Below, in pieces: positions 1 to 64,000 of a DNA stretch of 64,000 nucleotides. The notes beneath the pieces are model-generated. The model made no database searches. It was not told the DNA's origin and saw only the letters and a list, made by a program, of their open reading frames with translations. The position numbers and the translations under genes are program-made. Numbering within the stretch: position 1 is the stretch's first letter; each line of letters opens with the position of its first letter. Origin of the DNA: Oleiphilus messinensis (lineage in GTDB: Bacteria; Pseudomonadota; Gammaproteobacteria; Pseudomonadales; Oleiphilaceae); contig NZ_CP021425.1 of assembly GCF_002162375.1 (NCBI RefSeq), positions 1,361,501-1,425,500 of the forward strand. Reading direction: 5' to 3'.

Positions 1-31
1 GTTATGTGTATATTCAGAAAGGTGAATTTTG

Positions 32-355
32 ATGGATGTCATCGATACGATTAAAGAACAATTGAGCGGTAATGATGTTTTGTTGTACATGAAAGGAACC
101 CCTCAGGCTCCCCAGTGTGGCTTCTCTGCTCGTACCGTCCAGTCTCTGATGGCGTGTGGTGAGCGCTTTGCGTTTGTGAATATTCTGGAGCATCCTGAGT
201 TGCGTGAGAAGTTGAAAGAGTATTCAAACTGGCCAACGTACCCCCAGCTTTATATCAAGGGTGAGCTTGTAGGTGGCTGTGATATCATCGGTGAGCTCTA
301 CGAGAGTGGTGAGCTGCAGAAAATGGTTAAAGATGCAGTGGGTGCATCCGCTTAA
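32..355 (+). CDS. grxD: Monothiol glutaredoxin, Grx4/GrxD family
   Basis: The 107-residue protein is a CGFS-type monothiol glutaredoxin. The CGFS active site starts at Cys29, followed by the usual WPTYPQLYIKGELVGGCDII segment that binds glutathione. Proteins of this family bind a [2Fe-2S] cluster as glutathione-bridged dimers, often with BolA, and deliver clusters in the cytoplasm. I chose the ATG at 32 over an in-frame TTG at 29 because it gives the normal family N-terminus and has an AAGG-type ribosome site upstream. Length and motifs are complete. The gene is convergent with the TonB-like gene, with two hairpins between them. Confidence 0.96.
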   Translation: MDVIDTIKEQLSGNDVLLYMKGTPQAPQCGFSARTVQSLMACGERFAFVNILEHPELREKLKEYSNWPTYPQLYIKGELVGGCDIIGELYESGELQKMVKDAVGASA

Positions 356-377
356 GTTTTAACTTCTGTATTCCTTC

Positions 378-423
378 CAGCACATTGTCTATCTTTGTGC
401 TGTTGCCCCGTTCGCAGCGGGGC
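378..423. terminator. Two hairpins between convergent grxD and tonB-like genes
   Basis: One inverted repeat is CAGCACA (378-384) with TGTGCTG (396-402). A second is GCCCCG (405-410) with CGGGGC (418-423). They lie between convergent genes, where a bidirectional terminator is expected, but neither is followed by a clear T-run, so the call is tentative. Confidence 0.35.
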
Positions 424-443
424 CTGTATTCAGTCGGTAGGCC

Positions 444-1289
444 CTAGTTTCTGGGTACATATTTCACATCAATTTCGTAACGAAAGCCTTTTTTTGCATC
501 AGTTTTTGGTGGGCGTGGGTAGGGGCTCGCAGAAAGTGCTGATCGTAATGCTGCTTGATCCAGGTCCGGATCGCCACTGGGAATCGCAATACTCGCATTT
601 TTTAAAGCGCCATTCGAGAGTAGTTGTATGCTCATTATTACTGAGCGGGGTTGTTGCAGCCGGCTAAATGGATAAAGTTTGTCATGGTACTGTGATTTTG
701 CCAGGTGAACACGCAGTTCCAGCTCGTATGCGGGTAAAAGCGGGTGCATCTTGGCGCTTTGGATGCTGGTTTCTGCAGCCGCTGGGGATTTACTTTCAAA
801 TAAAGTCGAGAGTTTATCCAGCTGGTTGAGTTGGTCTGTTCTGGTCTGGTTTTCCAGTTGCCGACTGGTGTTGGCTTCGGGTGTATGGAATGTGGGTTGG
901 GTAATTCGAACGTGATCTTTCAGGTTTTGTGTCGGTGGTTTGTCTGGATTGGTGTTCCTGTTTACTGTTCCTGCAACATCCTGAGTTCGATTGTCTGTAA
1001 CCTTGCGAGTCGTATTAGCAGAAGTCGTAAGCTGCGCCGGTGTGTTTGCTTGGGGGGTGGGTTGCACTTGGGGAGGTTGATCCGGTTTTGTTGGAGCGGG
1101 ATTCAACTGTGTAAGTTGAGTTTGCTTGGATGCGTTGGTTGCCAGAGTAATCTGAATGGGGTCTGCGGTGTACTTGTCATGCACTTGTATCGGGTTTCGA
1201 AATAACGCAACCGCGGTTGCATGGACGACGAGGGCTATCGCCATCGAGAAGGCAATGCGATAAGTTCTATTGGTGTCAAAGTCATGCAT
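444..1289 (-). CDS. TonB-family energy transducer-like protein
   Basis: The 281-residue protein has a short cytoplasmic start, one hydrophobic segment (about residues 11-30, AFSMAIALVVHATAVAL) and a long Pro/Thr/Gln-rich spacer (about 55-125). Its C-terminal domain contains PRSVIMSIQLLSNGALKNAS and DLDQAALRSALSASPYPRPP, typical of the TonB C-terminal fold. TonB proteins couple the inner-membrane proton gradient (through ExbB/ExbD) to outer-membrane receptors. No exbB/exbD lies in this window, so it may instead be an orphan TonB-domain envelope protein. It is followed downstream on the same strand only by the end of grxD in convergent orientation. Confidence 0.8.
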   Translation of the reverse strand: MHDFDTNRTYRIAFSMAIALVVHATAVALFRNPIQVHDKYTADPIQITLATNASKQTQLTQLNPAPTKPDQPPQVQPTPQANTPAQLTTSANTTRKVTDNRTQDVAGTVNRNTNPDKPPTQNLKDHVRITQPTFHTPEANTSRQLENQTRTDQLNQLDKLSTLFESKSPAAAETSIQSAKMHPLLPAYELELRVHLAKSQYHDKLYPFSRLQQPRSVIMSIQLLSNGALKNASIAIPSGDPDLDQAALRSALSASPYPRPPKTDAKKGFRYEIDVKYVPRN

Positions 1290-1498
1290 ACATTGTCTCA
1301 GATTGAACTGCAGCTCCAGTCTTCCGCGATGAATGGGGGTTCGTTTCAGATTAGAGTTTCAATTGTTCTTTAAGTTCGCCAGTGTCACTGCGCTTAAAGG
1401 TTTTTTGCATGTTCGGCTGTTAAATGGGTTGCTCTGGTCACCAAGCTTAGTCTTATCATTGTTCTCAAGCTTCAGGGGTAAATACTATCAGGAAATAG

Positions 1499-3802
1499 CT
1501 AAGCGGTTTGCGCTCTGGTCGCCATTTTCCTTAAATTCGAGGTCACTGCGTTCAGTGCGCGGTCCACAAGGTGTCCTTGTTGGAGGATTTTCAGGCGGCC
1601 TTCAGTTAAGTCTTTAACCAATTCTGACTTGCTTTTTTCCATGACTTTCAGGCCGGTCCGATTTACAAAAATATAGGTGTCGGTGTCTTTCATGATTGCT
1701 GAAAGTTTGCAGCGAAACAAGTTGCCATTAATGAGGGGGAGCTCAAGCCAGTCGCCTTCTTCGATGTTGTTTATGCTGGCAATGGAAGCGGGATCCTGAT
1801 CTTCAGTTATCAGGGCTGTATCTGACGTTATGTTTAGCGCAGAATCATGCTCAAACATCACTTCGGGTTTGGTTGTTTGATGTTCGGGGTGTTTGAAGCG
1901 GTCAGTCAGTTCTTGCTTCAATAGATCGAGTTGCTCATCGATTGTTACTGTGTGGTACGAGACATCCTGTAGGCCTTTCTTCAGGCGTTTTAACAGAATG
2001 GGTACCACCTTCGCCCATCGTTCCCGGGCTGCAGCATCAGCATGGGGTTGCATACACCAAACGAGCTCTTTCGCAGTTCGCAGTTTGTCTTCCCATTGTT
2101 GTTCCTGCTCATCTTTAAGGTAAGCCAAAAACATTACCCGGCTCCAGCCATTTTCCAGTAGATCAAGCACAGCGGCTGGAAGGTTGGTATTTTGGGTCAG
2201 GGTCTTGAGTGTGTCTTTTACGGTTAATTGCGCCTGCTGTGTTTTCAAGCGGCCCAATTCTGCCTGTTTGGTGCGTGCTTCTATCAATGCCGCACGCTTT
2301 TCTTCGCTTTCCAGAAAGGCATTAAAGTGCACGTAGAGTGTTTCAAACAAGTTGATGTCGCCATCAAATTCATCCAGTATTCGTCGCACGACGTACTGGA
2401 TTTGTTCCAGGAGTTTGTCTCGTTTGTCCCGCTGGGCTTCGTTCCAGCCAATGCCTGATTTTGCCAGGGTGTTTAACAATTTTCGGGCAGGATGCGTGCT
2501 TTTGTTGAAAAAGGACTGATTTTTCAAGACCACTTTCAGGATGGGGATCTGTAATCGACAAATCTGGGCCTGTATCGGGGGGGCAAGGTTATAATCATCG
2601 AGTATAAACTCAAATAACATAGACACTAGATTGATAATATCGTCATCGGTTTGAGAGAACGTCTTCTCTGCCTCCTGAGGACGGGAGGTTCCCTGCGAAT
2701 TTTGCTGTGCAAATTTTTCCTGTACCAGTGCTTGAGCTGCCCGGTGAATGTCAATGAGCTGATCCCGTGGGTTCAGGTTTTGTTGTTGAATTGATGCTGT
2801 ATAGCGATCAAGGTTGTCCTGTTGCAGGCGATTCAGCATGGACAGGACTTCATTATTCTGGAACACGTCCCGTTTGGTTTGCGGCGGAGGTGTGTCACTA
2901 TCACTTAAGGTGTTGGATCGTGATTCTGCCAGCAGAGTGCGTAGATAGTCTAGCGGGTTTTCAATCGGAGTTTCGATGCTGTCTTCTTCCGCCTCGACAG
3001 ACTCGGCTTGAATTCTTTTCTCTGTTTCTGTAATTTCGCCCACCCAGGATTGAGCTGCAGTGGCGATTTCAGTCTGAGCTGGGGGGCCGCTGTCGGTCGC
3101 TTTGAAGCTAAGGTTGGGTAGAATTCCTAGGCTGATCAAGTGTGCGTTGGCGGTTTCAAGGATTTCACCATATCGCTGCGTACAAATAGTGCCGAAGTGC
3201 TTGAGAACGTGTAATTTTTCTTTGATGTCGACGTCGAGATCATCGAACCCTGCAGCCATGATGGTGCAGAATATGTCCGGGTGCAAGGGGGTTGGAGCCT
3301 GGGCATTTGCACTGCGTCGATAGAGTTCTACAATGCGATTTTGAAACTGTAGAAGTGCGCCCTGATAAGTCGTGCGTATATTGGTCGACGTTGTTTCTGT
3401 TGCGACTTGAGCTTCCAAGTCATCGCTATCAACCAGTGTGAGCTCGTCGATGCTGCAGCTGCGTAGATTTTGCTGGGTTGATGCGGCAGAGTGGAAGGCC
3501 GGGTTCAGGGTTCCCGAAAATGCTTCTGTTAGGCGATCCTGAATGAACGACTCGATACCTTTACGCTTTAATCGTACCTCTCGCATGGCATCAAAGTAAC
3601 GACTTTGCTCATTATTGCTACGAGCCATATTGGCCATATCAAAAAAAGAGTCATCGATCGTTTCAAAGCCCTGGTTCAAGACCTTTGTGATCTGGCGCAG
3701 AACAATTTGAAGTAGTTGATTGATATGCTTCACTTCGGCCAGATTGATCGTTTGTCTGTTAACATCACGATCCTTGTCGGCGATGTTGGACAAGTTAGAC
3801 AT
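1499..3802 (-). CDS. DUF1631 family protein
   Basis: This 767-residue cytoplasmic protein matches the DUF1631 family. The early FFDMANMARSNNEQSRYFDAMRE segment (near residue 55) followed by RLKRKGIE is the recognisable signature. The rest is mostly predicted helix with long charged stretches, and a C-terminal part (about 660-740, with DWLELPLINGNLFRCKLSAI) resembles a PilZ/beta-barrel-like tail. There is no signal peptide and no membrane segment. The molecular function of the family is not established; I do not assign one. It lies upstream of the TonB-like gene on the same strand, with a gap of about 200 bases. Confidence 0.78.
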   Translation of the reverse strand: MSNLSNIADKDRDVNRQTINLAEVKHINQLLQIVLRQITKVLNQGFETIDDSFFDMANMARSNNEQSRYFDAMREVRLKRKGIESFIQDRLTEAFSGTLNPAFHSAASTQQNLRSCSIDELTLVDSDDLEAQVATETTSTNIRTTYQGALLQFQNRIVELYRRSANAQAPTPLHPDIFCTIMAAGFDDLDVDIKEKLHVLKHFGTICTQRYGEILETANAHLISLGILPNLSFKATDSGPPAQTEIATAAQSWVGEITETEKRIQAESVEAEEDSIETPIENPLDYLRTLLAESRSNTLSDSDTPPPQTKRDVFQNNEVLSMLNRLQQDNLDRYTASIQQQNLNPRDQLIDIHRAAQALVQEKFAQQNSQGTSRPQEAEKTFSQTDDDIINLVSMLFEFILDDYNLAPPIQAQICRLQIPILKVVLKNQSFFNKSTHPARKLLNTLAKSGIGWNEAQRDKRDKLLEQIQYVVRRILDEFDGDINLFETLYVHFNAFLESEEKRAALIEARTKQAELGRLKTQQAQLTVKDTLKTLTQNTNLPAAVLDLLENGWSRVMFLAYLKDEQEQQWEDKLRTAKELVWCMQPHADAAARERWAKVVPILLKRLKKGLQDVSYHTVTIDEQLDLLKQELTDRFKHPEHQTTKPEVMFEHDSALNITSDTALITEDQDPASIASINNIEEGDWLELPLINGNLFRCKLSAIMKDTDTYIFVNRTGLKVMEKSKSELVKDLTEGRLKILQQGHLVDRALNAVTSNLRKMATRAQTA

Positions 3803-3933
3803 TTACCGCTCCCACGGGAATAACTCAACCTGTTATGATACCGAGTCAACGTTGCTTAGAGATTTTTTGTTATTTTTTGTGAGTACTATTACTAACTAGT
3901 ATACATAGAGTTTCCAGGTTAAACAAAATGTTT

Positions 3934-3960
3934 CCCGAAAAAATACTTAATTTTTTCGGG
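3934..3960. terminator. Terminator-like hairpin downstream of corB
   Basis: CCCGAAAAAAT (from 3934) pairs with ATTTTTTCGGG (ending 3960) around a short loop. The A/T-rich arms can act as a terminator on either strand. It lies just past the leftward CorB-type gene and upstream of the DUF1631 gene, so the expected role is ending the corB transcript. Confidence 0.6.
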
Positions 3961-4000
3961 GCCGGGAACAAGTGTCAGGGCTCAAGGTTTGTTTTTGTGG

Positions 4001-5257
4001 TCAGTCATCAGGTAATACCCTGATTGTTTTGATGAAATTGTCCTTCACATGTTTTATTTCAATGCGGTGGTTGTGCAAGGTCAGGCATATTGGGTTGTCA
4101 GGTATGTATTCCAGATACTCAATAATCAAGCCGTTCATTGTTTTTGGGCCGCTCATCGGCAATTTCCAGCCGAGCCGTTTGTTGACATAGCGAATTGTCG
4201 TTGTGCCATCCACCAGAAATCCGTTGCCTTCCAGTGGTGTGATATCTGGGCTGTTGGCTGAAAAGTCTGTTGTGAATTCACCAACGATCTCTTCCAGAAT
4301 GTCTTCCAGTGTTGCAATGCCCTGAACATCACCGTATTCATCCACGACAATGCCGATTCGACGTTTTTGCTTTTGAAAGTGGTACAGCTGAGTATGTAAG
4401 GGGGTTCCCTCGGGTATAAAATAAGGCTCGCGACACTCTTGCAGTAGTATTGCCTTGTTTTTTTCTTCGGAGGTAAAAAATTTAGCCAGATTTCGGAGGT
4501 GGAGTATGCCGATAACGTCGTTCATATCTTTGCGATATACTGGCAGTCGAGTATGTTGAGAGGCACGAATCTGGCGAATTATTTCATCAAGATCGTCTTC
4601 AATATCGATGCCAATTATCTCGTTTCTCGGAACCATTATGTCATCTACGGTGACTTTCTCCAGATCCAGTATTCCGACCAGCATATCTTGGTGTTTCTTG
4701 GGAATTAACGCTCCGGCTTCGTTGACAAGGGTACGCAATTCTTCGCGGCTGAGGTGATCTTTCTGGTTGGCAGTGCTGTTGATGCCGAGCAGTTTAAGTA
4801 ACCCGTTGGTGATGAGGTTGACTGCCCAGACAAAGGGGTAGAGCAGTTTTAGCAGGGGGATGAGTAGAATCGATGCCGGGAAGGCGATGCGTTCGGGATA
4901 AAGTGCTGCTATCGTTTTGGGCGTAACTTCGGCGAAGATCAGGATCACGATCGTCAGAATGGTTGTGGCAATGGCGATGCCGGCATCACCCCAGAGTCGA
5001 ATCGCAATAATTGTAGCGATGGAGGATGCCAGAATATTAACAAAGTTATTGCCAATCAGAATGACCCCAATCAGTTGGTCTGTCCGGGCCAACAGTTTAC
5101 TGGCTCGGATGGCGCCTTTGTGTCCGCTTTTTTTCAAGTGTTTCAGGCGATAACGGTTTAATGACATCATTCCGGTTTCCGAGCTTGAGAAAAAGCCGGA
5201 TAAGACAATCAGTACGCCCAGGATCGAGAACAGTAGATACAGCGATGCGTCGTTCAA
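4001..5257 (-). CDS. CorB/CorC-type transporter (DUF21-CBS-CorC_HlyC)
   Basis: The 418-residue protein has an N-terminal DUF21/CNNM membrane domain (about residues 5-185, with several hydrophobic segments starting LLFSILGVLIVLSGFFSSSE). Two CBS domains follow (about 205-330, including VDDIMVPRNEIIGID and RIGIVVDEYGDVQGIATLED). A C-terminal CorC_HlyC domain ends the protein. The family is linked to magnesium/cobalt resistance and efflux; the substrate here is inferred. It sits directly downstream of the YpjD-like gene on the same strand, the arrangement known beside ffh in many gammaproteobacteria. Confidence 0.92.
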   Translation of the reverse strand: MNDASLYLLFSILGVLIVLSGFFSSSETGMMSLNRYRLKHLKKSGHKGAIRASKLLARTDQLIGVILIGNNFVNILASSIATIIAIRLWGDAGIAIATTILTIVILIFAEVTPKTIAALYPERIAFPASILLIPLLKLLYPFVWAVNLITNGLLKLLGINSTANQKDHLSREELRTLVNEAGALIPKKHQDMLVGILDLEKVTVDDIMVPRNEIIGIDIEDDLDEIIRQIRASQHTRLPVYRKDMNDVIGILHLRNLAKFFTSEEKNKAILLQECREPYFIPEGTPLHTQLYHFQKQKRRIGIVVDEYGDVQGIATLEDILEEIVGEFTTDFSANSPDITPLEGNGFLVDGTTTIRYVNKRLGWKLPMSGPKTMNGLIIEYLEYIPDNPICLTLHNHRIEIKHVKDNFIKTIRVLPDD

Positions 5258-5310
5258 CTTAGTGGTTATCCATATTGTTTAAGGTTTGTTCTGGTTTGTT
5301 GCTTTCGTTT

Positions 5311-6114
5311 TTAGCGCTTGCTGAGTAAAAATTCCAGTGCAAACTTGCTCCCGAAATAGCCAAGCATCAGGAAAAGGCAACCCCATAGGGTCCATTTGCT
5401 GGCTGTAGCGCCCCTCCAGCCGTAGCGCTTTCGGCCACCCAGTAACACTGCAAACAACATAAACGCGAGTAGTGAAAATGCCGTTTTGTGGACCAGGTGT
5501 TGCGCGAAAATGTCGTCCACAAAGAGAAAGCCTGCCACGATCGCCAGTCCGAGCAGCACGACACCGGTAGTCAGCAGTTCGAACAATACTCGTTCCATGG
5601 TCTGTAGTGGGGGGAGATTTTTCAAGATCAAGTGGCTTGAGTGTTTTTTAAGGGCCTGGTTTTGCAGGTGAAGTAATGCAGCCTGGGCTGCCGAAAGGGT
5701 GAATACACTATAAGCGAAAACCGAGAGCGTGATATGGGTAAGGATGCCGGCACTTTGTGTTTCAAGTTGGTGTGATGGGACATCGATAGCTAAAACGCAA
5801 ATAATAGTAATAATGCAGATTGGATTGGCGGCCAAGATCAGATTCTGCATTGGTTTTTTAAAGTTCAGCGCGAAAAGTGTCGTGCTGACGAGAACGGCAA
5901 TGAGTAAAGAGGCCTTAAAAAAACTGAAATCCAGGCCTTGCTCGGTTCTAATGAGTACAATGGTCAATACGCCATGACTTAATATTGCCAGTGCGGCAGT
6001 GGTCAGGCTAATGAATGTCCGGCTTTCAATTTTGCGGTTGAATACGAGCCACTGGTAAATTGTACCGAACAAATAGAGTGTTGCCGAAGAAAGACCAAGA
6101 AGCAGAATGTTCAT
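5311..6114 (-). CDS. ypjD: YpjD/CcsA-like inner membrane protein
   Basis: The 267-residue protein is almost entirely hydrophobic, with about eight membrane segments, and resembles the cytochrome c assembly protein family (CcsA/CcmC-like), specifically the YpjD branch next to ffh and corB. I do not see the full tryptophan-rich heme-handling motif of true CcsA, so a direct role in cytochrome c maturation is not supported by sequence alone. It is divergent from ffh and separated from corB by about 50 bases, suggesting co-transcription. Confidence 0.83.
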   Translation of the reverse strand: MNILLLGLSSATLYLFGTIYQWLVFNRKIESRTFISLTTAALAILSHGVLTIVLIRTEQGLDFSFFKASLLIAVLVSTTLFALNFKKPMQNLILAANPICIITIICVLAIDVPSHQLETQSAGILTHITLSVFAYSVFTLSAAQAALLHLQNQALKKHSSHLILKNLPPLQTMERVLFELLTTGVVLLGLAIVAGFLFVDDIFAQHLVHKTAFSLLAFMLFAVLLGGRKRYGWRGATASKWTLWGCLFLMLGYFGSKFALEFLLSKR

Positions 6115-6666
6115 GTGTGATCTTTAATATGAGTTGGTCGGATTAAGTTAAGTGTTTCGGTGTAGTTCTTCATGATCGGTCGCGGTCAAGCGGGCATGAA
6201 AACCTGTTCTCAAGTATCGCTGGTTATCGACGTTGTTGTTTGCATAACACTTTTTTATAAACTCCCGCGAACGAATACACCTTGAATCTCGCATTTTACA
6301 TGGCTCCAGATGTATTGCCAGTAGGCTTTAGCAAATTGCTGGGTGGTTATCGGTTTCTCATTGTCTTTTTGTTCGTATATAATCCGCCATTGCTTATAAA
6401 TACTATAGTCTCCTCACAAATCTTAACTGCTTTACCTGTTCTGCAGCAAATGTGCAGGTCAGCAGGAGCGAGTGACTCCAATCGGTGCGAAAGTGATTAT
6501 GCTATCAATCGCATCGACTGCAAGCTCACATCGCCTCCTGTCACGGCTCGCTCTTTGATCATCAATGGGATTTGACTGGCAATGTGGTGTAGCTGGAGCC
6601 TTCTCGATTGTCTTCGGGAAAGTGCAATGGATTCGGGGGCCTGAATGTTAACGAGAGTTGATCAAT
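6115..6666. other. 551-base intergenic region with promoter and predicted RNA structure
   Basis: No convincing protein gene is present between the divergent ypjD and ffh genes. The right half holds a promoter (6355-6383) followed by a region able to fold strongly. CGGTGCGA (6483-6490) pairs with TCGCATCG (6509-6516), enclosing TGAT/ATCA. GAGCGAGTGAC (6466-6476) pairs with GTCA plus CTCGCTC (6540-6553). An upstream hairpin uses CTGCA/TGCAG and CAGG arms near 6437-6466. It could be a long ffh leader or a separate small RNA. It lacks the conserved SRP RNA (4.5S) tip sequence. Confidence 0.5.
6355..6383 (+). promoter_or_regulatory. Sigma-70 promoter upstream of ffh / candidate RNA
   Basis: TTCTCA (6355-6360) and a perfect TATAAT (6378-6383) are separated by exactly 17 bases. 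It points toward ffh, about 285 bases before its start codon, so it would make a long leader or a separate transcript. Confidence 0.6.
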
Positions 6667-8046
6667 ATGTTTGAAAATTTAACCGATCGCCTGTCGGATA
6701 GTCTACGCAAGATTACCGGCCAGGCGAAATTAACCGAAGACAACATTAAGGATGCTCTGCGCGAAGTTCGTATGGCTCTGCTCGAGGCTGATGTTGCGTT
6801 GCCGGTTGTCAAATCGTTTATTGAGGATGTCAAGAACAGAGCTGTAGGGCAGGAAGTGCAGCGCAGCCTCACGCCAGGACAGGAATTTGTCAAGGTTGTA
6901 AATGCCGAGCTCGTGAAAGTCATGGGTGAAGCCTGTGAAGATCTTAAACTCAATACCCAGCCGCCCGCAGTGGTGTTGATGGCGGGCTTGCAGGGCGCAG
7001 GTAAAACCACTTCTGTCGCGAAGCTTGCCCGGTTCCTTAAAGAGCGTCGCAAGAAGTCTGTGTTGGTTGCGAGTGCTGATATATACCGGCCCGCGGCGAT
7101 TAAGCAATTGGAAACGCTGGCGGGGGATGTAAAGGCCACGTTTTTTCCAAGCTCATCCGATCAGGATCCGGTGGATATTGCCGAGGGCGCGATAGCGGAG
7201 GCGAAACGTAAGTTCATCGATGTGGTTATTATCGATACCGCCGGTCGATTGCATATCGATGCGGATATGATGACCGAGATCAAGCGTCTTCATAGTGCGA
7301 TCAACCCAATCGAGACACTCTTTGTTGTCGATTCAATGACCGGGCAAGATGCGGCCAATACTGCAAAAGCATTTAATGATGCCTTGCCGTTAACCGGGGT
7401 TATCCTGACCAAGGCGGATGGCGATGCGCGTGGTGGTGCTGCGTTGTCGGTGCGTGCCATCACTGGTAAGCCTATCAAGTTTATGGGGATGGGCGAAAAG
7501 ACCGATGCTCTTGAGCCGTTTCACCCCGATCGTATAGCTTCCCGGATTTTGGGGATGGGGGACGTGATGTCCCTGATCGAGGAGGCGGAGCGCAAGCTGG
7601 ATAAAGGAAAGGCCGAGAAGCTCACCAAAAAGATCAAGAAAGGTAAGAGTTTTGATCTGGAAGACTTCCGCGATCAGCTGATGCAAATGAAAAATATGGG
7701 GGGCATGGCTGGTTTGCTGGATAAGCTGCCTGGGATGGGGCAGATCGGCAAAATGGCGCAAGAGCATGTCAATGACAAAATGCTGACTCAGATGGAAGCG
7801 ATGATCAATTCCATGACGCCTCAAGAACGCTCATTTCCAGACGTGATCAGTAATTCCCGCAAGAAGCGTATTGCGCTGGGCTCGGGCACGCAAATTCAGG
7901 ATATTAATCGTCTGTTGAAGCAGCATAAGCAGATGCAGAAAATGATGAAAAAGTTCTCCAAAAAAGGCTCGATGGCCAATATGATGCGAGGCATGAAGGG
8001 GATGATGCCGCCTGGTGGAGGTTTTCCTCCGATGGGTCGCATGTAA
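6667..8046 (+). CDS. ffh: Signal recognition particle protein Ffh
   Basis: Ffh is the GTPase of the bacterial signal recognition particle; with 4.5S RNA it brings nascent membrane proteins to FtsY at the membrane. The 459-residue protein has the N domain (1-90), the G domain with GLQGAGKTTSVAKLA (near residue 100), DTAGRLHID and TKADGDARGG, and a methionine-rich M domain (about 300-459) ending in MMRGMKGMMPPGGG. ATG at 6667 gives the family start MFENLTDRLS; a nearby upstream TTG is less likely. It opens the ffh-rpsP-rimM-trmD-rplS cluster. Confidence 0.98.
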   Translation: MFENLTDRLSDSLRKITGQAKLTEDNIKDALREVRMALLEADVALPVVKSFIEDVKNRAVGQEVQRSLTPGQEFVKVVNAELVKVMGEACEDLKLNTQPPAVVLMAGLQGAGKTTSVAKLARFLKERRKKSVLVASADIYRPAAIKQLETLAGDVKATFFPSSSDQDPVDIAEGAIAEAKRKFIDVVIIDTAGRLHIDADMMTEIKRLHSAINPIETLFVVDSMTGQDAANTAKAFNDALPLTGVILTKADGDARGGAALSVRAITGKPIKFMGMGEKTDALEPFHPDRIASRILGMGDVMSLIEEAERKLDKGKAEKLTKKIKKGKSFDLEDFRDQLMQMKNMGGMAGLLDKLPGMGQIGKMAQEHVNDKMLTQMEAMINSMTPQERSFPDVISNSRKKRIALGSGTQIQDINRLLKQHKQMQKMMKKFSKKGSMANMMRGMKGMMPPGGGFPPMGRM

Positions 8047-8101
8047 GTTCATGTATGTTAACAGGTTCCCGATTTTCGAGTGTTTTTTTTACAGGTTAAG
8101 G

Positions 8102-8130
8102 TTTTCAATTGAATAATTTTACCCTACAAT
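8102..8130 (+). promoter_or_regulatory. Candidate rpsP promoter
   Basis: TACAAT (8125-8130) with a GC-rich ATGCGCCC stretch just after it looks like a ribosomal-protein -10 region with a stringent-type discriminator. The best-spaced -35 is TTTTCA (8102-8107), 17 bases away and only a partial match. Confidence 0.4.
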
Positions 8131-8189
8131 ATGCGCCCTTTCGTGAACCGTATTATTTTTTACTTATTTATTACAGGATATTTAGCGAG

Positions 8190-8426
8190 ATGGTTACAAT
8201 CCGTTTAGCTCGTGGTGGCTCTAAGAAACGTCCATTTTACCACTTGACTGTTGCAGACAGCCGAAATGCACGTAACGGTCGTTTTATCGAGCGTGTTGGC
8301 TTCTTTAACCCAATCGCACGCGGCCAAGAAGAGCGTCTGCGCATTGATCGTGATCGCGTACAGTTTTGGTTGGAGCGTGGCGCTCAGACTTCTGATCGCG
8401 TTAAAAGCCTGCTGAAGCAAGGTTAA
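8190..8426 (+). CDS. rpsP: 30S ribosomal protein S16
   Basis: This 78-residue protein is bS16, an assembly protein of the small ribosomal subunit. [20 protein letters not shown] at the start and [12 protein letters not shown] are family signatures. The start at 8190 is the family start; an in-frame upstream extension (from 8109) runs through the promoter region and is not protein-like. It is followed closely by rimM, trmD and rplS, the usual operon for ribosome assembly and tRNA modification. Confidence 0.97.
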
Positions 8427-8490
8427 TTATTTCGATTTATTCGTATTTGGTATTAGGTGTAGGCAAAAACTTTATATTGTTGTGGGTTAA

Positions 8491-9060
8491 GTGGAGTCCA
8501 CCTTGAAACAATCCGATGCGAATGAATACACTGTTGTTGGAAAGATAACCACGGCCTATGGTGTTAAAGGTTGGGTTAAGATATTTTCCTTTACCGATCC
8601 AATCGAGAATATCCTGAAGTACAAGCACTGGGTGCTTCAAAAGCCAGGAATTCCGGGTCGGAGCAGTAACGGACAGCAGAACAGCTGTTCGGTTATAAAA
8701 GGTAAGCATCATGGTAAAGGTGTGGTAGCTCTGCTTGAAGGGTGCCAAAACCGGGATGATGCTCTGGCCTTACAGGGTGCAGAAATTGCAGTTCGCAAAC
8801 AGGAATTGCCCGAGCTGGATGCAGGTGAGTTCTACTGGCACCAGCTGGAAGGGTTGGCCGTTGTGCTTGAAGAGGGTGTGAAGCTCGGTCGAGTCGATCA
8901 CCTGATTGAAACCGGGTCGAATGATGTTTTGATTGTGAAGCCAACACCCGACAGCATGGATGACAAAGAACGATTGATTCCTTATCTTCCTGATCAGGTC
9001 ATCAAATCCGTGAATTTGGAATCAGGGCTGTTGACAGTAGACTGGGACCCGGAATTCTAA
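8491..9060 (+). CDS. rimM: Ribosome maturation factor RimM
   Basis: RimM assists maturation of the 30S head and binds S19. The 189-residue protein has the N-terminal RimM barrel (YTVVGKITTAYGVKGWVKIF, about residues 13-32) and a PRC-like barrel beginning near GEFYWHQLEGLAVVLE. It ends with the typical IPYLPDQVIKSVNLESGLLTVDW. The start is GTG at 8491, with a TTG at 8503 as a possible alternative. It lies 64 bases after rpsP and 18 bases before trmD. Confidence 0.96.
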   Translation: MESTLKQSDANEYTVVGKITTAYGVKGWVKIFSFTDPIENILKYKHWVLQKPGIPGRSSNGQQNSCSVIKGKHHGKGVVALLEGCQNRDDALALQGAEIAVRKQELPELDAGEFYWHQLEGLAVVLEEGVKLGRVDHLIETGSNDVLIVKPTPDSMDDKERLIPYLPDQVIKSVNLESGLLTVDWDPEF

Positions 9061-9078
9061 GCGGAGTGGAGTTAGGTC

Positions 9079-9849
9079 GTGTGGATTGGTGTTGTAACGC
9101 TGTTCCCTGAGATGCTTCGTGCCGTTACCGATTATGGTGTTACCGGGCGGGCCATTGCTCAAGGTCGTTTACAGGTGAACTGCTGGAATCCCAGAGAGTT
9201 CACTGAAGATCGACATCGCACCGTGGATGACCGGCCCTATGGTGGTGGTCCAGGAATGCTGATGAAGATCGATCCTTTGCAAAAGGCGATTGTCACTGCA
9301 AAGCAGTCTGCTTTGGCAAGGGATGGTAAGACAAAATCAGTACCTAAAGTGATTTATCTGTCTCCTCAGGGGAAGCGGTTAGATCAAGCCGGGGTAAATT
9401 ACCTGGCTGAACTGGAAAGCATGGTACTGGTAGCTGGCCGCTACGAAGGTGTTGATGAGCGACTCATTGAGGCTGAAGTGGATGAAGAGTGGTCAATTGG
9501 TGACTTTGTATTGAGTGGCGGTGAAATTCCAGCCATGGCCCTGATTGATGCGGTAGCGAGAATGCTGCCTGGCACGTTGGGGCACGAAGATTCGGCAATA
9601 GAGGATTCTTTTTTCTCAGGTTTGTTGGATTGCCCTCACTACACGCGCCCGGAAGTATTTCAGGATCGACAGGTTCCTGATGTGTTGCTGGGTGGGAATC
9701 ACGAGAAAATACGGCAGTGGCGGTTGAAACAAGCCTTGGGCCGAACCTGGGGTAGAAGGCCTGATTTATTAGAGCACTTGACACTTACCAGCGAGATGAA
9801 GCGTTTGCTCGATGAATATATACGGGAATACTCCGTAGTGGACGAGTAA
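9079..9849 (+). CDS. trmD: tRNA (guanine37-N1)-methyltransferase TrmD
   Basis: TrmD methylates G37 next to the anticodon using S-adenosylmethionine and prevents +1 frameshifts. The 256-residue protein shows the SPOUT-knot segments [14 protein letters not shown] and [16 protein letters not shown] and the start [12 protein letters not shown]. The start codon is GTG at 9079, preceded by a GGAG ribosome site (9063-9071 region). Length is normal for the family. Confidence 0.98.
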
Positions 9850-9909
9850 GCATAGTACGAGAATTATTGATAGACAGGTTAACCGGTTTCGGTATTTGAG
9901 GAGCGAATA

Positions 9910-10266
9910 ATGAGCAGCAAGAACAGCATTATCACTGAGATTGAATCTGCACAAATGAGTAAAGAGATTCCTGAATTTGGCCCAGGTGATACTGTGGTTG
10001 TTCAGGTTAAGGTTAAAGAAGGTAACCGTGAGCGTCTTCAGGCGTTTGAAGGTGTTGTAATCGCAAAGCGTAACCGCGGTTTGAATTCTTCTTTCACTGT
10101 TCGTAAAATCTCTTACGGTGTTGGTGTAGAACGTACTTTCCAAACTTTCAGCCCGATCGTAGACAGTATTCAGGTTAAGCGTCGTGGTGCGGTTCGTCAG
10201 GCGAAGTTGTACTACTTGCGCGAGCTGAGTGGTAAAGCAGCACGTATCAAAGAAAAACTGAACTAA
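9910..10266 (+). CDS. rplS: 50S ribosomal protein L19
   Basis: This 118-residue protein is bL19, located at the 30S-50S interface. [34 protein letters not shown] and [13 protein letters not shown] are family segments. It is the last gene of the ffh-rpsP-rimM-trmD-rplS cluster, with GAGG just before the ATG, and is followed by a terminator hairpin. Confidence 0.98.
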
Positions 10267-10333
10267 GTTTTTCTTTGCACTTTATGTCGATCAGGCTAAA
10301 TTGCTTGAAAGACTTAAAGGCGGATACAATGAG

Positions 10334-10360
10334 AAAAGGTAGCCATGTGCTGCCTTTTTT
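10334..10360 (+). terminator. Terminator after rplS
   Basis: AAAGGTAGC (to 10343) pairs with GCTGCCTTT (from 10349), with one G-T pair, and ends in a six-T run (to 10360). It is well placed to end the ribosomal operon, 70 bases past the rplS stop. Confidence 0.75.
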
Positions 10361-10528
10361 CGTTTTAGCGGGGATTTTTGACGCTTTTACTACGAAACTA
10401 TACGAAAAGTTAAGGAACTTTTTGACTGCTTTCGTATCTACTGACAATAAGTGGTGTTAGCATTTAACTGTAGATGCCTGATATTAAAAATCAGTGGCAA
10501 CAGCATGAATTGTGTTAGAGGAAGTTAA

Positions 10529-11260
10529 ATGAGAATTAGATTGTCGGCAATAACCTTGGCTAGTGCAATGTTGGCGGCGCCTGTTATGGCGGGAGATCTT
10601 GAATCTGCGCAACAGCAAATCACATCCAAGCTATCGAAAGCCATTCCTGGTCTTGAAATAAAGGCAATTAGTGATTCTGTGTTGCCTGGATTGTTTGAGG
10701 TTCAGTCCAATAACGATCAAATGTTGTATGTTACTCAAGATGCTAGCCATTTTGTTGTGGGTGATGTCTATCAGGTTGCTGCAAATGAGTTGGTTAATGT
10801 TACTGAGAAAAAGCGTGAAGCGCTTCGTGCAGATGCTTTAAACGCAATCCCTGAGCAGGATATGATTGTGTTTGCGCCGGAGAAAACCAAAGCCACAATC
10901 ACTGTATTTACAGATATAGATTGTGTGTATTGTCGCAAACTGCACCAGGATGTTCCTCGTTTGAACGAGTTGGGTATCAAGGTGCGTTATCTGGCCTATC
11001 CGCGAGCAGGCTTGCAGTCGCCATCATACTCTAAGGCCGTTTCTGCATGGTGTGCGGGTGACCCCCAGCAAGCTTTGACTGACGCCAAAGCCGGTAAGAG
11101 CATTCCAGGTAAAACCTGTGAAAACTCGATCAAGGCGCAATTTGAGTTGGGCCAGAAAGTCGGCGTGACAGGCACGCCTGCTATCATTTTGGAGTCTGGC
11201 GAGCTGGTGCGTGGCTATCTCCCTGCTGATTCACTGGCAAAAGGTATGGGGATCTTGTAA
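10529..11260 (+). CDS. dsbC: Thiol:disulfide isomerase DsbC
   Basis: DsbC corrects wrong disulfide bonds in the periplasm and is kept reduced by DsbD. The 243-residue precursor has a signal peptide (residues 1-21, cleaved after VMA), a short dimerisation domain (about 22-85) and a thioredoxin fold with the catalytic CVYC pair (Cys132/Cys135). A second cysteine pair (in SAWCAGDP and KTCENS) and the cis-Pro loop TGTPA are also present. It precedes the biosynthetic group aminotransferase-hom-thrC; the dsbC-hom-thrC proximity is also known in Pseudomonas. Confidence 0.96.
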   Translation: MRIRLSAITLASAMLAAPVMAGDLESAQQQITSKLSKAIPGLEIKAISDSVLPGLFEVQSNNDQMLYVTQDASHFVVGDVYQVAANELVNVTEKKREALRADALNAIPEQDMIVFAPEKTKATITVFTDIDCVYCRKLHQDVPRLNELGIKVRYLAYPRAGLQSPSYSKAVSAWCAGDPQQALTDAKAGKSIPGKTCENSIKAQFELGQKVGVTGTPAIILESGELVRGYLPADSLAKGMGIL

Positions 11261-11298
11261 GGTTCCATGCATTCTCACTTCCGGTGCGTTTTTCAAGT

Positions 11299-11544
11299 TT
11301 AGCACCGGAAGCCTGTTTCTTTTTTGCGCTTTGCGCACTCCTTTTCAATATTGCTGCAACGTTGAGCCCCGCCAGGGGACAAATTGCTGTTTTGGCAGTC
11401 ATGGTGAGCTTCCCGAAGATCAAAATTGCTATATCCCGAAAACGAGCTGTCTCCACACCCGTTAATCAGGATGCATGTTAGTGCCAGGGCGATTATATGG
11501 CAGTTTTTCTTGAGGGGGGGGTGTACGAAAGCGCTGTGTAGCAT
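11299..11544 (-). CDS. Small Cys-rich putative lipoprotein
   Basis: I do not recognise a named family. The 81-residue product has a basic start, a hydrophobic stretch and a lipobox (ALTCILINGC, Cys30), so a short membrane-anchored mature domain of about 52 residues is predicted. That domain holds four cysteines (DCQNS, RCSNIEKEC, GFRC), suggesting two disulfides, next to a disulfide isomerase gene. An AGGA ribosome site lies about 9 bases before the ATG. It is convergent with dsbC. The regular cysteine spacing and lipobox support a real gene, but it is short. Confidence 0.55.
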   Translation of the reverse strand: MLHSAFVHPPLKKNCHIIALALTCILINGCGDSSFSGYSNFDLREAHHDCQNSNLSPGGAQRCSNIEKECAKRKKETGFRC

Positions 11545-11736
11545 GGTTCCATCCTGGTTAGGTTAGACGTCGTTTTCATGTATTAATGTGCTGGCTATCT
11601 CTTCATCGCGTTTTGCCCCGGCTTCCGTCGAGTCCAAGATTGACTTATGGTTGCCGTACCGCTATTTTTCCTACCCGCCAGCGAGTTTGTTGCTGTCTTC
11701 TGGCATAATTATCAATTTGACTATAGGCCAAATGCT

Positions 11737-12924
11737 GTGTCTTCTCAATTTTCAAGAATAGAGCGATTACCCCCTTACGTTTTCAACATTGTTGGTGAGT
11801 TGAAAAAGGCTGCGCGAGCCCGAGGGGAGGACATAATTGATTTCGGTATGGGTAATCCGGATCAACCAACACCGCGACATATCGTTGAGAAGCTGGCCGA
11901 AACGGCGCAACGGGGTGATACGCACCGTTATTCGCAATCGAAAGGGATTCCTCGGTTGCGGAAAGCGATCTGTAATTGGTATAAAACCCGTTACGACGTG
12001 GATCTGGATTTCGAAACAGAGGCAATAGTTACCATTGGCTCGAAAGAGGGGCTTGCCCACTTGGCATTGGCGACTACAGCGCCCGGAGATGCTATTTTGG
12101 TGCCTAATCCTTCTTATCCTATTCATCCCTATGGCTTTGTCATCGCGGGGGCAGATATCCGTCATGTCCCACTTACTGATGATGTGGACTTTTTCGCCGA
12201 GCTGGAAAAGGCAATTGTCGATTCCTGGCCAAAACCAAAGATGCTGGTGTTGAACTTTCCGGGAAACCCGACCACACAATGTGTCGAGTTGGAGTTTTTC
12301 GAGAAGGTGGTGGCGATAGCGCGGGAGCATAATATCTGGGTTGTTCAGGATATAGCCTACGCTGATATTGTTTTTGATGGTTATAAAGCCCCATCCATAT
12401 TACAGGTGGAAGGGGCGAAAGAGATTGCCGTCGAGTTTTTTTCTCTGTCCAAAAGTTATAATATGCCGGGTTGGCGAGTGGGTTTCTGTTGTGGAAATGC
12501 AACTCTGATCGCGGCACTGGCACGGATTAAGTCATACCTGGATTATGGGACCTTTACGCCGATTCAGGTTGCTGCCATTGCCGCCCTTGAAGGGGATCAG
12601 AGCTGTGTTGAGGAGATTAGAAAAATGTACCTCGCACGCAGAGATGTCCTGTGCCAGGGGCTAAATTCTATTGGCTGGTCAATTACCCCTCCAAAGGCGA
12701 CGATGTTTGTTTGGGCCAAAATACCGGAGCCCTATCTGGAAATGGGCTCGTTAGAGTTTAGTAAAAAGCTGCTGCAAGAGGCTAAAGTGGCGGTGTCACC
12801 CGGTGTTGGGTTTGGTCACTATGGTGACGACCACGTGCGCTTTGCCTTGATAGAGAATGAGCATCGAACCCGGCAGGCGATACGCGGGATCAAGGCGATG
12901 TTCAAAGCGGATGGTGTCGCTTAG
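11737..12924 (+). CDS. alaC: AlaC-like PLP-dependent aminotransferase
   Basis: A class I/II aminotransferase resembling AlaC (YfdZ), which makes alanine from pyruvate and glutamate. The pyridoxal-phosphate lysine lies in [17 protein letters not shown], with [17 protein letters not shown] near the N-terminus and [10 protein letters not shown] in the middle. I chose GTG at 11737, giving [17 protein letters not shown] as in relatives (395 residues); an in-frame ATG at 11647 adds 30 residues that do not look homologous. It lies 76 bases upstream of hom. Substrate specificity is inferred. Confidence 0.88.
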
Positions 12925-13000
12925 ATAAATTATTTGAGTGGCCGAGGTGTGCTGCCCCGGTTGTTCGGCAAGATTCAACTTGATGTAAATTATAGAGGTA

Positions 13001-14314
13001 GTGAGTTTGAAACCGGTAAAAGTGGGCATTTGTGGACTGGGTACCGTTGGCAGCGGTACTGTGAACGTGTTTCGTAGAAACGCGAAGGAAATTATTGGCA
13101 GAGCAGGATGTCCCATTGAGATTGTGCAGGTGGGGTCCCGCCGACGCAAAGACAACTGCGATCTGACCGGAATTGACTTTTCTGAAGATATTTTTGCAGT
13201 TGCGAAAAATCCTGAAATTGACATCATTGTTGAGCTGATTGGTGGCTATGATATTGCCAAAGAGTTGGTGTTGACTGCGATTGAAAATGGCAAACATGTA
13301 GTGACTGCCAACAAAGCACTGATTGCTGTGCATGGTAACGAAATTTTTGAAGCGGCTCGGGCTAAAGGCGTGGTTGTTGCGTTTGAAGCCTCAGTTGCTG
13401 GTGGCATCCCGGTGGTTAAAGCAATTCGGGAAGGTCTGGCCGGAAACAGCATTAAGTGGCTCGCCGGTATCATCAACGGCACAGGCAACTTTATATTGAC
13501 CGAGATGCGCGATAAAGGCCGTGCATTTGATGATGTATTAAAAGAAGCCCAAGAACTGGGGTACGCCGAAGCTGATCCGACTTTTGATGTTGAAGGTATT
13601 GATGCTGCGCACAAACTGACGATATTGGCGTCTGCCGCGTTTGGTGCACCATTGCAATTTGATCGGGCTTTCACTGAGGGAATCAGTAATATCAGCACAA
13701 TCGATGTTGATCATGCTCAAGAGTTAGGGTACATCATTAAGCATTTGGGTATCGCACGCATTCATGATAACGGTATGGAGCTGCGTGTTCATCCGACTCT
13801 GGTTCCAGCGGATAAACTATTGGCCAAAGTCGATGGCGTTATGAATGCGGTTTTAATCGATGGTGATGCGGTTGGTCAAACAATGTACTATGGTGCTGGT
13901 GCCGGTTCTGAGGCGACAGCGTCTGCGGTTCTGGCCGATATTGTCGATGTAGCACGTATTATCAATAGTGGTGAAGCGGCGGCGGTGCCATTCCTCGGAT
14001 TTACTCAGGAAAGCATTGCGGATATTAATGTGTTGCCAATCGAGGATATTCAGTCTGCCTACTACTTGCGTATTCTGGCTGAGGATCACCCTGGTGTGTT
14101 GGCAAAAGTAGCTTCTATCCTGAGCGAGGATGGCATTAACATTGAGTCAGTGATGCAGCGTGAAACAGAAGAACACCAAGGAAAAATTCCGATGATGATG
14201 TTGACTCACACTGTGGTCGAAAAGCAAATCAATGAAGCCATTTGCAAAATTGAGGCGCTGGACGACGTAATAGGTGATGTGGTCAAGATTCGGGTTGAGC
14301 TGTTTAAAGACTGA
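13001..14314 (+). CDS. hom: Homoserine dehydrogenase
   Basis: It reduces aspartate semialdehyde to homoserine, a branch point toward threonine and methionine. The 437-residue protein has the Rossmann start VGICGLGTVGSGT, the catalytic domain (TANKALIAVHGNEIF, GIINGTGNFILTEM, GYAEADPTFDVEGIDAAHK) and a C-terminal ACT domain (about 355-437, YYLRILAEDHPGVLAKVASI). The ACT domain suggests threonine feedback. It is the monofunctional form, not fused to aspartokinase. GTG at 13001 has an AGAGGT site five bases upstream. thrC follows. Confidence 0.97.
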   Translation: MSLKPVKVGICGLGTVGSGTVNVFRRNAKEIIGRAGCPIEIVQVGSRRRKDNCDLTGIDFSEDIFAVAKNPEIDIIVELIGGYDIAKELVLTAIENGKHVVTANKALIAVHGNEIFEAARAKGVVVAFEASVAGGIPVVKAIREGLAGNSIKWLAGIINGTGNFILTEMRDKGRAFDDVLKEAQELGYAEADPTFDVEGIDAAHKLTILASAAFGAPLQFDRAFTEGISNISTIDVDHAQELGYIIKHLGIARIHDNGMELRVHPTLVPADKLLAKVDGVMNAVLIDGDAVGQTMYYGAGAGSEATASAVLADIVDVARIINSGEAAAVPFLGFTQESIADINVLPIEDIQSAYYLRILAEDHPGVLAKVASILSEDGINIESVMQRETEEHQGKIPMMMLTHTVVEKQINEAICKIEALDDVIGDVVKIRVELFKD

Positions 14315-14388
14315 TATTGCGCTGATGAGCGATCTGCGCAGGCAGAACGTTTAGGCTGGTTATCGCTATAGACAAACTGCAGCTTTAG

Positions 14389-14444
14389 GCATACTACAGA
14401 TTGCAAAATACAGATTGCATACTACAGATTGCAAACTACAGATA
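14389..14444. repeat. Four 14-bp tandem repeats upstream of thrC
   Basis: Four units of 14 bases: GCATACTACAGATT (14389-14402), GCAAAATACAGATT (14403-14416), GCATACTACAGATT (14417-14430) and GCAAACTACAGATA (14431-14444). Units 1 and 3 are identical. The last unit runs into the AGG ribosome site and is only 10 bases from the GTG start of thrC. The array fills most of the hom-thrC gap. Confidence 0.9.
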
Positions 14445-14454
14445 GGTAAATGTT

Positions 14455-15852
14455 GTGAAATACATAAGTACACGTGGCAATGCAGAAGCATTGACGTTTG
14501 AAGATGTGTTGTTGACGGGGTTGGCCTCCGATGGCGGTTTATATGTCCCAGAATCTTTGCCACGGTTTACGTTGGAAGAAATTGAATCCTGGAGGGGATT
14601 GTCTTACGCGAAACTGGCCTTTAATGTCATGTACCCGTTCGTGGAAGGTTCTATCCCTGAAGATGAATTTCGAACGATGATTGAGGACACATATGCTGGC
14701 TTTGCGCATAATGCGGTCGCACCATTGACTCAATTGGATGCGAATGAATGGGTGATGGAGTTGTTCCATGGACCTACTCTGGCGTTTAAGGACTTTGCTC
14801 TGCAATTATTGGGTCGCCTGCTGGATTATGTACTCACCAAACGGAATCAGCGCGCTGTGATTTTAGGCGCGACCTCCGGAGATACTGGTTCTGCGGCGAT
14901 TGAAGGTTGCCGACGCTGCAAAAATGTCGATATTTTTATACTGCACCCGTATCAGCGTGTTTCAGACGTACAACGTAAGCAGATGACCACGATCACAGGC
15001 GATAACATTCATAATATCGCCGTGAAAGGAAACTTTGATGATTGTCAAAGCATGGTAAAAGCCAGCTTCAATGATCAGTCGTTCCTGTCTGGAAAAACCA
15101 GTCTGGTGGCGGTAAATTCCATTAACTGGGCGCGAATTATGGCTCAGATCGTGTATTATTTTTCCGCTTCACTGGCTCTGGGTGGTCCTCACCGCAGTAT
15201 TTCCTTCAGCGTTCCTACAGGGAACTTTGGTGATATTTTTGCGGGTTATCTGGCGCGTAATATGGGTCTGCCAATCAATCAACTGGTTATTGCGACCAAT
15301 CGCAATGACATTTTGCACCGCTTTATGAGTCAGAATCGCTACGAAGTTGAGGCATTGGAGCATACCTTGTCTCCAAGTATGGACATCATGGTATCCAGTA
15401 ATTTTGAGCGCTTGCTGTTCGATCTTTATGGTCGTGATGGTCAGGCGTTGCAAGGTGTTATGGACGCCTTCAAGCAAGGTAGCGCAAGTATCGATGATCA
15501 CCGGTGGAAGAATGCACGGGTATTATTCGACAGTTACACTGTCGATGATGAACAGACTTGTGCAACCATCAAGCAGGTATTTGAGGAAACGGAAGAGTTA
15601 CTCGACCCCCATACAGCAATCGGTGTGAAGTCAGCGCGAGAATGTCGCCGTGATGCGCAGGTACCGATGGTCACATTGGGCACAGCACATCCTGTCAAGT
15701 TCCCGGAAGCGGTTGAGAAATCAGGAGTAGGGGTTGCACCGGAACTTCCACACCATATGGCTGACTTGTTTGATCGTGAAGAGCGTTACACTGTTCTGGA
15801 AAATGATCTTGCGGCGGTTCAGGCTTTTGTTCAGGAAAACATGAACGCTTGA
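14455..15852 (+). CDS. thrC: Threonine synthase
   Basis: It converts O-phosphohomoserine to threonine with pyridoxal phosphate. The 465-residue protein begins MKYISTRGNAEALTFEDVLL; the PLP lysine is in FHGPTLAFKDFALQLLG (about residue 108), and ATSGDTGSAA and SVPTGNFGDIFAG are cofactor-loop motifs. The start is GTG at 14455, directly after a tandem repeat array that may affect its translation. Followed by a strong terminator, so hom-thrC form one unit. Confidence 0.97.
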   Translation: MKYISTRGNAEALTFEDVLLTGLASDGGLYVPESLPRFTLEEIESWRGLSYAKLAFNVMYPFVEGSIPEDEFRTMIEDTYAGFAHNAVAPLTQLDANEWVMELFHGPTLAFKDFALQLLGRLLDYVLTKRNQRAVILGATSGDTGSAAIEGCRRCKNVDIFILHPYQRVSDVQRKQMTTITGDNIHNIAVKGNFDDCQSMVKASFNDQSFLSGKTSLVAVNSINWARIMAQIVYYFSASLALGGPHRSISFSVPTGNFGDIFAGYLARNMGLPINQLVIATNRNDILHRFMSQNRYEVEALEHTLSPSMDIMVSSNFERLLFDLYGRDGQALQGVMDAFKQGSASIDDHRWKNARVLFDSYTVDDEQTCATIKQVFEETEELLDPHTAIGVKSARECRRDAQVPMVTLGTAHPVKFPEAVEKSGVGVAPELPHHMADLFDREERYTVLENDLAAVQAFVQENMNA

Positions 15853-15870
15853 TCTGACCCCAGAGGTTTA

Positions 15871-15915
15871 AAAAAGGCCAATGAATATCAATTGATTGTT
15901 CATTGGCCTTTTTTT
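15871..15915 (+). terminator. Strong terminator after thrC
   Basis: AAAAAGGCCAATGAA (15871-15885) pairs with TTCATTGGCCTTTTT (from 15899), followed by a run of Ts. Long perfect stem, 18 bases past the thrC stop and before recJ. Confidence 0.9.
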
Positions 15916-15981
15916 GTAAGCTACTCTGGTAGCTGCCTGCTCCCACGTGATTAGAAATCCATTTCTGATATTGAGCCTGTT

Positions 15982-17724
15982 GTGACTGTAAAAAAACGAA
16001 TTGTTCGTCGACCTCCTGTTTCCGATGGGCATTGGTCAATTGATTTACCCGAAACTTTAAAACAAATTTACCTATCTCGGGGTGTCACATCCTGTGCGGA
16101 TGTTGATCTCTCGCTTTCTGGCCTTATACCGCCCGGTAATTTGCGTCATGGACAGCAGGCTGCGAATTTAATCGCCGATGCGATAGTCGCGCGACGAAAA
16201 ATACTCTTGGTCGGTGATTACGATTGCGATGGTGCAACCAGTACGGCTGTGGCGATTCGTTTATTAAGGTCAATGGGGGCTCTAAAGGTTAACTATCTGG
16301 TGCCCAATCGTTTTGAATTTGGCTATGGATTGTCACCACAAATAGTAGAGCTGGCATTGAGCGATAAGCCCGACCTGATCATCACGGTTGATAATGGCAT
16401 TTCCAGTATAGAAGGCGTGGCGAGCGCTAATTCACATGGTATTTCGGTCATTGTTACGGATCATCATTTGCCCGGAGATTCGCTGCCGGAAGCGGATGCA
16501 ATTGTGAATCCCAATCAGAACGGTTGTGACTTTCCCAGTAAAGCCGCCGCCGGTGTAGGGGTTATATTCTATGTGATGAGTCTGCTGCGAGCTGAATTGC
16601 GCGCGCGTCAGTGGTTTGCGGCACAAGGCCTGCCCGAGCCGAATCTGGCGGAAGTGCTGGATATCGTAGCATTGGGGACGGTGGCGGATGTAGTACCTCT
16701 GGACCGAAATAATCGTATATTGGTCGAACAGGGACTGAAGCGAATTCGTGCCGGTAAGGCTCACCCTGGTGTTTTGGCATTGATTGCTGTTGCCGGACGG
16801 GATTACCAGCGAGTTGTGGCAACGGATCTCGGATTTGCTGTCGGTCCGAGGTTGAATGCGGCGGGACGTCTGGACGATATATCCGTTGGTATCGAGTGTT
16901 TGCTGTCTGATAGCGCTGAGCGAGCACAAACGTTGGCAGAAATGCTTAATGCCTACAATGAAGACCGCAAGGCCATTGAGGTTAGCATGCAGAAAGAAGC
17001 ATTTGCCGAGGTGGAGCAACGCCTGAGCACTGGGGAAGATTTGCCATGGGGATTGTGCCTCTATGATGATAGCTGGCATCAAGGGGTTACCGGTTTATTG
17101 GCTGCACGGGTGCGCGAAAAAGTCCATCGACCTGTTGTGGTATTTGCGCCTGCTGATGATGGTGTAATGTGGAAAGGATCTGGCCGCTCCATTCCGGGCT
17201 TTCATCTGCGTGATGCACTCGACCGCGTTGCCACACTGAATCCAGGATTGATTGATAAATTTGGTGGCCATGCTGCTGCGGCTGGATTGAGCGTGGCGGA
17301 AGATAAGTTATCCGAATTTTGCACGCAGTTTGATAGGGTGACACGGGAGTGGTTATCGGAAGACGATTTATCTGCTGTGATTTTGAGCGATGGTGAACTG
17401 CCACCTGAGGCTTTGACATTGGATTTCGCAGAGCAACTGCGAGCAGCGGGCCCTTGGGGGCAGGCTTTTCCTGAGCCGGTATTTGATGGCGTATTCGCTG
17501 TTGTTCAAGCCAAAGTCGTGGGGCAACGGCACTGTAAACTGGTGCTGGATTCAGGGCAGGGAGCGCTCGTGGATGCCATTCAATTCAATAGTCCCTGGGC
17601 AGGCCAGACGTTGCCGGACCGAGTCCGGGTCGCGTTCAAGCTGGACGTTAACCGGTATCGTAACCAATCCAATCTACAGTTTATTGTTGATTATCTCGAG
17701 GCAAGTGAGCTTCCGGGTAGATAA
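15982..17724 (+). CDS. recJ: Single-stranded-DNA-specific exonuclease RecJ
   Basis: RecJ degrades single-stranded DNA 5' to 3' in RecF-pathway recombination and mismatch repair. The 580-residue protein carries the DHH phosphoesterase motifs GDYDCDGATS (near residue 78) and VIVTDHHLPG, then ALGTVADVVPL, a DHHA1 domain with GRSIPGFHLRDAL and DKFGGHAAAAGLSV, and a C-terminal OB-type domain. GTG at 15982 gives the normal start; complete length. Confidence 0.97.
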   Translation: MTVKKRIVRRPPVSDGHWSIDLPETLKQIYLSRGVTSCADVDLSLSGLIPPGNLRHGQQAANLIADAIVARRKILLVGDYDCDGATSTAVAIRLLRSMGALKVNYLVPNRFEFGYGLSPQIVELALSDKPDLIITVDNGISSIEGVASANSHGISVIVTDHHLPGDSLPEADAIVNPNQNGCDFPSKAAAGVGVIFYVMSLLRAELRARQWFAAQGLPEPNLAEVLDIVALGTVADVVPLDRNNRILVEQGLKRIRAGKAHPGVLALIAVAGRDYQRVVATDLGFAVGPRLNAAGRLDDISVGIECLLSDSAERAQTLAEMLNAYNEDRKAIEVSMQKEAFAEVEQRLSTGEDLPWGLCLYDDSWHQGVTGLLAARVREKVHRPVVVFAPADDGVMWKGSGRSIPGFHLRDALDRVATLNPGLIDKFGGHAAAAGLSVAEDKLSEFCTQFDRVTREWLSEDDLSAVILSDGELPPEALTLDFAEQLRAAGPWGQAFPEPVFDGVFAVVQAKVVGQRHCKLVLDSGQGALVDAIQFNSPWAGQTLPDRVRVAFKLDVNRYRNQSNLQFIVDYLEASELPGR

Positions 17725-17765
17725 TTTGTCTGACTTCGACTAAAAAACAGCCAATTTCCATTCGC

Positions 17766-17779
17766 TCAACTATAGTTGA
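17766..17779. promoter_or_regulatory. 14-bp perfect palindrome before the chemoreceptor
   Basis: TCAACTATAGTTGA is a perfect palindrome 42 bases upstream of the chemoreceptor start. It could be a regulator site or part of a recJ-end hairpin. No regulator can be named. Confidence 0.3.
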
Positions 17780-17821
17780 AAATAATAATTGAGTGATAAA
17801 TGTTCAGTTGGAGGGTTGGCT

Positions 17822-19453
17822 GTGTTTTCCCATCTGTCTCTAAAAACCAAGACCGCTGGTTTTGTCGTCATTATTTTTGTTTCGCTGTGTTCGATTGCCT
17901 TACTGGGGCTTCAAGCTTTGTGGTTAGCGAGTGAAAAGGACAACCTTGCCCGGATCGCCCAGTTAATGAAAAGTACGGTGAATATTGTCAAACAATTTGA
18001 GTCATTGGCGCAAAACGGGGAATTGTCAGAGACTGACGCTAAACGTTTTGCGACTCAGTTGTTGCGTGAGAACAAATATCACGATTCTGAATACGTCTAT
18101 GTCGCGGATGAGAACCTTGATTTTGTTGCGACGCCACTCGACCCGCAACTACATGGCACCAGTTTTAATGACTTTAAAGATGCCAGTGGTGACAGCATCG
18201 GCGCGATTGTTAAAACACTGGTGGGGAGTAGAACAGATCAACTGATGACCTATAACTGGGATTCGTTGCGCGAGGGAGAGGTGGTGGATTTAACCTCGGT
18301 TGTGATCAAAACCCCGGTGTGGGGCTGGTATGTCGGAACCGGGGTGAGTTACAAAGAGGCAGAGCAGCGCTACTGGGCCACCGCGCAATGGCTGTTGGCC
18401 CTGTCAATCGTGATTGCCGTTGTCATGTCTGCGATCATCGCACTGTTCGGAGTTTCCTTGAGTCGTGCCCTTGGTGGTGAGCCGCAGGATGTGCTTGAGA
18501 TTGTCAAGCGGGTGTCCCGTGGCGATCTGCGCAAGTTGGCGACCAGCGGACGTGAAACGGAGGAAAGTATTATCGGGGCAATGGTGTATATGCAAAACGG
18601 TTTGAAAGGTGTCGTTGCGGGAATTAAAGACGTTTCTGACAGCCTTAAAAATCAAACTACAGAGGCGGATAAGCGTTCGGTTGACCTGGATAAACTGACA
18701 CAACGTTTGAGCGAACAGACGCAAATGGTGTCTTCCGCAATTGCCCAGCTCACAGCATCTGCCCGCGAGGTGTCCAATAATTCGGAAATGGCTGCAAGTC
18801 ATATTCAGGAAGCCGATAGTAAAGGTAAAACAGCCTACTCATTGACTGAAGCCTCTTCTTCGACCATGACAATGCTGGAAGAACAGATTGGCAAGGTCGG
18901 TCAGAATGTACAAACCCTGAATGACGAAGTCAGTAATATTGAGACGGTACTGGTTGTCATTCAGGGCATAGCAGAGCAAACCAATTTGTTGGCTTTGAAT
19001 GCCGCAATTGAAGCTGCTCGTGCAGGTGATCAGGGGCGGGGGTTTGCTGTTGTGGCGGATGAAGTCAGACAGTTGGCGCAAAGAACTCAATCCAGCACGG
19101 AAGAAATCCAGCAAATGATCACCAAATTACAGGATGCGACAAAAGCAGCAAGTGCATCCGTAACGCAGAGTGTCAGCACCAGTGAGCAAGCGGTTAAAAA
19201 ATCACAATCTGTTACGCAGCAGTTGAATGATATCGCGACTTCGCTGTCACAGCTAGCCGGGATGAGCCATCAGATTTCCCTGGCGGCAAAGGAGCAACTC
19301 GCAGCAGGGGAGGATACTGCCGAGCGAGTTGTGCTGATTTCCGATGCTGCAGCCCATGCTGCTGAACTTTCCGGTGCGGCGCATAAGATGACAGAGCAGA
19401 CAAATAAATTGTCCCATGACCTGGAAAATGAAGTTCACAAATTCCAGCTCTAA
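17822..19453 (+). CDS. Methyl-accepting chemotaxis protein with Cache sensor
   Basis: A transmembrane chemoreceptor of 543 residues. Order: TM1 (about 11-33, [18 protein letters not shown]), a single-Cache periplasmic sensor (about 40-185, with [18 protein letters not shown] and [14 protein letters not shown]), TM2 (about 190-215), HAMP, and the cytoplasmic signalling domain whose hairpin tip is [23 protein letters not shown] at 17822 has a GGAGGG site seven bases upstream, which decides against the TTG at 17789. No che genes lie nearby. The ligand is not known; this Cache type often senses small organic acids. Confidence 0.94.
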
Positions 19454-19460
19454 GCAAACC

Positions 19461-19479
19461 GGCGAGGCTTGTGCTCGCC
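19461..19479 (+). terminator. Hairpin after the chemoreceptor gene
   Basis: GGCGAG (19461-19466) pairs with CTCGCC (19474-19479), a few bases after the stop codon. T-poor downstream, so a weak terminator at best. Confidence 0.4.
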
Positions 19480-19636
19480 CTGTTGTGTCCGTAAGGCGTG
19501 CGCTTGCAACAATGTATTCTAATGGCGAACTCGCGCTGCAAACGGTAGTTCAAGCGCCGTAAATCAGATAGAATAAGTGCCCTTTTATAATTGACTGCCC
19601 CTTCACATACATCTATCGCAAATTAGGTTGATACAA

Positions 19637-20735
19637 ATGTTGGAAATTAACCCAATCGTCCAAGCCATAAAAGAATACCGGGCCCGTACAGAGACCCTTA
19701 GGGGGTACCTTTGACTTCGATACCAAGAAAGAACGCTTAATCGAAGTTGAACGAGAACTTGAGGATCCGGCCATTTGGGAGAATCCAGATCGTGCCCAGG
19801 AATTAGGCCGTGAACGTGCACAGCTTGAGAATGTGGTCAATACCATTGAGAGCTTGCTCTCCGGCCTTGACGATGCTCAGGAGCTTTTGGATATCGCCGT
19901 TGAAGAAGAGGATGCCGATACCGTCGAGGAAGTCGAGAGTGAACTGGCGAAGCTACAGAGCGCGCTAGAGGGTCTTGAATTTCGACGCATGTTCTCGGGT
20001 GAAATGGATATGAATAACGCCTATCTCGACATCCAGTCCGGGTCTGGTGGTACTGAGGCTCAGGATTGGGCCAACATGATGCTCCGTATGTATCTCCGTT
20101 GGGGCGAAGAAAAAGGCTTCAAGACAGAAATTATCGAACTGTCGGCAGGGGAAGTAGCGGGCATTAAGAGTGCGACGGTGCAGTTTACCGGAGAATACGC
20201 ATTTGGCTGGTTGCGCACCGAAACAGGGGTGCATCGACTGGTGCGTAAATCCCCCTTTGATTCTGGTAATCGCCGTCATACTTCGTTCGCTTCAGTTTTT
20301 GTGTCTCCCGAAATTGATGACAATGTTGAAATTGAAATCAACCCGGCAGATCTGAGAATTGATACCTACCGCTCCAGTGGTGCAGGTGGGCAGCATGTTA
20401 ATACAACCGATTCGGCTGTGCGGATTACTCATGAGCCGTCCGGGATTGTTGTGTCCTGTCAAAATCAGCGTTCACAACATCAAAACAAAGACAAAGCCAT
20501 GCAACAACTTCGAGCGAAGTTGTATGAAATGGAAATGATGAAACGTAATGAAGCTGCCCAGGCGTTGGAAGACAGTAAGTCTGATATTGGTTGGGGGAGT
20601 CAAATCCGTTCTTACGTTTTGGATGATTCCCGAATTAAAGATTTACGTACGGGAATTGAAAACCGGAATACGAATGCTGTACTGGATGGTGATCTGGACA
20701 GATTTATCGAAGCGAGTCTGAAGCAGGGGTTGTAA
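19637..20735 (+). CDS. prfB: Peptide chain release factor 2 (programmed +1 frameshift)
   Basis: RF2 ends translation at UGA and UAA. Translation begins at ATG 19637, runs 25 codons ([20 protein letters not shown] then LRGYL) to an in-frame TGA at 19712-19714, then shifts +1 and continues from GAC at 19713 to the stop at 20735. The joined protein is 365 residues, the same length as in Escherichia coli. The stop-codon recognition tripeptide SPF (in [13 protein letters not shown]) and the catalytic GGQ ([17 protein letters not shown]) are present. lysS starts 5 bases after the stop, as in many gammaproteobacteria. Confidence 0.98.
19700..19715 (+). promoter_or_regulatory. prfB +1 frameshift site
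   Basis: AGGGGGTACCTTTGAC: an internal Shine-Dalgarno-like AGGGGG, then the slippery CTT codon (19709-19711) and UGA stop followed by C. It differs from the well-known E. coli site only in the TAC codon (TAT there). Low RF2 slows UGA reading and lets the ribosome slip, giving autoregulation. Confidence 0.97.
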
Positions 20736-20740
20736 GCAAG

Positions 20741-22291
20741 ATGAGTGACAATATGCAGAATCAGCAGGATGAAAACAAGCTGGTTGCAGAGCGGCGAGCC
20801 AAGCTGGCTCAGCTGCGTGAAGGTTGTAGCGCAAATGGACACCCGAATGATTTTCATCGGGAGCACTTAGCCGGAGTATTACAGAAGGAGTTCGGTGAGC
20901 ACGATAAGGATGCCCTGGCAGATGTGAATCAGGTCGTGAGTGTGGCGGGTCGAATATTACGTCGAGGCGGACCATTTGTCGGCATTCAGGATATGAGTGG
21001 CCAAATTCAATTCTATGTCGGGAAAAAACTGCAAAAAGAGTTTGCTGCATGGAATTTGCTCGACCTTGGCGATATTGTTGGTGTTCGTGGTGCATTGCAC
21101 AAGTCCGGGAAAGGTGATTTGTATGTCAATGTTGAGTCGGCTGAAGATTTGGTGATTTTGACCAAATCACTGCGCCCGCTTCCTGAAAAATGGCATGGTT
21201 TGTCTGACCAGGAGGCCAAATACCGACAGCGTTACGTGGATCTGATTATCAATCAGCGTACCCGTGATATCTTCCTGATGCGTACCAAAATCATCGAGGG
21301 AATTCGGAAATATCTGAGTGACCGGGACTTCATGGAAGTCGAGACACCCATGTTGCAGGTTATTCCCGGTGGTGCCACCGCCAAGCCGTTTATTACCAAG
21401 CATAATGCAATGGACATGGAAATGTTTTTGCGAATCGCGCCGGAGTTGTATTTGAAACGACTTGTGGTCGGCGGTTTTGAGCGGGTATTCGAGATCAACC
21501 GCAACTTCCGTAATGAAGGGTTGTCGACCCGGCACAATCCGGAATTCACGATGATTGAATTCTATCAGGCTTACGCTGATTATCATGACCTCATGGATAT
21601 GACGGAAGATATGCTCCGAACTATTGCCCTGGATGTTTTGGGAACCTCTCAGATTGTGAATACCGTAGAGGATGATGAAGGGAATGTCGTTTCGGAAACG
21701 GTATATGATTTCGGACAGCCCTTTACCCGATTGAGCATGGCTGAAGCCGTTCTCAAGTACAACCCGGATTTTAATCCAGAGGTAATAAACAATCCTGAGG
21801 CGAATATCGACCAGTTGAAAGCTTATGCCAGACAAGTTGGCGTTCCGGATTCGGAAAAACAGAAGGCTTGGGGCCCCGGCAAGTATCTGTGCGAGATATT
21901 CGAGGAAACGGCAGAACATCAGCTGATTCAGCCGACATTTATTACTGATTATCCATGGGAGGTGTCTCCGTTGGCCCGCCGTAACGATGCCAATGCGTTT
22001 GTCACGGATCGTTTTGAGTTTTTTGTCGGTGGTCGGGAACTGGCGAATGGTTTTTCGGAGTTGAATGATGCTGAGGATCAGGCCAATCGCTTCCGTAAGC
22101 AAGTCGAAGAGAAAGACGCCGGGGATGACGAGGCAATGCATTACGATGCAGATTACATTAATGCATTGGAGTACGGGTTGCCGCCTACCGCAGGAGAAGG
22201 TATTGGGATTGATCGACTGGTGATGCTGTTTACTAATTCGCCAACTATCAAGGACGTTATTCTGTTTCCTCACATGAAGCCGCGAGCTTAA
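20741..22291 (+). CDS. lysS: Lysyl-tRNA synthetase, class II
   Basis: It charges tRNA-Lys with lysine. The 516-residue protein has an N-terminal OB-fold anticodon-binding domain (about 60-170) and the class II catalytic core with motif 2 ([20 protein letters not shown]) and motif 3 ([15 protein letters not shown]). The ATG at 20741 is preceded by AAGCAAG and lies immediately after prfB, with which it is likely co-transcribed. Complete. Confidence 0.98.
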
Positions 22292-22311
22292 GCGGAAAGT
22301 CTAAAGCGAAT

Positions 22312-22377
22312 CCCCGGAATTTAACTGGACCCTATCATTGAGTACTGTGGTGGTAGGTGACCAGTTGAATGACGGGG
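22312..22377 (+). other. Long interrupted hairpin between lysS and ung
   Basis: CCCCG (22312-22316), AACTGG (22323-22328) and CCTA (22331-22334) pair in order with TAGG (22354-22357), CCAGTT (22361-22366) and CGGGG (22373-22377). The outer helices are split by matching six-base internal loops (GAATTT and GAATGA). No T-run follows, so it is not a typical terminator; it may stabilise the lysS 3' end or act in the ung leader. Confidence 0.55.
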
Positions 22378-22417
22378 GGCTTCCAATGGCAGAAAACCTA
22401 TACCAGGAGCAGGAAAT

Positions 22418-23110
22418 ATGATGAATAGAGCTGGTGAGTTACACCCATCGTGGCAGTCGAAGATTGGGGACCAGCTGCAGTTGCCCTATATGCAAACGCT
22501 CAAGGCTTTTTTGCAACAACGAAAGGCTGCCGGGGCAACCATTTTTCCGCCTGGTCGGGAAATGTTCAATGCATTTAATCATACCCCTTTTGATCAGGTT
22601 AAAGTGGTCATTCTGGGGCAGGATCCTTACCACGGGCCTGGCCAGGCCCATGGCTTGTGTTTTTCAGTTCGCTCAGGAATTGCACCGCCACCCTCGTTGG
22701 TTAATATTTTCAAAGAAATCGAGTCTGATCTGGGGATTCCTAGGCCAGATCACGGTTGTTTGACCCATTGGGCGGAGCAAGGGGTTTTGCTATTAAACGC
22801 GGTGCTTTCGGTTGAGCAGGGCAGTGCAGGAGCACATCAAGGTAAAGGCTGGGAGCAATTTACAGATTCGGCAATTGCTGCACTCAACGAACATCGTGAG
22901 CATCTGGTTTTTATGTTGTGGGGCAGCTATGCGCAGAAAAAAGGACAGTTGATCGATCCAAGACGTCACCTTGTGCTCAAGTCACCACACCCCTCACCAC
23001 TCAGTGCCCACAGAGGTTTCTTTGGCTGTCGTCACTTTTCATTGGCAAACGAATATCTGGTAGGTAACGACGCTTCGCCTGTTCAGTGGCAATTGCCGGA
23101 ACAGGGCTGA
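22418..23110 (+). CDS. ung: Uracil-DNA glycosylase, family 1
   Basis: It removes uracil from DNA to start base excision repair. The 230-residue protein carries the catalytic water-activating motif [20 protein letters not shown] and the DNA-intercalating loop [16 protein letters not shown], plus [12 protein letters not shown]. Two ATG codons lie in tandem (22418, 22421); GGAGCAGGAA just upstream fits either. Confidence 0.97.
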
Positions 23111-23129
23111 GGGTTTTGTGTTTTGGAGA

Positions 23130-23154
23130 GCTTCTCCGGGGTCACCGAAGAAGC
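23130..23154. terminator. Hairpin between convergent ung and HDOD gene
   Basis: GCTTCT (23130-23135) and CGG pair with CCG and AGAAGC (23149-23154). It lies between converging genes and may serve both; no strong T-run is seen. Confidence 0.45.
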
Positions 23155-23190
23155 GCTTTGTCCTGAGTAGCCCTTGGCAAACTGAATAAC

Positions 23191-24027
23191 CTAGCCGTTT
23201 AGCAGTGCCATTGCGGCTTCCATGTCTTCAGACAGGTCCTCTGCTTCACTAATATCGATCTCCGGATCAAGTCCGAGGCGGCTAAACGCAGTAATAGTAC
23301 TCCAGTCCATTTGTGCATGCGGATGTTCCGAACCGGCAAGGCTTTGCAGATAGGCAACCATGACAACATCTGCATAGTCGACCTTGTCCACTGATCTTGA
23401 GAAGTTAACGTATTCGGTCGGAACGTTTTTCAGGTCTGCCGGGAAATCCCATTTCACGAGAATCTGCTGCCCGATTGATGGGTGAATTGCATTGATGATT
23501 TCATCGAGCTGAGCCGTGTTCAGGTCGATATCGTTGTCCTCAACGTATTTCAGAATGGGCAGCACACCAATTTGATGTACCAGTCCCGCCAAGGTTGCCT
23601 GATCGGCTTTCAGTTTCGTGTAATGTTGAGTCAGCACGTGACTGATACCGGCAATTTCGGTGCTTTGTTGCCAGACGTCCCGCATTTTTTTATCAATCAC
23701 TTCCGAAGTGGCCTGGAACATTTGTTCCATTGCAAGACCGGTTGCCAGATTGCTGGTGTAGGTCATGCCTAAGCGGCTAACTGCCATATTGAGGTTGTCA
23801 ATTTCTCGAGCGCCTCTGAGCAACGGACTGTTGCACACGCGAATAATTCTTGCGGTTAATGCGGCATCATTACTGATGACATCAACAATGTCCATAATGG
23901 AGGAGTCGGGATGTTCTGCGATTTCCCTGACTTTTAGCGCGACCTCTGGCAACGTCGGAAGAACCAGCGAATCATTTTCAATTGCGGTCAGGATTTCCGA
24001 TTTAATTCTTTCAGTTAGTTCAGACAT
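23191..24027 (-). CDS. HDOD domain signalling protein
   Basis: The 278-residue protein consists of one HDOD domain (about residues 20-215: LPTLPEVALKVREIAEHPDS, ISNDAALTARIIRVCNSPLL, LAGLVHQIGVLPILKYVED, HPSIGQQILVKWDFP) and a short acidic tail rich in Glu/Asp. HDOD domains look like HD hydrolases but usually lack the metal-binding residues and act as protein-binding regulators in signalling or stress pathways. ATG at 24027 (MSELTERIKSEI) has a GAGAAG ribosome site; an upstream in-frame start is less likely. Target unknown. It follows ygfZ on the same strand with a gap of about 200 bases. Confidence 0.87.
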   Translation of the reverse strand: MSELTERIKSEILTAIENDSLVLPTLPEVALKVREIAEHPDSSIMDIVDVISNDAALTARIIRVCNSPLLRGAREIDNLNMAVSRLGMTYTSNLATGLAMEQMFQATSEVIDKKMRDVWQQSTEIAGISHVLTQHYTKLKADQATLAGLVHQIGVLPILKYVEDNDIDLNTAQLDEIINAIHPSIGQQILVKWDFPADLKNVPTEYVNFSRSVDKVDYADVVMVAYLQSLAGSEHPHAQMDWSTITAFSRLGLDPEIDISEAEDLSEDMEAAMALLNG

Positions 24028-24233
24028 ATGGGCTTCTCGTATGCAAAGGTAGTCCAATCATTGACTCGGACGAATTGGAAACACTACTAAAAGGTATAGC
24101 AGATCCTCGCCAAAGTTCACGATCAAATTGGTATTTACCTACTTGTTGTGAATGCTGAACAAGTGCTTGTCCGGTACGCCTCAGATTCTCTCCAGTGGGA
24201 ATGATTCTACCCGTATGAATGATTTAGTTCGAT

Positions 24234-25244
24234 TCATTTGATTGGCTCATAATGCATTGTTTTTCTCGACAACAGATTGGTTTGTCCCGCTGCTGAGAAC
24301 AAGTCCTGATCGGCCTTTTCGTTCTGGATAACCGCTAACAGTTCGTAGTTGTTGTGCTTAGCAGGAGCCGGGGCGGCAATCCGCACGATGTTACCAACCT
24401 TGTTATCATCTTTATCGTATAGGGCGTCGCCAATCGCGGGTATCGTCGAAGGGGCTGAAATTTCGAAGCGATACATGCGTTTCTTGAGTTTACCCAAATA
24501 CTGCATGCGTGCGACGATTTCCTGGCCAGTGTAACAGCCTTTTTTGAAGCTGATGCCGTCTATCGCCTGTAAATTCATCATTTGTGGGATGTATTCCTCC
24601 TGGGTGGCGGTAACGACTTCGGGAATACCATTTTGAACTTCGAGCTGATTCCAGTCTGCTACAGGCGTGGGTTGATCCGAAATCGAGGTTGCCTCTGACG
24701 ATTGGCAGGCGACAACGTTGTCTGCAGCGTCTGACGCACTATTTAGCCAGAGTTCCCAAATCGGTGTTTGGGTGGGGTGGCGAATGATGAGCTGGTTGTT
24801 GTCGACTTGAATTGTTGCCCCAAACTCGGTTGGGAGTTCCGGTGTAGCTTCGGCGCAAGCCTCCGGAATCGTTAAGCCGAGTGCAAACCAGCTACTGGCC
24901 TTGATCTCAGCTTTAAAAAAGGCGAGATATTTACTCAATCGATTCTGGAAATCTGCGGCCAGTTCAGATGGCAGTTTGATCAGATAGTGTTCTTCAGTGA
25001 GCCTGGCTATCTTGAACAGGGCGAACATTCTGCCTTTGGGTGTGCAGGTTGCAGCAAAATTGGAATGCTCTTTGGTTACCTCATCCAGGTTACAAGTACA
25101 TTGACCTTGAAGGAAGCGTTTTGCGTCTTTGCCTTCCAGTGACAGGATGACATTGTCCCATTGAGGGTGTACGGCGAATAAGGTGTCAAGGTAACTGAAC
25201 TCGTATTGCGTGTCGGGCGACAGCCAATCCTTCAATAATTTCAT
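24234..25244 (-). CDS. ygfZ: Folate-binding Fe-S maturation protein YgfZ
   Basis: A GcvT-like, tetrahydrofolate-binding protein needed for the upkeep of some iron-sulfur enzymes such as MiaB. The 336-residue protein has the family signature FKKGCYTGQEIVARMQYLGK (the conserved cysteine near residue 240) and a GcvT-type N-terminal fold beginning near ILSLEGKDAKRFLQGQCTCN. ATG at 25244 with AGGA six bases upstream is chosen. It belongs to the leftward nadB-sdhE-ygfX-ygfZ group found in the same order in Pseudomonas. Confidence 0.95.
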   Translation of the reverse strand: MKLLKDWLSPDTQYEFSYLDTLFAVHPQWDNVILSLEGKDAKRFLQGQCTCNLDEVTKEHSNFAATCTPKGRMFALFKIARLTEEHYLIKLPSELAADFQNRLSKYLAFFKAEIKASSWFALGLTIPEACAEATPELPTEFGATIQVDNNQLIIRHPTQTPIWELWLNSASDAADNVVACQSSEATSISDQPTPVADWNQLEVQNGIPEVVTATQEEYIPQMMNLQAIDGISFKKGCYTGQEIVARMQYLGKLKKRMYRFEISAPSTIPAIGDALYDKDDNKVGNIVRIAAPAPAKHNNYELLAVIQNEKADQDLFSAAGQTNLLSRKTMHYEPIK

Positions 25245-25267
25245 GGTCAATCCTAAGGTTGTTTTTT

Positions 25268-25744
25268 TCAGCCCGAAGAGAAGCGTAGTGCAACTCTAAG
25301 GCGTCTGAAATGATCTGAATGCACGTTATCGTATGTCAAAATTGCAAAGAGCGGAAGGTGATAATTGTCGATATCTAAAACGATTATGGTAAGCCAGGGG
25401 TGTACAAGTGATGTGGGTTTCGCTCGGGCCCGGAAGGTTTTTTCATTCTTCAGGGTCACATTCAGGAATACTCCCTTTTCAACGGGTAGACCTAGTTTTG
25501 ATGCCGCAGCGATGTCAGGTTTAATGCGTACCACAGAACGCGGCTGTAGAAGCAGACCATAACGGAGAATCATATAGCGCGCGATAACAAGTGTGGCGAG
25601 TGCCAACAGAACCATACCTAGGTTAGGCAAGTTGGCACGGTAAATCACATAGAGTTGGCTCAGTGCAAGGGCGATACAGAAAACAATAATCGCCCTTGAT
25701 GGGTGGAGTCGGACGGGACAAGCTTGAAACGGGTTAGTGGACAC
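25268..25744 (-). CDS. ygfX: YgfX-like membrane protein (SdhE neighbour)
   Basis: The 158-residue protein has two adjacent membrane segments (about residues 18-36 and 40-60, AIIVFCIALALSQLYVIY and LGMVLLALATLVIARYMIL) and a soluble C-terminal part, as in YgfX/CptA. In Enterobacteria YgfX is the partner of SdhE and has been studied as a membrane toxin affecting the cytoskeleton; sequence identity across species is low. The call rests on topology, length and the position directly after sdhE and before ygfZ. Confidence 0.75.
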   Translation of the reverse strand: MSTNPFQACPVRLHPSRAIIVFCIALALSQLYVIYRANLPNLGMVLLALATLVIARYMILRYGLLLQPRSVVRIKPDIAAASKLGLPVEKGVFLNVTLKNEKTFRARAKPTSLVHPWLTIIVLDIDNYHLPLFAILTYDNVHSDHFRRLRVALRFSSG

Positions 25745-25769
25745 CTTTACTATTTTCAGCGTAACAGAT

Positions 25770-26036
25770 CTAGTCCGGCTGAACCCGGTCCAGGATTATT
25801 TTCACCATGTACTGGTGGTCTGGGTCGGTGGGCTCTGATTTCTGCATGAACCAGTTAAACAAATCCTGGTCTTCACAGTCGAGTAACTTGCGATAGCGAG
25901 CTTGATCCTCGTCGCTCAGGTCGTCGTATGCCTCTTCCAGAAAAGGAACCAGGAGCACATCAAGCTCAAGCATTCCTCTACGGCTGTGCCAGAACAAGCG
26001 TTTTTTATCGGTGGCTTTATCGATCTCGGAAGTCAT
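25770..26036 (-). CDS. sdhE: FAD assembly factor SdhE
   Basis: A small (88-residue) protein that promotes covalent attachment of FAD to succinate dehydrogenase SdhA and fumarate reductase. The [16 protein letters not shown] segment (residues about 19-34) includes the conserved RGxxE motif used for flavinylation. It sits between nadB and ygfX, all leftward. Confidence 0.95.
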
Positions 26037-26099
26037 ATAGAGTAGTTCACATCAAAATTCGAATGAGTGCCGCATTATACTGCGTTACTGCCCGTGGTG

Positions 26100-27707
26100 C
26101 TATTCACGCTCACTAAAGTTGATGGGCGTGAGCACAGTATCTTTCGCTTTTTTCTGTTGCTCCGGGTAATCCAGGGTAAAGTGTAACCCTCTGCTTTCCC
26201 GGCGTTGCAGTGCTGAGCAAATAATCAGGTCGGAAACAGTAACCAGGTTCCTGAGCTCAAGCAGGTCATTCGTCACCTTGTAGTTGCTGTAGTAATCTTT
26301 GATTTCTTGCGCGAGCAGATCAACCCGGTGTTTGGCCCGCTGCAGTCTTTTTGTGGTGCGAACAATACCGACGTAGTCCCACATAAAACGCCTGAGTTCA
26401 TCCCAGTTGTGAGAGAGTACGACATCTTCATCGGAGTCGGTCACCAGGGATTCGTCCCAGGTGGGAGCTTTAGGAGGGGCCGGGATTGCATAGAACTGGC
26501 GTTCGATGTCCTTGGCAACAGCGGATGCGAATACGAGGCATTCCAATAAAGAATTGCTGGCGAGTCGATTGGCACCATGAAGCCCGGTAAAAGAGGATTC
26601 TCCAACCACATAGAGTTGATTGACATCACTGGCACCATTGAGATCAGTGACAACGCCGCCACAGGTGTAGTGTGCCGCAGGAACGATCGGAATGGGGTCT
26701 TTGGTAATATCGATACCGAATTTCAGGCAACCTTCATAAATGGTAGGGAAGTGCTCTTTGACAAATTCGGCGGGTTTGTGGCTGATATCAAGATATAAAT
26801 GGTCTGCGCCTAACCGTTTCATTTCATGGTCTATTGCCCGTGCAACGATATCGCGGGGCGCGAGTTCTTTGCGTTTATCGAACTTTTCCATAAACCGTTT
26901 TCCGTTAGGCAAAAGCAGATAACCGCCTTCTCCCCGAACCGCTTCGGTGATCAAATAGGCTTTGGCTTGAGGGTGGTACAGACAGGTTGGGTGGAATTGA
27001 TTGAACTCCATGTTTGCGACACGACACCCGCTACGCCACGCCATGGCAATGCCATCGCCCGTAGCGCCATCAGGGTTGCTGGTATATAAGTAGGCCTTAC
27101 TCGCACCCCCGGTAGCCAGCACGATAAAACGGGCCTGAAATAATTCCACATGAGAGGTTTGCCGGTTCAACACATAGGCACCTATGCATCGGTTTCCAGG
27201 CAGAAACAGTTTTTTATGGGTAATCAGGTCGATAGCAACCCGGTTTTCGAAAACATCAATATTCGGGCGCATCCGCACCTGATCATTGAGTGTTGTTGAT
27301 ACGGCTTTTCCGGTTGCATCCGCTGCGTGAATCACTCGGCGATGGCTGTGGCCACCTTCTTTGGTTAAATGATATTCGTCGCTTTCGTCTTCCAGTTTGG
27401 TAAAACTGACTCCAAGCTTGAGTAACCAGTCTATCGCGGGTTTACTGTTTTCGACGGTAAACTTTACGGCGTTACGATGGCAGAGCCCGGCACCCGCGAC
27501 CAGTGTGTCCTCAATATGGGATTTCGCCGAATCGTTATCATGCAGCACGGCGGCAATGCCGCCCTGGGCATAGAGTGTGGATCCGCTGAGCAAGCTTGAT
27601 TTGCTCAAAACGGCTATACGTGCGGTCTCGGGTAGGTTCAAGGCAACGGTTAACCCTGCGGCCCCGCTGCCGATTATTAATACATCGTGGTGGTAAGTTG
27701 CACCCAT
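26100..27707 (-). CDS. nadB: L-aspartate oxidase
   Basis: First enzyme of NAD synthesis from aspartate: oxidises L-aspartate to iminoaspartate with FAD. The 535-residue protein has the dinucleotide-binding start [34 protein letters not shown], and the fumarate-reductase-type active-site stretch [18 protein letters not shown], then a C-terminal helical domain. I chose ATG 27707 because it matches the family N-terminus; AGAGGA lies about 11 bases upstream. Upstream in-frame ATGs (27737 and earlier) give non-homologous extensions. It is divergent from rpoE, as in Pseudomonas. Confidence 0.96.
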
Positions 27708-27770
27708 CGAACATTGGTTCCTCTGCTTTTTCGGCATAATTGTAATGCAAAAAAACTGAAATGTACCCAA

Positions 27771-27833
27771 CGATGTTGTTTTGCGATCAATGTTGCTTTG
27801 CGATCAATGTTGTTTTGCCATCAATGTTACTCC
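27771..27833. repeat. 17-bp tandem repeat, nadB-rpoE gap
   Basis: Two full units GATCAATGTTGCTTTGC (27785-27801) and GATCAATGTTGTTTTGC (27802-27818) differ at one base. They are flanked by partial units: CGATGTTGTTTTGC (27771-27784) and CATCAATGTTACTCC (27819-27833). The array is in the nadB promoter or leader region. Confidence 0.85.
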
Positions 27834-27907
27834 AAGACGGATTTGGTTTTGCCGTTCACCGTGTGGATGAGCGCAAAACTATTTTTTGATGTACTCCATA
27901 TCAAGGT

Positions 27908-27934
27908 GAACTAATATGCTACTTGGCTGTCTAT
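27908..27934 (+). promoter_or_regulatory. Candidate sigma-E promoter of rpoE operon
   Basis: GAACTAA (27908-27914), 15 bases, then TCTAT (27930-27934). This resembles the sigma-E/AlgU pattern (GAACTT and TCTGA boxes) and would fit the known autoregulation of this operon, but the match is partial. Confidence 0.3.
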
Positions 27935-28246
27935 TTCTGTAAATCAGGACTGAGTCGCGTGATTGTGGCGTTTATCCTGGTTGCAACACGGTGAGTTCAA
28001 TCAGCGGTAGAGAGCGAGATAAGTATGAAGCAATCGAGGATTTTGTCGCTTCGAGACGTCAGACAACGAAAAGTATCTTCATCCCCCTGCAGTGATACGT
28101 ATGGGACGCACAGTGGTAGTTCAGCACAAGTACTCACCACCCATAACAATGTCTATTCAATACCGGAATGGCAGGGTGAGTCAGCTCGTGAGAATATTTC
28201 CAGTCCGGAGGTGCGCACTGGTGAAAGGGGTAAGGGCCACTACGAA

Positions 28247-28825
28247 ATGGATCAAAGAAGTCAGTTAACCGATAATCAATTGGTTGAAGCCGTTCAGCGA
28301 GGGGATAAGCGCGCTTTTGATATGCTGGTTATAAAATACCAGGCCAAGGTGGCTGGTGTGATCTCCCGGTTTATCACCGATCATTCAGAAGTTTTGGATG
28401 TTAGCCAGGAGGCGTTCGTCAAAGCCTATCGAGCGCTCAATCAATTTCGGGGCGATAGTGCTTTTTATACCTGGATTTACCGGATAGCAATCAATACCGC
28501 GAAAAACTACCTGGTATCCAAGGGGAGACGACCACCAGGGGTTGATGTTGATGTAAGTGATGCGGAATTCTTTGAATTGGATACCGCACTCAGAGACGTG
28601 CAATCTCCAGATCGAATACTCCAGCGGGATGAGTTGGCACAAACGGTTCACCGCGCGATGTCTGCATTGCCTGAAGATCTTCGAGTCGCACTGGCGTTGC
28701 GGGAGTTTGATGGTTTGAGCTACGAGGAAATAGCCGAAATAATGGCTTGTCCGGTGGGAACCGTGCGCTCCAGAATCTTTCGGGCGCGGGAAGCGGTTGA
28801 CACTGCAATTGCGCCATTGCTTTGA
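28247..28825 (+). CDS. rpoE: RNA polymerase sigma factor RpoE/AlgU
   Basis: Extracytoplasmic-function sigma factor for envelope stress. The 192-residue protein has region 2 (NQLVEAVQRGDKRAFDMLVI, DSAFYTWIYRIAINTAKNYL) and region 4 (LPEDLRVALALREFDGLSYE, IAEIMACPVGTVRSRIFRAR). ATG at 28247 matches the family start; an in-frame ATG at 28025 would add 74 residues unlike any sigma factor. It is held inactive by RseA and released by regulated proteolysis; the anti-sigma factor, RseB, RseC and the DegP-type protease follow in order, as in the Pseudomonas algU-mucABCD operon. Confidence 0.97.
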   Translation: MDQRSQLTDNQLVEAVQRGDKRAFDMLVIKYQAKVAGVISRFITDHSEVLDVSQEAFVKAYRALNQFRGDSAFYTWIYRIAINTAKNYLVSKGRRPPGVDVDVSDAEFFELDTALRDVQSPDRILQRDELAQTVHRAMSALPEDLRVALALREFDGLSYEEIAEIMACPVGTVRSRIFRAREAVDTAIAPLL

Positions 28826-28878
28826 TACAGCCAGTTAAAATTAGTGTTTAAAAATGGGTGATTCCAGAGGTATTAATA

Positions 28879-29610
28879 ATGGATGAAAGACTGAAAGAGT
28901 CTATTTCGGCATTATTTGACAATGAAGCAGAGGAGCTAGAAACGCGTAGAGTTTTGGCTTCAAGTGATGATCGTGTCTTGCATCAGTGGAAACGTTACCA
29001 GCAAATGTCCGAGTTAATTCAGACCAATTCGCAAGCTTTTGATCTGTCTCAACGGGTTTCGGCTGCAATTGCTGATGTGGAAATGGAGCCGGTGACAAAT
29101 GAAGATGCGCTTACCACAAATTCCGTGGATCCTGCAAAGGAGAATACAGATCAAATTCCCGTCATTGAAACAAATGCAACGGGGAATGTTACTCATAGCA
29201 GCAATACTGGGCATCGAAAGGGCTATTGGGGCGCTGCGATAGCGGCTTCGATATCGTTCTTCTTCGTTTTTGGTGCCTGGGTTTCTCTGCAAGGTAGTAA
29301 TCCCGCGTCGGATGGACAACAACTGGTTCAGTCAGATCCCGCGCTGCAAATTTCCGATGAAGATGTCGCCTTGGTCGAGCTGCGGAGACAAACTGAACAA
29401 CCGGTTGCAACAGTGGCCAACACCGATCATGATCGTGAAGCGCTGCTGGATACCGAAGGCGCAGACCGATTGAATGACTATCTAATGCGTCATGCAGAAA
29501 ACGGGGTGATGGGGGCTGCACCGGTTATTGTTCCCTTTGCGAGGGTTGCCAGTTTTAATGACCTGGAATCATCACCAGCAAAAAACAGTGAAGGCCAATC
29601 GAGTCGCTGA
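28879..29610 (+). CDS. rseA: Anti-sigma-E factor RseA/MucA
   Basis: A single-pass inner membrane protein that binds sigma-E. The 243-residue product begins MDERLKESISALFDNEAEEL, the RseA N-terminal sigma-binding domain. A transmembrane segment (about residues 116-136, GAAIAASISFFFVFGAWVSL) and a periplasmic C-terminal domain that RseB would bind follow. AGAGGT lies 8 bases before the ATG at 28879. Sequence is intact with no frameshift of the kind found in mucoid Pseudomonas isolates. Confidence 0.94.
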   Translation: MDERLKESISALFDNEAEELETRRVLASSDDRVLHQWKRYQQMSELIQTNSQAFDLSQRVSAAIADVEMEPVTNEDALTTNSVDPAKENTDQIPVIETNATGNVTHSSNTGHRKGYWGAAIAASISFFFVFGAWVSLQGSNPASDGQQLVQSDPALQISDEDVALVELRRQTEQPVATVANTDHDREALLDTEGADRLNDYLMRHAENGVMGAAPVIVPFARVASFNDLESSPAKNSEGQSSR

Positions 29611-29650
29611 CATGGGTGTATTGGTGAAAAATTCAGGGGAAACTTCGTGC

Positions 29651-30739
29651 ATGATGCGTCTGATTTGCCGTAGTCTATTCGGGCGTTTGCATCAGGGAGT
29701 GTTGGTTTTGGCTGCGGTTAACCTGGGTTTAATGGTGACCTTTTTGCCGCTGACAGCCCATGCCTCTGTTCCCAAGGAACCCGTGGCGCTTCACGATGGG
29801 GACAAGTCGAATTCGGGGGAACGTACTCAGCATCAGTTGCGAGAGTTGATCTTGAATATACCGACAGCGAGCCGCGAGCAAAATTATCGCGGAACGGTGG
29901 TCTATTTTCGTGGACAGACGATGAACTCTCTGGAAGTTGTGCACCGATGGAAGGAAGGGCTTGTTCAGGAAAAGTTGGTTCAACTTGACGGTGAAATGGG
30001 GGAAATACTCCGCAATGGAGACGAAGTCATCTGTTATTTGCCCAATAATCAAGCGGTGCGATTGAATCAGTCAGTAGCATTGAGTCCCCTGTCAAGTGCC
30101 GCTTTGGATGCGATCAAATTGGAGCAGCATTACACGTTGGCATCTTATGGTGAGGATCGTGTGGCGGGATATGGCGCGCACAAAGTTGCGCTCATGGCGA
30201 AAGACAAAGACCGCTTCAGCTATTTATTGTGGCTGGAAAATGGTAGCGGGTTGTTATTGAAATCCATTTTGATGGATGCCCAGGGCGAGATGCTCGAGCG
30301 TTTTCAGTTTTCAAGTTTGCAGCTTTCAGTCCAGATCAGTGAGCTGGAGTTACAACCGTCATTGACGGTTGATGTGATGAAAGATAAATCCAACACCGGG
30401 AAAATGGCTTCCACGCCAACCTCAGGGCTGCTGCAATCCTGGAAACCGGGTTGGTTACCAATGGGATATACTCAGGTTGAAGGAAAGGCGTCCTATTCTG
30501 AGCGTCGGGCCAATGGCTGGTCACAAGCCTATTCTGACGGGCTGTCTTCGTTCACGATTTTTGTTGAACTCTGGTCCAGGGATGCAATGCCTGAAGGCGG
30601 AGCCAGAGTGGGGGCAACGATCGCCTATGGCAGGAAAGTGGAGCTCTCCAAAGGTGCGATACAAATTACCGTAGTTGGTGAAATCCCGGCACAAACCGCA
30701 ATGAAGGTTGCTGAAAAGGTTGAGTTTAGCCTCCCTTGA
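29651..30739 (+). CDS. rseB: Sigma-E regulator RseB/MucB
   Basis: A periplasmic sensor that protects RseA from cleavage and detects lipid-related envelope damage. The 362-residue precursor has a long signal peptide (to about residue 38, ending LPLTAHA), a large LolA-like domain (about 60-230, YRGTVVYFRGQTMNSLEVVH) and a smaller C-terminal domain (about 255-362, WLPMGYTQVE). The AGGGGAA site upstream of ATG 29651 decides the start; an ATG at 29612 is possible and would follow the rseA stop immediately. Confidence 0.93.
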   Translation: MMRLICRSLFGRLHQGVLVLAAVNLGLMVTFLPLTAHASVPKEPVALHDGDKSNSGERTQHQLRELILNIPTASREQNYRGTVVYFRGQTMNSLEVVHRWKEGLVQEKLVQLDGEMGEILRNGDEVICYLPNNQAVRLNQSVALSPLSSAALDAIKLEQHYTLASYGEDRVAGYGAHKVALMAKDKDRFSYLLWLENGSGLLLKSILMDAQGEMLERFQFSSLQLSVQISELELQPSLTVDVMKDKSNTGKMASTPTSGLLQSWKPGWLPMGYTQVEGKASYSERRANGWSQAYSDGLSSFTIFVELWSRDAMPEGGARVGATIAYGRKVELSKGAIQITVVGEIPAQTAMKVAEKVEFSLP

Positions 30740-30854
30740 CCGGTCGTTTATTCCGAAATTGCCCGGTATAATGTGTATCGGATACCGTCTGGAAGGATTG
30801 GTGAAAGTCGCAACCTGAGGCGACGCGGGAAAATGATCGAGGAAGCGGGCAAAG

Positions 30855-31316
30855 ATGATAGAAGAAACAGGTAAAGTCGTTGCCGTAGACGGCAATTCGA
30901 TTTGGGTTCTGGTTGCAAGGCAAAGCTCTTGTAGCACTTGCTCTGCGAAGTCCACTTGCGGACAAAGTGCTTTGTCCGAATTGACTCAGGGGCAACAGAC
31001 CCAGCTTAAGGTCAGAAATCATCTTGGCTGCCAAGTGGGCGACACCGTTACAATCGGTATCCCTGAGCAGGCCATGTTGAAAGCCTCTGCGCTCATCTAT
31101 CTTCTGCCCATCGTTTTTATGCTGGTTTTTGCTGTTTGTGCTGATCTCGCAAAAGCGTCTGAAGCGATCACCGCTGTGTCCGGACTGATCGGTTTAATTG
31201 CGGGTCTTGGCGCCGCTCATCTTTGGTCTGGCAGACTGGCCAACCGTCAGGAATTTGAACCTCATCTGATCCGCCAATCCAGAGTCTTACAGACGGATTA
31301 CCAATCCTTAAGTTGA
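30855..31316 (+). CDS. rseC: RseC/MucC family membrane protein
   Basis: The 153-residue protein has a cysteine-rich N-terminal part (SSCSTCSAKSTCG, Cys residues around 26-36) and two membrane segments (about 77-95 and 101-122, ALIYLLPIVFMLVFAVCADL and AVSGLIGLIAGLGAAHLW), the RseC pattern. RseC-type proteins modulate sigma-E activity and, in other species, take part in reducing the SoxR iron-sulfur cluster. GAGGAAG precedes the ATG. Confidence 0.93.
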   Translation: MIEETGKVVAVDGNSIWVLVARQSSCSTCSAKSTCGQSALSELTQGQQTQLKVRNHLGCQVGDTVTIGIPEQAMLKASALIYLLPIVFMLVFAVCADLAKASEAITAVSGLIGLIAGLGAAHLWSGRLANRQEFEPHLIRQSRVLQTDYQSLS

Positions 31317-31379
31317 AAAATACGCGGCCGGCATCAAAATACAAAATTATCTTAACAGCAAACAAACTGAGGGTTGGCT

Positions 31380-32780
31380 ATGCAGAGAGTAAATCGACTC
31401 GTTCAGGCTTGGATCCTGATGCTTTTTTTTGTTCTGGGTACGGCTCACGCTGACAGTTTACCTGACTTTACCGAATTAGTTGAAGATTCATCTCCAGCGG
31501 TCGTTAATATCAGCACCAGCAGTAAACCTGGCAAGAAGTCACGCGTACCATTTTCGGAGGAGGAGCTACAACAAATCCCCGAGTTCTTTCGCCACTTTTT
31601 CGGAGCGCCTTATGGCCGTGAAGAGCGACCGATGCCGCGTCATTCGATGGGATCGGGTTTCATCGTATCAAAAGACGGTTATATTCTTACAAACAACCAT
31701 GTTATCTCCGGTGCAGATGAGGTCATTGTTCGGTTGAGTGATCGACGGGAACTGGTTGCAGAGCTGGTCGGCGCGGATGAGCGTTCTGATTTGGCTTTAT
31801 TGAAAGTGGAGGCTGAAGATTTGCCCGTGGTCCAGCTGGGCAAGTCGAACCGGCTCAAAGTCGGGGAATGGGTGCTCGCAATCGGCTCTCCTTTTGGCTT
31901 TGACTATACCGTTACTGCGGGTATTGTTAGTGCACTTGGGCGTAGCCTGCCGAATGAAAATTATGTCCCTTTTATTCAAACCGATGTGGCCATCAATCCG
32001 GGGAATTCCGGTGGTCCTCTGTTTAACCTTGACGGCGAAGTTGTGGGGATTAACTCCCAGATTTATACCCGATCTGGAGGGTTTATGGGCGTGTCCTTTG
32101 CGATTCCCATCGACGTCGCGATGCATGTGGTTGATCAGTTAAAAGGCCAAGGTTATGTGACTCGGGGTTGGTTGGGCGTACTTATCCAGGAAGTGAGCCG
32201 GGATTTAGCCGAGTCGTTTGAGTTAAGCAAGCCCCATGGTGCACTGGTTGCCCAGGTTATGGAGAATTCGCCAGCGGCAGAAGCGGGGGTGAAGGTCGGG
32301 GATATTATTGCCGAATATAATGGCGTCGAAATTGGTCTGTCCTCAGATTTGCCTCATCTGGTTGGGCGAACACCGGTGGGTAAATCTGCTGAGTTGATTG
32401 TTATCCGCAATGGTGATCGTAAGAAGCTGACTGTGAAAATCGGTGAATTACCGAGCGATAATGCACCTCGAGTTGGTAAATCATCCCAAAATGACTCACA
32501 AATTAATCCTTTGAATGTGGTTGTACAGGAATTGAATGCTGCAACCAAGGAAAAGCTCTCAATATCTGGTGGTGTACAGGTTGTCGAAGTGGGGGCAGGG
32601 CCTGCACGTGTTGCAGGGATCCGGCGCGGTGACATTATTAATTCCATAAATGGCGAGCATATTGATGATTTAAAAGCGTTTAATGCGCTCGTTGAAGATC
32701 TACCTGAAGGCAAAGCGATCCCCATTTTGATACTACGAGAAGGTAATCCTGCTTTTGTGGTTGTTAAAATCACGAAATAG
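31380..32780 (+). CDS. degP: Periplasmic serine protease DegP/MucD
   Basis: A Do-family HtrA protease and chaperone of the periplasm. The 466-residue precursor has a signal peptide (to ADS, about 24), a trypsin-like domain with the catalytic triad (His in ILTNNHVISGADE, Asp in ERSDLALLKVE, Ser in NPGNSGGPLFNLDG) and two PDZ domains (about 255-345 and 375-460). ATG at 31380 has GAGGG upstream. Last gene of the sigma-E operon. Confidence 0.97.
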   Translation: MQRVNRLVQAWILMLFFVLGTAHADSLPDFTELVEDSSPAVVNISTSSKPGKKSRVPFSEEELQQIPEFFRHFFGAPYGREERPMPRHSMGSGFIVSKDGYILTNNHVISGADEVIVRLSDRRELVAELVGADERSDLALLKVEAEDLPVVQLGKSNRLKVGEWVLAIGSPFGFDYTVTAGIVSALGRSLPNENYVPFIQTDVAINPGNSGGPLFNLDGEVVGINSQIYTRSGGFMGVSFAIPIDVAMHVVDQLKGQGYVTRGWLGVLIQEVSRDLAESFELSKPHGALVAQVMENSPAAEAGVKVGDIIAEYNGVEIGLSSDLPHLVGRTPVGKSAELIVIRNGDRKKLTVKIGELPSDNAPRVGKSSQNDSQINPLNVVVQELNAATKEKLSISGGVQVVEVGAGPARVAGIRRGDIINSINGEHIDDLKAFNALVEDLPEGKAIPILILREGNPAFVVVKITK

Positions 32781-32821
32781 AGTGAGCTTGTTCATATGAC
32801 CTTATGAGTGCGACCTGAGCG

Positions 32822-32841
32822 AGGCGGTTTCACTACCGCCT
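32822..32841 (+). terminator. Terminator after degP
   Basis: AGGCGGT (32822-32828) pairs with ACCGCCT (32835-32841) around a six-base loop, followed by GTATTTTCATTT. Ends the rpoE-degP operon. Confidence 0.65.
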
Positions 32842-33032
32842 GTATTTTCATTTCGACATACCCCGGTTTGACTGAGTTAGAAAGCGCCGGGGTCGTTCCC
32901 TCCGTTTAATCCAGTTTCCCTAACGTAACGAGTCAGTTGCAAGTCTCCTCATTTGCGGTTTAAATGATAAGTCAGGGTCAATTGACCTGAGTGTTGAACC
33001 TAACTTAATTCAGACGTTAACAAGTCCAGTCC

Positions 33033-35753
33033 ATGACCACACATCAGGAAACCCTATTTACGATTTTAAAATCGCCACAAAGTAAATTGGCATGGATGGT
33101 ATTTTCCGTTGGCATGCTGGTGACGCTTTCGCTCTGGTATCTTGCAGGGGGGTTGGTTAATGAGAGAACTTATGCGGCATTTGAAAATCAGTCCCGACAG
33201 CTCAAAAGTGCAATAGAGGAACGACTGGTTAACTACGAACAGGTTCTGGCCGGGAGTGCTGGATTGTTTGAGGTGGCAGAGCAGATTAGTCGTAATGACT
33301 GGAGTGATTATATTCGATCATTGGATGTTGAGTTTTATTATCCCGGAATTCAAGGCGTGGGGTTTGCCCGCTATGTACCACGCAATCAACTTGAGGCCCA
33401 TCTGGCAACCTATCATAACGCGGGAGAAGTGGATTACCTTGTGCATCCCGAAGGTGATCGCCCGGAATATTATCCTGTCGTCTATATTGAACCTCAAACC
33501 CGGCAGAATATTCTGGCCTACGGGTTCGATCCTATGGGGGATCCGGTTCACAGGCGAGCTCTGGAAGAAGCACTAAAATTCAAACGGGTAGCCATGACGG
33601 GAAAGGTGGTTCTGGTTCAGGAGCAAATAGATGAATCGCAGCCCGGATTCTTGCTTTATTACCCTGTATTTTCCGAAGTTGTGGCTCCGGGGGCAAGCCC
33701 GATCCAGCCTGCAGTCTCTCTGCAAGGATTTGTGTTCAGCGCTTTTCGCATGAATCATTTGATGGATGGTATCGTAGGGCTAATTTCACCTTTCCTTGAT
33801 ATCCGCATCTATGACTCGGATGTAGTCCAGGCCGAACGCGTTATGTACGCTTCAAATCTGGGGTCTTTGGAGAATGAGTTTACCTTCGAGTACCAGCAAT
33901 CGCTTGAGCATGGCGGTCGAACCTGGTTACTTGTCACCAGAACTACACCCGCGTTTGACTTTCTTGCCCGTGATGAGCGCCCCTTGATTGTCATGGTTTC
34001 AGGAACGATCGTAAGTTGTTTGCTGCTTTTGCTCATGTTGGTATTGATTCGTGCACGTCTGGAGGCACAAATTAATGCCGGTAAATACCGGGCAATTACC
34101 GAAGATACCAAAAATATTACCATTATTTTTGATACACAGGCCAAACCTCTGTACCTGAGTCCATCCTGTCAACGCATACTCGGTTATACCTTGGATCAAG
34201 CCCTTAAATTGGGGGTGGAGGGCATTGTTCACCCGGATGATGCGCCAGCCGTACAAAGTAGTTTTGCATCAGTGGTGAAAGGCCATAATGCGGCCTTTCT
34301 TCAGACCCGAATTCGCAACAGCAAAGGACAATGGCTGGAAATCGAGGGCAGCTATACGGATATGCGAGATGTTCCCGGAGTGGATGGGATCGTTTGTAAT
34401 TTTCATGACGTTTCAGAGCTTCGGGAGGTTCAATCCAGGCTCAAGCAGCTGGCTTACTATGATTCGCTCACGGGCTTGGCCAATCGGCAGCTATTCGAAG
34501 AGCGGTTACAGCACTGTATTAAATCCATCGGTCGCCGGGAGCAGCCGGCGGCCCTGTTGTTTCTGGATCTTGATGGATTCAAGCAAATTAATGATACGCT
34601 GGGGCATGATTCCGGTGATATTTTGTTATGCCACGTTGCCCGGTGGTTGTCGGATTGTGTCCGTCAGGATGATTCTGTTGCGCGCTTTGGTGGTGATGAG
34701 TTTCTGGTGTTGCTTTCCCAGGTGTCAGGACCCGAAGCTGTTGCACAGGTCGCAGAGAATATTCTTAATCAGGTTTGCCAGCGCATAAAGGTGAAGGGGC
34801 ACGAGGTCTGTGTCAGCACCAGTATTGGTATTGCGATGATACCCGAAGACAGTGAGGATGCTGCCACTTTGTTGAAGTTCGCGGATCTGGCTATGTATCG
34901 GGCCAAGGAGCTCGGGCGTAACCGTTATCAGTTCTTCACCAAGGCCATCAATATGAAGGCTGCACGCAGAATGTTGATGCAGGAGGAGCTTCGCGTTGCA
35001 AAAGAGCTGGACCAATTTTCCCTTTATTACCAACCCACTGTGCGACTTCACGATCACAAAATAGTCGGTGTGGAAGCGCTGCTCCGCTGGCAGCATCCCG
35101 AGCGCGGGCTATTGAATGCCCAGGAATTTCTCGATGTGGCGGAAGATTGTGGTTTGATGCATTCCTTGGGGGGCTGGGTGTTGCGGCAAGCTTGTATTCA
35201 GGCAATGGCATTGCAAAGTTCCTTCGAAGAGCTTGTCGTGTCGGTAAACTTTACCAAAGGGCAACTGCTGGATCACCGTTTTCTGGAAGCAGTTGATGAT
35301 GTTTTGAGCACGACTGGAGTGCAACCGGAACAACTGGTCTTTGAATTTCCTGCTGATGTTGTTGTCGACTATCAAGAGCAAATTGTGCCTGTTATGGAGG
35401 CATTACAATCTCGTAATATTAAGCTGACACTGGATGACTTTGGCAGTGGCTATTGTGCCCTTGGCAGTATGCACTTGTACCCGGTCACTACGATCAAGAT
35501 CGATCGTTCGTTAGTTGCTGAAATCCTCACCAGTCAAAATTGTGCTGCACTGTCATCTGGCGTGGTGGCCATGGCGAAAAAGCTTGATATTTCAGTCATC
35601 GCCGAGGGTGTGGAGTCCGCAGAGCAGTTGAATGTTCTGATCGAGAGTGAGTGTGAGTATGCTCAGGGGAATCTGTTTTCCCAACCACTTCCGGAATCCC
35701 GCTTGGCGGCATTTCTGACAACGTATGCAGGACAGGGACAACGATTTATCTAG
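33033..35753 (+). CDS. CHASE-PAS-GGDEF-EAL c-di-GMP signalling protein
   Basis: A 906-residue membrane protein for c-di-GMP turnover. Order: TM1 (about 20-42), CHASE sensor domain in the periplasm (about 45-310), TM2 (about 321-340, SGTIVSCLLLLLMLVLIRAR), PAS (about 345-465), GGDEF (about 470-635) and EAL (about 640-895). The cyclase motif ARFGGDEFLVLL is intact, with an RQDD inhibition site five residues before it. EAL residues are mostly kept: VEALLRW, SVNFTKGQL, LDDFGSGY, TIKIDRS, AEGVES; the usual ELTES is FEFPAD. Net activity (synthesis or breakdown) cannot be decided. The CHASE ligand is unknown. Confidence 0.93.
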   Translation: MTTHQETLFTILKSPQSKLAWMVFSVGMLVTLSLWYLAGGLVNERTYAAFENQSRQLKSAIEERLVNYEQVLAGSAGLFEVAEQISRNDWSDYIRSLDVEFYYPGIQGVGFARYVPRNQLEAHLATYHNAGEVDYLVHPEGDRPEYYPVVYIEPQTRQNILAYGFDPMGDPVHRRALEEALKFKRVAMTGKVVLVQEQIDESQPGFLLYYPVFSEVVAPGASPIQPAVSLQGFVFSAFRMNHLMDGIVGLISPFLDIRIYDSDVVQAERVMYASNLGSLENEFTFEYQQSLEHGGRTWLLVTRTTPAFDFLARDERPLIVMVSGTIVSCLLLLLMLVLIRARLEAQINAGKYRAITEDTKNITIIFDTQAKPLYLSPSCQRILGYTLDQALKLGVEGIVHPDDAPAVQSSFASVVKGHNAAFLQTRIRNSKGQWLEIEGSYTDMRDVPGVDGIVCNFHDVSELREVQSRLKQLAYYDSLTGLANRQLFEERLQHCIKSIGRREQPAALLFLDLDGFKQINDTLGHDSGDILLCHVARWLSDCVRQDDSVARFGGDEFLVLLSQVSGPEAVAQVAENILNQVCQRIKVKGHEVCVSTSIGIAMIPEDSEDAATLLKFADLAMYRAKELGRNRYQFFTKAINMKAARRMLMQEELRVAKELDQFSLYYQPTVRLHDHKIVGVEALLRWQHPERGLLNAQEFLDVAEDCGLMHSLGGWVLRQACIQAMALQSSFEELVVSVNFTKGQLLDHRFLEAVDDVLSTTGVQPEQLVFEFPADVVVDYQEQIVPVMEALQSRNIKLTLDDFGSGYCALGSMHLYPVTTIKIDRSLVAEILTSQNCAALSSGVVAMAKKLDISVIAEGVESAEQLNVLIESECEYAQGNLFSQPLPESRLAAFLTTYAGQGQRFI

Positions 35754-35771
35754 CTTCCCTCAAATTGTTGT

Positions 35772-35790
35772 ATATGCCAACAAGGCATAT
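35772..35790 (+). terminator. AT-rich hairpin after the c-di-GMP gene
   Basis: ATATGCC (35772-35778) pairs with GGCATAT (35784-35790). It is near the stop codon but is not followed by a T-run. Confidence 0.3.
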
Positions 35791-35807
35791 TAATTAACCA
35801 CCTTGCA

Positions 35808-35836
35808 ATGACATTTTGTCGGATTTTAGATAGAAT
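35808..35836 (+). promoter_or_regulatory. lepA promoter
   Basis: ATGACA (35808-35813), 17 bases, TAGAAT (35831-35836), then TGCGCCG. Five of six -35 and five of six -10 bases match the sigma-70 consensus. It is 100 bases upstream of lepA. Confidence 0.6.
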
Positions 35837-35935
35837 TGCGCCGTTTTACCGCTTCCATCGTGGAATTTTTGTGTTGCCATTGTGAGAAGCTGAAAAAAGT
35901 ATCTTCTATCTGCTTAACTCGAGTGAATTCCATCT

Positions 35936-37735
35936 GTGAGTAGTCTCAAAAATATTCGTAATTTTTCCATCATCGCCCATATTGATCACGGCAAATCCAC
36001 ACTGGCTGACCGCTTTATTCAGGTTTGCGGAGGGCTTTCGGATCGGGAGATGTCCGCTCAGGTATTGGATTCCATGGATATCGAGCGAGAGCGGGGGATT
36101 ACAATCAAAGCTCAAAGCGTAACACTGGATTACAAGGCACGTGATGGAGAGGTGTATCAACTCAATTTTATTGATACGCCTGGACACGTTGACTTTTCCT
36201 ATGAGGTTTCCCGCTCGTTGGAAGCGTGTGAAGGGGCATTACTTGTGGTTGATGCCGGACAGGGCGTGGAAGCGCAGTCGGTCGCGAACTGTTACACCGC
36301 GATTGAACTGGGACTGGAAGTGGTTCCAGTGTTGAACAAAATGGATTTGCCCCAGGCTGAACCCGACCGGGTCAAGCATGAAATAGAAGACATCATCGGT
36401 ATCGATGCAATGGATGCCGTACCCTGTAGCGCAAAAAGTGGTATGGGGGTTGAGGATGTTCTCAATGACCTGATCGCCAAAATCCCGCCTCCAGAGGGGG
36501 ATACCGACGCAGATCTGCAGGCATTGATCATTGACTCCTGGTTTGATAACTACCTTGGCGTGGTATCGCTCGTACGGGTCAAAGAGGGGACATTGCGCAA
36601 AGGCGATAAGATCCTGGTTAAGTCGACAGGAAAGATCGAACTGGCTACGGATATTGGTGTATTTACCCCCAAGCGTCTGGCGAAAACAGAATTGAAAGCC
36701 GGCGAAGTTGGCTATGTTGTCGCTGGAATTAAAGATATTCACGGTGCCCCTGTCGGGGATACGATAACCCACGCGAAAACCCCTGATGTTCCGCAATTAC
36801 CCGGCTTTCAAAAGGTAAAGCCTCAAGTATTTGCCGGTTTATTTCCCGTTAGTTCCGATGATTATGAAGATTTCCGTGATGCGCTTGAAAAGCTTACCTT
36901 GAATGATGCCTCTTTGCATTACGAACCTGAAACGTCGGATGCACTTGGTTTTGGTTTCCGGTGTGGCTTTTTGGGTATGCTGCATATGGAGATTATCCAG
37001 GAACGGCTTGAGCGTGAATATAACCTGGATTTGATCACGACAGCGCCAACGGTAGTTTACGAAGTGGTGACCCGGTCCGGTGAAGTCGTAAAAGTCGATA
37101 ACCCTTCCCGTCTGCCAGACCCTGGTGCGATTGATGAGATGCGGGAACCCATCGTTGAGGCGAATATTCTGGTGCCGCAAGATCATTTGGGCAATGTGAT
37201 ATCGCTTTGTGTTGAAAAGCGTGGTGTCCAGAAGGACATGCGATTTATCGGTGGGCAGGTTGCCTTGAGTTATGAATTGCCAATGAATGAAGTGGTGCTG
37301 GATTTCTTTGATCGTATCAAATCCGTGAGTCGTGGCTTTGCATCACTGGATTATCATTTTGTTCGTTTTGAAGCGTCTTCACTTGTGAAGCTCGACGTGC
37401 TGATTAATGGCGAGAAAGTAGATGCTCTGGCCTTGATTGTTCACCGGGGTAATGCCCATCACCGGGGCCGTATGCTGGTTGAGAAAATGAAAGACCTGAT
37501 TCCTCGACAAATGTTTGATGTGGCGATACAGGCCGCGATTGGTGGTCAGATCGTTGCCCGACAAACCGTCAAGGCGCTGCGCAAGAATGTAACAGCCAAG
37601 TGTTACGGTGGTGACGTCAGTCGTAAGAAGAAATTGTTACAGAAACAAAAAGAAGGTAAGAAGCGGATGAAGCAGGTTGGGAAAGTTGAGATTCCTCAGG
37701 ATGCGTTTCTGGCCGTGCTCAAGGTCGACAGCTGA
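35936..37735 (+). CDS. lepA: Elongation factor 4 (LepA)
   Basis: A ribosome-bound translational GTPase linked to initiation and 30S assembly. The 599-residue protein has G1 [14 protein letters not shown], the switch segment [33 protein letters not shown]2-like domains, and the LepA-specific C-terminal domain (ending near [19 protein letters not shown]). The start is GTG at 35936. It heads a rightward cluster with lepB, the DUF4845 gene, rnc, era, recO and pdxJ, matching the Pseudomonas order. Confidence 0.98.
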
Positions 37736-37790
37736 TACTCCTCTCCCCTGGGTGCAGGGATGTTCAATAGATTAGGGTGAAGATAGCGTT

Positions 37791-38621
37791 ATGGATATTA
37801 ATTTTCCGCTTGTTTTGGTTTTACTGACTCTGGGGACCGGTTTGGTCTGGTTGGGGGATCGTATTCTGTTTTTCCCGACTCGCAAACGGGCTGCTATTGC
37901 CGCAAACCAAAATGGTGGTATTCAACAGCACGGTGCGGATGAAGATCTGGAAATACAGGAGCCGGCTCTCGTCGAAATGTGTCGCTCTTTTTTTCCGGTG
38001 CTGGCAGTGGTACTGGTGCTGCGCTCGTTTCTGGTTGAACCCTTTCAGATACCATCCGGATCAATGTTGCCGACTTTGGAGGTTGGCGATTTTATTTTGG
38101 TCAATAAATTCAGTTATGGTATCCGCCTCCCGGTTTTGAACACGAAAGTTGTCGAATTGGGTGATCCCCAGCGCGGAGATGTAATGGTGTTCCGAACTCC
38201 GGTAGATAAAAAAACAAATTATATTAAACGGGTCATCGGGCTTCCCGGGGATAAAATACGCTATCAGAATAAAATGCTCTATATTAATAATAAGCCCGTG
38301 AGTGAAGAATTTATCGGAGAGCTGAACAGGCTTGAGATGTATCAGGAACAGTTGGGCGAGGTTAAGCACAATATATATAAAGCACCCAGTGCTCCTTTAA
38401 ATCGTAATCCCCGCAGCCCCCAGAATGTGGGCGAAGGTGAGTGGGTTGTCCCCGAGGGAAGCTATTTCGTGATGGGCGATAACCGTGATAACAGTAACGA
38501 TAGTCGTTTTTGGGGTTTTGTACCGGATGAAATGATTGTCGGTAAGGCGTTTGCGATTTGGATGCATTGGGAGTCGTTAACTTCTATTCCTTCATTTTCG
38601 AGAGTTGGAGGAATTCAATAA
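37791..38621 (+). CDS. lepB: Signal peptidase I
   Basis: Cleaves signal peptides of exported proteins at the inner membrane. The 276-residue protein has two membrane segments (about 3-25 and 65-83) and the catalytic Ser in QIPSGSMLPTLEVGDFILV and Lys in NYIKRVIGLPGD, then the conserved GDNRDNSNDSRFWGFV box. Follows lepA by 55 bases. Confidence 0.97.
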   Translation: MDINFPLVLVLLTLGTGLVWLGDRILFFPTRKRAAIAANQNGGIQQHGADEDLEIQEPALVEMCRSFFPVLAVVLVLRSFLVEPFQIPSGSMLPTLEVGDFILVNKFSYGIRLPVLNTKVVELGDPQRGDVMVFRTPVDKKTNYIKRVIGLPGDKIRYQNKMLYINNKPVSEEFIGELNRLEMYQEQLGEVKHNIYKAPSAPLNRNPRSPQNVGEGEWVVPEGSYFVMGDNRDNSNDSRFWGFVPDEMIVGKAFAIWMHWESLTSIPSFSRVGGIQ

Positions 38622-38644
38622 ACATTTAAATTTAGGGATTGATT

Positions 38645-39022
38645 ATGCAGAAATTCAGGCAAACAGGTGCATCTACGATAGTCATTCTGATTGTACTTAT
38701 GTTTGGAGCCGTTGTATTAACTTTGGCGCTGAAACTGATACCCATTTACATTGATAACTCGACCATTGAGTCGGTCATCCATGGGCTGGAGAAAGATCTC
38801 AAAATTACATCATACGGTGATGAAGAAATTCGGAATAAGATAAGCAAGCTATTGACGATCAATAATATTCGTAGCTTTAAGGCGTCGGATATCAAAATTT
38901 CCCGCGAGCGAGGTGAGTTGTTTGTTAGCCTTGACTATGAGGTTCGCGAGAATGTTTTTAAAAATATTGATGTGATTGTTTCTTTCGAAAACCATTTCAA
39001 AACACCGATTGCAGCGGAATAA
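38645..39022 (+). CDS. DUF4845 family membrane protein
   Basis: The 125-residue protein has one membrane segment near the N-terminus (about 10-32, TIVILIVLMFGAVVLTLALK) and a soluble rest. It matches the DUF4845 family found between lepB and rnc in Pseudomonas. Function is not known. ATG at 38645 follows AGGGA; a TTG at 38639 is a less likely start. Confidence 0.85.
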   Translation: MQKFRQTGASTIVILIVLMFGAVVLTLALKLIPIYIDNSTIESVIHGLEKDLKITSYGDEEIRNKISKLLTINNIRSFKASDIKISRERGELFVSLDYEVRENVFKNIDVIVSFENHFKTPIAAE

Positions 39023-39048
39023 TCAAGCAAAGGCACATCAGCTAAATT

Positions 39049-39738
39049 GTGAGTAATAAATATCAACGCCTGGAAAAAAAGCTGGGCTACGTTTTTACAG
39101 ACCAGGCGAATCTTGAATTGGCACTAACGCATCGCAGTTATAGTGCTCGTAACAATGAGCGCCTGGAATTTTTGGGCGACTCAGTGCTCAATTTTATAAT
39201 CGCCGAATATCTTTATCAGAATTTCCCGAAGCTGAAGGAAGGACACCTGAGCCGCCAACGTGCGGGTCTGGTACGAGGTACAACGCTTGCTGAAATCGCC
39301 CGGGAGTTCGAGCTTGGCGACTACCTTTTTCTCGGCTCCGGAGAATTGAAAAGTGGAGGGTTCCGCCGGGACTCAATACTGGCGGATGCCGTTGAAGGTA
39401 TCATTGGCGCAATCTACCTTGAGGCGGGGTTTTCTGTTGTTCAGGAGCGTATACTGGACTGGTATGTTGTGCGTTTGAAGAAACTCTCTGATAAAGGCAT
39501 TCAGAAAGACCCCAAGACTCTTTTACAAGAGTACCTGCAATCCCGACAAATTGAATTACCCTGTTATGATGTGGTCTCGATTACGGGGGAAGCCCATGCT
39601 CAAACGTTTTTCGTTGAATGCACAGTGCAAACTTTGTCAGATAAAACAGTAGGTCAGGGAACGAGCCGACGGCAGGCTGAACAGAATGCAGCACAGAAAG
39701 CATTAATTGCCCTTGGAGTTGAGTCGTCCCATGAATAA
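39049..39738 (+). CDS. rnc: Ribonuclease III
   Basis: Cuts double-stranded RNA in rRNA processing and mRNA regulation. The 229-residue protein has the catalytic signature [14 protein letters not shown], the metal-site stretch [15 protein letters not shown] and a C-terminal double-stranded RNA-binding domain (about 155-222, [20 protein letters not shown]). Start is GTG at 39049. Its stop overlaps the era start by 8 bases, pointing to translational coupling. Confidence 0.98.
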
Positions 39739-40678
39739 AGATATTGATCCCGTTGAGCAGGATGCTGATACAGCGAATGCCGGAAGCGCACCAACCCGAT
39801 GTGGTTTTGTTGCGATTGTGGGTCGCCCCAATGTGGGCAAGTCGACATTGCTGAACCGGATTCTTGGACAGAAAATCAGCATCACTTCCAAAAAACCGCA
39901 AACGACCCGTCATCAAATCGTGGGTATCCATACTGATGGACCGGTACAGACTGTTTTTGTTGATACACCCGGAATCCACAAAGAGCAAGAAAAAGCGATT
40001 AATCGTTATATGAATCGCGCGGCCAGCACCGCCGCGAAGGATGTTGATGTCATTGTTTTTCTGGTAAGCGGAACCAAGTGGACTGAAGAAGATTCAATGG
40101 TGCTTGAAACCGTATCGAAATTAAAAGTTCCCGTTATTCTTGCGGTCAACAAAATTGATGCGGTTCAGAACAAAGGGCAATTGCTTCCTGTTTTGGAGAA
40201 GCACGCTACTCGAATGACCTTTAGCGACATCATCCCTATATCGGCGCAAAACGGCCATAATGTCGAGCAACTTCAGGCATTAATCGCTAATTTATTGCCG
40301 GAAAGTATTCACTATTATCCCGAAGATCAGATTACCGATAGAACCGAGCGGTTTCTGGCAGCGGAACTAGTGCGGGAAAAAGTAATGCGTCAGCTCGGTG
40401 CCGAAGTGCCTTACTCCGTCACTGTCGAAATTGAGGAGTTCAAAGCCGAGGGCAATTTACTCAATGTCAGTGCCCTGATCCTTGTGGAGCGTGATGGCCA
40501 GAAAAAAATCGTTATCGGCCAGAAGGGGGAGCAGCTCAAAATTATTGGGCGAGATGCTCGACTGGATATGGAGCGCATTTTTGATTGTAAGGTGATGCTC
40601 AATCTCTGGGTCAAGGTGAAGCGCGGTTGGGCCGATGATGAGCGTGCACTGCGTAGTCTGGGCTATGAAGATCCCTGA
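39731..40678 (+). CDS. era: GTPase Era
   Basis: Essential GTPase for 16S rRNA maturation and 30S assembly. The 315-residue protein has G1 [14 protein letters not shown], the switch [18 protein letters not shown]3 [11 protein letters not shown]4 NKID and a C-terminal KH domain (about 215-295, with [19 protein letters not shown]). ATG at 39731 is inside the end of rnc. Confidence 0.98.
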
Positions 40679-40698
40679 GCTGTTCTGAATCAGCCTCC

Positions 40699-41472
40699 AT
40701 GATGCGCGTATTTGATGAGCCGGCCTTCATACTGCATAGCCGTCCTTACAAAGAAACCAGTCTGCTCGCGGAAGTATTTACGCTTAATTACGGTGTTGTG
40801 TCGATTATGGTGAAAGGGGCCTTACGCCCCAAAAGCCAGTACAAAAGTATTATTCAGCCACTTCGGCCTTTGTTGCTCAGTTGGCAAGGACGTACCGGTC
40901 TGAAAATCCTGACCGGTGCCGAGCCCGCGCAAAATATAGACTTGGCCACAGGGCAGCTCATTCAAGTCAGCAGTACGCTGTTTACAGCTGATGCCTCTGG
41001 TGTTCAATATTACTGTGCACTTTATATAAATGAGCTGGCCACTTACCTTCTCCCCAAACAAGAGAGTCATCCTCTGGTGTTCGCCGCTTATCTGAATTGT
41101 TTGAGTCGATTATTCAGAAATGATGCAGGTACTGAATCTGCGTTGGAGCACGCCTTGCGCTACTACGAATCGGTATTGCTGGATGAATTAGGCTACGGCA
41201 TAAATTTTCGGTATGACATCTCAGGGAAGCCGATTAACCCTGAGCATTGCTATGTTCTACAAGGTGGAGAGGGCTTCGTATATGCCCGAAACTCCGTTCC
41301 CCAGCGCGTATTTTCCGGTCGGGATATACTTGACATTGGCTCTGGGAATTATGATTTGGCGGGGGCTCGAAAAGCGGCAAAATTGATTTTTCGTCAGTTG
41401 TTGGATATTCAACTCGGGGGGCGTAGACTGCACAGTCGGGAGTTGATCCGCTATCAGATTCGGACACCCTGA
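40699..41472 (+). CDS. recO: DNA repair protein RecO
   Basis: Loads RecA onto single-stranded DNA with RecR and anneals strands. The 257-residue protein has the N-terminal OB-fold start FILHSRPYKETSLLAEVFTL and VSIMVKGALRPKS, then the helical C-terminal domain (LRYYESVLLDELGYG and LLDIQLGGRRLHSRELIRYQ). It is 20 bases after era. Complete. Confidence 0.96.
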   Translation: MMRVFDEPAFILHSRPYKETSLLAEVFTLNYGVVSIMVKGALRPKSQYKSIIQPLRPLLLSWQGRTGLKILTGAEPAQNIDLATGQLIQVSSTLFTADASGVQYYCALYINELATYLLPKQESHPLVFAAYLNCLSRLFRNDAGTESALEHALRYYESVLLDELGYGINFRYDISGKPINPEHCYVLQGGEGFVYARNSVPQRVFSGRDILDIGSGNYDLAGARKAAKLIFRQLLDIQLGGRRLHSRELIRYQIRTP

Positions 41473-41499
41473 AATCCAGCTCAAGGTTAAATCAATAGG

Positions 41500-41562
41500 G
41501 TGCGATACAGAGTTTTCGCACAGAATGGCGGCTTATGCGCGAGAAATTGCGTGCTGACGCAA
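41500..41562 (+). other. Two small inverted repeats between recO and pdxJ
   Basis: GTGCGA (41500-41505) can pair with TCGCAC (41516-41521), and TTGCGT (41547-41552) with ACGCAA (41557-41562). Neither has a T-run; possible pdxJ leader structure. Confidence 0.3.
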
Positions 41563-41619
41563 ATGATAGCACTCGTATACCAATTATCGTGATTGTTCGC
41601 AAAATAAGGAGAGATTAAG

Positions 41620-42372
41620 ATGTCCGGTGAAATACTCTTAGGGGTTAATATTGACCATATCGCGACACTACGACAAGCTCGGGGGACTCGCTACCCTGAT
41701 CCGGTGTATGCGGCCCAGATTGCTGAAGAAGCCGGGGCGGATGGTATTACCGTTCACCCTCGGGAGGATCGTCGCCACATCCAGGATCGTGATGTGCTGC
41801 TGTTGAAAGAGACCCTGCAAACCCGAATGAATCTTGAAATGGCGGTTACTGATGCCATGCTTGATTTTGCTGCAAAAGTAGTCCCCGAACATTGCTGTCT
41901 GGTACCGGAAAAGCGGGAAGAGCTCACTACTGAAGGGGGGTTGGATGTGATTACCAACCGCCTGAAGATCGCAGATGCCTGTCAGCGTCTATCGGGTCAT
42001 GGTGCCGAGGTCTCATTGTTCATTGACCCGGATCCGGATCAGGTGCTCGCTTCGAAAGAGGTTGGAGCGCAAGCGATCGAGCTGCATACCGGTGCTTATG
42101 CGGAGGCTGTCCATCAAGCGGAACGTGAGCGCGAATTACTGCGCATAAAAAAAGCGCTTGAAGTCGGTCTTCGGGAAGGTCTTGTGGTCAATGCAGGTCA
42201 TGGCTTGCATTATCACAACGTTCAGGCCATAGCAGAATTACAGGGTATAAATGAGCTCAATATTGGCCATGCCATTATTGCCCGTGCAGTTTTTGTCGGC
42301 CTCAAGGATGCGGTTGCAGAAATGAAGCGTATTATGATGGTAGCACGCCACAGCAGTTTGACGGTTGCTTAA
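41620..42372 (+). CDS. pdxJ: Pyridoxine 5'-phosphate synthase
   Basis: Joins deoxyxylulose phosphate with amino-acetone phosphate to make pyridoxine phosphate (vitamin B6). The 250-residue TIM-barrel protein has [46 protein letters not shown] and [19 protein letters not shown] lies just before the ATG. Last gene of the lepA-pdxJ run; it faces gacS, ending 59 bases from its stop. Confidence 0.98.
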
Positions 42373-42431
42373 TCTGTCTGCCGCAGGGATGCGGCAGTCG
42401 AGTGCCCTGATGTTTAATTCTGGACTGGATT

Positions 42432-45317
42432 TCAAGAAGCCTTGCTCTCGCTTTCTGAATGCCCCAAGTTGTTTTTTCCTTTACCACCATATTCCCTGAA
42501 CATTTTCTGCCACGGATTATTATCTGCCCAGTTTTGTACCCGTTCGATCGCTGAAATCAGGTTTTGAAAATGAGTTTCCAGGTCATCTTCATGGCGTTTG
42601 AGCTTGGTTTCCAGGATTTCGCTGTAGTGGCGTAACTCCGGTACGCCGCAGTACCGCGTAGCGCCGTGTAGCTTATGTACCCGATGCAGCAACTCGTCAC
42701 TTTCGTTTTTCTCGAAGTGTTCACGAATGGAATTACTGTCATCAATCAAGTGTTCAAGCAACATACTGAAAAGCTCTTCTGCCAAATCTGCCTTACCGGC
42801 AGACAATCGTATGCTGGCATCTATATCGACGCTAGGCCCCTGAGTTGATTTTGTTGATGGCCGGATTTGTCGTCTCTCCGAATTGTAGCCATTTTGACGG
42901 CTTAATGTCGGGCGGAAGCCGGTTCGTCGGAAAATAACATCTGCCAGTTGTGGTTCACTGATCGGTTTCGTCAGATAATCGTTAAAGCCAGTATTCAGCA
43001 ATTTGTGCTTTTCCTCCGCTAAAGCATGCGCGGTAAGCGCGATGATGGGGGTGCCTTTACTCTTGCTGCGTTCCGTCTCCCTGATTTTGGCTGTTGTCTC
43101 AATGCCGTCCATTCCTGGCATCTGTACATCCATAAAGATCAGGTCATACTGGCATTGTTTAACCTTGCTAAGGGCTTCAAAGCCACTACTGGCACAGTGC
43201 ACATTGGTTTGTAATTCCTCCAGCAGCGCCTTCACCAACTTCAGATTGGCGTCGTTGTCATCAACTGCCAGAATAGTTGGAATACGGGAATTTTTGCCTT
43301 CCGCGTCCGCCTCTGCTGGATAGGGTGCAATTTCGGGTTCGATAATTTCGTCACCGTGAATCAGCGTTTTCAGCTTTTCATAGAGCTTCCCACGACTAAC
43401 GGGTTTGGTGAGGTGCACGGAGGTCATCTTTAACAGCGGCAGGCTCATGTCATCAATGGTGGGTGTCATGACCAATGCTCGGCAGTCCCGGTTGTATTCA
43501 AGCTCTCTGATCAGAGTGGTCATCTGATTGCTCGTAAGCAAATGTTTCGGGATGCCAATCAGTGCGGCAGCGTACCCATCCTGATTGGCCTGGGCTTCGA
43601 CTACTCTATTCAACAAATCCGTGGGCGATTCGGCTTCATCAACTTTTACATCCCAGCTATCCAGCATATGCTTGATCGCGAGGCGGGTTGTGGGGTGGTT
43701 CTCCAGCAGTATGATCTTTTCCTTGCGAATGGCATCGTAAGCTGGTGCAGGTAATGGACTTGCAGCAACCTCGGTCACCAGTGTAAACCAGAACGATGAT
43801 CCTCGGCCAAGTTCACTATCCAGTCCGATTTCGCCCCCCATTTCTTCTGCAAGACGCTTGGATATGACCAGCCCCAGACCTGTGCCACCGTATTGTCGAG
43901 CCGTGGATGCATCAGCCTGGCTGAAAGCATGGAACAGGGATTGTTGCTGAACTCTTGACAGTCCGACGCCGGTGTCCGTAACGCTTATTTTGATTGAAAC
44001 CTGATTGTCGTCGATTTCCTCAATCATGGCTCGCAGCACAACTTCGCCGCTTTGGGTAAACTTGATCGCATTATTGATCAGGTTAGTGATAATTTGTTTG
44101 ACCCGCAAGGGATCGCCAATGATGTCATCCGGCACATCGACGTAGACCAGTGAAACCAGGTCCAGATTCTTTTGATGGGCGGCGGGGGCCAGCATGGTCA
44201 ACACATCGTCGACGATATCCCGGAGTTTGAAGGGGGTTTGATCCAGTGTTAACTTGCCCGCTTCGATTTTGGAAAAGTCGAGAATATCATTGATGATGGT
44301 CAACAGGATTTCGGATGACTTTCGAATCGTCGAGAGGTGATCTTTTTGTTGTTGAGAAAGGTGGCCTTTGAGCAAAAGATTGGTGAAGCCCAAAATGCCG
44401 TTGAGCGGTGTCCGAATCTCGTGACTCATGTTCGCCAGAAATTCAGATTTAATCCGGCTGGCTTCAAGGGCTTCTTTGCGGGCAATGTCGAGTTCAATGT
44501 TCTGGATTTCGATGGTTTCCAGCGTTTCCCGTAAATCCTCGGTGGCCTGATCGATATTTTGTTGCATTTCATCATAGGCCCGGCTCAGGGATTGCGCCAT
44601 GGAATTGATTCCGGATTCCAGTTCTTTCAATTCCTGCCCGGCATCGGTGTACACCCGAGTGTTCAGGTTGCCATCTTTTAATGCGGTAACCGCGGAGGTA
44701 ATCTGTACAATCGGGTCAGTGACGTCCCGGCTCATCCTGAGTGCGATCACGACGTTAATGAGCAGCCCGATGCTGATTAACAGGGTGCTGGTAATCAGGG
44801 TTTGATATTTCTCGACTTTTGCATGGCTATGGGAGAGTTCCACGCTGACCCAGCCGATCGGGGCCAGGCCATTGCTGCGTTCGCTGAGCGGCTCTGTGAG
44901 GTCATCAATCAAGCGGCTGTGCATTAATACCGGTGCAATAAAAATACTGGAACTGTCATTGCTTTTTTGCAAAATGGTGCGATTCGGGAGGTTATTCCGG
45001 TCGATATTCAGATGATTGCGGGGCCCTGTGTGCAAAATTACATTGTGTTTCGAGTCGAGGACGGCAATGGTTCTTACATCACGTTCTTCAAGTGTTGAAT
45101 TAGATAGCGACTTGAGGAGCGTGATATTGCGCGTAAAAATCCCATACTCACACGCCGTTGCCAATTGACGGCTGATTGACTGCCCCCGATCGATCAAAAG
45201 CTGGTCGATATTGTTCAGCCGGGTCTGTGTAAAAACAATCCCCAATACCAACGCAATGGCGACAGTCGGGAAGATGGCCAGGATTAAAACCCGGTTTTTA
45301 ATGCCCCATCTCTTCAT
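42432..45317 (-). CDS. gacS: Hybrid sensor kinase GacS/BarA
   Basis: Master kinase of the Gac/Rsm pathway, which through GacA drives small RNAs that block RsmA/CsrA. The 961-residue protein has TM1 (about 9-31), a periplasmic sensor, TM2 (about 172-195), HAMP, HisKA (FLANMSHEIRTPLNGILGFT), HATPase (LINNAIKFTQSGEV, GTGLGLVISKRLAEE), a degenerate receiver (from about 535), a true receiver with the phospho-Asp in LIFMDVQMPGMDG, and an Hpt domain with VHKLHGATRYCG. This layout is diagnostic. As in Pseudomonas it lies near pdxJ and cysM. No GacA gene is in the window. Confidence 0.95.
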   Translation of the reverse strand: MKRWGIKNRVLILAIFPTVAIALVLGIVFTQTRLNNIDQLLIDRGQSISRQLATACEYGIFTRNITLLKSLSNSTLEERDVRTIAVLDSKHNVILHTGPRNHLNIDRNNLPNRTILQKSNDSSSIFIAPVLMHSRLIDDLTEPLSERSNGLAPIGWVSVELSHSHAKVEKYQTLITSTLLISIGLLINVVIALRMSRDVTDPIVQITSAVTALKDGNLNTRVYTDAGQELKELESGINSMAQSLSRAYDEMQQNIDQATEDLRETLETIEIQNIELDIARKEALEASRIKSEFLANMSHEIRTPLNGILGFTNLLLKGHLSQQQKDHLSTIRKSSEILLTIINDILDFSKIEAGKLTLDQTPFKLRDIVDDVLTMLAPAAHQKNLDLVSLVYVDVPDDIIGDPLRVKQIITNLINNAIKFTQSGEVVLRAMIEEIDDNQVSIKISVTDTGVGLSRVQQQSLFHAFSQADASTARQYGGTGLGLVISKRLAEEMGGEIGLDSELGRGSSFWFTLVTEVAASPLPAPAYDAIRKEKIILLENHPTTRLAIKHMLDSWDVKVDEAESPTDLLNRVVEAQANQDGYAAALIGIPKHLLTSNQMTTLIRELEYNRDCRALVMTPTIDDMSLPLLKMTSVHLTKPVSRGKLYEKLKTLIHGDEIIEPEIAPYPAEADAEGKNSRIPTILAVDDNDANLKLVKALLEELQTNVHCASSGFEALSKVKQCQYDLIFMDVQMPGMDGIETTAKIRETERSKSKGTPIIALTAHALAEEKHKLLNTGFNDYLTKPISEPQLADVIFRRTGFRPTLSRQNGYNSERRQIRPSTKSTQGPSVDIDASIRLSAGKADLAEELFSMLLEHLIDDSNSIREHFEKNESDELLHRVHKLHGATRYCGVPELRHYSEILETKLKRHEDDLETHFQNLISAIERVQNWADNNPWQKMFREYGGKGKNNLGHSESESKAS

Positions 45318-45698
45318 AAGCGTGCACGTTTATATTTTTAGTTTCAACAAACTTATTTCATTCGGTTATTTTGAGCTGGGAACAGAATCGGCTATCCTCT
45401 TGTCCCTGTACTCGATTTCAGCACTGTTTGTACCTGATGACTTCTGTACATGATAACTTTTGTACATGATAACTTTTGTACGTTATGGCCTCTTCGCCTC
45501 GTCGTACTTCATTAATGGTCACCTGTGCGAAGCGGGTTCCGGACTATATGGGTCACAATCATGCTGAGCAGGGATCTGCATGAACACCCTACCGGGATTA
45601 ACCGCCCAATTCAGACTGAAGACCGAAGTGTATCATAATGTTTCTGCAAAAAGATGATACCCATTCGGAAACTCTATCAACTTATCCGGGTTTTAAGC
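45318..45698. other. Divergent gacS-cysM intergenic region
   Basis: 380 bases with no convincing gene. The middle carries a 16-bp tandem repeat (45429-45481). The rest is AT-rich near gacS; I see no strong promoter pair that can be named with confidence. Confidence 0.5.
45429..45481. repeat. 16-bp tandem repeat upstream of cysM and gacS
   Basis: Units TGTACCTGATGACTTC (45429-45444), TGTACATGATAACTTT (45445-45460) and TGTACATGATAACTTT (45461-45476), then a partial TGTAC (45477-45481). Units 2 and 3 are identical. It is between divergent genes and so could affect either. Confidence 0.88.
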
Positions 45699-46628
45699 AT
45701 GCAAGACTTTCCTACCGAGCAAGACGCAACTCAAGCTATTGATGACGGATTTCCTACAATCGAAGACTATGTCGGACATACGCCTTTGGTTCGTTTACAG
45801 CGTTTACCGGGCAAAACCTCCAACACCATTCTGGTGAAACTGGAAGGCAATAATCCTGCCGGGTCAGTTAAAGATCGCCCCGCATTATCGATGATTCAGC
45901 AGGCAGAGCGTCGTGGGGAGATTGCACAAGGCGATACCTTGATTGAAGCGACGAGTGGCAATACGGGAATTGCTTTGGCCATGGCCGCAGCGATAAAGGG
46001 GTATCGTATGGTGCTGATCATGCCGGAGCATATGAGTGAAGAACGGCGGGCATCGATGCGAGCTTATGGTGCAGAAATTATTACCGTGAGCAAGTCTGAA
46101 GGCATGGAAGGGGCGCGGGATCTGGCAAAAGCAATGGAGTCCGAAGGGAAAGGTAAAGTTCTGGATCAGTTTGCCAATTCGGATAATCCATTGGCGCATT
46201 ACCGGAGTACCGGCCCTGAAATCTGGCAGCAGACAAAGGGCAAAATCACGCATTTTGTCAGCTCAATGGGAACCACGGGTACCATTATGGGAAATTCTCA
46301 GTATCTCAAAGAGAAAAACCCGGATATCCAGATCGTAGGATTGCAACCCCAAGAGGGCGCCAGTATTCCAGGTATTCGTCGTTGGCCCGAGGCGTATTTG
46401 CCAAAAATTTTTGATGCCTCAAGGGTGGATCAGGTATTGGATATCAGCCAGGAAGAGGCGGAAGAGACCATGCGGGAGCTGGCCAAACAGGAAGGTATTT
46501 TTTGTGGCGTTTCTTCCGGCGGCGCGGTAGCTGGCGCATTAAGAGTCGCACAAGGGGTTGAAAATGCGGTAATCGTCGCCATTATTTGCGACCGAGGTGA
46601 CCGTTATTTGTCTACCGGGGTTTTTTAA
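45699..46628 (+). CDS. cysM: Cysteine synthase B
   Basis: PLP enzyme that makes cysteine from O-acetylserine and sulfide or thiosulfate. The 309-residue protein has the PLP lysine in NPAGSVKDRPALSMI, the substrate loop ATSGNTGIALAMAAA and the C-terminal CGVSSGGAVAGALR. Features such as EERRASMRAYGAEI place it with CysM, not CysK. ATG 45699 (MQDFPTEQD) is preferred to ATG 45654, whose extra residues are unlike the family. It precedes rlmD-relA-mazG, as in Pseudomonas. Confidence 0.95.
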   Translation: MQDFPTEQDATQAIDDGFPTIEDYVGHTPLVRLQRLPGKTSNTILVKLEGNNPAGSVKDRPALSMIQQAERRGEIAQGDTLIEATSGNTGIALAMAAAIKGYRMVLIMPEHMSEERRASMRAYGAEIITVSKSEGMEGARDLAKAMESEGKGKVLDQFANSDNPLAHYRSTGPEIWQQTKGKITHFVSSMGTTGTIMGNSQYLKEKNPDIQIVGLQPQEGASIPGIRRWPEAYLPKIFDASRVDQVLDISQEEAEETMRELAKQEGIFCGVSSGGAVAGALRVAQGVENAVIVAIICDRGDRYLSTGVF

Positions 46629-46652
46629 TCGTTTATTTATAGAGCAGGGCAC

Positions 46653-47981
46653 ATGGCCAGACGTCGTACCAAAAAGCTTCCTCAGGAGCCAATTGAAGTA
46701 AAAATTGAAAAATTAAGTCACGAAGGCAGAGGAATTGCATATACAGACGGGAAAACACAATTTGTTGAAGGCGCACTTCCCGGTGAGACAGTCATGGCCA
46801 AGTTTGTTGACTCCCGGGGCAAATTTGATGAACTCGCGACCGTAGAGGTATTGACCCCTGGACCAGGCCGGGTCGAGCCCCCTTGCGCACATGCCCAGCT
46901 TTGCGGTGGCTGCAGTCTTCAGCATATGGAGAGTGAGCGCCAGATCGAACTGAAAGAGTCGGTACTGTTGGAGCAGCTACAGCATTTCGGCCAGATTACG
47001 CCGGATGAACTGATTCCTCCCATGGTAGATCAGACCACAGGCTATCGCAGAAAAGCCCGCCTCGGGGTCAAGTATGTTCACAAGCGTGATGAAGTGCTGG
47101 TGGGATTTCGGGAAAAACGCAGTTCATTTCTAACGGATATAAGGCAGTGTGAGGTGCTGGATCCCCGGATTGGCACACGCATGATGGATTTTCGTGAAAT
47201 GCTGGCAACGTTGGATGCCCGGCAATCTATTCCGCAAATCGAAGTCGCAGCGGGGGATGAATGCGTCGCGTTGGTTTTTCGTCATCTCGTTCCGCTCACA
47301 GAGCAGGATATTGAGCGTTTGATTGCTTTTGGGCAAGCTCACCAGTTCGATATTTACCTGCAGCCGAAAGGGCCGACCACCGTACACCGAATATGGCCTG
47401 CTGAGGGCGCAGATCGCCTGACTTACCGGTTACCCGAATTTGATGTCACCATGCACTATCATCCCATGGATTTCACGCAAGTGAATGCCGGGATTAATCA
47501 GAAAATGGTGCACCGTGCGATCGAATGGCTGGATCCTCAACCGGAAGATCGAATTCTGGATCTTTTTTGCGGTTTGGGTAACTTTACCATCCCGCTGGCG
47601 ACCGTTGCATCCCATGTTATTGGTGTGGAAGGTGATGAAGAAATGGTACGGCGCGGTTCCGAGAATGCCAAGTTTAACAATTTGAACAATGTTGCTTTTC
47701 ATGCTGCAAATTTGCAGGCGGACTATACCCAGGAATCCTGGGCGAGCGAGGGGTTTGATAAAATTTTGATTGATCCCCCCCGTTCCGGTGCTTTGGACGT
47801 GGTCAGTCGCTTGAGTCGTTTTGGTGCTAACCGAATCGTATATGTTTCGTGTAACCCTGCAACCCTGGCCCGGGATACGCGGGAATTGATTGATCAAGGG
47901 TATAAATTGCTTAAAGCGGGTGTAATGGATATGTTCCCCCATACCACGCACGTCGAGTCGATCGCATTGTTCGAAAAGTAG
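46653..47981 (+). CDS. rlmD: 23S rRNA (uracil1939-C5)-methyltransferase RlmD
   Basis: Methylates U1939 of 23S rRNA. The 442-residue protein has an N-terminal TRAM domain (about 13-70, [18 protein letters not shown]), iron-sulfur cluster cysteines ([17 protein letters not shown] plus a later one in RQCEVLD), a SAM-binding core ([15 protein letters not shown]) and the catalytic [13 protein letters not shown]. Complete. Confidence 0.97.
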
Positions 47982-48029
47982 TGTGGTACTGACTGCACTG
48001 GGGATTGAGTGAGGGTAAAACGAGAACAC

Positions 48030-50279
48030 ATGGTTAAAGTCCGAGAAGATCATCCCGTCAACCAGAGTGGCCAGGTTGATATCGACCAGTGGGTCATGAA
48101 AATCGCATCTCAGGTTAGTCTTGAAGACCCGGATGTGTTGAAGCAGGCGTGTCAGTTAAGTGAAGAGATAGAGCACCAGGCGGTTCAGGAAGACCGGGTC
48201 TGGAGTGTCGGCCACAGCAGCTTTAAAACGGGCCTGGAAATGGCTCAGATCTTATCCGAGTTACGTCTTGATCAGGAGACGCTCGTTGCCGCGATTCTTT
48301 ACCGTGCGGTGCGGGAAGGACGCGTCCCCCTTGATAAAATCAAAAAGCAGTTTGGCGAAGGGGTTGCTGCCCTTATTGACGGTGCTCAACAGATGGCGGC
48401 GATCTCTGCTATCCACCATCCTTTGAAAGGGAATGTTCTGGGTCAGACCCATGGCCAGCTCGATAATGTCCGGAAAATGCTGGTCACGATGATTGATGAT
48501 GTGCGTGTCGTACTTCTCAAACTGGCTGAGCGAACCTGTGCGATTCGGGCGGTAAAAAATGCGGCTTCAGAGAAGCGCCTCCGGGTCGCGAAAGAAGTGT
48601 TTGATATTTATGCTCCCTTGGCCCACCGACTGGGTATCGGGCATATTAAATGGGAGCTGGAAGACCTTTCCTTTCGCTATCTCCATGATACAGCCTATAA
48701 AAAAATTGCAAAGCTGCTTGATGAAAAGCGCATCGACCGGGATCAATTTATCCAGACGGTATTGACCCGGTTACGCAGCGAATTGGATAAGGCTGGAGTA
48801 AAAGGGGAAATTACGGGGCGTTCGAAGCATATTTACAGTATCTGGCGCAAAATGAAACGTAAAAATATCGACTTTTCACAGGTCTATGATATTCGCGCGT
48901 TTCGTATCCTGGTGCCTTCAACTCAGGATTGTTATGCGGTTCTCGGAATTGTGCACTCGCTGTGGCGACATATCCCCCATGAGTTCGACGACTATGTAGC
49001 CAATCCGAAAGAGAATGGTTACCGTTCGTTGCACACTGCAGTGATTGGCCCGGAAGGGAAAATCATGGAAGTGCAGATCCGAACCACTGAAATGCATGAG
49101 GAGGCAGAACTGGGTGTCTGTGCTCACTGGCGCTACAAAGGCACGGATGTTCAAAACAAATCTTCAAGTTATGAAGAAAAGATCAACTGGTTACGCCAGG
49201 TACTGGAATGGCAGGAAGAGATTGGCGATATCTCGGGCCTGGTTGAGCAAATCAAATCAGATGTGTCTTCGGATCGCGTGTATGTGTTTACCCCGGACGG
49301 ACATGTGGTCGACCTGCCTCAGGGGGCGACAGCCGTTGATTTTGCCTACCGCGTTCACACCGAGGTGGGGCACGCCTGTCGCGGAGCGAAAGTAAACGGA
49401 CGAATTGTTCCTCTGACCTATGCATTGAAAACCGGTGAACAAGTCACGATTTTGACCTCCAATAACCCGGCACCAAGCCGTGACTGGCTTAACCCTAGCC
49501 TGGGTTATCTGCATACTTCGCGGGCGCGGGCCAAAGTAACCCATTGGTTCAAGCAGCAAAACCGGGATCAAAATGTCCAGGATGGTCGTGCGATTCTTGA
49601 AGATGAGCTGCGTCGCCTGTCGATTCAGGATGTGGATTTTGAATCGCTCGCGAAACAGGTGAACTATGCCAACTCTGGCGATATGTTTGCCGCAATTGGC
49701 GCGGGTGATTTGCGCCCCACCCAGGTTGCCCATCGGGCACAGCAGATGACTGAGCCCAAAGAACAGCAATTGAGCCTGGAGCTCAGCCATGCGCAAAACT
49801 TGGATCGGGCTGTCGACGGGGATATTCAGATCTGTGGTGTCGGAAATCTCAAAACGGTGGTTGCGCACTGCTGTAAACCGTTGCCGGGAGATCCCATTGT
49901 CGGTTACATCACGATCGGCCGGGGCGTTTCGATCCACCATCAAGATTGCAGAAACGCAATTCAGCTGCGTGAACAGGAACCTCAACGTTTTATAGAGGTG
50001 AGCTGGGGGGGCAAACCCGAGGCCAGTTATGCCGTGGATATTGATATTGAAGCCTATGACCGTTCCGGTCTGCTTCGGGATATCACCGTGGTTCTGGCGA
50101 ACAGTCGGATTAATGTATTGGCGGTCAATACCGTGTCGGATACGAATCAGAATACGGCATCCATGAAAATAACGGTCGAGGTGCCTAACCTTGAACGTCT
50201 GGGACAGATTCTGGCGCAGATCAAGCAGCTCCCCAACGTGATTGAGGCACGAAGGCTGCGTACCAGCAGGTCATCATAA
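48030..50279 (+). CDS. relA: GTP pyrophosphokinase RelA
   Basis: Ribosome-associated (p)ppGpp synthetase that triggers the stringent response to amino acid starvation. The 749-residue protein has a degenerate hydrolase domain (AAILYRAVREGRV, no His-Asp pair, so synthesis only), the synthetase domain with HEFDDYVANPKENGYRSLHT, TGS (VYVFTPDGHVVDLPQGATAV) and a C-terminal ACT domain. EFDD rather than the SpoT-type motif marks it as RelA. ATG 48030 gives MVKVREDHP as in relatives; GTG at 48009 is possible. Confidence 0.97.
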   Translation: MVKVREDHPVNQSGQVDIDQWVMKIASQVSLEDPDVLKQACQLSEEIEHQAVQEDRVWSVGHSSFKTGLEMAQILSELRLDQETLVAAILYRAVREGRVPLDKIKKQFGEGVAALIDGAQQMAAISAIHHPLKGNVLGQTHGQLDNVRKMLVTMIDDVRVVLLKLAERTCAIRAVKNAASEKRLRVAKEVFDIYAPLAHRLGIGHIKWELEDLSFRYLHDTAYKKIAKLLDEKRIDRDQFIQTVLTRLRSELDKAGVKGEITGRSKHIYSIWRKMKRKNIDFSQVYDIRAFRILVPSTQDCYAVLGIVHSLWRHIPHEFDDYVANPKENGYRSLHTAVIGPEGKIMEVQIRTTEMHEEAELGVCAHWRYKGTDVQNKSSSYEEKINWLRQVLEWQEEIGDISGLVEQIKSDVSSDRVYVFTPDGHVVDLPQGATAVDFAYRVHTEVGHACRGAKVNGRIVPLTYALKTGEQVTILTSNNPAPSRDWLNPSLGYLHTSRARAKVTHWFKQQNRDQNVQDGRAILEDELRRLSIQDVDFESLAKQVNYANSGDMFAAIGAGDLRPTQVAHRAQQMTEPKEQQLSLELSHAQNLDRAVDGDIQICGVGNLKTVVAHCCKPLPGDPIVGYITIGRGVSIHHQDCRNAIQLREQEPQRFIEVSWGGKPEASYAVDIDIEAYDRSGLLRDITVVLANSRINVLAVNTVSDTNQNTASMKITVEVPNLERLGQILAQIKQLPNVIEARRLRTSRSS

Positions 50280-50314
50280 AGTTACAACAGGCTTAGGATT
50301 AAAGGCGAGTAAAT

Positions 50315-51199
50315 ATGGCATCGAAATATGACTTCCAGGATCTGCTCTACCTGATGACCAGGCTCCGCGACCCCGAAGACGGTTGCCCATGGGATCAGAA
50401 GCAATCCTATGCTTCAATTGTTCCCCACACGCTTGAAGAAGCCTATGAAGTTGCCGAGGCCATCGAAAATGAGGACTTTGCCAATCTCAAGGAAGAGCTC
50501 GGGGACTTGTTGTTCCAGGTGGTGTTTTACAGCGAAATTGCGCGAGAAGAGCAGCGTTTCAGCTTTGCCGAAATTGTTGACACATTAGTAGCAAAGTTGA
50601 TTCGCCGACACCCCCACGTTTTTCCTGACGGTACGTTGGCAAGTCGGTTGCCGCCCGGCACCCGGATGAGTGATGCGCAGATCAAGGCAAACTGGGAACG
50701 GATCAAGGCGGATGAGCGCCAGGAGAAGGTCAGCGCCAACGATGCCGCTCAGCAAAAAACTGAAAGCATTCTGGATAGTATTGCGCACAGCCTGCCGCCC
50801 CTGGCGATAGCCGAGAAGCTGCAACGCAAGGCGGCCCACGTGGGCTTCGATTGGCCGGATATTGATCCGGTATTCGACAAGCTTCAGGAGGAAATTTCCG
50901 AACTTAAAGAAGCCTGGCATCATTTGCATGACCCGGCGAATCAGCAGCTAACCCAAGCTGACGATGCCCAGAAGCAGGCCCATATTGAAGAAGAGTTAGG
51001 GGATATCTTGTTCGTTTGTGTAAACCTTTCCCGTTTTCTTAAAGTTGACGCAGGACGTGCCCTTGCAGGGACAAATCGTAAGTTCAGAGATCGCTTTCGG
51101 TTCATTGAGGCGCAACTTGAGGCAGACGGTAAAAGTATTCACAGCGCATCGTTGACAGAAATGGACAGGCTCTGGAATCGCGCGAAAGGAAAAGACTGA
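50315..51199 (+). CDS. mazG: Nucleoside triphosphate pyrophosphohydrolase MazG
   Basis: Hydrolyses NTPs to NMPs and limits toxic or excess nucleotides; in E. coli it lowers ppGpp under stress. The 294-residue protein has two MazG domains, each with the metal-binding EExxE...ExxD pattern: EEAYEVAEAIENEDFANLKE with ELGDLLFQVVFY, and EEISELKEAWHHL with EEELGDILFVCVN. The opening LMTRLRDPEDGCPWDQKQSY is typical. It follows relA by 35 bases, probably one operon. Confidence 0.97.
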   Translation: MASKYDFQDLLYLMTRLRDPEDGCPWDQKQSYASIVPHTLEEAYEVAEAIENEDFANLKEELGDLLFQVVFYSEIAREEQRFSFAEIVDTLVAKLIRRHPHVFPDGTLASRLPPGTRMSDAQIKANWERIKADERQEKVSANDAAQQKTESILDSIAHSLPPLAIAEKLQRKAAHVGFDWPDIDPVFDKLQEEISELKEAWHHLHDPANQQLTQADDAQKQAHIEEELGDILFVCVNLSRFLKVDAGRALAGTNRKFRDRFRFIEAQLEADGKSIHSASLTEMDRLWNRAKGKD

Positions 51200-51289
51200 T
51201 TATTCAGTTGAACTACTCCCACTATTGGGCATTAAAATGAACTTTTTTGGTGAGGTATTACTACTTGTGTGCAGTATCTGTGCTGTATC

Positions 51290-51315
51290 GGGGCTCTAAG
51301 TTTGGGAGCCGCCCC
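51290..51315 (+). terminator. Hairpin downstream of mazG
   Basis: GGGGCTC (51290-51296) pairs with GAGCC and CCCC (51306-51315) with one bulged G. No T-run follows; may be the 3' end of the relA-mazG transcript. Confidence 0.35.
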
Positions 51316-51411
51316 TGAGCCAGTCGGAGTCAATCAGTACCTGAAATTAACCTGACTGGCGCGCGAAAAAAGTGAAGTCCGGAGATCCATACTGCTAGAC
51401 TGATCGCCAAA

Positions 51412-51756
51412 TCAGCCATTCGCTGCATGTTGATCCTGCTTCAGGAGTGCCATGTATTTTCGGCTCAGATCCAGAAATTGCGGGGTTGGGCCTGTGTCTT
51501 CATAGAGTGGGTCGCCCTGTTCATCCGTAGCGACAACTTTAGAGCCCTGAACGTAGGGAAAGCTGGTTTCCAGTTCGTCCAATGCGGCAGAAATTAATTC
51601 CCCGATAATATCTTCCTGAGAACGTTTGGGATACATTTCGGCCAGTGCGGCAATACGAGCGGCATCTTCCAGTGGTAATCGAAGGTTATATTCTTTATTG
51701 GTCAAACGTGCTTTCGCGTTGTCTTCCCAATGTTTTGCAAGTGTAGCAATTTTCAT
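51412..51756 (-). CDS. Conserved small protein of unknown function
   Basis: The 114-residue protein starts MKIATLAKHWEDNAKARLTN and has a helical core (DAARIAALAEMYPKRSQEDI, ISAALDELETSFPYVQGSKV) followed by a tail with GDPLYEDTGPTPQFLDLSRK. The overall pattern recalls a conserved Pseudomonas family that databases sometimes label a pilin or type 1 pilus component; I see no signal peptide or pilin feature that supports that label. The helix-turn pattern is compatible with a small DNA- or protein-binding fold. It is divergent from ppc across a repeat-bearing region. Confidence 0.75.
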   Translation of the reverse strand: MKIATLAKHWEDNAKARLTNKEYNLRLPLEDAARIAALAEMYPKRSQEDIIGELISAALDELETSFPYVQGSKVVATDEQGDPLYEDTGPTPQFLDLSRKYMALLKQDQHAANG

Positions 51757-51821
51757 AGCTGTGACCTTATTTGTTATGGGGCGATCGCGTCAGTGTTTTT
51801 CAAAGCATGGTCTATGCCAGC

Positions 51822-51857
51822 TCCGGTCTGATAACCACTTCCGGTCTGATAACCATT
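51822..51857. repeat. 18-bp direct tandem repeat
   Basis: TCCGGTCTGATAACCACT (51822-51839) and TCCGGTCTGATAACCATT (51840-51857) differ at one base. Both contain the CTGATAAC arm that can pair with GTTATCAG at 51870-51877. Confidence 0.9.
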
Positions 51858-51924
51858 AAAGTATGAAACGTTATCAGGCCCTGACTTCAGACACCTGATT
51901 TTAAGTTTCTATCAACAATAGTGT

Positions 51925-51947
51925 AGGCTTGTGTAGCCTCGTTTTTT
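51925..51947 (+). terminator. Terminator-like hairpin in the ppc leader region
   Basis: AGGCT (51925-51929) pairs with AGCCT (51935-51939), then CG and six Ts (51942-51947). Short stem; 180 bases upstream of ppc. Confidence 0.5.
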
Positions 51948-52127
51948 AATGTGGTACTTCTTTATTCTAGTCTTCAACAAGTGAAAATGTAGGCTGCTTT
52001 ATGTCGTATTTTGTTATCTAATCTGCTAATTAAAGTAAGTTTCGTTATATCGGGATTTTTAGAAAACGCGCAATGCGTTTGAATTGTCGAGCAAATTGAT
52101 AAAGCGTCTGAAAAGGAGTGATTGGTT

Positions 52128-54776
52128 ATGTCGGAACTACACCCTGGTTTGCGGGAAAATGTGAAACTGCTCGGGGAACTTCTTGGGCAGAGTATTCGTG
52201 ATCACCTCGGGGAGCCCTTCCTCGATAAAGTTGAAGCTATTCGCACGGCTGCGAAAGCGGGACGAAAACAACAAGATAGTCGCAATGAGAAATTGCTGGC
52301 GCTGTTGAGTCAATTACAGGATTCAGAAGTGCTGCCAGTTACGCGTGCCTTTAATCAGTTTTTGAACCTCGCCAATATTGCCGAACAGTACCATGGTATT
52401 CGACGTAATCAGACAACGGGTATCGGTGGTGATATTGAATCACTGGAATCTGTGTTTGCCCGGTTGAAAGAGAGCGGTATATCCGGGGACGCTATTTTTG
52501 AAATGGCGCAGCGCATGAAGATCGAATTTGTCCTGACTGCGCACCCGACGGAGGTCACCCGTCGTACCCTGATTATGAAATATGACGCCCTCACCGAGTG
52601 TCTGGAACAGTTAGATCGAACCGACCTGGCTGATGATGAGTATGAGCGTATCGTGAGTCGATTAGCGCAGTTGGTTGCCCAGGCATGGCGTACTGATGAA
52701 ATTCGTCATGACCGTCCCACCGCAGAAGATGAAGCAAAATGGGGCTTCGCGGTGATTGAGAACAGCCTTTGGCACGCGCTACCCCGATTCCTCCGTTCCC
52801 TGGACAAGGCCCTTCTGGATGCCTGTGGTAAAAAACTGCCATTATCCGCTGCACCGATAAAAATTGCCTCCTGGATGGGGGGCGACCGGGATGGTAATCC
52901 AAATGTGACAGCGGATGTGACCCGCAATGTGTTTATGTTAAGCAAGTGGATGGCCGCGGATCTCTATTTGAGAGATATCGAGGTACTGCGCGCAGAGCTC
53001 TCGATGAATGAAGCATCCTCAGAATTGTATCGGGAAGCCGGGACAAGGCACGAACCGTATCGGGTGGTACTGGCCAAGCTGCGGGATCGCCTGTTATCGC
53101 TTCGTGATCAGTTACAGGCATCGTTAGAATCCGCGTCCGGCACTTCGTTTCCCCCCTCAGAGCAGGACTGGGTCACCACACAAGACGTTATTGACACCCT
53201 GGAGTTGTGTTATCGCTCGCTCGTTGCCAAGGGAATGGGGCTGATTGCCGATGGTGGTTTACAGGATACAATCCGGAGAGCCTACTGCTTTGGTATGGAG
53301 CTGGTGAAGCTGGATATTCGCCAGGAGTCCACCCGGCACATGCAGGCGATTGATGAGGTCACACAATATCTGGGGCTGGGGTCTTATGCCGATTGGAGCG
53401 AAGACGATAAGATCGCATTTCTGATTCGTGAATTGAGTGGTCGCAGGCCTCTGATACCAGCCCGATGGCAAGCCTCGGCGGAGACCGAGGAAGTCTTGAG
53501 AACTTGTCGGGTCGTAGCGGCTCAGCCGCCCGAAGCATTGGGATCCTATGTAATCTCAATGGCCGGGAAGGTATCCGATGTGTTAAGTGTCATTCTGCTT
53601 TTGCGGGAAAGCGGTGTCAGCCATGCCATGCGTATTGTGCCATTGTTCGAGACACTAACCGATTTGGATAATGCCCCGGGATGTATTGACCACTTGCTTT
53701 CTTTGCCATGGTATCGGGATTATTGTGCCGGAGTGCAAGAGGTGATGATCGGTTATTCTGATTCGGCAAAAGATGCCGGTCAGATGATGGCGGCCTGGGC
53801 GCAATATCAGGCTCAGGAAAAACTGGTTGCGGTGGCCGGGCAACATGGGGTCAGGTTAACTCTGTTTCATGGTCGCGGGGGGACTGTGGGGCGGGGTGGC
53901 GGTCCGGCTAATCGGGCTATTTTGTCGCAACCACCGGGGTCTGTTGATGGTTCTTTCCGTATTACTGAGCAAGGGGAAATGATCCGGTTCAAGTTCGGCC
54001 TGCCAAAACTGGCACTACAAAGTATGACGCTTTATAGTTCCGCGGTGCTGGAAGCTTCGCTACTACCGCCTCCCCAGCCAGAACCACAATGGCGGGAAAT
54101 GATGAATTACTTAACATCCCGTTCCCTGGATGGTTATCGGGATACGGTCAGAGGTAATGCTGATTTCGTGACCTACTTCCGTCAAGCAACCCCGGAACAG
54201 GAACTGGGTAAGCTGGCTTTGGGCAGCCGCCCGGCGAAGCGTAAAGCCAGTGGCGGCGTGGAGAGCTTGCGGGCGATTCCGTGGATTTTCGCCTGGACCC
54301 AAATGCGTTTGATGTTACCGGCCTGGCTGGGAGCTGATGTCGCCCTGGAAGCGGCCTTGAAGGATGGTCATGAGGATCTCTTGCGGGAGATGGCGCAGCG
54401 CTGGCCGTTTTTTAATACGCACATCGATATGCTGGAAATGGTGGTTGCGAAATCCGATGCCACTATTTCTAACTATTATGAGCGGCGATTGGCATCTGAG
54501 GAGCTGCATGTATTGGGGCAGACGCTGCGGGAACGACTGGCTCGTGTAACGGGTCTCGTCAATCGTTTGAAACAACAGGCGAATCTGCTGGATGACAATC
54601 CATTGTTTCGGCAATCGCTGGATGTGCGCAACCCCTATACTGATCCTTTGCATTATCTGCAGGCGGAACTGTTGTATCGGGTACGTCATCATCCTGCCGA
54701 GAATGCTGATGAAGTGGAAGAGGCGCTGAAAGTGACCATGGCGGGGATTGCTGCGGGCATGCGCAATACCGGGTAG
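52128..54776 (+). CDS. ppc: Phosphoenolpyruvate carboxylase
   Basis: Carboxylates phosphoenolpyruvate to oxaloacetate to refill the TCA cycle. The 882-residue protein has the catalytic His in FVLTAHPTEVTRRTLI, the GDRDGNPNVTA segment, GYSDSAKDAGQMMAAWAQYQ and the FHGRGGTVGRGGGP loop; it ends in the family-typical NTG. ATG 52128 has AAGGAG upstream; a TTG two codons earlier is ignored. Confidence 0.98.
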   Translation: MSELHPGLRENVKLLGELLGQSIRDHLGEPFLDKVEAIRTAAKAGRKQQDSRNEKLLALLSQLQDSEVLPVTRAFNQFLNLANIAEQYHGIRRNQTTGIGGDIESLESVFARLKESGISGDAIFEMAQRMKIEFVLTAHPTEVTRRTLIMKYDALTECLEQLDRTDLADDEYERIVSRLAQLVAQAWRTDEIRHDRPTAEDEAKWGFAVIENSLWHALPRFLRSLDKALLDACGKKLPLSAAPIKIASWMGGDRDGNPNVTADVTRNVFMLSKWMAADLYLRDIEVLRAELSMNEASSELYREAGTRHEPYRVVLAKLRDRLLSLRDQLQASLESASGTSFPPSEQDWVTTQDVIDTLELCYRSLVAKGMGLIADGGLQDTIRRAYCFGMELVKLDIRQESTRHMQAIDEVTQYLGLGSYADWSEDDKIAFLIRELSGRRPLIPARWQASAETEEVLRTCRVVAAQPPEALGSYVISMAGKVSDVLSVILLLRESGVSHAMRIVPLFETLTDLDNAPGCIDHLLSLPWYRDYCAGVQEVMIGYSDSAKDAGQMMAAWAQYQAQEKLVAVAGQHGVRLTLFHGRGGTVGRGGGPANRAILSQPPGSVDGSFRITEQGEMIRFKFGLPKLALQSMTLYSSAVLEASLLPPPQPEPQWREMMNYLTSRSLDGYRDTVRGNADFVTYFRQATPEQELGKLALGSRPAKRKASGGVESLRAIPWIFAWTQMRLMLPAWLGADVALEAALKDGHEDLLREMAQRWPFFNTHIDMLEMVVAKSDATISNYYERRLASEELHVLGQTLRERLARVTGLVNRLKQQANLLDDNPLFRQSLDVRNPYTDPLHYLQAELLYRVRHHPAENADEVEEALKVTMAGIAAGMRNTG

Positions 54777-54782
54777 CCAAAA

Positions 54783-54810
54783 GCCATTACACAACGGCCA
54801 TTACACAAAT
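54783..54810. repeat. 14-bp tandem duplication after ppc
   Basis: GCCATTACACAACG (54783-54796) and GCCATTACACAAAT (54797-54810), directly after the ppc stop. No structure is apparent. Confidence 0.75.
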
Positions 54811-54969
54811 GCACTAGTAAGTCTGTACAGCGATAAACAGCGTTACAAAATTAAAAATTTAGCGATCTGGAGTGTGACGTAATTTACTTGCTGTACAGGC
54901 TATGAGGAGTAGACTAGAGAGATAAGAATGTCGCCCCATGACTTCGCAACGTGATTCAGGAGATCTGTA

Positions 54970-56382
54970 ATGGCTGTGGCTCAAAGACTGAAACGTTACC
55001 TGGAAAACCTACAGGTGCAGTATGATATTGTTCATCATGAACGGGCTTATACCGCAGAGCACGCTGCCACGAGTGCTCATGTTGCTGCAGATCAAATGGT
55101 TGTTGCCACGCCTCTGATTGATCGAAACGGGGTACTGTTTGCGTTGCATTCACTGGCGAACGAAGTGGATATGGAAAAAATGGCTCAGTCCACAGGGCGA
55201 CGATTGCAACTGTTGGCCGTGGAGCAAATCGAGCGCTTTTTTCGCGACTGTGAAGTCTCTGCAATTCCGGCAATTGGAGCGGCTTATGGCTTGAAAATGG
55301 TGGTTGATCCCTCGCTCTTCCAGCAGCCCCAGCTGTTTGTTCGCTGTGGTTCCACGGAGGCGTTGATCAAACTGGAAAATGCGGAATTTCGAATGGCCCT
55401 GGTACAGGCTACTGAAGCGGATTTTGTGAAATGGTCTGCGACCCGAGTACCGGCGGCCGTGACATCGTTGAAGCATGGCCACCACCAGGATGTGACCTGG
55501 GAAGACATTGCAGATCGCTTGCAGCAGCTTTATACATTACCTCCGATGCCGACGATCGCGGTGCGTATCCTTCATCTGGTTTCTGATCCCGAAAGTGAAA
55601 TTTCCGACCTGGCCCGTGTTATCGAGCAGGATCCCAGTCTTGCCGCGCAAATTTTGCGTTACGCGCGCTCGGCGTTGTTCAATTTCCCGGGTGAAATCAA
55701 TTCCGTACAGGATGCGGTTAATATTGTGCTGGGATTTGAGCGGGTGGCCAATATCGCAATGGGGATTGCGTCTGCAAAAGCATTCAATATCCCGCAAAAT
55801 GGGCCGCTGGGTATGGATCGGTTCTGGCAGCATTCACTCATGTGTTCATTCCTTTGCCAACAGTTTGCACTGCAAGTTTCCAGAGAAGCCAATGTCGATC
55901 CGGGACTGGCCTATCTTTGTGGTTTGTTGCATAACTTCGGCTGGTTGTTGATGGGGCATCTCTTCGCACCGGAGTTCAAATCCCTTAATCAACTCGCTTT
56001 TGAACAGCCCGATACACCCATTCATGTTCTGGAACGTCAGGTGTTTGGTATGGGCTGGGCACAGGATGTGATGGCTATTGGCCATGGTACTCTGGGTGGC
56101 ATGTTGTTGAAAATGTGGAATTTGCCTGATGCGGTAGTCAAATGTGCCGCGATGCACCAGGCGACGTCTTATCAAGGTGACCAGGATCAGTATGTCCATC
56201 TGGTGCGCCTGTGTAATACAATTTTGCACAATAACGGCATCGGGGAGTTAGATGCCCCTTGCCATCTGGAAAGTGTTTTTCTGCGCTTTGGTTTGTCGGT
56301 TGACCGAGGTTTGGAAATTGCCAAGGAAGCGCTGAAGTCCACCGAGGAGCTGGGCCAGTTTGCTCGCAGTATTGCGGCCTGA
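54970..56382 (+). CDS. YbaK-like domain fused to HDOD domain
   Basis: A 470-residue cytoplasmic protein with two parts. Residues about 1-150 resemble the YbaK/ProRS editing domain that removes wrong amino acids from tRNA (HHERAYTAEHAATSAHVAAD, CEVSAIPAIGAAYGLKMVVD). Residues about 185-395 are HDOD (LPPMPTIAVRILHLVSDPES, IEQDPSLAAQILRYARSALF, LCGLLHNFGWLLMGHLF). Where editing enzymes carry a catalytic lysine (an AK pair after the helix) this protein reads QMVVATPL, so catalysis may be lost and the domain may sense or bind. AGGAG precedes the ATG. Function unknown. Confidence 0.85.
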   Translation: MAVAQRLKRYLENLQVQYDIVHHERAYTAEHAATSAHVAADQMVVATPLIDRNGVLFALHSLANEVDMEKMAQSTGRRLQLLAVEQIERFFRDCEVSAIPAIGAAYGLKMVVDPSLFQQPQLFVRCGSTEALIKLENAEFRMALVQATEADFVKWSATRVPAAVTSLKHGHHQDVTWEDIADRLQQLYTLPPMPTIAVRILHLVSDPESEISDLARVIEQDPSLAAQILRYARSALFNFPGEINSVQDAVNIVLGFERVANIAMGIASAKAFNIPQNGPLGMDRFWQHSLMCSFLCQQFALQVSREANVDPGLAYLCGLLHNFGWLLMGHLFAPEFKSLNQLAFEQPDTPIHVLERQVFGMGWAQDVMAIGHGTLGGMLLKMWNLPDAVVKCAAMHQATSYQGDQDQYVHLVRLCNTILHNNGIGELDAPCHLESVFLRFGLSVDRGLEIAKEALKSTEELGQFARSIAA

Positions 56383-56395
56383 ATGTGATGCTTCT

Positions 56396-56415
56396 CCCCC
56401 TCCAGTCGGAGGGGG
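56396..56415. terminator. Bidirectional hairpin between convergent genes
   Basis: CCCCCTCC (56396-56403) pairs perfectly with GGAGGGGG (56408-56415) around a four-base loop. It lies between the YbaK-HDOD gene and the leftward gene ending at 56483. Confidence 0.55.
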
Positions 56416-56482
56416 ATTCCGGCTTCTATGATCGAGCTTGTACTATGGTTCAACCCAGGTGTGCTTGAACCCAATTGGTGCT

Positions 56483-57508
56483 TTACCCCAATACCCCGAC
56501 CACAGTATCAGACAGATAAAACTTTTCCAGACGATTGCGGATACGGGCTTCGATGAAACCTTTCTCCGTGAGAATTTTTTGTATTCCCGGTGCCACAGCT
56601 TTAACCTCGGTAACAACCATCTGGGAGTTCACCCCCATGTCTTCGACCAATACCGACAGCGGTTCATCACCGTATTTTTCAAAAAGATAATCCACAACGA
56701 CTTTGCAGCAGCGATAAATATAGTCTGTCTTTCGCAGCCCCAGCCAGTACTCGTAGCCCATGACCACAAATTCAATTAGATCCAGTGAACCCAGGAATTT
56801 CTGATAGTCCCGGACAGGTTTGTCTTCCAGTTCGGACCAGGTGTCCATGGCGATTTCCCGTAATTGCTCTGGCGTCAGCTCTTCGAGCAGGAAACGTTCG
56901 CTTTGGCGAATGATGTACTGAATGTTTTTGGCGATGTATTTCTTCAGGTTTTCCTCAACCTTGCCTTCCAGTTTGGGAGCGGCTTTGTTCACCATTTTTT
57001 TTCCGAGTTTCATCATAGGCGAGACCCCTGGCACCTTTTTGGTGATGATGTTGTCCTCGTAAATGTAATTTGTAATACCGTTGTACAGAATATTGGAAAC
57101 CAGCTCAGAGTAAATCGGATTGGCGAGCGCGCGCTTGATAATAGACTCCCGGAGATCCTGCAACTCCAGCGCTTTTTTAACAAATTCTTCAGCTTGACGG
57201 CTACACATCAGTTCCTTGAGCAGTGTATCGTCTTCACTATCTGACTGGTAAATTCGGTTAGCCGCTTCGCCAATCAGTTCCGAGATGCCACCGTGGATTT
57301 CCAGATCAATCACATTCCGCTGAATAATGCCCATGATATTCTCAGATGAAATGACTTCAGAGAGTGTAACTTCAGGCAGCAGTTGAAATATGGCGTTAAT
57401 CTCCGCTTCCATATCCTGCACAAACTGTTCACTGCTGAGCGCTTGAACTTCGTGTTTTACATGCATATCCAGCAATTTCTGGGCGCTAATCGGAGATGGA
57501 GTGGTCAT
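56483..57508 (-). CDS. Uncharacterised helical protein with DesT-type operator
   Basis: I do not recognise the family. The 341-residue protein has no signal peptide or clear membrane segment and is predicted mostly helical and acidic, with a basic amphipathic middle part (about residues 165-205, KLGKKMVNKAAPKLEGKVEE). GAGGAAG lies before the ATG at 57508. Its predicted promoter carries a 16-bp palindrome (57537-57552) nearly identical to the one at the desaturase operon, so regulation by the same TetR-type fatty-acid regulator is likely and a role in lipid or membrane homeostasis is inferred. It is divergent from the phosphatase gene. Confidence 0.8.
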   Translation of the reverse strand: MTTPSPISAQKLLDMHVKHEVQALSSEQFVQDMEAEINAIFQLLPEVTLSEVISSENIMGIIQRNVIDLEIHGGISELIGEAANRIYQSDSEDDTLLKELMCSRQAEEFVKKALELQDLRESIIKRALANPIYSELVSNILYNGITNYIYEDNIITKKVPGVSPMMKLGKKMVNKAAPKLEGKVEENLKKYIAKNIQYIIRQSERFLLEELTPEQLREIAMDTWSELEDKPVRDYQKFLGSLDLIEFVVMGYEYWLGLRKTDYIYRCCKVVVDYLFEKYGDEPLSVLVEDMGVNSQMVVTEVKAVAPGIQKILTEKGFIEARIRNRLEKFYLSDTVVGVLG

Positions 57509-57535
57509 GGGTCTTCCTCGTTGAATTTTTTGTTA

Positions 57536-57564
57536 AGTGTACAGTCGTACACATAGTAGCGCAA
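57536..57564 (-). promoter_or_regulatory. Predicted promoter of the helical protein gene
   Basis: Reading leftward: TTGCGC (57559-57564), 17 bases, TACACT (57536-57541). Four of six bases match at each box, and the operator-like palindrome covers the -10 and part of the spacer. Confidence 0.45.
57537..57552. promoter_or_regulatory. Palindromic operator, DesT-like
   Basis: GTGTACAGTCGTACAC: arms GTGTACA and CGTACAC around GT, one mismatch from a perfect palindrome and matching the desaturase-operon site (63395) at 13 of 16 bases. A TGTTCAC half-site lies nearby (57565-57571). Confidence 0.65.
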
Positions 57565-57701
57565 TGTTCACAAGCAGATGATATGTGAGCCAGGTCTCGA
57601 TTTTAGATCCGTCCAGTGCCAGTTTGGGTACGTAACACATTTGACATGCATAAAAATTAGGATGGCCGCCAGAGGCAGTTTATCAATGGAGAGGTAGCGC
57701 T

Positions 57702-59039
57702 ATGCAAATTAGATCGAGTTTAATGAGAAGTCATCGGGCGTGGTTATTCGGTGCAGTGGTTATTTTGGCAGGTTGTGATTTTGAGGTCGAGGTTTCAGGA
57801 AGTGGTCGGGTTGTGTCCGATCCTGCAGGTATCGACTGTCGGGCAGAGAGCGGTTCGTGCATCGTTGAGGATTATGAAAAACTGGGTGATGGTAATGACA
57901 AGGTAGTGACCAGGTTGACTGCGATTGCTGACGAGGGGGCTGTTCTGTCACATTGGGAAGGGGATTGTGCGAAAACAAAGCACAATAACTGCTATGTACC
58001 GATGTCTGGAGATCTTTTTGTTAAAGCGGTGTTCAAACCGATGCACTATGCAAATGACCCGGTTCCCCAGACACCGGTACGTTTTGTTGCTCTGGGTGAT
58101 ACCGGTGAAGGTAATCTGGCCCAATACCTGGTGGCCGATGCGATATGGGATGTGTGCGAGGCAAAAGGCGGGTGTGACTTTGCGATTGGTTTAGGTGATA
58201 ACATTTACGATGAGAATCCATTACATACATCTGACACGGCATTTGATCAGAAGTTTGAGCTGCCGTACCAAAAGCTGGAATTCCCGTTTTATATGTCATT
58301 GGGTAATCATGACAACGATTTGATTATCGATGGTACCGGCGGTTCCAATATCGCCGGGGATGTGCAGGTTGAATACACTTATCGTGAAAATAAATTGAGT
58401 GATAAGTGGCAATTACCGGATCGTTATTATCATTTTGGTGCACCTTTGGGGAGTACCGCCGGTGAGCGTGTAATCGACTTTTTTGTGTTGGACTCCAATC
58501 CGTTAAACAGTGCGCCGGATATTAACCCGGAGTATGAAATTAACGCTTATAAAGCAGCACAAGGGGCGTGGCTCGATGGGGCACTGGCGGTATCGAGCGC
58601 GCCCTGGAAAATGGCCTATACCCACCATCCCTATGTGTCGAACGGGAGTCACGGAAATGCGGGACGCTATGATCGTCTGCTTCCTTTGGAGCCGGTTTCA
58701 GCCAGAATTTCGGGTGAGATCTATCGACAGTGGTTTGAACAGCATGTGTGTGGCAAGATTGATCTCTTCATTGCGGGCCATGATCATGATCTTCAAATGT
58801 TAAAGTCGGTGCCGGAGTGCGGTAAAACCTTTTTCATCATTTCAGGGGCAGGCGCAAAATCCCGATCCATCGATGACGCCATGCGCAATGTGAGCTATTG
58901 GCAAGAAGGGGATACAACTGGTTTTTTCCTGCTCGAGACTAAAGGGAATACGTTGTTTGTTACGGCCTATACCGTTGATGGCGACACCGGAGATTATCGG
59001 GTTGCGTACGAGAACGTGATGCAGCGTCGTGTTGATTGA
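57702..59039 (+). CDS. Metallophosphatase lipoprotein with N-terminal repeat domain
   Basis: The 445-residue precursor has a lipoprotein signal (ILAGC, Cys25). A small disulfide-type domain follows (about 30-110) of the divergent InlB/bacterial-repeat kind (GSGRVVSDPAGIDC, AVLSHWEGDCAKT). The catalytic domain is a purple-acid-phosphatase-like metallophosphoesterase (about 125-440). Metal-site motifs are visible in order: VALGDTGEGN, GLGDNIYDEN, SLGNHDND, THHPYVSNGSHG and AGHDHDLQML. It should act at the outer membrane or in the periplasm on phosphate esters; substrate unknown. Similar to tartrate-resistant acid phosphatases. Confidence 0.87.
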   Translation: MQIRSSLMRSHRAWLFGAVVILAGCDFEVEVSGSGRVVSDPAGIDCRAESGSCIVEDYEKLGDGNDKVVTRLTAIADEGAVLSHWEGDCAKTKHNNCYVPMSGDLFVKAVFKPMHYANDPVPQTPVRFVALGDTGEGNLAQYLVADAIWDVCEAKGGCDFAIGLGDNIYDENPLHTSDTAFDQKFELPYQKLEFPFYMSLGNHDNDLIIDGTGGSNIAGDVQVEYTYRENKLSDKWQLPDRYYHFGAPLGSTAGERVIDFFVLDSNPLNSAPDINPEYEINAYKAAQGAWLDGALAVSSAPWKMAYTHHPYVSNGSHGNAGRYDRLLPLEPVSARISGEIYRQWFEQHVCGKIDLFIAGHDHDLQMLKSVPECGKTFFIISGAGAKSRSIDDAMRNVSYWQEGDTTGFFLLETKGNTLFVTAYTVDGDTGDYRVAYENVMQRRVD

Positions 59040-59057
59040 ACCAACTTTAGGTTCAAG

Positions 59058-59083
59058 CCCTTTGCGACACTTGTCGTAAAGGG
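59058..59083 (+). terminator. Hairpin after the phosphatase gene
   Basis: CCCTTTGCGACA pairs with TGTCGTAAAGGG, a nearly perfect 12-pair stem (one G-T). No T-run follows, so it may be a 3'-end stabiliser or a weak terminator. Confidence 0.5.
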
Positions 59084-59204
59084 GGCAAGTTGATCCAGTT
59101 TTGCAATCAGTTGATTTTCCACTATAACTATTCTGAATTGAAAAGGACGAGTACTTCTGGTCAGGCTGTGTGACTGGAGGTGCCACCTTCGCGGGATATG
59201 CGTA

Positions 59205-60263
59205 ATGAGTAGTGGCGTTACTGCGCCTGGAGGATTGATGCAGGAAGTTCTTTTAAATTCCTTAGTGAATATTACCAAGACCAGGGATATCGACTCGCTG
59301 GAATACAGTTTGGTATCAACCATCCATGAGTTTATTGGTTGTCAGCAGATTGCCATTTATAAAAAAATGGATACCCCCGATGCGGTCAGTATTGAGCGCA
59401 GTCTGGCCTTGTATGTTGACGATGATGGCCAGTTCCAGTGGTCGGAGCGGTGTGAAGAGGAAGAGCCCAGTCCCGAATTGATTTCCTGTTTGCACTCGGC
59501 CTGTACCATCAGTGTGCAATCCAATACCGGCGTGGAAAACCGCTGGATTCCTGTGGTGTTGCAAGAAAAACCCGTCGGAGCCATTGCGCTGACATCTGTC
59601 GGTCTGGACAGCCAGAGTCAGGTGCTGTTGAATGCGTTTTGTCGTATTTTTGAAAATTATCTCGCAGTATTAAACGAAAATGAACGAGATAAGTTGACTG
59701 GTCTCTTAAATCGCCAGACGTTTGATAAGAAAGTGGCTGACCTGATGCAGAAGCAGGTCCGTAATCAGTATCGCGGACAGGCCCATGAGGGGAATCGCAT
59801 GATTCATCCGGGATCGACATCCTGGCTGGCGATCATCGATGTAGATTATTTCAAACAGGTTAATGACCGCTATGGCCACGTATGTGGAGATGAAGTTCTT
59901 CTGTTACTGGCACAGAAAATGAACGAATTCTTTCGTGCTTCGGATTTACTGTTCCGCTTTGGTGGCGAGGAATTTGTAATTGTATTCGAGCCGACTCGTT
60001 CAGATATGTTACGCAAGCGTTTGGATGCTTTTATGGACATGATCCGCTCTACACGCTTCCCGTTTGTAGCCAACATTACGGTGAGCATTGGTGTTGCCCG
60101 GATGAGTCCGTATGATTTTCCCATTTCTGTACTTGAAAACGCGGATCGAGCACTGTACCACGCCAAAGACTCAGGTCGGGATCAGTTGCATTTCTTTCAT
60201 GAAATCGTGGAAATTCTGGACCGGGAAAATGGCGACCTCGACGGCGATGTTGATCTGTTTTAA
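59205..60263 (+). CDS. Diguanylate cyclase (GAF-like plus GGDEF)
   Basis: A 352-residue cytoplasmic protein that should make c-di-GMP. Residues about 15-155 form a GAF-like sensor domain. The GGDEF domain (about 163-335) begins NERDKLTGLLNRQTFDKKV and has the intact catalytic FRFGGEEFVIVF with an RASD inhibition site five residues before it. The second start, ATG 59238 with GGAGGA close upstream, is also possible. No EAL domain. Signal sensed is unknown. Confidence 0.93.
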   Translation: MSSGVTAPGGLMQEVLLNSLVNITKTRDIDSLEYSLVSTIHEFIGCQQIAIYKKMDTPDAVSIERSLALYVDDDGQFQWSERCEEEEPSPELISCLHSACTISVQSNTGVENRWIPVVLQEKPVGAIALTSVGLDSQSQVLLNAFCRIFENYLAVLNENERDKLTGLLNRQTFDKKVADLMQKQVRNQYRGQAHEGNRMIHPGSTSWLAIIDVDYFKQVNDRYGHVCGDEVLLLLAQKMNEFFRASDLLFRFGGEEFVIVFEPTRSDMLRKRLDAFMDMIRSTRFPFVANITVSIGVARMSPYDFPISVLENADRALYHAKDSGRDQLHFFHEIVEILDRENGDLDGDVDLF

Positions 60264-60285
60264 ATGCTGATTCCTGAACTTTGAA

Positions 60286-60305
60286 CGCGCACCTCCTTGT
60301 GCGCG
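60286..60305. terminator. Bidirectional terminator between convergent genes
   Basis: CGCGCAC (60286-60292) pairs perfectly with GTGCGCG (60299-60305); T-rich sequence (ATTCATGTTTATTTT) follows on the plus strand. It ends the diguanylate cyclase gene and possibly the leftward gene at 60314. Confidence 0.55.
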
Positions 60306-60313
60306 ATTCATGT

Positions 60314-60721
60314 TTATTTTGCTGTATCAGATTCTCTGGAGTCTTCACTGACAACGTTGACCAGTGGCTTATCGCTACCTGGGTGGCCCGTGGGCGTCTC
60401 ATCAGGCAATGATTTAAGTTGCGCATTTTCTTTGTGGATCTTATTTGCCTGCTGGCCATCTTCCAATGCTTCAAATAAATCGCTGGCCAAGTCACCGACA
60501 CGATTGTTAACCGTACGAATTGTGTCGTAAATCGAGTGTATCAGCGCTTCATGACGCTCCTTGGCCTGAAGCTTTTCAAGCTTCTCGCCGCCCGCTTTTT
60601 CCAGTTGATCCAGGGGAACGTTGGCAATGGAAGTGTGAATTTCCTCAATGCGAGTCACCGCACTATCGACTGCGGTTTGCAATGTATCTTTGATAACTTC
60701 CAGTTGGTTGATCCAACTCAT
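60314..60721 (-). CDS. Small helical protein of unknown function
   Basis: The 135-residue protein (MSWINQLEVIKDTLQTAVDS) is made of amphipathic helices with heptad-like spacing (EKLEKLQAKERHEALIHSIY, RVGDLASDLFEALEDGQQ) and a polar disordered tail. It resembles coiled-coil or phasin-like proteins only in general character. AGGAG lies 7 bases before ATG 60721, which is better placed than the ATG at 60727. No function is assigned. Confidence 0.65.
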   Translation of the reverse strand: MSWINQLEVIKDTLQTAVDSAVTRIEEIHTSIANVPLDQLEKAGGEKLEKLQAKERHEALIHSIYDTIRTVNNRVGDLASDLFEALEDGQQANKIHKENAQLKSLPDETPTGHPGSDKPLVNVVSEDSRESDTAK

Positions 60722-60895
60722 ATTCATGCTCCTATGGGCGTATTCGGACGATCTGCGGGATGAAGAGGGTCACGACGCGATAACCGTTTTTGTCTTGTAA
60801 TCAGGGTTTTCCGGTACGATACCATGTCCGAACGTAATGTTAAATTAGTGTTTGGTGAAAATATGAACAGTTTCGATGTTTTCAGGTGTAAAGAG

Positions 60896-60917
60896 CCAGC
60901 CCTGGAATCAGGGCTGG
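60896..60917 (-). terminator. Terminator of the desaturase operon
   Basis: CCAGCCCTG (60896-60904) pairs perfectly with CAGGGCTGG (60909-60917) around GAAT. Read leftward it is followed by CTCTTTACACC. Ends the desaturase gene at 60965. Confidence 0.75.
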
Positions 60918-60964
60918 ATACCGATCAAAGCCGGAATATACTGCAAAGGCTGCTACCAGGTTGC

Positions 60965-62125
60965 TTAGGCCGCTACCAGTTGACCCTCGACGTTGCTATC
61001 TTTTGGCTTGCGGCTGAAACGAATGATGCGTTTCAGTACAGTTTTGTACTGGCTCCAGAACGTGCCGGTGTTGTACGGCAGACCATGCTTCTCACAGATT
61101 TCCTGAACACGGGGTGACATCTCTGCGTAGCGGTGTGCCGGGATGTCCGGGAACAAATGGTGTTCAATCTGATAGCTTAAATGACCGCTTAAGATGTGTA
61201 GCCACTTACCGCCGGTAAAGTTGCCGGAACCCAATAGTTGACGGTAGTACCAGTGACCTCGAGTTTCATTTTCACAAACTTCAACCGGGAAGGTTTTCGA
61301 GCCTTCAGTAAAGTGGCCGCAGAAAATCACGGTAGATGCCCACAGGTTACGGATCAGGTTAGCCAGCATGTTCCCCAGTAGCACTTTCAGGAAAAACGGG
61401 CCTGCCAGCAGCGGGAAGAAAATGTAATCCTTGAAGATCTGTCTGAAGCCTTTTTTGGCAAACGTTTTATAAAATGGAATGCGTGATTTCCAGGTCACTT
61501 CCTTGCGTACTACTTTTTCGAACTCCATTTCGTGTAATGCAACACCCCATTGGAAGAAAACGCTCAATAGCACGTAGTAGGCGAACTGAAAGCGTCTCAG
61601 CGGGTGCCAGGATTCGTCTTCAGACATGCGCAGAATACCATAGCCGTAATCCCGATCCTTACCCAGAATATTGGTGTAAGTGTGGTGCTCATAGTTGTGA
61701 GTCTTGCGCCAGGAATCCGCATCACATGCTGTATCCCACTCGTAGCTGGTCGAGTGTAGTTTCGGATCGTTCATCCAGTCGTATTGACCGTGCATGACAT
61801 TGTGGCCGATTTCCATATTTTCGATGATTTTGGCAACCCCCAGCGACAACACGCCAAGCGCGAAAGGAATCGGTGTGAAGCTGAAATGAATCAAACCCCG
61901 GCCGCTGATTTCGAAAATTCGTTGTGTGCGCACGATTTTGCGGATGTATTTTGCATCACGCTCGCCAATATCAGCGCGCACTTCTTCAAGCAGGGCGTCA
62001 AACTCTTTCTGAAGGCTCTCCAGCATTTCCGGCGTTGGTTCCGGCAAGTCGTTGTTGTCGAAGGTAAGGGGGCTGACCTTTGTTTTCTGTTCAGTTTGAA
62101 TGGTGTCTTGAGCAATCATGTTCAT
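60965..62125 (-). CDS. desB: Acyl-CoA delta-9 desaturase, DesB-type
   Basis: A di-iron membrane desaturase that introduces a double bond into long acyl chains. The 386-residue protein has three histidine boxes: GHNVMHG, HNYEHHTYTN and SYQIEHHLFPDIPAHRY, with hydrophobic helices between them (about 65-85 and 220-250). It resembles Pseudomonas DesB and mycobacterial DesA3. ATG at 62125 (MNMIAQDT) has AAGGA seven bases upstream; ATG at 62140 is an alternative. It follows its reductase partner by about 100 bases on the same strand. Confidence 0.93.
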   Translation of the reverse strand: MNMIAQDTIQTEQKTKVSPLTFDNNDLPEPTPEMLESLQKEFDALLEEVRADIGERDAKYIRKIVRTQRIFEISGRGLIHFSFTPIPFALGVLSLGVAKIIENMEIGHNVMHGQYDWMNDPKLHSTSYEWDTACDADSWRKTHNYEHHTYTNILGKDRDYGYGILRMSEDESWHPLRRFQFAYYVLLSVFFQWGVALHEMEFEKVVRKEVTWKSRIPFYKTFAKKGFRQIFKDYIFFPLLAGPFFLKVLLGNMLANLIRNLWASTVIFCGHFTEGSKTFPVEVCENETRGHWYYRQLLGSGNFTGGKWLHILSGHLSYQIEHHLFPDIPAHRYAEMSPRVQEICEKHGLPYNTGTFWSQYKTVLKRIIRFSRKPKDSNVEGQLVAA

Positions 62126-62231
62126 AATAGCGTCCTTCATATATTTTATGTGGCAATTGCAGATAGAGTAGGAAAATGAAAATGTCTCGATATCTGCTTT
62201 GTTCTGGTGTTAACCCAGTCAAAATTTTGCT

Positions 62232-63371
62232 TTACAGTGCGAGTGTCACATCGGTGACCGGTACGGCGATACAGAGTTGGATTTCTTCCTTTCCACCGTC
62301 GGAAATTTCGCCGGTCAGCATGTTTCTCACCCGGCCACTTTGCTTGGTGCACTTACAGGTGTGGCAAATCCCGATTCGACAGCCTGACTTCGGACTCAAG
62401 CCAGCAGCTTCGGCCTGATCCAGTAATGGCATCTGATTGGTTCCAGTCACTTCCCGGTGGCTTTTACTGAATGTCAGTTGATGTTCCATTTCTGCTTCGC
62501 CATCTACGGGAAGCGGGCTTACAACGAACACTTCTTCATGGATCGGTAGATTGCTTTTGTGGCTTTGAATCAATTCTTTCGCGATATCCCGAAAACCCTG
62601 TGGTCCACAAACATAGGCGTGTTCAAAGTCTTCATTGATGTATGGACGAACATGATCGGCGCAAATCAAACCGGCCTCTTCAGTGGCGAAGCATTTGACG
62701 GTTAACCAGTCATGTTTCTGGTCCATGGTTTTCAGCTCTTGGCCGAAGATAAATTCATCCGCCTTGTTGGCATAGTAGATCAACGTCACCGGACGAGTAT
62801 CTGTCTCTTCACTTTCAATGCCGGCCTCAATCGTTCTGATCTGCGACATGATTGGCGTAATGCCTGAACCCGCTGCGATGTACAGTAAGGCGGTGTCCGT
62901 ATTCGCGGGCAGGGTAAATTCGCCTTGGGCCGGGCTGAGTGAAACGATATCGCCGGAGCGAAGGCTCTCGTGAATCCAGCCTGTTACGCGTCCCTCTGGC
63001 ACGCGTTTGATCGTGATGCTGATGAGGCCTTGATCCAGCCACAGCGAAGGTGCAGAAGAAAGGCTAAACGTTCGCGTCACCGCGCTACCATTGATCGTCA
63101 CGCTCAGTTGCAAATGCTGACCGGCTTCAAATCCCTTCCAGTTGGAAACAGGCTGCAGGACCAGGGTTTTTGTATCGGCGGTCTCGGAAATAACTTCGAG
63201 TACACGTGCTCGAGTTTCAGTCAGTGACCACATCGGATTGATTGATTCTGCCAGAACATCGAAGTATTCAGCAGGGGTATCAGTATTAAACAATGCTTGA
63301 GAAATCCATTTCGTAGTACGGCTTAACAACACAGATCGATTGGATTCCGCTGTATGAGTTTGGTTCGACAT
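62232..63371 (-). CDS. desC: Ferredoxin reductase partner of the desaturase (DesC-type)
   Basis: Electron donor for the desaturase. The 379-residue protein has a FAD-binding domain (TRTFSLSSAP for FAD, about 110-125), an NAD(P)H-binding domain (LLYIAAGSGITPIMSQIRTI, AYVCGPQGFRDIA) and a C-terminal plant-type [2Fe-2S] domain (SPKSGCRIGICHTCKCTKQS). It receives electrons from NADPH and passes them through the cluster. ATG 63371 has CAGGAG 8 bases upstream; a longer frame to 63431 runs through the promoter. First gene of the operon. Confidence 0.93.
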   Translation of the reverse strand: MSNQTHTAESNRSVLLSRTTKWISQALFNTDTPAEYFDVLAESINPMWSLTETRARVLEVISETADTKTLVLQPVSNWKGFEAGQHLQLSVTINGSAVTRTFSLSSAPSLWLDQGLISITIKRVPEGRVTGWIHESLRSGDIVSLSPAQGEFTLPANTDTALLYIAAGSGITPIMSQIRTIEAGIESEETDTRPVTLIYYANKADEFIFGQELKTMDQKHDWLTVKCFATEEAGLICADHVRPYINEDFEHAYVCGPQGFRDIAKELIQSHKSNLPIHEEVFVVSPLPVDGEAEMEHQLTFSKSHREVTGTNQMPLLDQAEAAGLSPKSGCRIGICHTCKCTKQSGRVRNMLTGEISDGGKEEIQLCIAVPVTDVTLAL

Positions 63372-63394
63372 TTCTGTATCTCCTGTAACTTGTT

Positions 63395-63410
63395 GTGTAC
63401 ATTTGTACAC
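63395..63410. promoter_or_regulatory. Palindromic operator in the desC-desB promoter
   Basis: GTGTACATTTGTACAC is a perfect 7+2+7 palindrome, placed over the -10 region of the leftward promoter and so able to block RNA polymerase. Probable binding site of the adjacent TetR-type regulator. Confidence 0.7.
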
Positions 63411-63431
63411 TCTAAGTGTTTCTTGTGTCAA
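63402..63431 (-). promoter_or_regulatory. Promoter of the desC-desB operon
   Basis: Reading leftward: perfect TTGACA (63426-63431), 18 bases, TACAAA (63402-63407). The -10 lies inside the palindrome at 63395-63410. Confidence 0.6.
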
Positions 63432-63504
63432 CAGAAAAATTTAAATATTTTTGTGTAAAAATAATAAAATATAATAAAAACAGATATTTATAATTTTTTA
63501 TATT

Positions 63505-63520
63505 GTGTACACGTGAACAC
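63505..63520. promoter_or_regulatory. Second operator-like palindrome
   Basis: GTGTACACGTGAACAC has arms GTGTACA and TGAACAC with one mismatch, in the middle of the divergent region. Related half-sites GTGTTCA (63571-63577) and TGAACAC (63609-63615) are closer to the regulator gene. Confidence 0.5.
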
Positions 63521-63675
63521 TGGTAGTTGATTTGGTGGGAGTTTTATGTTCCTATCATGCTCATAAACAGGTGTTCATCGGTTCGTAAAAAATAAAAATG
63601 TGAACGAGTGAACACTAATTGTTGATTGATGTGCCCGCCTTTTTATCTCCGGTGGCGCATGCAATGAGGGTAGAA

Positions 63676-64000
63676 TATGAGTACTCGATTAGAGAAAAAG
63701 CTGATGACGCGCCAATCGCTTATGGATGCGGTGCTGGAATTGATTGACGAGGGAATGGGGTTTGCCTCGATCAGTATTCGTGAGGTGGCGAAGCGTTCCG
63801 GTGTTGTTCCGACGGCATTTTACCGCCACTTTACAGACATGGAGGATCTTGCGTTCTGTTTGGTGGATGAATTCAGTCTGGGATTGCGTCGAGTGTTAAG
63901 AGAGACCCGCCAGCAAACCCGCAGTGTTGGTCCCTTGATTCGTCAATCGGTACTCATCTACGTTGAACACGTGCAGCAAAACCGTGGCCTGTTCCGGTTT
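63676..64000 (+). CDS. desT: TetR-family regulator, DesT/FabR-like (truncated by window end)
   Basis: Only the first 108 codons are inside the window. MSTRLEKKLMTRQSLMDAVL is followed by a TetR-type DNA-binding domain (about residues 25-60) with SISIREVAKRSGVVPTAFYR and HFTDMEDLAF. GAGGGT lies 6 bases before the ATG. It is divergent from the desaturase operon, exactly as DesT is in Pseudomonas, which senses the saturated-to-unsaturated acyl-CoA ratio. Ligand domain not visible, so the name is by context and homology. Confidence 0.88.

Follow-up and report, generated by a model that had tools for sequence, protein, structure and literature searches.

A probable DesT operator upstream of X341, a gene of no named family in Oleiphilus messinensis

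The closest described system is that of DesT from Pseudomonas aeruginosa. DesT is described as binding the desCB and fabAB promoters and as repressing desCB about ninefold, and its binding is lowered by saturated and raised by unsaturated acyl-CoA (PMC10634369). The reported targets in P. aeruginosa are desCB and fabAB (PMC10634369, PMC3462791). FabR of Escherichia coli and Shewanella oneidensis is a related regulator with a related operator, AGCGTACACGTGTTCGCT, and in S. oneidensis fabR is reported to be divergent from desA (PMC4273635). A lesser FabR target in E. coli, TrhA (yqfA), offers a precedent for a gene of unclear function that joins an unsaturated-fatty-acid regulon through a FabR box (PMC9017321).

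The published genome of Oleiphilus messinensis is a circular chromosome of 6.38 Mb with a GC content of 47.8% (PMC5847120). The assembly used here is a single contig of 6,379,281 bases, from which a stretch of 64,000 nucleotides with a GC content of 48.4%, called the window below, was analysed. Positions up to 64000 are those of the window and higher ones those of the contig. As in P. aeruginosa, a TetR-family regulator gene is divergent from desC-desB and palindromic operators precede desC. The leftward genes are desC (62232-63371, minus strand), encoding a ferredoxin-reductase-type electron donor, desB (60965-62140, minus strand), encoding a membrane fatty acid desaturase (FA_desaturase, E 1.1e-31), and behind these a small helical protein (60314-60727, minus strand) with the working label phasinL. 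The listed desC frame starts at 63431, but the ATG at 63371 is the likelier start. The regulator gene (63677-64000, plus strand) is cut by the window end and encodes 228 residues in the genome. The best solved match of the full protein is P. aeruginosa DesT (3lsj, E 1.8e-38), followed at E 6e-8 by the next, and it scores below the NCBIfam FabR cut-off (NF008402, 144.2 versus 151 bits). With DesT as closest solved relative and with this gene order it was classified as DesT. FabR operators have GCG..CGC flanks, whereas the DesT-class operators found here have GTG..CAC.

A further palindrome at 57537 precedes X341 (working label; 56483-57508, minus strand), which encodes 341 residues and belongs to no named family. 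The original prediction placed this gene in the desaturase regulon, a proposal that is strengthened by the fit of the site to operators of relatives, by gene linkage in 12 plus 4 of 96 relatives' copies, and by the DesT-type regulator encoded 6 kb away. We estimate a probability of about 0.85 that, as sequence comparison indicates, the palindrome is an operator for the DesT encoded at 63677 and has leftward X341 as its target, co-regulated with desC-desB-phasinL. Counting against this are the failure to find a sigma-70-like promoter, the presence of an operator directly before X341 in only one relative, and a second regulator, encoded at 1567823, that could also bind. The mechanism itself would be ordinary, and X341 a new probable target of the DesT regulon.

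Operator sites in the window and in the genome

The predicted DesT-class operator GTGTACAGTCGTACAC (57537-57552, unstranded like the other palindromes) lies in the 193-bp gap between the start of X341 (57508) and that of a rightward gene for a calcineurin-like phosphoesterase (57702). It precedes the start codon of X341 by 28 nt and the ATG of the divergent phosphoesterase gene by 149 nt. A sister site, GTGTACATTTGTACAC (63395-63410), is located 23 nt 5' of the likely desC start codon. The same 16-bp palindrome had been proposed for both places, about 5.8 kb apart. Both sites are present, 5,858 bp apart, and have the 6-bp arms GTGTAC...GTACAC in common, but the middle four bases differ (AGTC versus ATTT). 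Two more predicted operators that the original prediction did not include, GTGTACACGTGAACAC (63505-63520) and GTGAACGAGTGAACAC (63600-63615), occupy the gap between desC and desT.

The sites were scored with a symmetric weight matrix. Its training set consisted of 37 operators from relatives, the own genome being left out, and covered 17 non-redundant regions between desT and desC, of which 14 have two palindromes at one mismatch or less and three have three. The window sites were known when the consensus for picking training sites was composed, which makes the matrix only partly independent of the window, although the placement of the training sites between desT and desC does not depend on it. 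In the window the four sites score 23.5 (63395), 22.75 (57537), 21.0 (63505) and 19.2 bits (63600), and the next best position reaches 9.8. The training sites span 17.1-25.3 bits, and the X341 site, second in rank, is within this span. A 16-mer identical to it occurs upstream of desC in the relative G021, and its complement upstream of an alpha/beta-hydrolase gene in the relative G031. When the identical 16-mer was dropped from the training set (36 sites left) the score was 22.5 bits, still second in the window. Sites scoring this well are expected 0.0011 times per 64 kb and 0.11 times per genome, and 3.2 Mb of simulated sequence gave none as good. Judged by these scores the palindrome at 57537 is real and not a product of chance.

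The genome scan suggested for the palindrome, which allowed two mismatches, failed to discriminate: it gave 66 matches compared to 58 for a reversed-pattern control, and is therefore too loose. With one mismatch to the same pattern, 15 matches were obtained in the own genome versus 4 for the control, and with one mismatch to the refined pattern GTGWACRNNYGTWCAC there were 12 positions versus 4. An abundance of random hits, which had been named as an outcome that would speak against the regulon, is thus seen at two mismatches and not at one. Zero-mismatch sites occur three times, at X341, desC and 5980175. Of the 12 one-mismatch positions three are inside reading frames (296045, 4035346, 4542745), three are in the desC-desT gap and six are intergenic. 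Besides the X341 site, the intergenic ones are 5980175, which has a weaker palindrome beside it at a distance of 31 bp, 679003 upstream of an alpha/beta-hydrolase-like gene, 1510408 upstream of a DUF6160 gene, and 1893903 and 3978443 upstream of other genes, the latter 287 nt from the nearest frame. Proximity to lipid genes, expected of all sites, can be claimed from gene order for desC and X341 but not for the three positions inside reading frames. The site at 5980175 is lipid-related only if its operon with a small helical domain is counted as such.

Several candidate operators were dropped because of their matrix scores, among them 3404209 at a DUF445 gene (9.3 bits) and 3153340 inside a gene (12.7 bits). 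The GTATAC tandem palindromes at 1905925 and 6042875 were also rejected as DesT sites (12.5 and 9.0) and look like sites of another regulator. They are GTATACANNTGTATAC-type palindromes 24-25 bp apart (1905925/1905949 in locus L031, 6042875/6042900 in L032), the former pair beside a TetR-family gene and the latter before an apparent short-chain dehydrogenase gene, and perhaps belong to another TetR regulon. In the window, two 8-bp palindromes CTGTACAG occur 68 bp apart at 54823-54898, 5' of an HDOD gene; they are not among the top DesT-class scores. The HDOD protein itself (54970-56382) also has an aminoacyl-tRNA editing domain and is encoded convergently with X341.

The claim that the palindrome at 57537 lies over a predicted X341 promoter and covers its -10 region is not confirmed, as the promoter scanner detected no sigma-70-like pair in 56300-57900 (0 found, 2.3 expected). 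For desC, reading of the sequence reveals TTGACA (63431-63426), an 18-nt spacer and TACAAA (63407-63402), and the operator at 63395 would cover a -10 since this second hexamer is inside it. The scanner lists no promoter there, and as it requires a T at position 6 such a TTGACA-18-TACAAA pair is not accepted. Operator spacing is similar at the three zero-mismatch sites of the own genome, with 28 nt to the ATG of X341, 23 nt to the likely ATG of desC and 26 nt to the first gene at 5980175. In 15 of the 17 desC regions of relatives the start codon, chosen by eye and by a ribosome-site-like string, lies 12-41 nt past the nearest operator. The site at 57537 is therefore as close upstream as its counterparts at desC. 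The exceptions are L136 with 8 or 22 nt and L159 with 74 nt, and the nearest operator is weak in L131 (14.4 bits) and L186 (14.8 bits).

Gene order around X341 in relatives

An X341 match was found in 30 of the 58 genomes searched, and 50 genomes of a set of 293 from the order have family members, the own genome being counted in both. A contig search with the single X341 protein gave no match, whereas with the alignment 99 stretches were found to encode a relative, of which 80 were kept. The comparison covers 96 copies with distinct protein cores from 109 loci, the own X341 not among them. In 12 of these copies desC-desB is directly upstream on the same strand, in five of the 12 with a small helical gene in between, and all 12 have DesT-class sites near the desC start. 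Four other copies adjoin desT without desC-desB, two of them through the small helical gene; an operator site is present in two of the four and none was found at one mismatch in the other two. The remaining 80 copies are neither behind desC-desB nor next to desT. Most of these (71 of 96 copies, mainly from Marinobacter) follow DegV, PF10118 or AMP-binding genes, family calls that were checked on one example each, and 9 have other neighbours. Within 3.3 kb upstream no operator was found in 70 of the 71 copies; one has it. In 20 further stretches from the order-wide matches the operon was present only in L249, which has the same X341 as L186, and the other 19 showed no site above 15.5 bits.

Relatives do not generally keep an operator directly before X341. 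In the 300 bp upstream of X341 at 29 loci, three of them with misplaced starts (L036, L038, L064), it was found only in L053 from genome G035, where X341 is divergent from desT. Searching the whole loci of relatives at one mismatch revealed no further operator directly before X341. Operon-type copies have the operator at desC instead of before X341.

The window keeps the order desC, desB, small helical gene and X341 and their common strand, with two opposite-strand genes lying before X341 (57702-60263, plus strand), the phosphoesterase gene (57702-59039, plus strand) and a gene for a GGDEF protein (59205-60263, plus strand). In a tree of 49 rows, which sampled 15 of the 71 Marinobacter-type copies and was midpoint-rooted with distant copies on the other side, the own X341 is outside a clade (98/91) that holds both operon-type and Marinobacter-type copies. 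Because of this position, ancestral linkage in an operon is a parsimony argument, and the simplest reading would be that an insertion split an ancestral operon and that X341 kept its control through an operator of its own. A separate observation on gene order is that X341 relatives adjoin a PF10118 predicted metal-dependent hydrolase in both orientations, divergently in the distant families L261 and L263 and on the same strand in Marinobacter.

Target gene and regulator

In view of the above, three other explanations can be considered for the palindrome. That it is a chance palindrome without function is extremely improbable. Such a reading could point to the roughly 0.1 sites of this quality expected somewhere in a genome of 6.4 Mb and to the failure of the scan to find a promoter nearby. 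However, the site lies 28 nt 5' of precisely that gene which follows the desaturase genes in some relatives, and a frequency of 1.8e-8 per position corresponds to about 4e-6 within a 200-bp upstream region. If the site is functional, its position in a shared intergenic region, 149 nt 5' of the phosphoesterase ATG, would also allow it to serve that divergent gene, either alone or together with X341. We consider this very unlikely, since the 28-nt spacing to X341 resembles that of other DesT targets and the linkage to desCB elsewhere is a property of X341 and not of the phosphoesterase. The phosphoesterase has a match in 6 of 58 genomes, own included; beyond the own genome only the match in G015 is good (41% over residues 122-430), the other four having E values of 2e-7 to 4e-4, and no palindrome above 3.5 bits was found at the G015 locus. 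The gene is labelled in none of the 120 fetched loci, nearly all of which surround X341 or desT of relatives.

A second DesT/FabR-like regulator, encoded at 1567823, is 47% identical to DesT over 208 residues with a nearly identical recognition helix, and could be the protein that mainly binds 57537 instead of the desT product. This is unlikely, as the GTG class of operators is the one found at desT itself, and a second class, GCGWACRNNYGTWCGC, is present that more likely belongs to the paralogue. No GTG-class site above 11 bits occurs in the 7-kb locus of the paralogue. The GCGWACRNNYGTWCGC class has three zero-mismatch sites in the own genome, at 3363660, 4803165 and 6159699 (L269, L270, L271), which adjoin an HlyIII-family gene, a second desC-desB pair and an acyltransferase gene. 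The assignment to the paralogue is suggested by the HlyIII-family gene, as the FabR target TrhA of E. coli is taken by us to be an HlyIII-family member. These sites possibly constitute a FabR-like regulon of the paralogue, a suggestive assignment and no firmer because at one mismatch or less the class is not enriched over the control (9 versus 8).

With DesT as the regulator of both X341 and the desaturase operon, the following cycle can be proposed. When unsaturated acyl-CoA is plentiful DesT would hold the operators at 57537 and desC, and desC-desB-phasinL as well as X341 would be off. When saturated acyl-CoA dominates, for example during growth on saturated alkane chains, DesT would release them and all these proteins would be made together. 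The acyl-CoA response of the own DesT is assumed here by analogy with P. aeruginosa DesT, for which it is known. X341 is separated from the desaturase genes in this organism and would stay co-regulated through its own operator, while it is located behind desC-desB in some related genera. From the operator match and the gene order in relatives, DesT most likely represses X341, and given the operator before the gene and the position of its relatives behind desaturase genes X341 very probably belongs to the machinery of fatty-acid unsaturation. For the X341 family this suggests a first role that can be tested, and growth on saturated versus unsaturated chains as the condition to look at. Regulon membership provides X341 with a context and not with a biochemical function. 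If correct, the DesT regulon would comprise more than desCB and fabAB. In comparison with P. aeruginosa, the predicted regulon includes X341, the small helical protein and the alpha/beta-hydrolase. At the two best fabA-like loci, both under the family cut-off, no good operator was found (best scores 5.1 and 10.3).

The X341 protein and the small helical domain

Sequence and structure comparisons did not assign X341 to a family. None of 29 members scanned exceeded a Pfam gathering score; at E of 0.1 or less each Pfam family was matched by at most 3 of the 29 (best E 0.0019), and the best score of the window protein was 15.0 bits against a cut-off of 24.5. The window protein has no NCBIfam match at E of 0.01 or less, and weak matches of other members are to the mevalonate-3-phosphate 5-kinase model PRK12339 (4 of 29, best E 5.1e-5) and to a valine-tRNA ligase model (1 of 29). 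A relationship to DUF445 found no support in an hhalign comparison with one DUF445 sequence (probability 0.3%), and neither did an internal duplication. With the X341 alignment as query, the best match among the sequences of solved structures had an E of 0.073. AlphaFold models of the window protein and of the L189 relative, which comes from Hahella sp. CCB-MM4 and is encoded behind desC-desB, are all-helical (pLDDT 76.6 and 80.0, pTM 0.49 for both). Foldseek returned no match at E of 0.001 or less for either model, and the best VIA matches had Z scores of 5.8 and 6.4 with rmsd values of 9.9 (81 aligned) and 36.7 (277 aligned). We draw no claim about the fold from these generic long-helix matches. 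Among the titles and abstract openings listed by literature searches, none dealt with X341 or with such a gene in a desaturase operon.

The alignment of 29 rows contains 17 invariant residues, among which there is no Cys, His or Asp, His16 being nearly invariant. This is a mild argument against X341 being a metal enzyme. TrhA is a membrane PAQR homologue, whereas X341 has no named family and no strongly hydrophobic segment (best 19-residue mean 1.05). In both main settings the neighbours of X341 include genes of acyl-chain chemistry, a desaturase or an AMP-binding enzyme. Tentatively, X341 might assist acyl-chain handling or the membrane desaturase as a soluble accessory protein.

The small helical protein behind desB does not match any Pfam phasin model, and the term phasin-like is a label only. 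A profile of this domain was run on 143 proteins, 12 hand-picked and the rest frames of the window and one locus. Matches came from the protein encoded second at 5980175 (E 1.9e-10), the one encoded downstream of the 679003 hydrolase (E 1.8e-9), the hydrolase C-terminus in G019 (E 1.3e-5) and G007 (9.6e-4), and a further own gene, 1528194-1528454 (L248: 1465-1866; E 7.9e-14). The latter has no DesT-class site in its 3.3-kb locus (best 5.8 bits). The domain thus also occurs outside the regulon, and the idea that every gene with it is a DesT target was discarded. The domain is found with DesT-class operators behind desB, beside or fused to the alpha/beta-hydrolase, and in the membrane-anchored operon at 5980175. 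In this last case (5980145-5982200; L022: 6145-8200) two DesT-class palindromes 31 bp apart precede genes for a short membrane-anchored protein, the small-helical-domain protein and an AdeT1/2-type solute-binding protein. At the hydrolase a site above 15 bits was found near the annotated start in 7 of 30 loci (own, L287, L289, L290, L291, L309 and L301, in the last with 17.9 bits and 48 nt inside the frame), and none in the other 23. It is conceivable, if rather doubtful, that the DesT regulon extends beyond desaturation and switches on a so far undescribed acyl-chain-handling module of X341 and the recurring small helical domain. X341 would then work together with the membrane desaturase, or with the acyl-CoA or storage lipid that this enzyme acts on.

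Two further observations concern the distribution of these proteins. A shorter, diverged X341 paralogue at 4757055-4757411 (L153: 2759-3550), in a locus without a DesT-class site (best 7.7 bits), is located between two genes that match the GGDEF protein of the window. The small helical domain is fused C-terminally to the alpha/beta-hydrolase in some relatives (L162, L163, L287 and others), and in the own genome (679003, L023) it is a separate gene downstream of the hydrolase, with a DesT-class site upstream.
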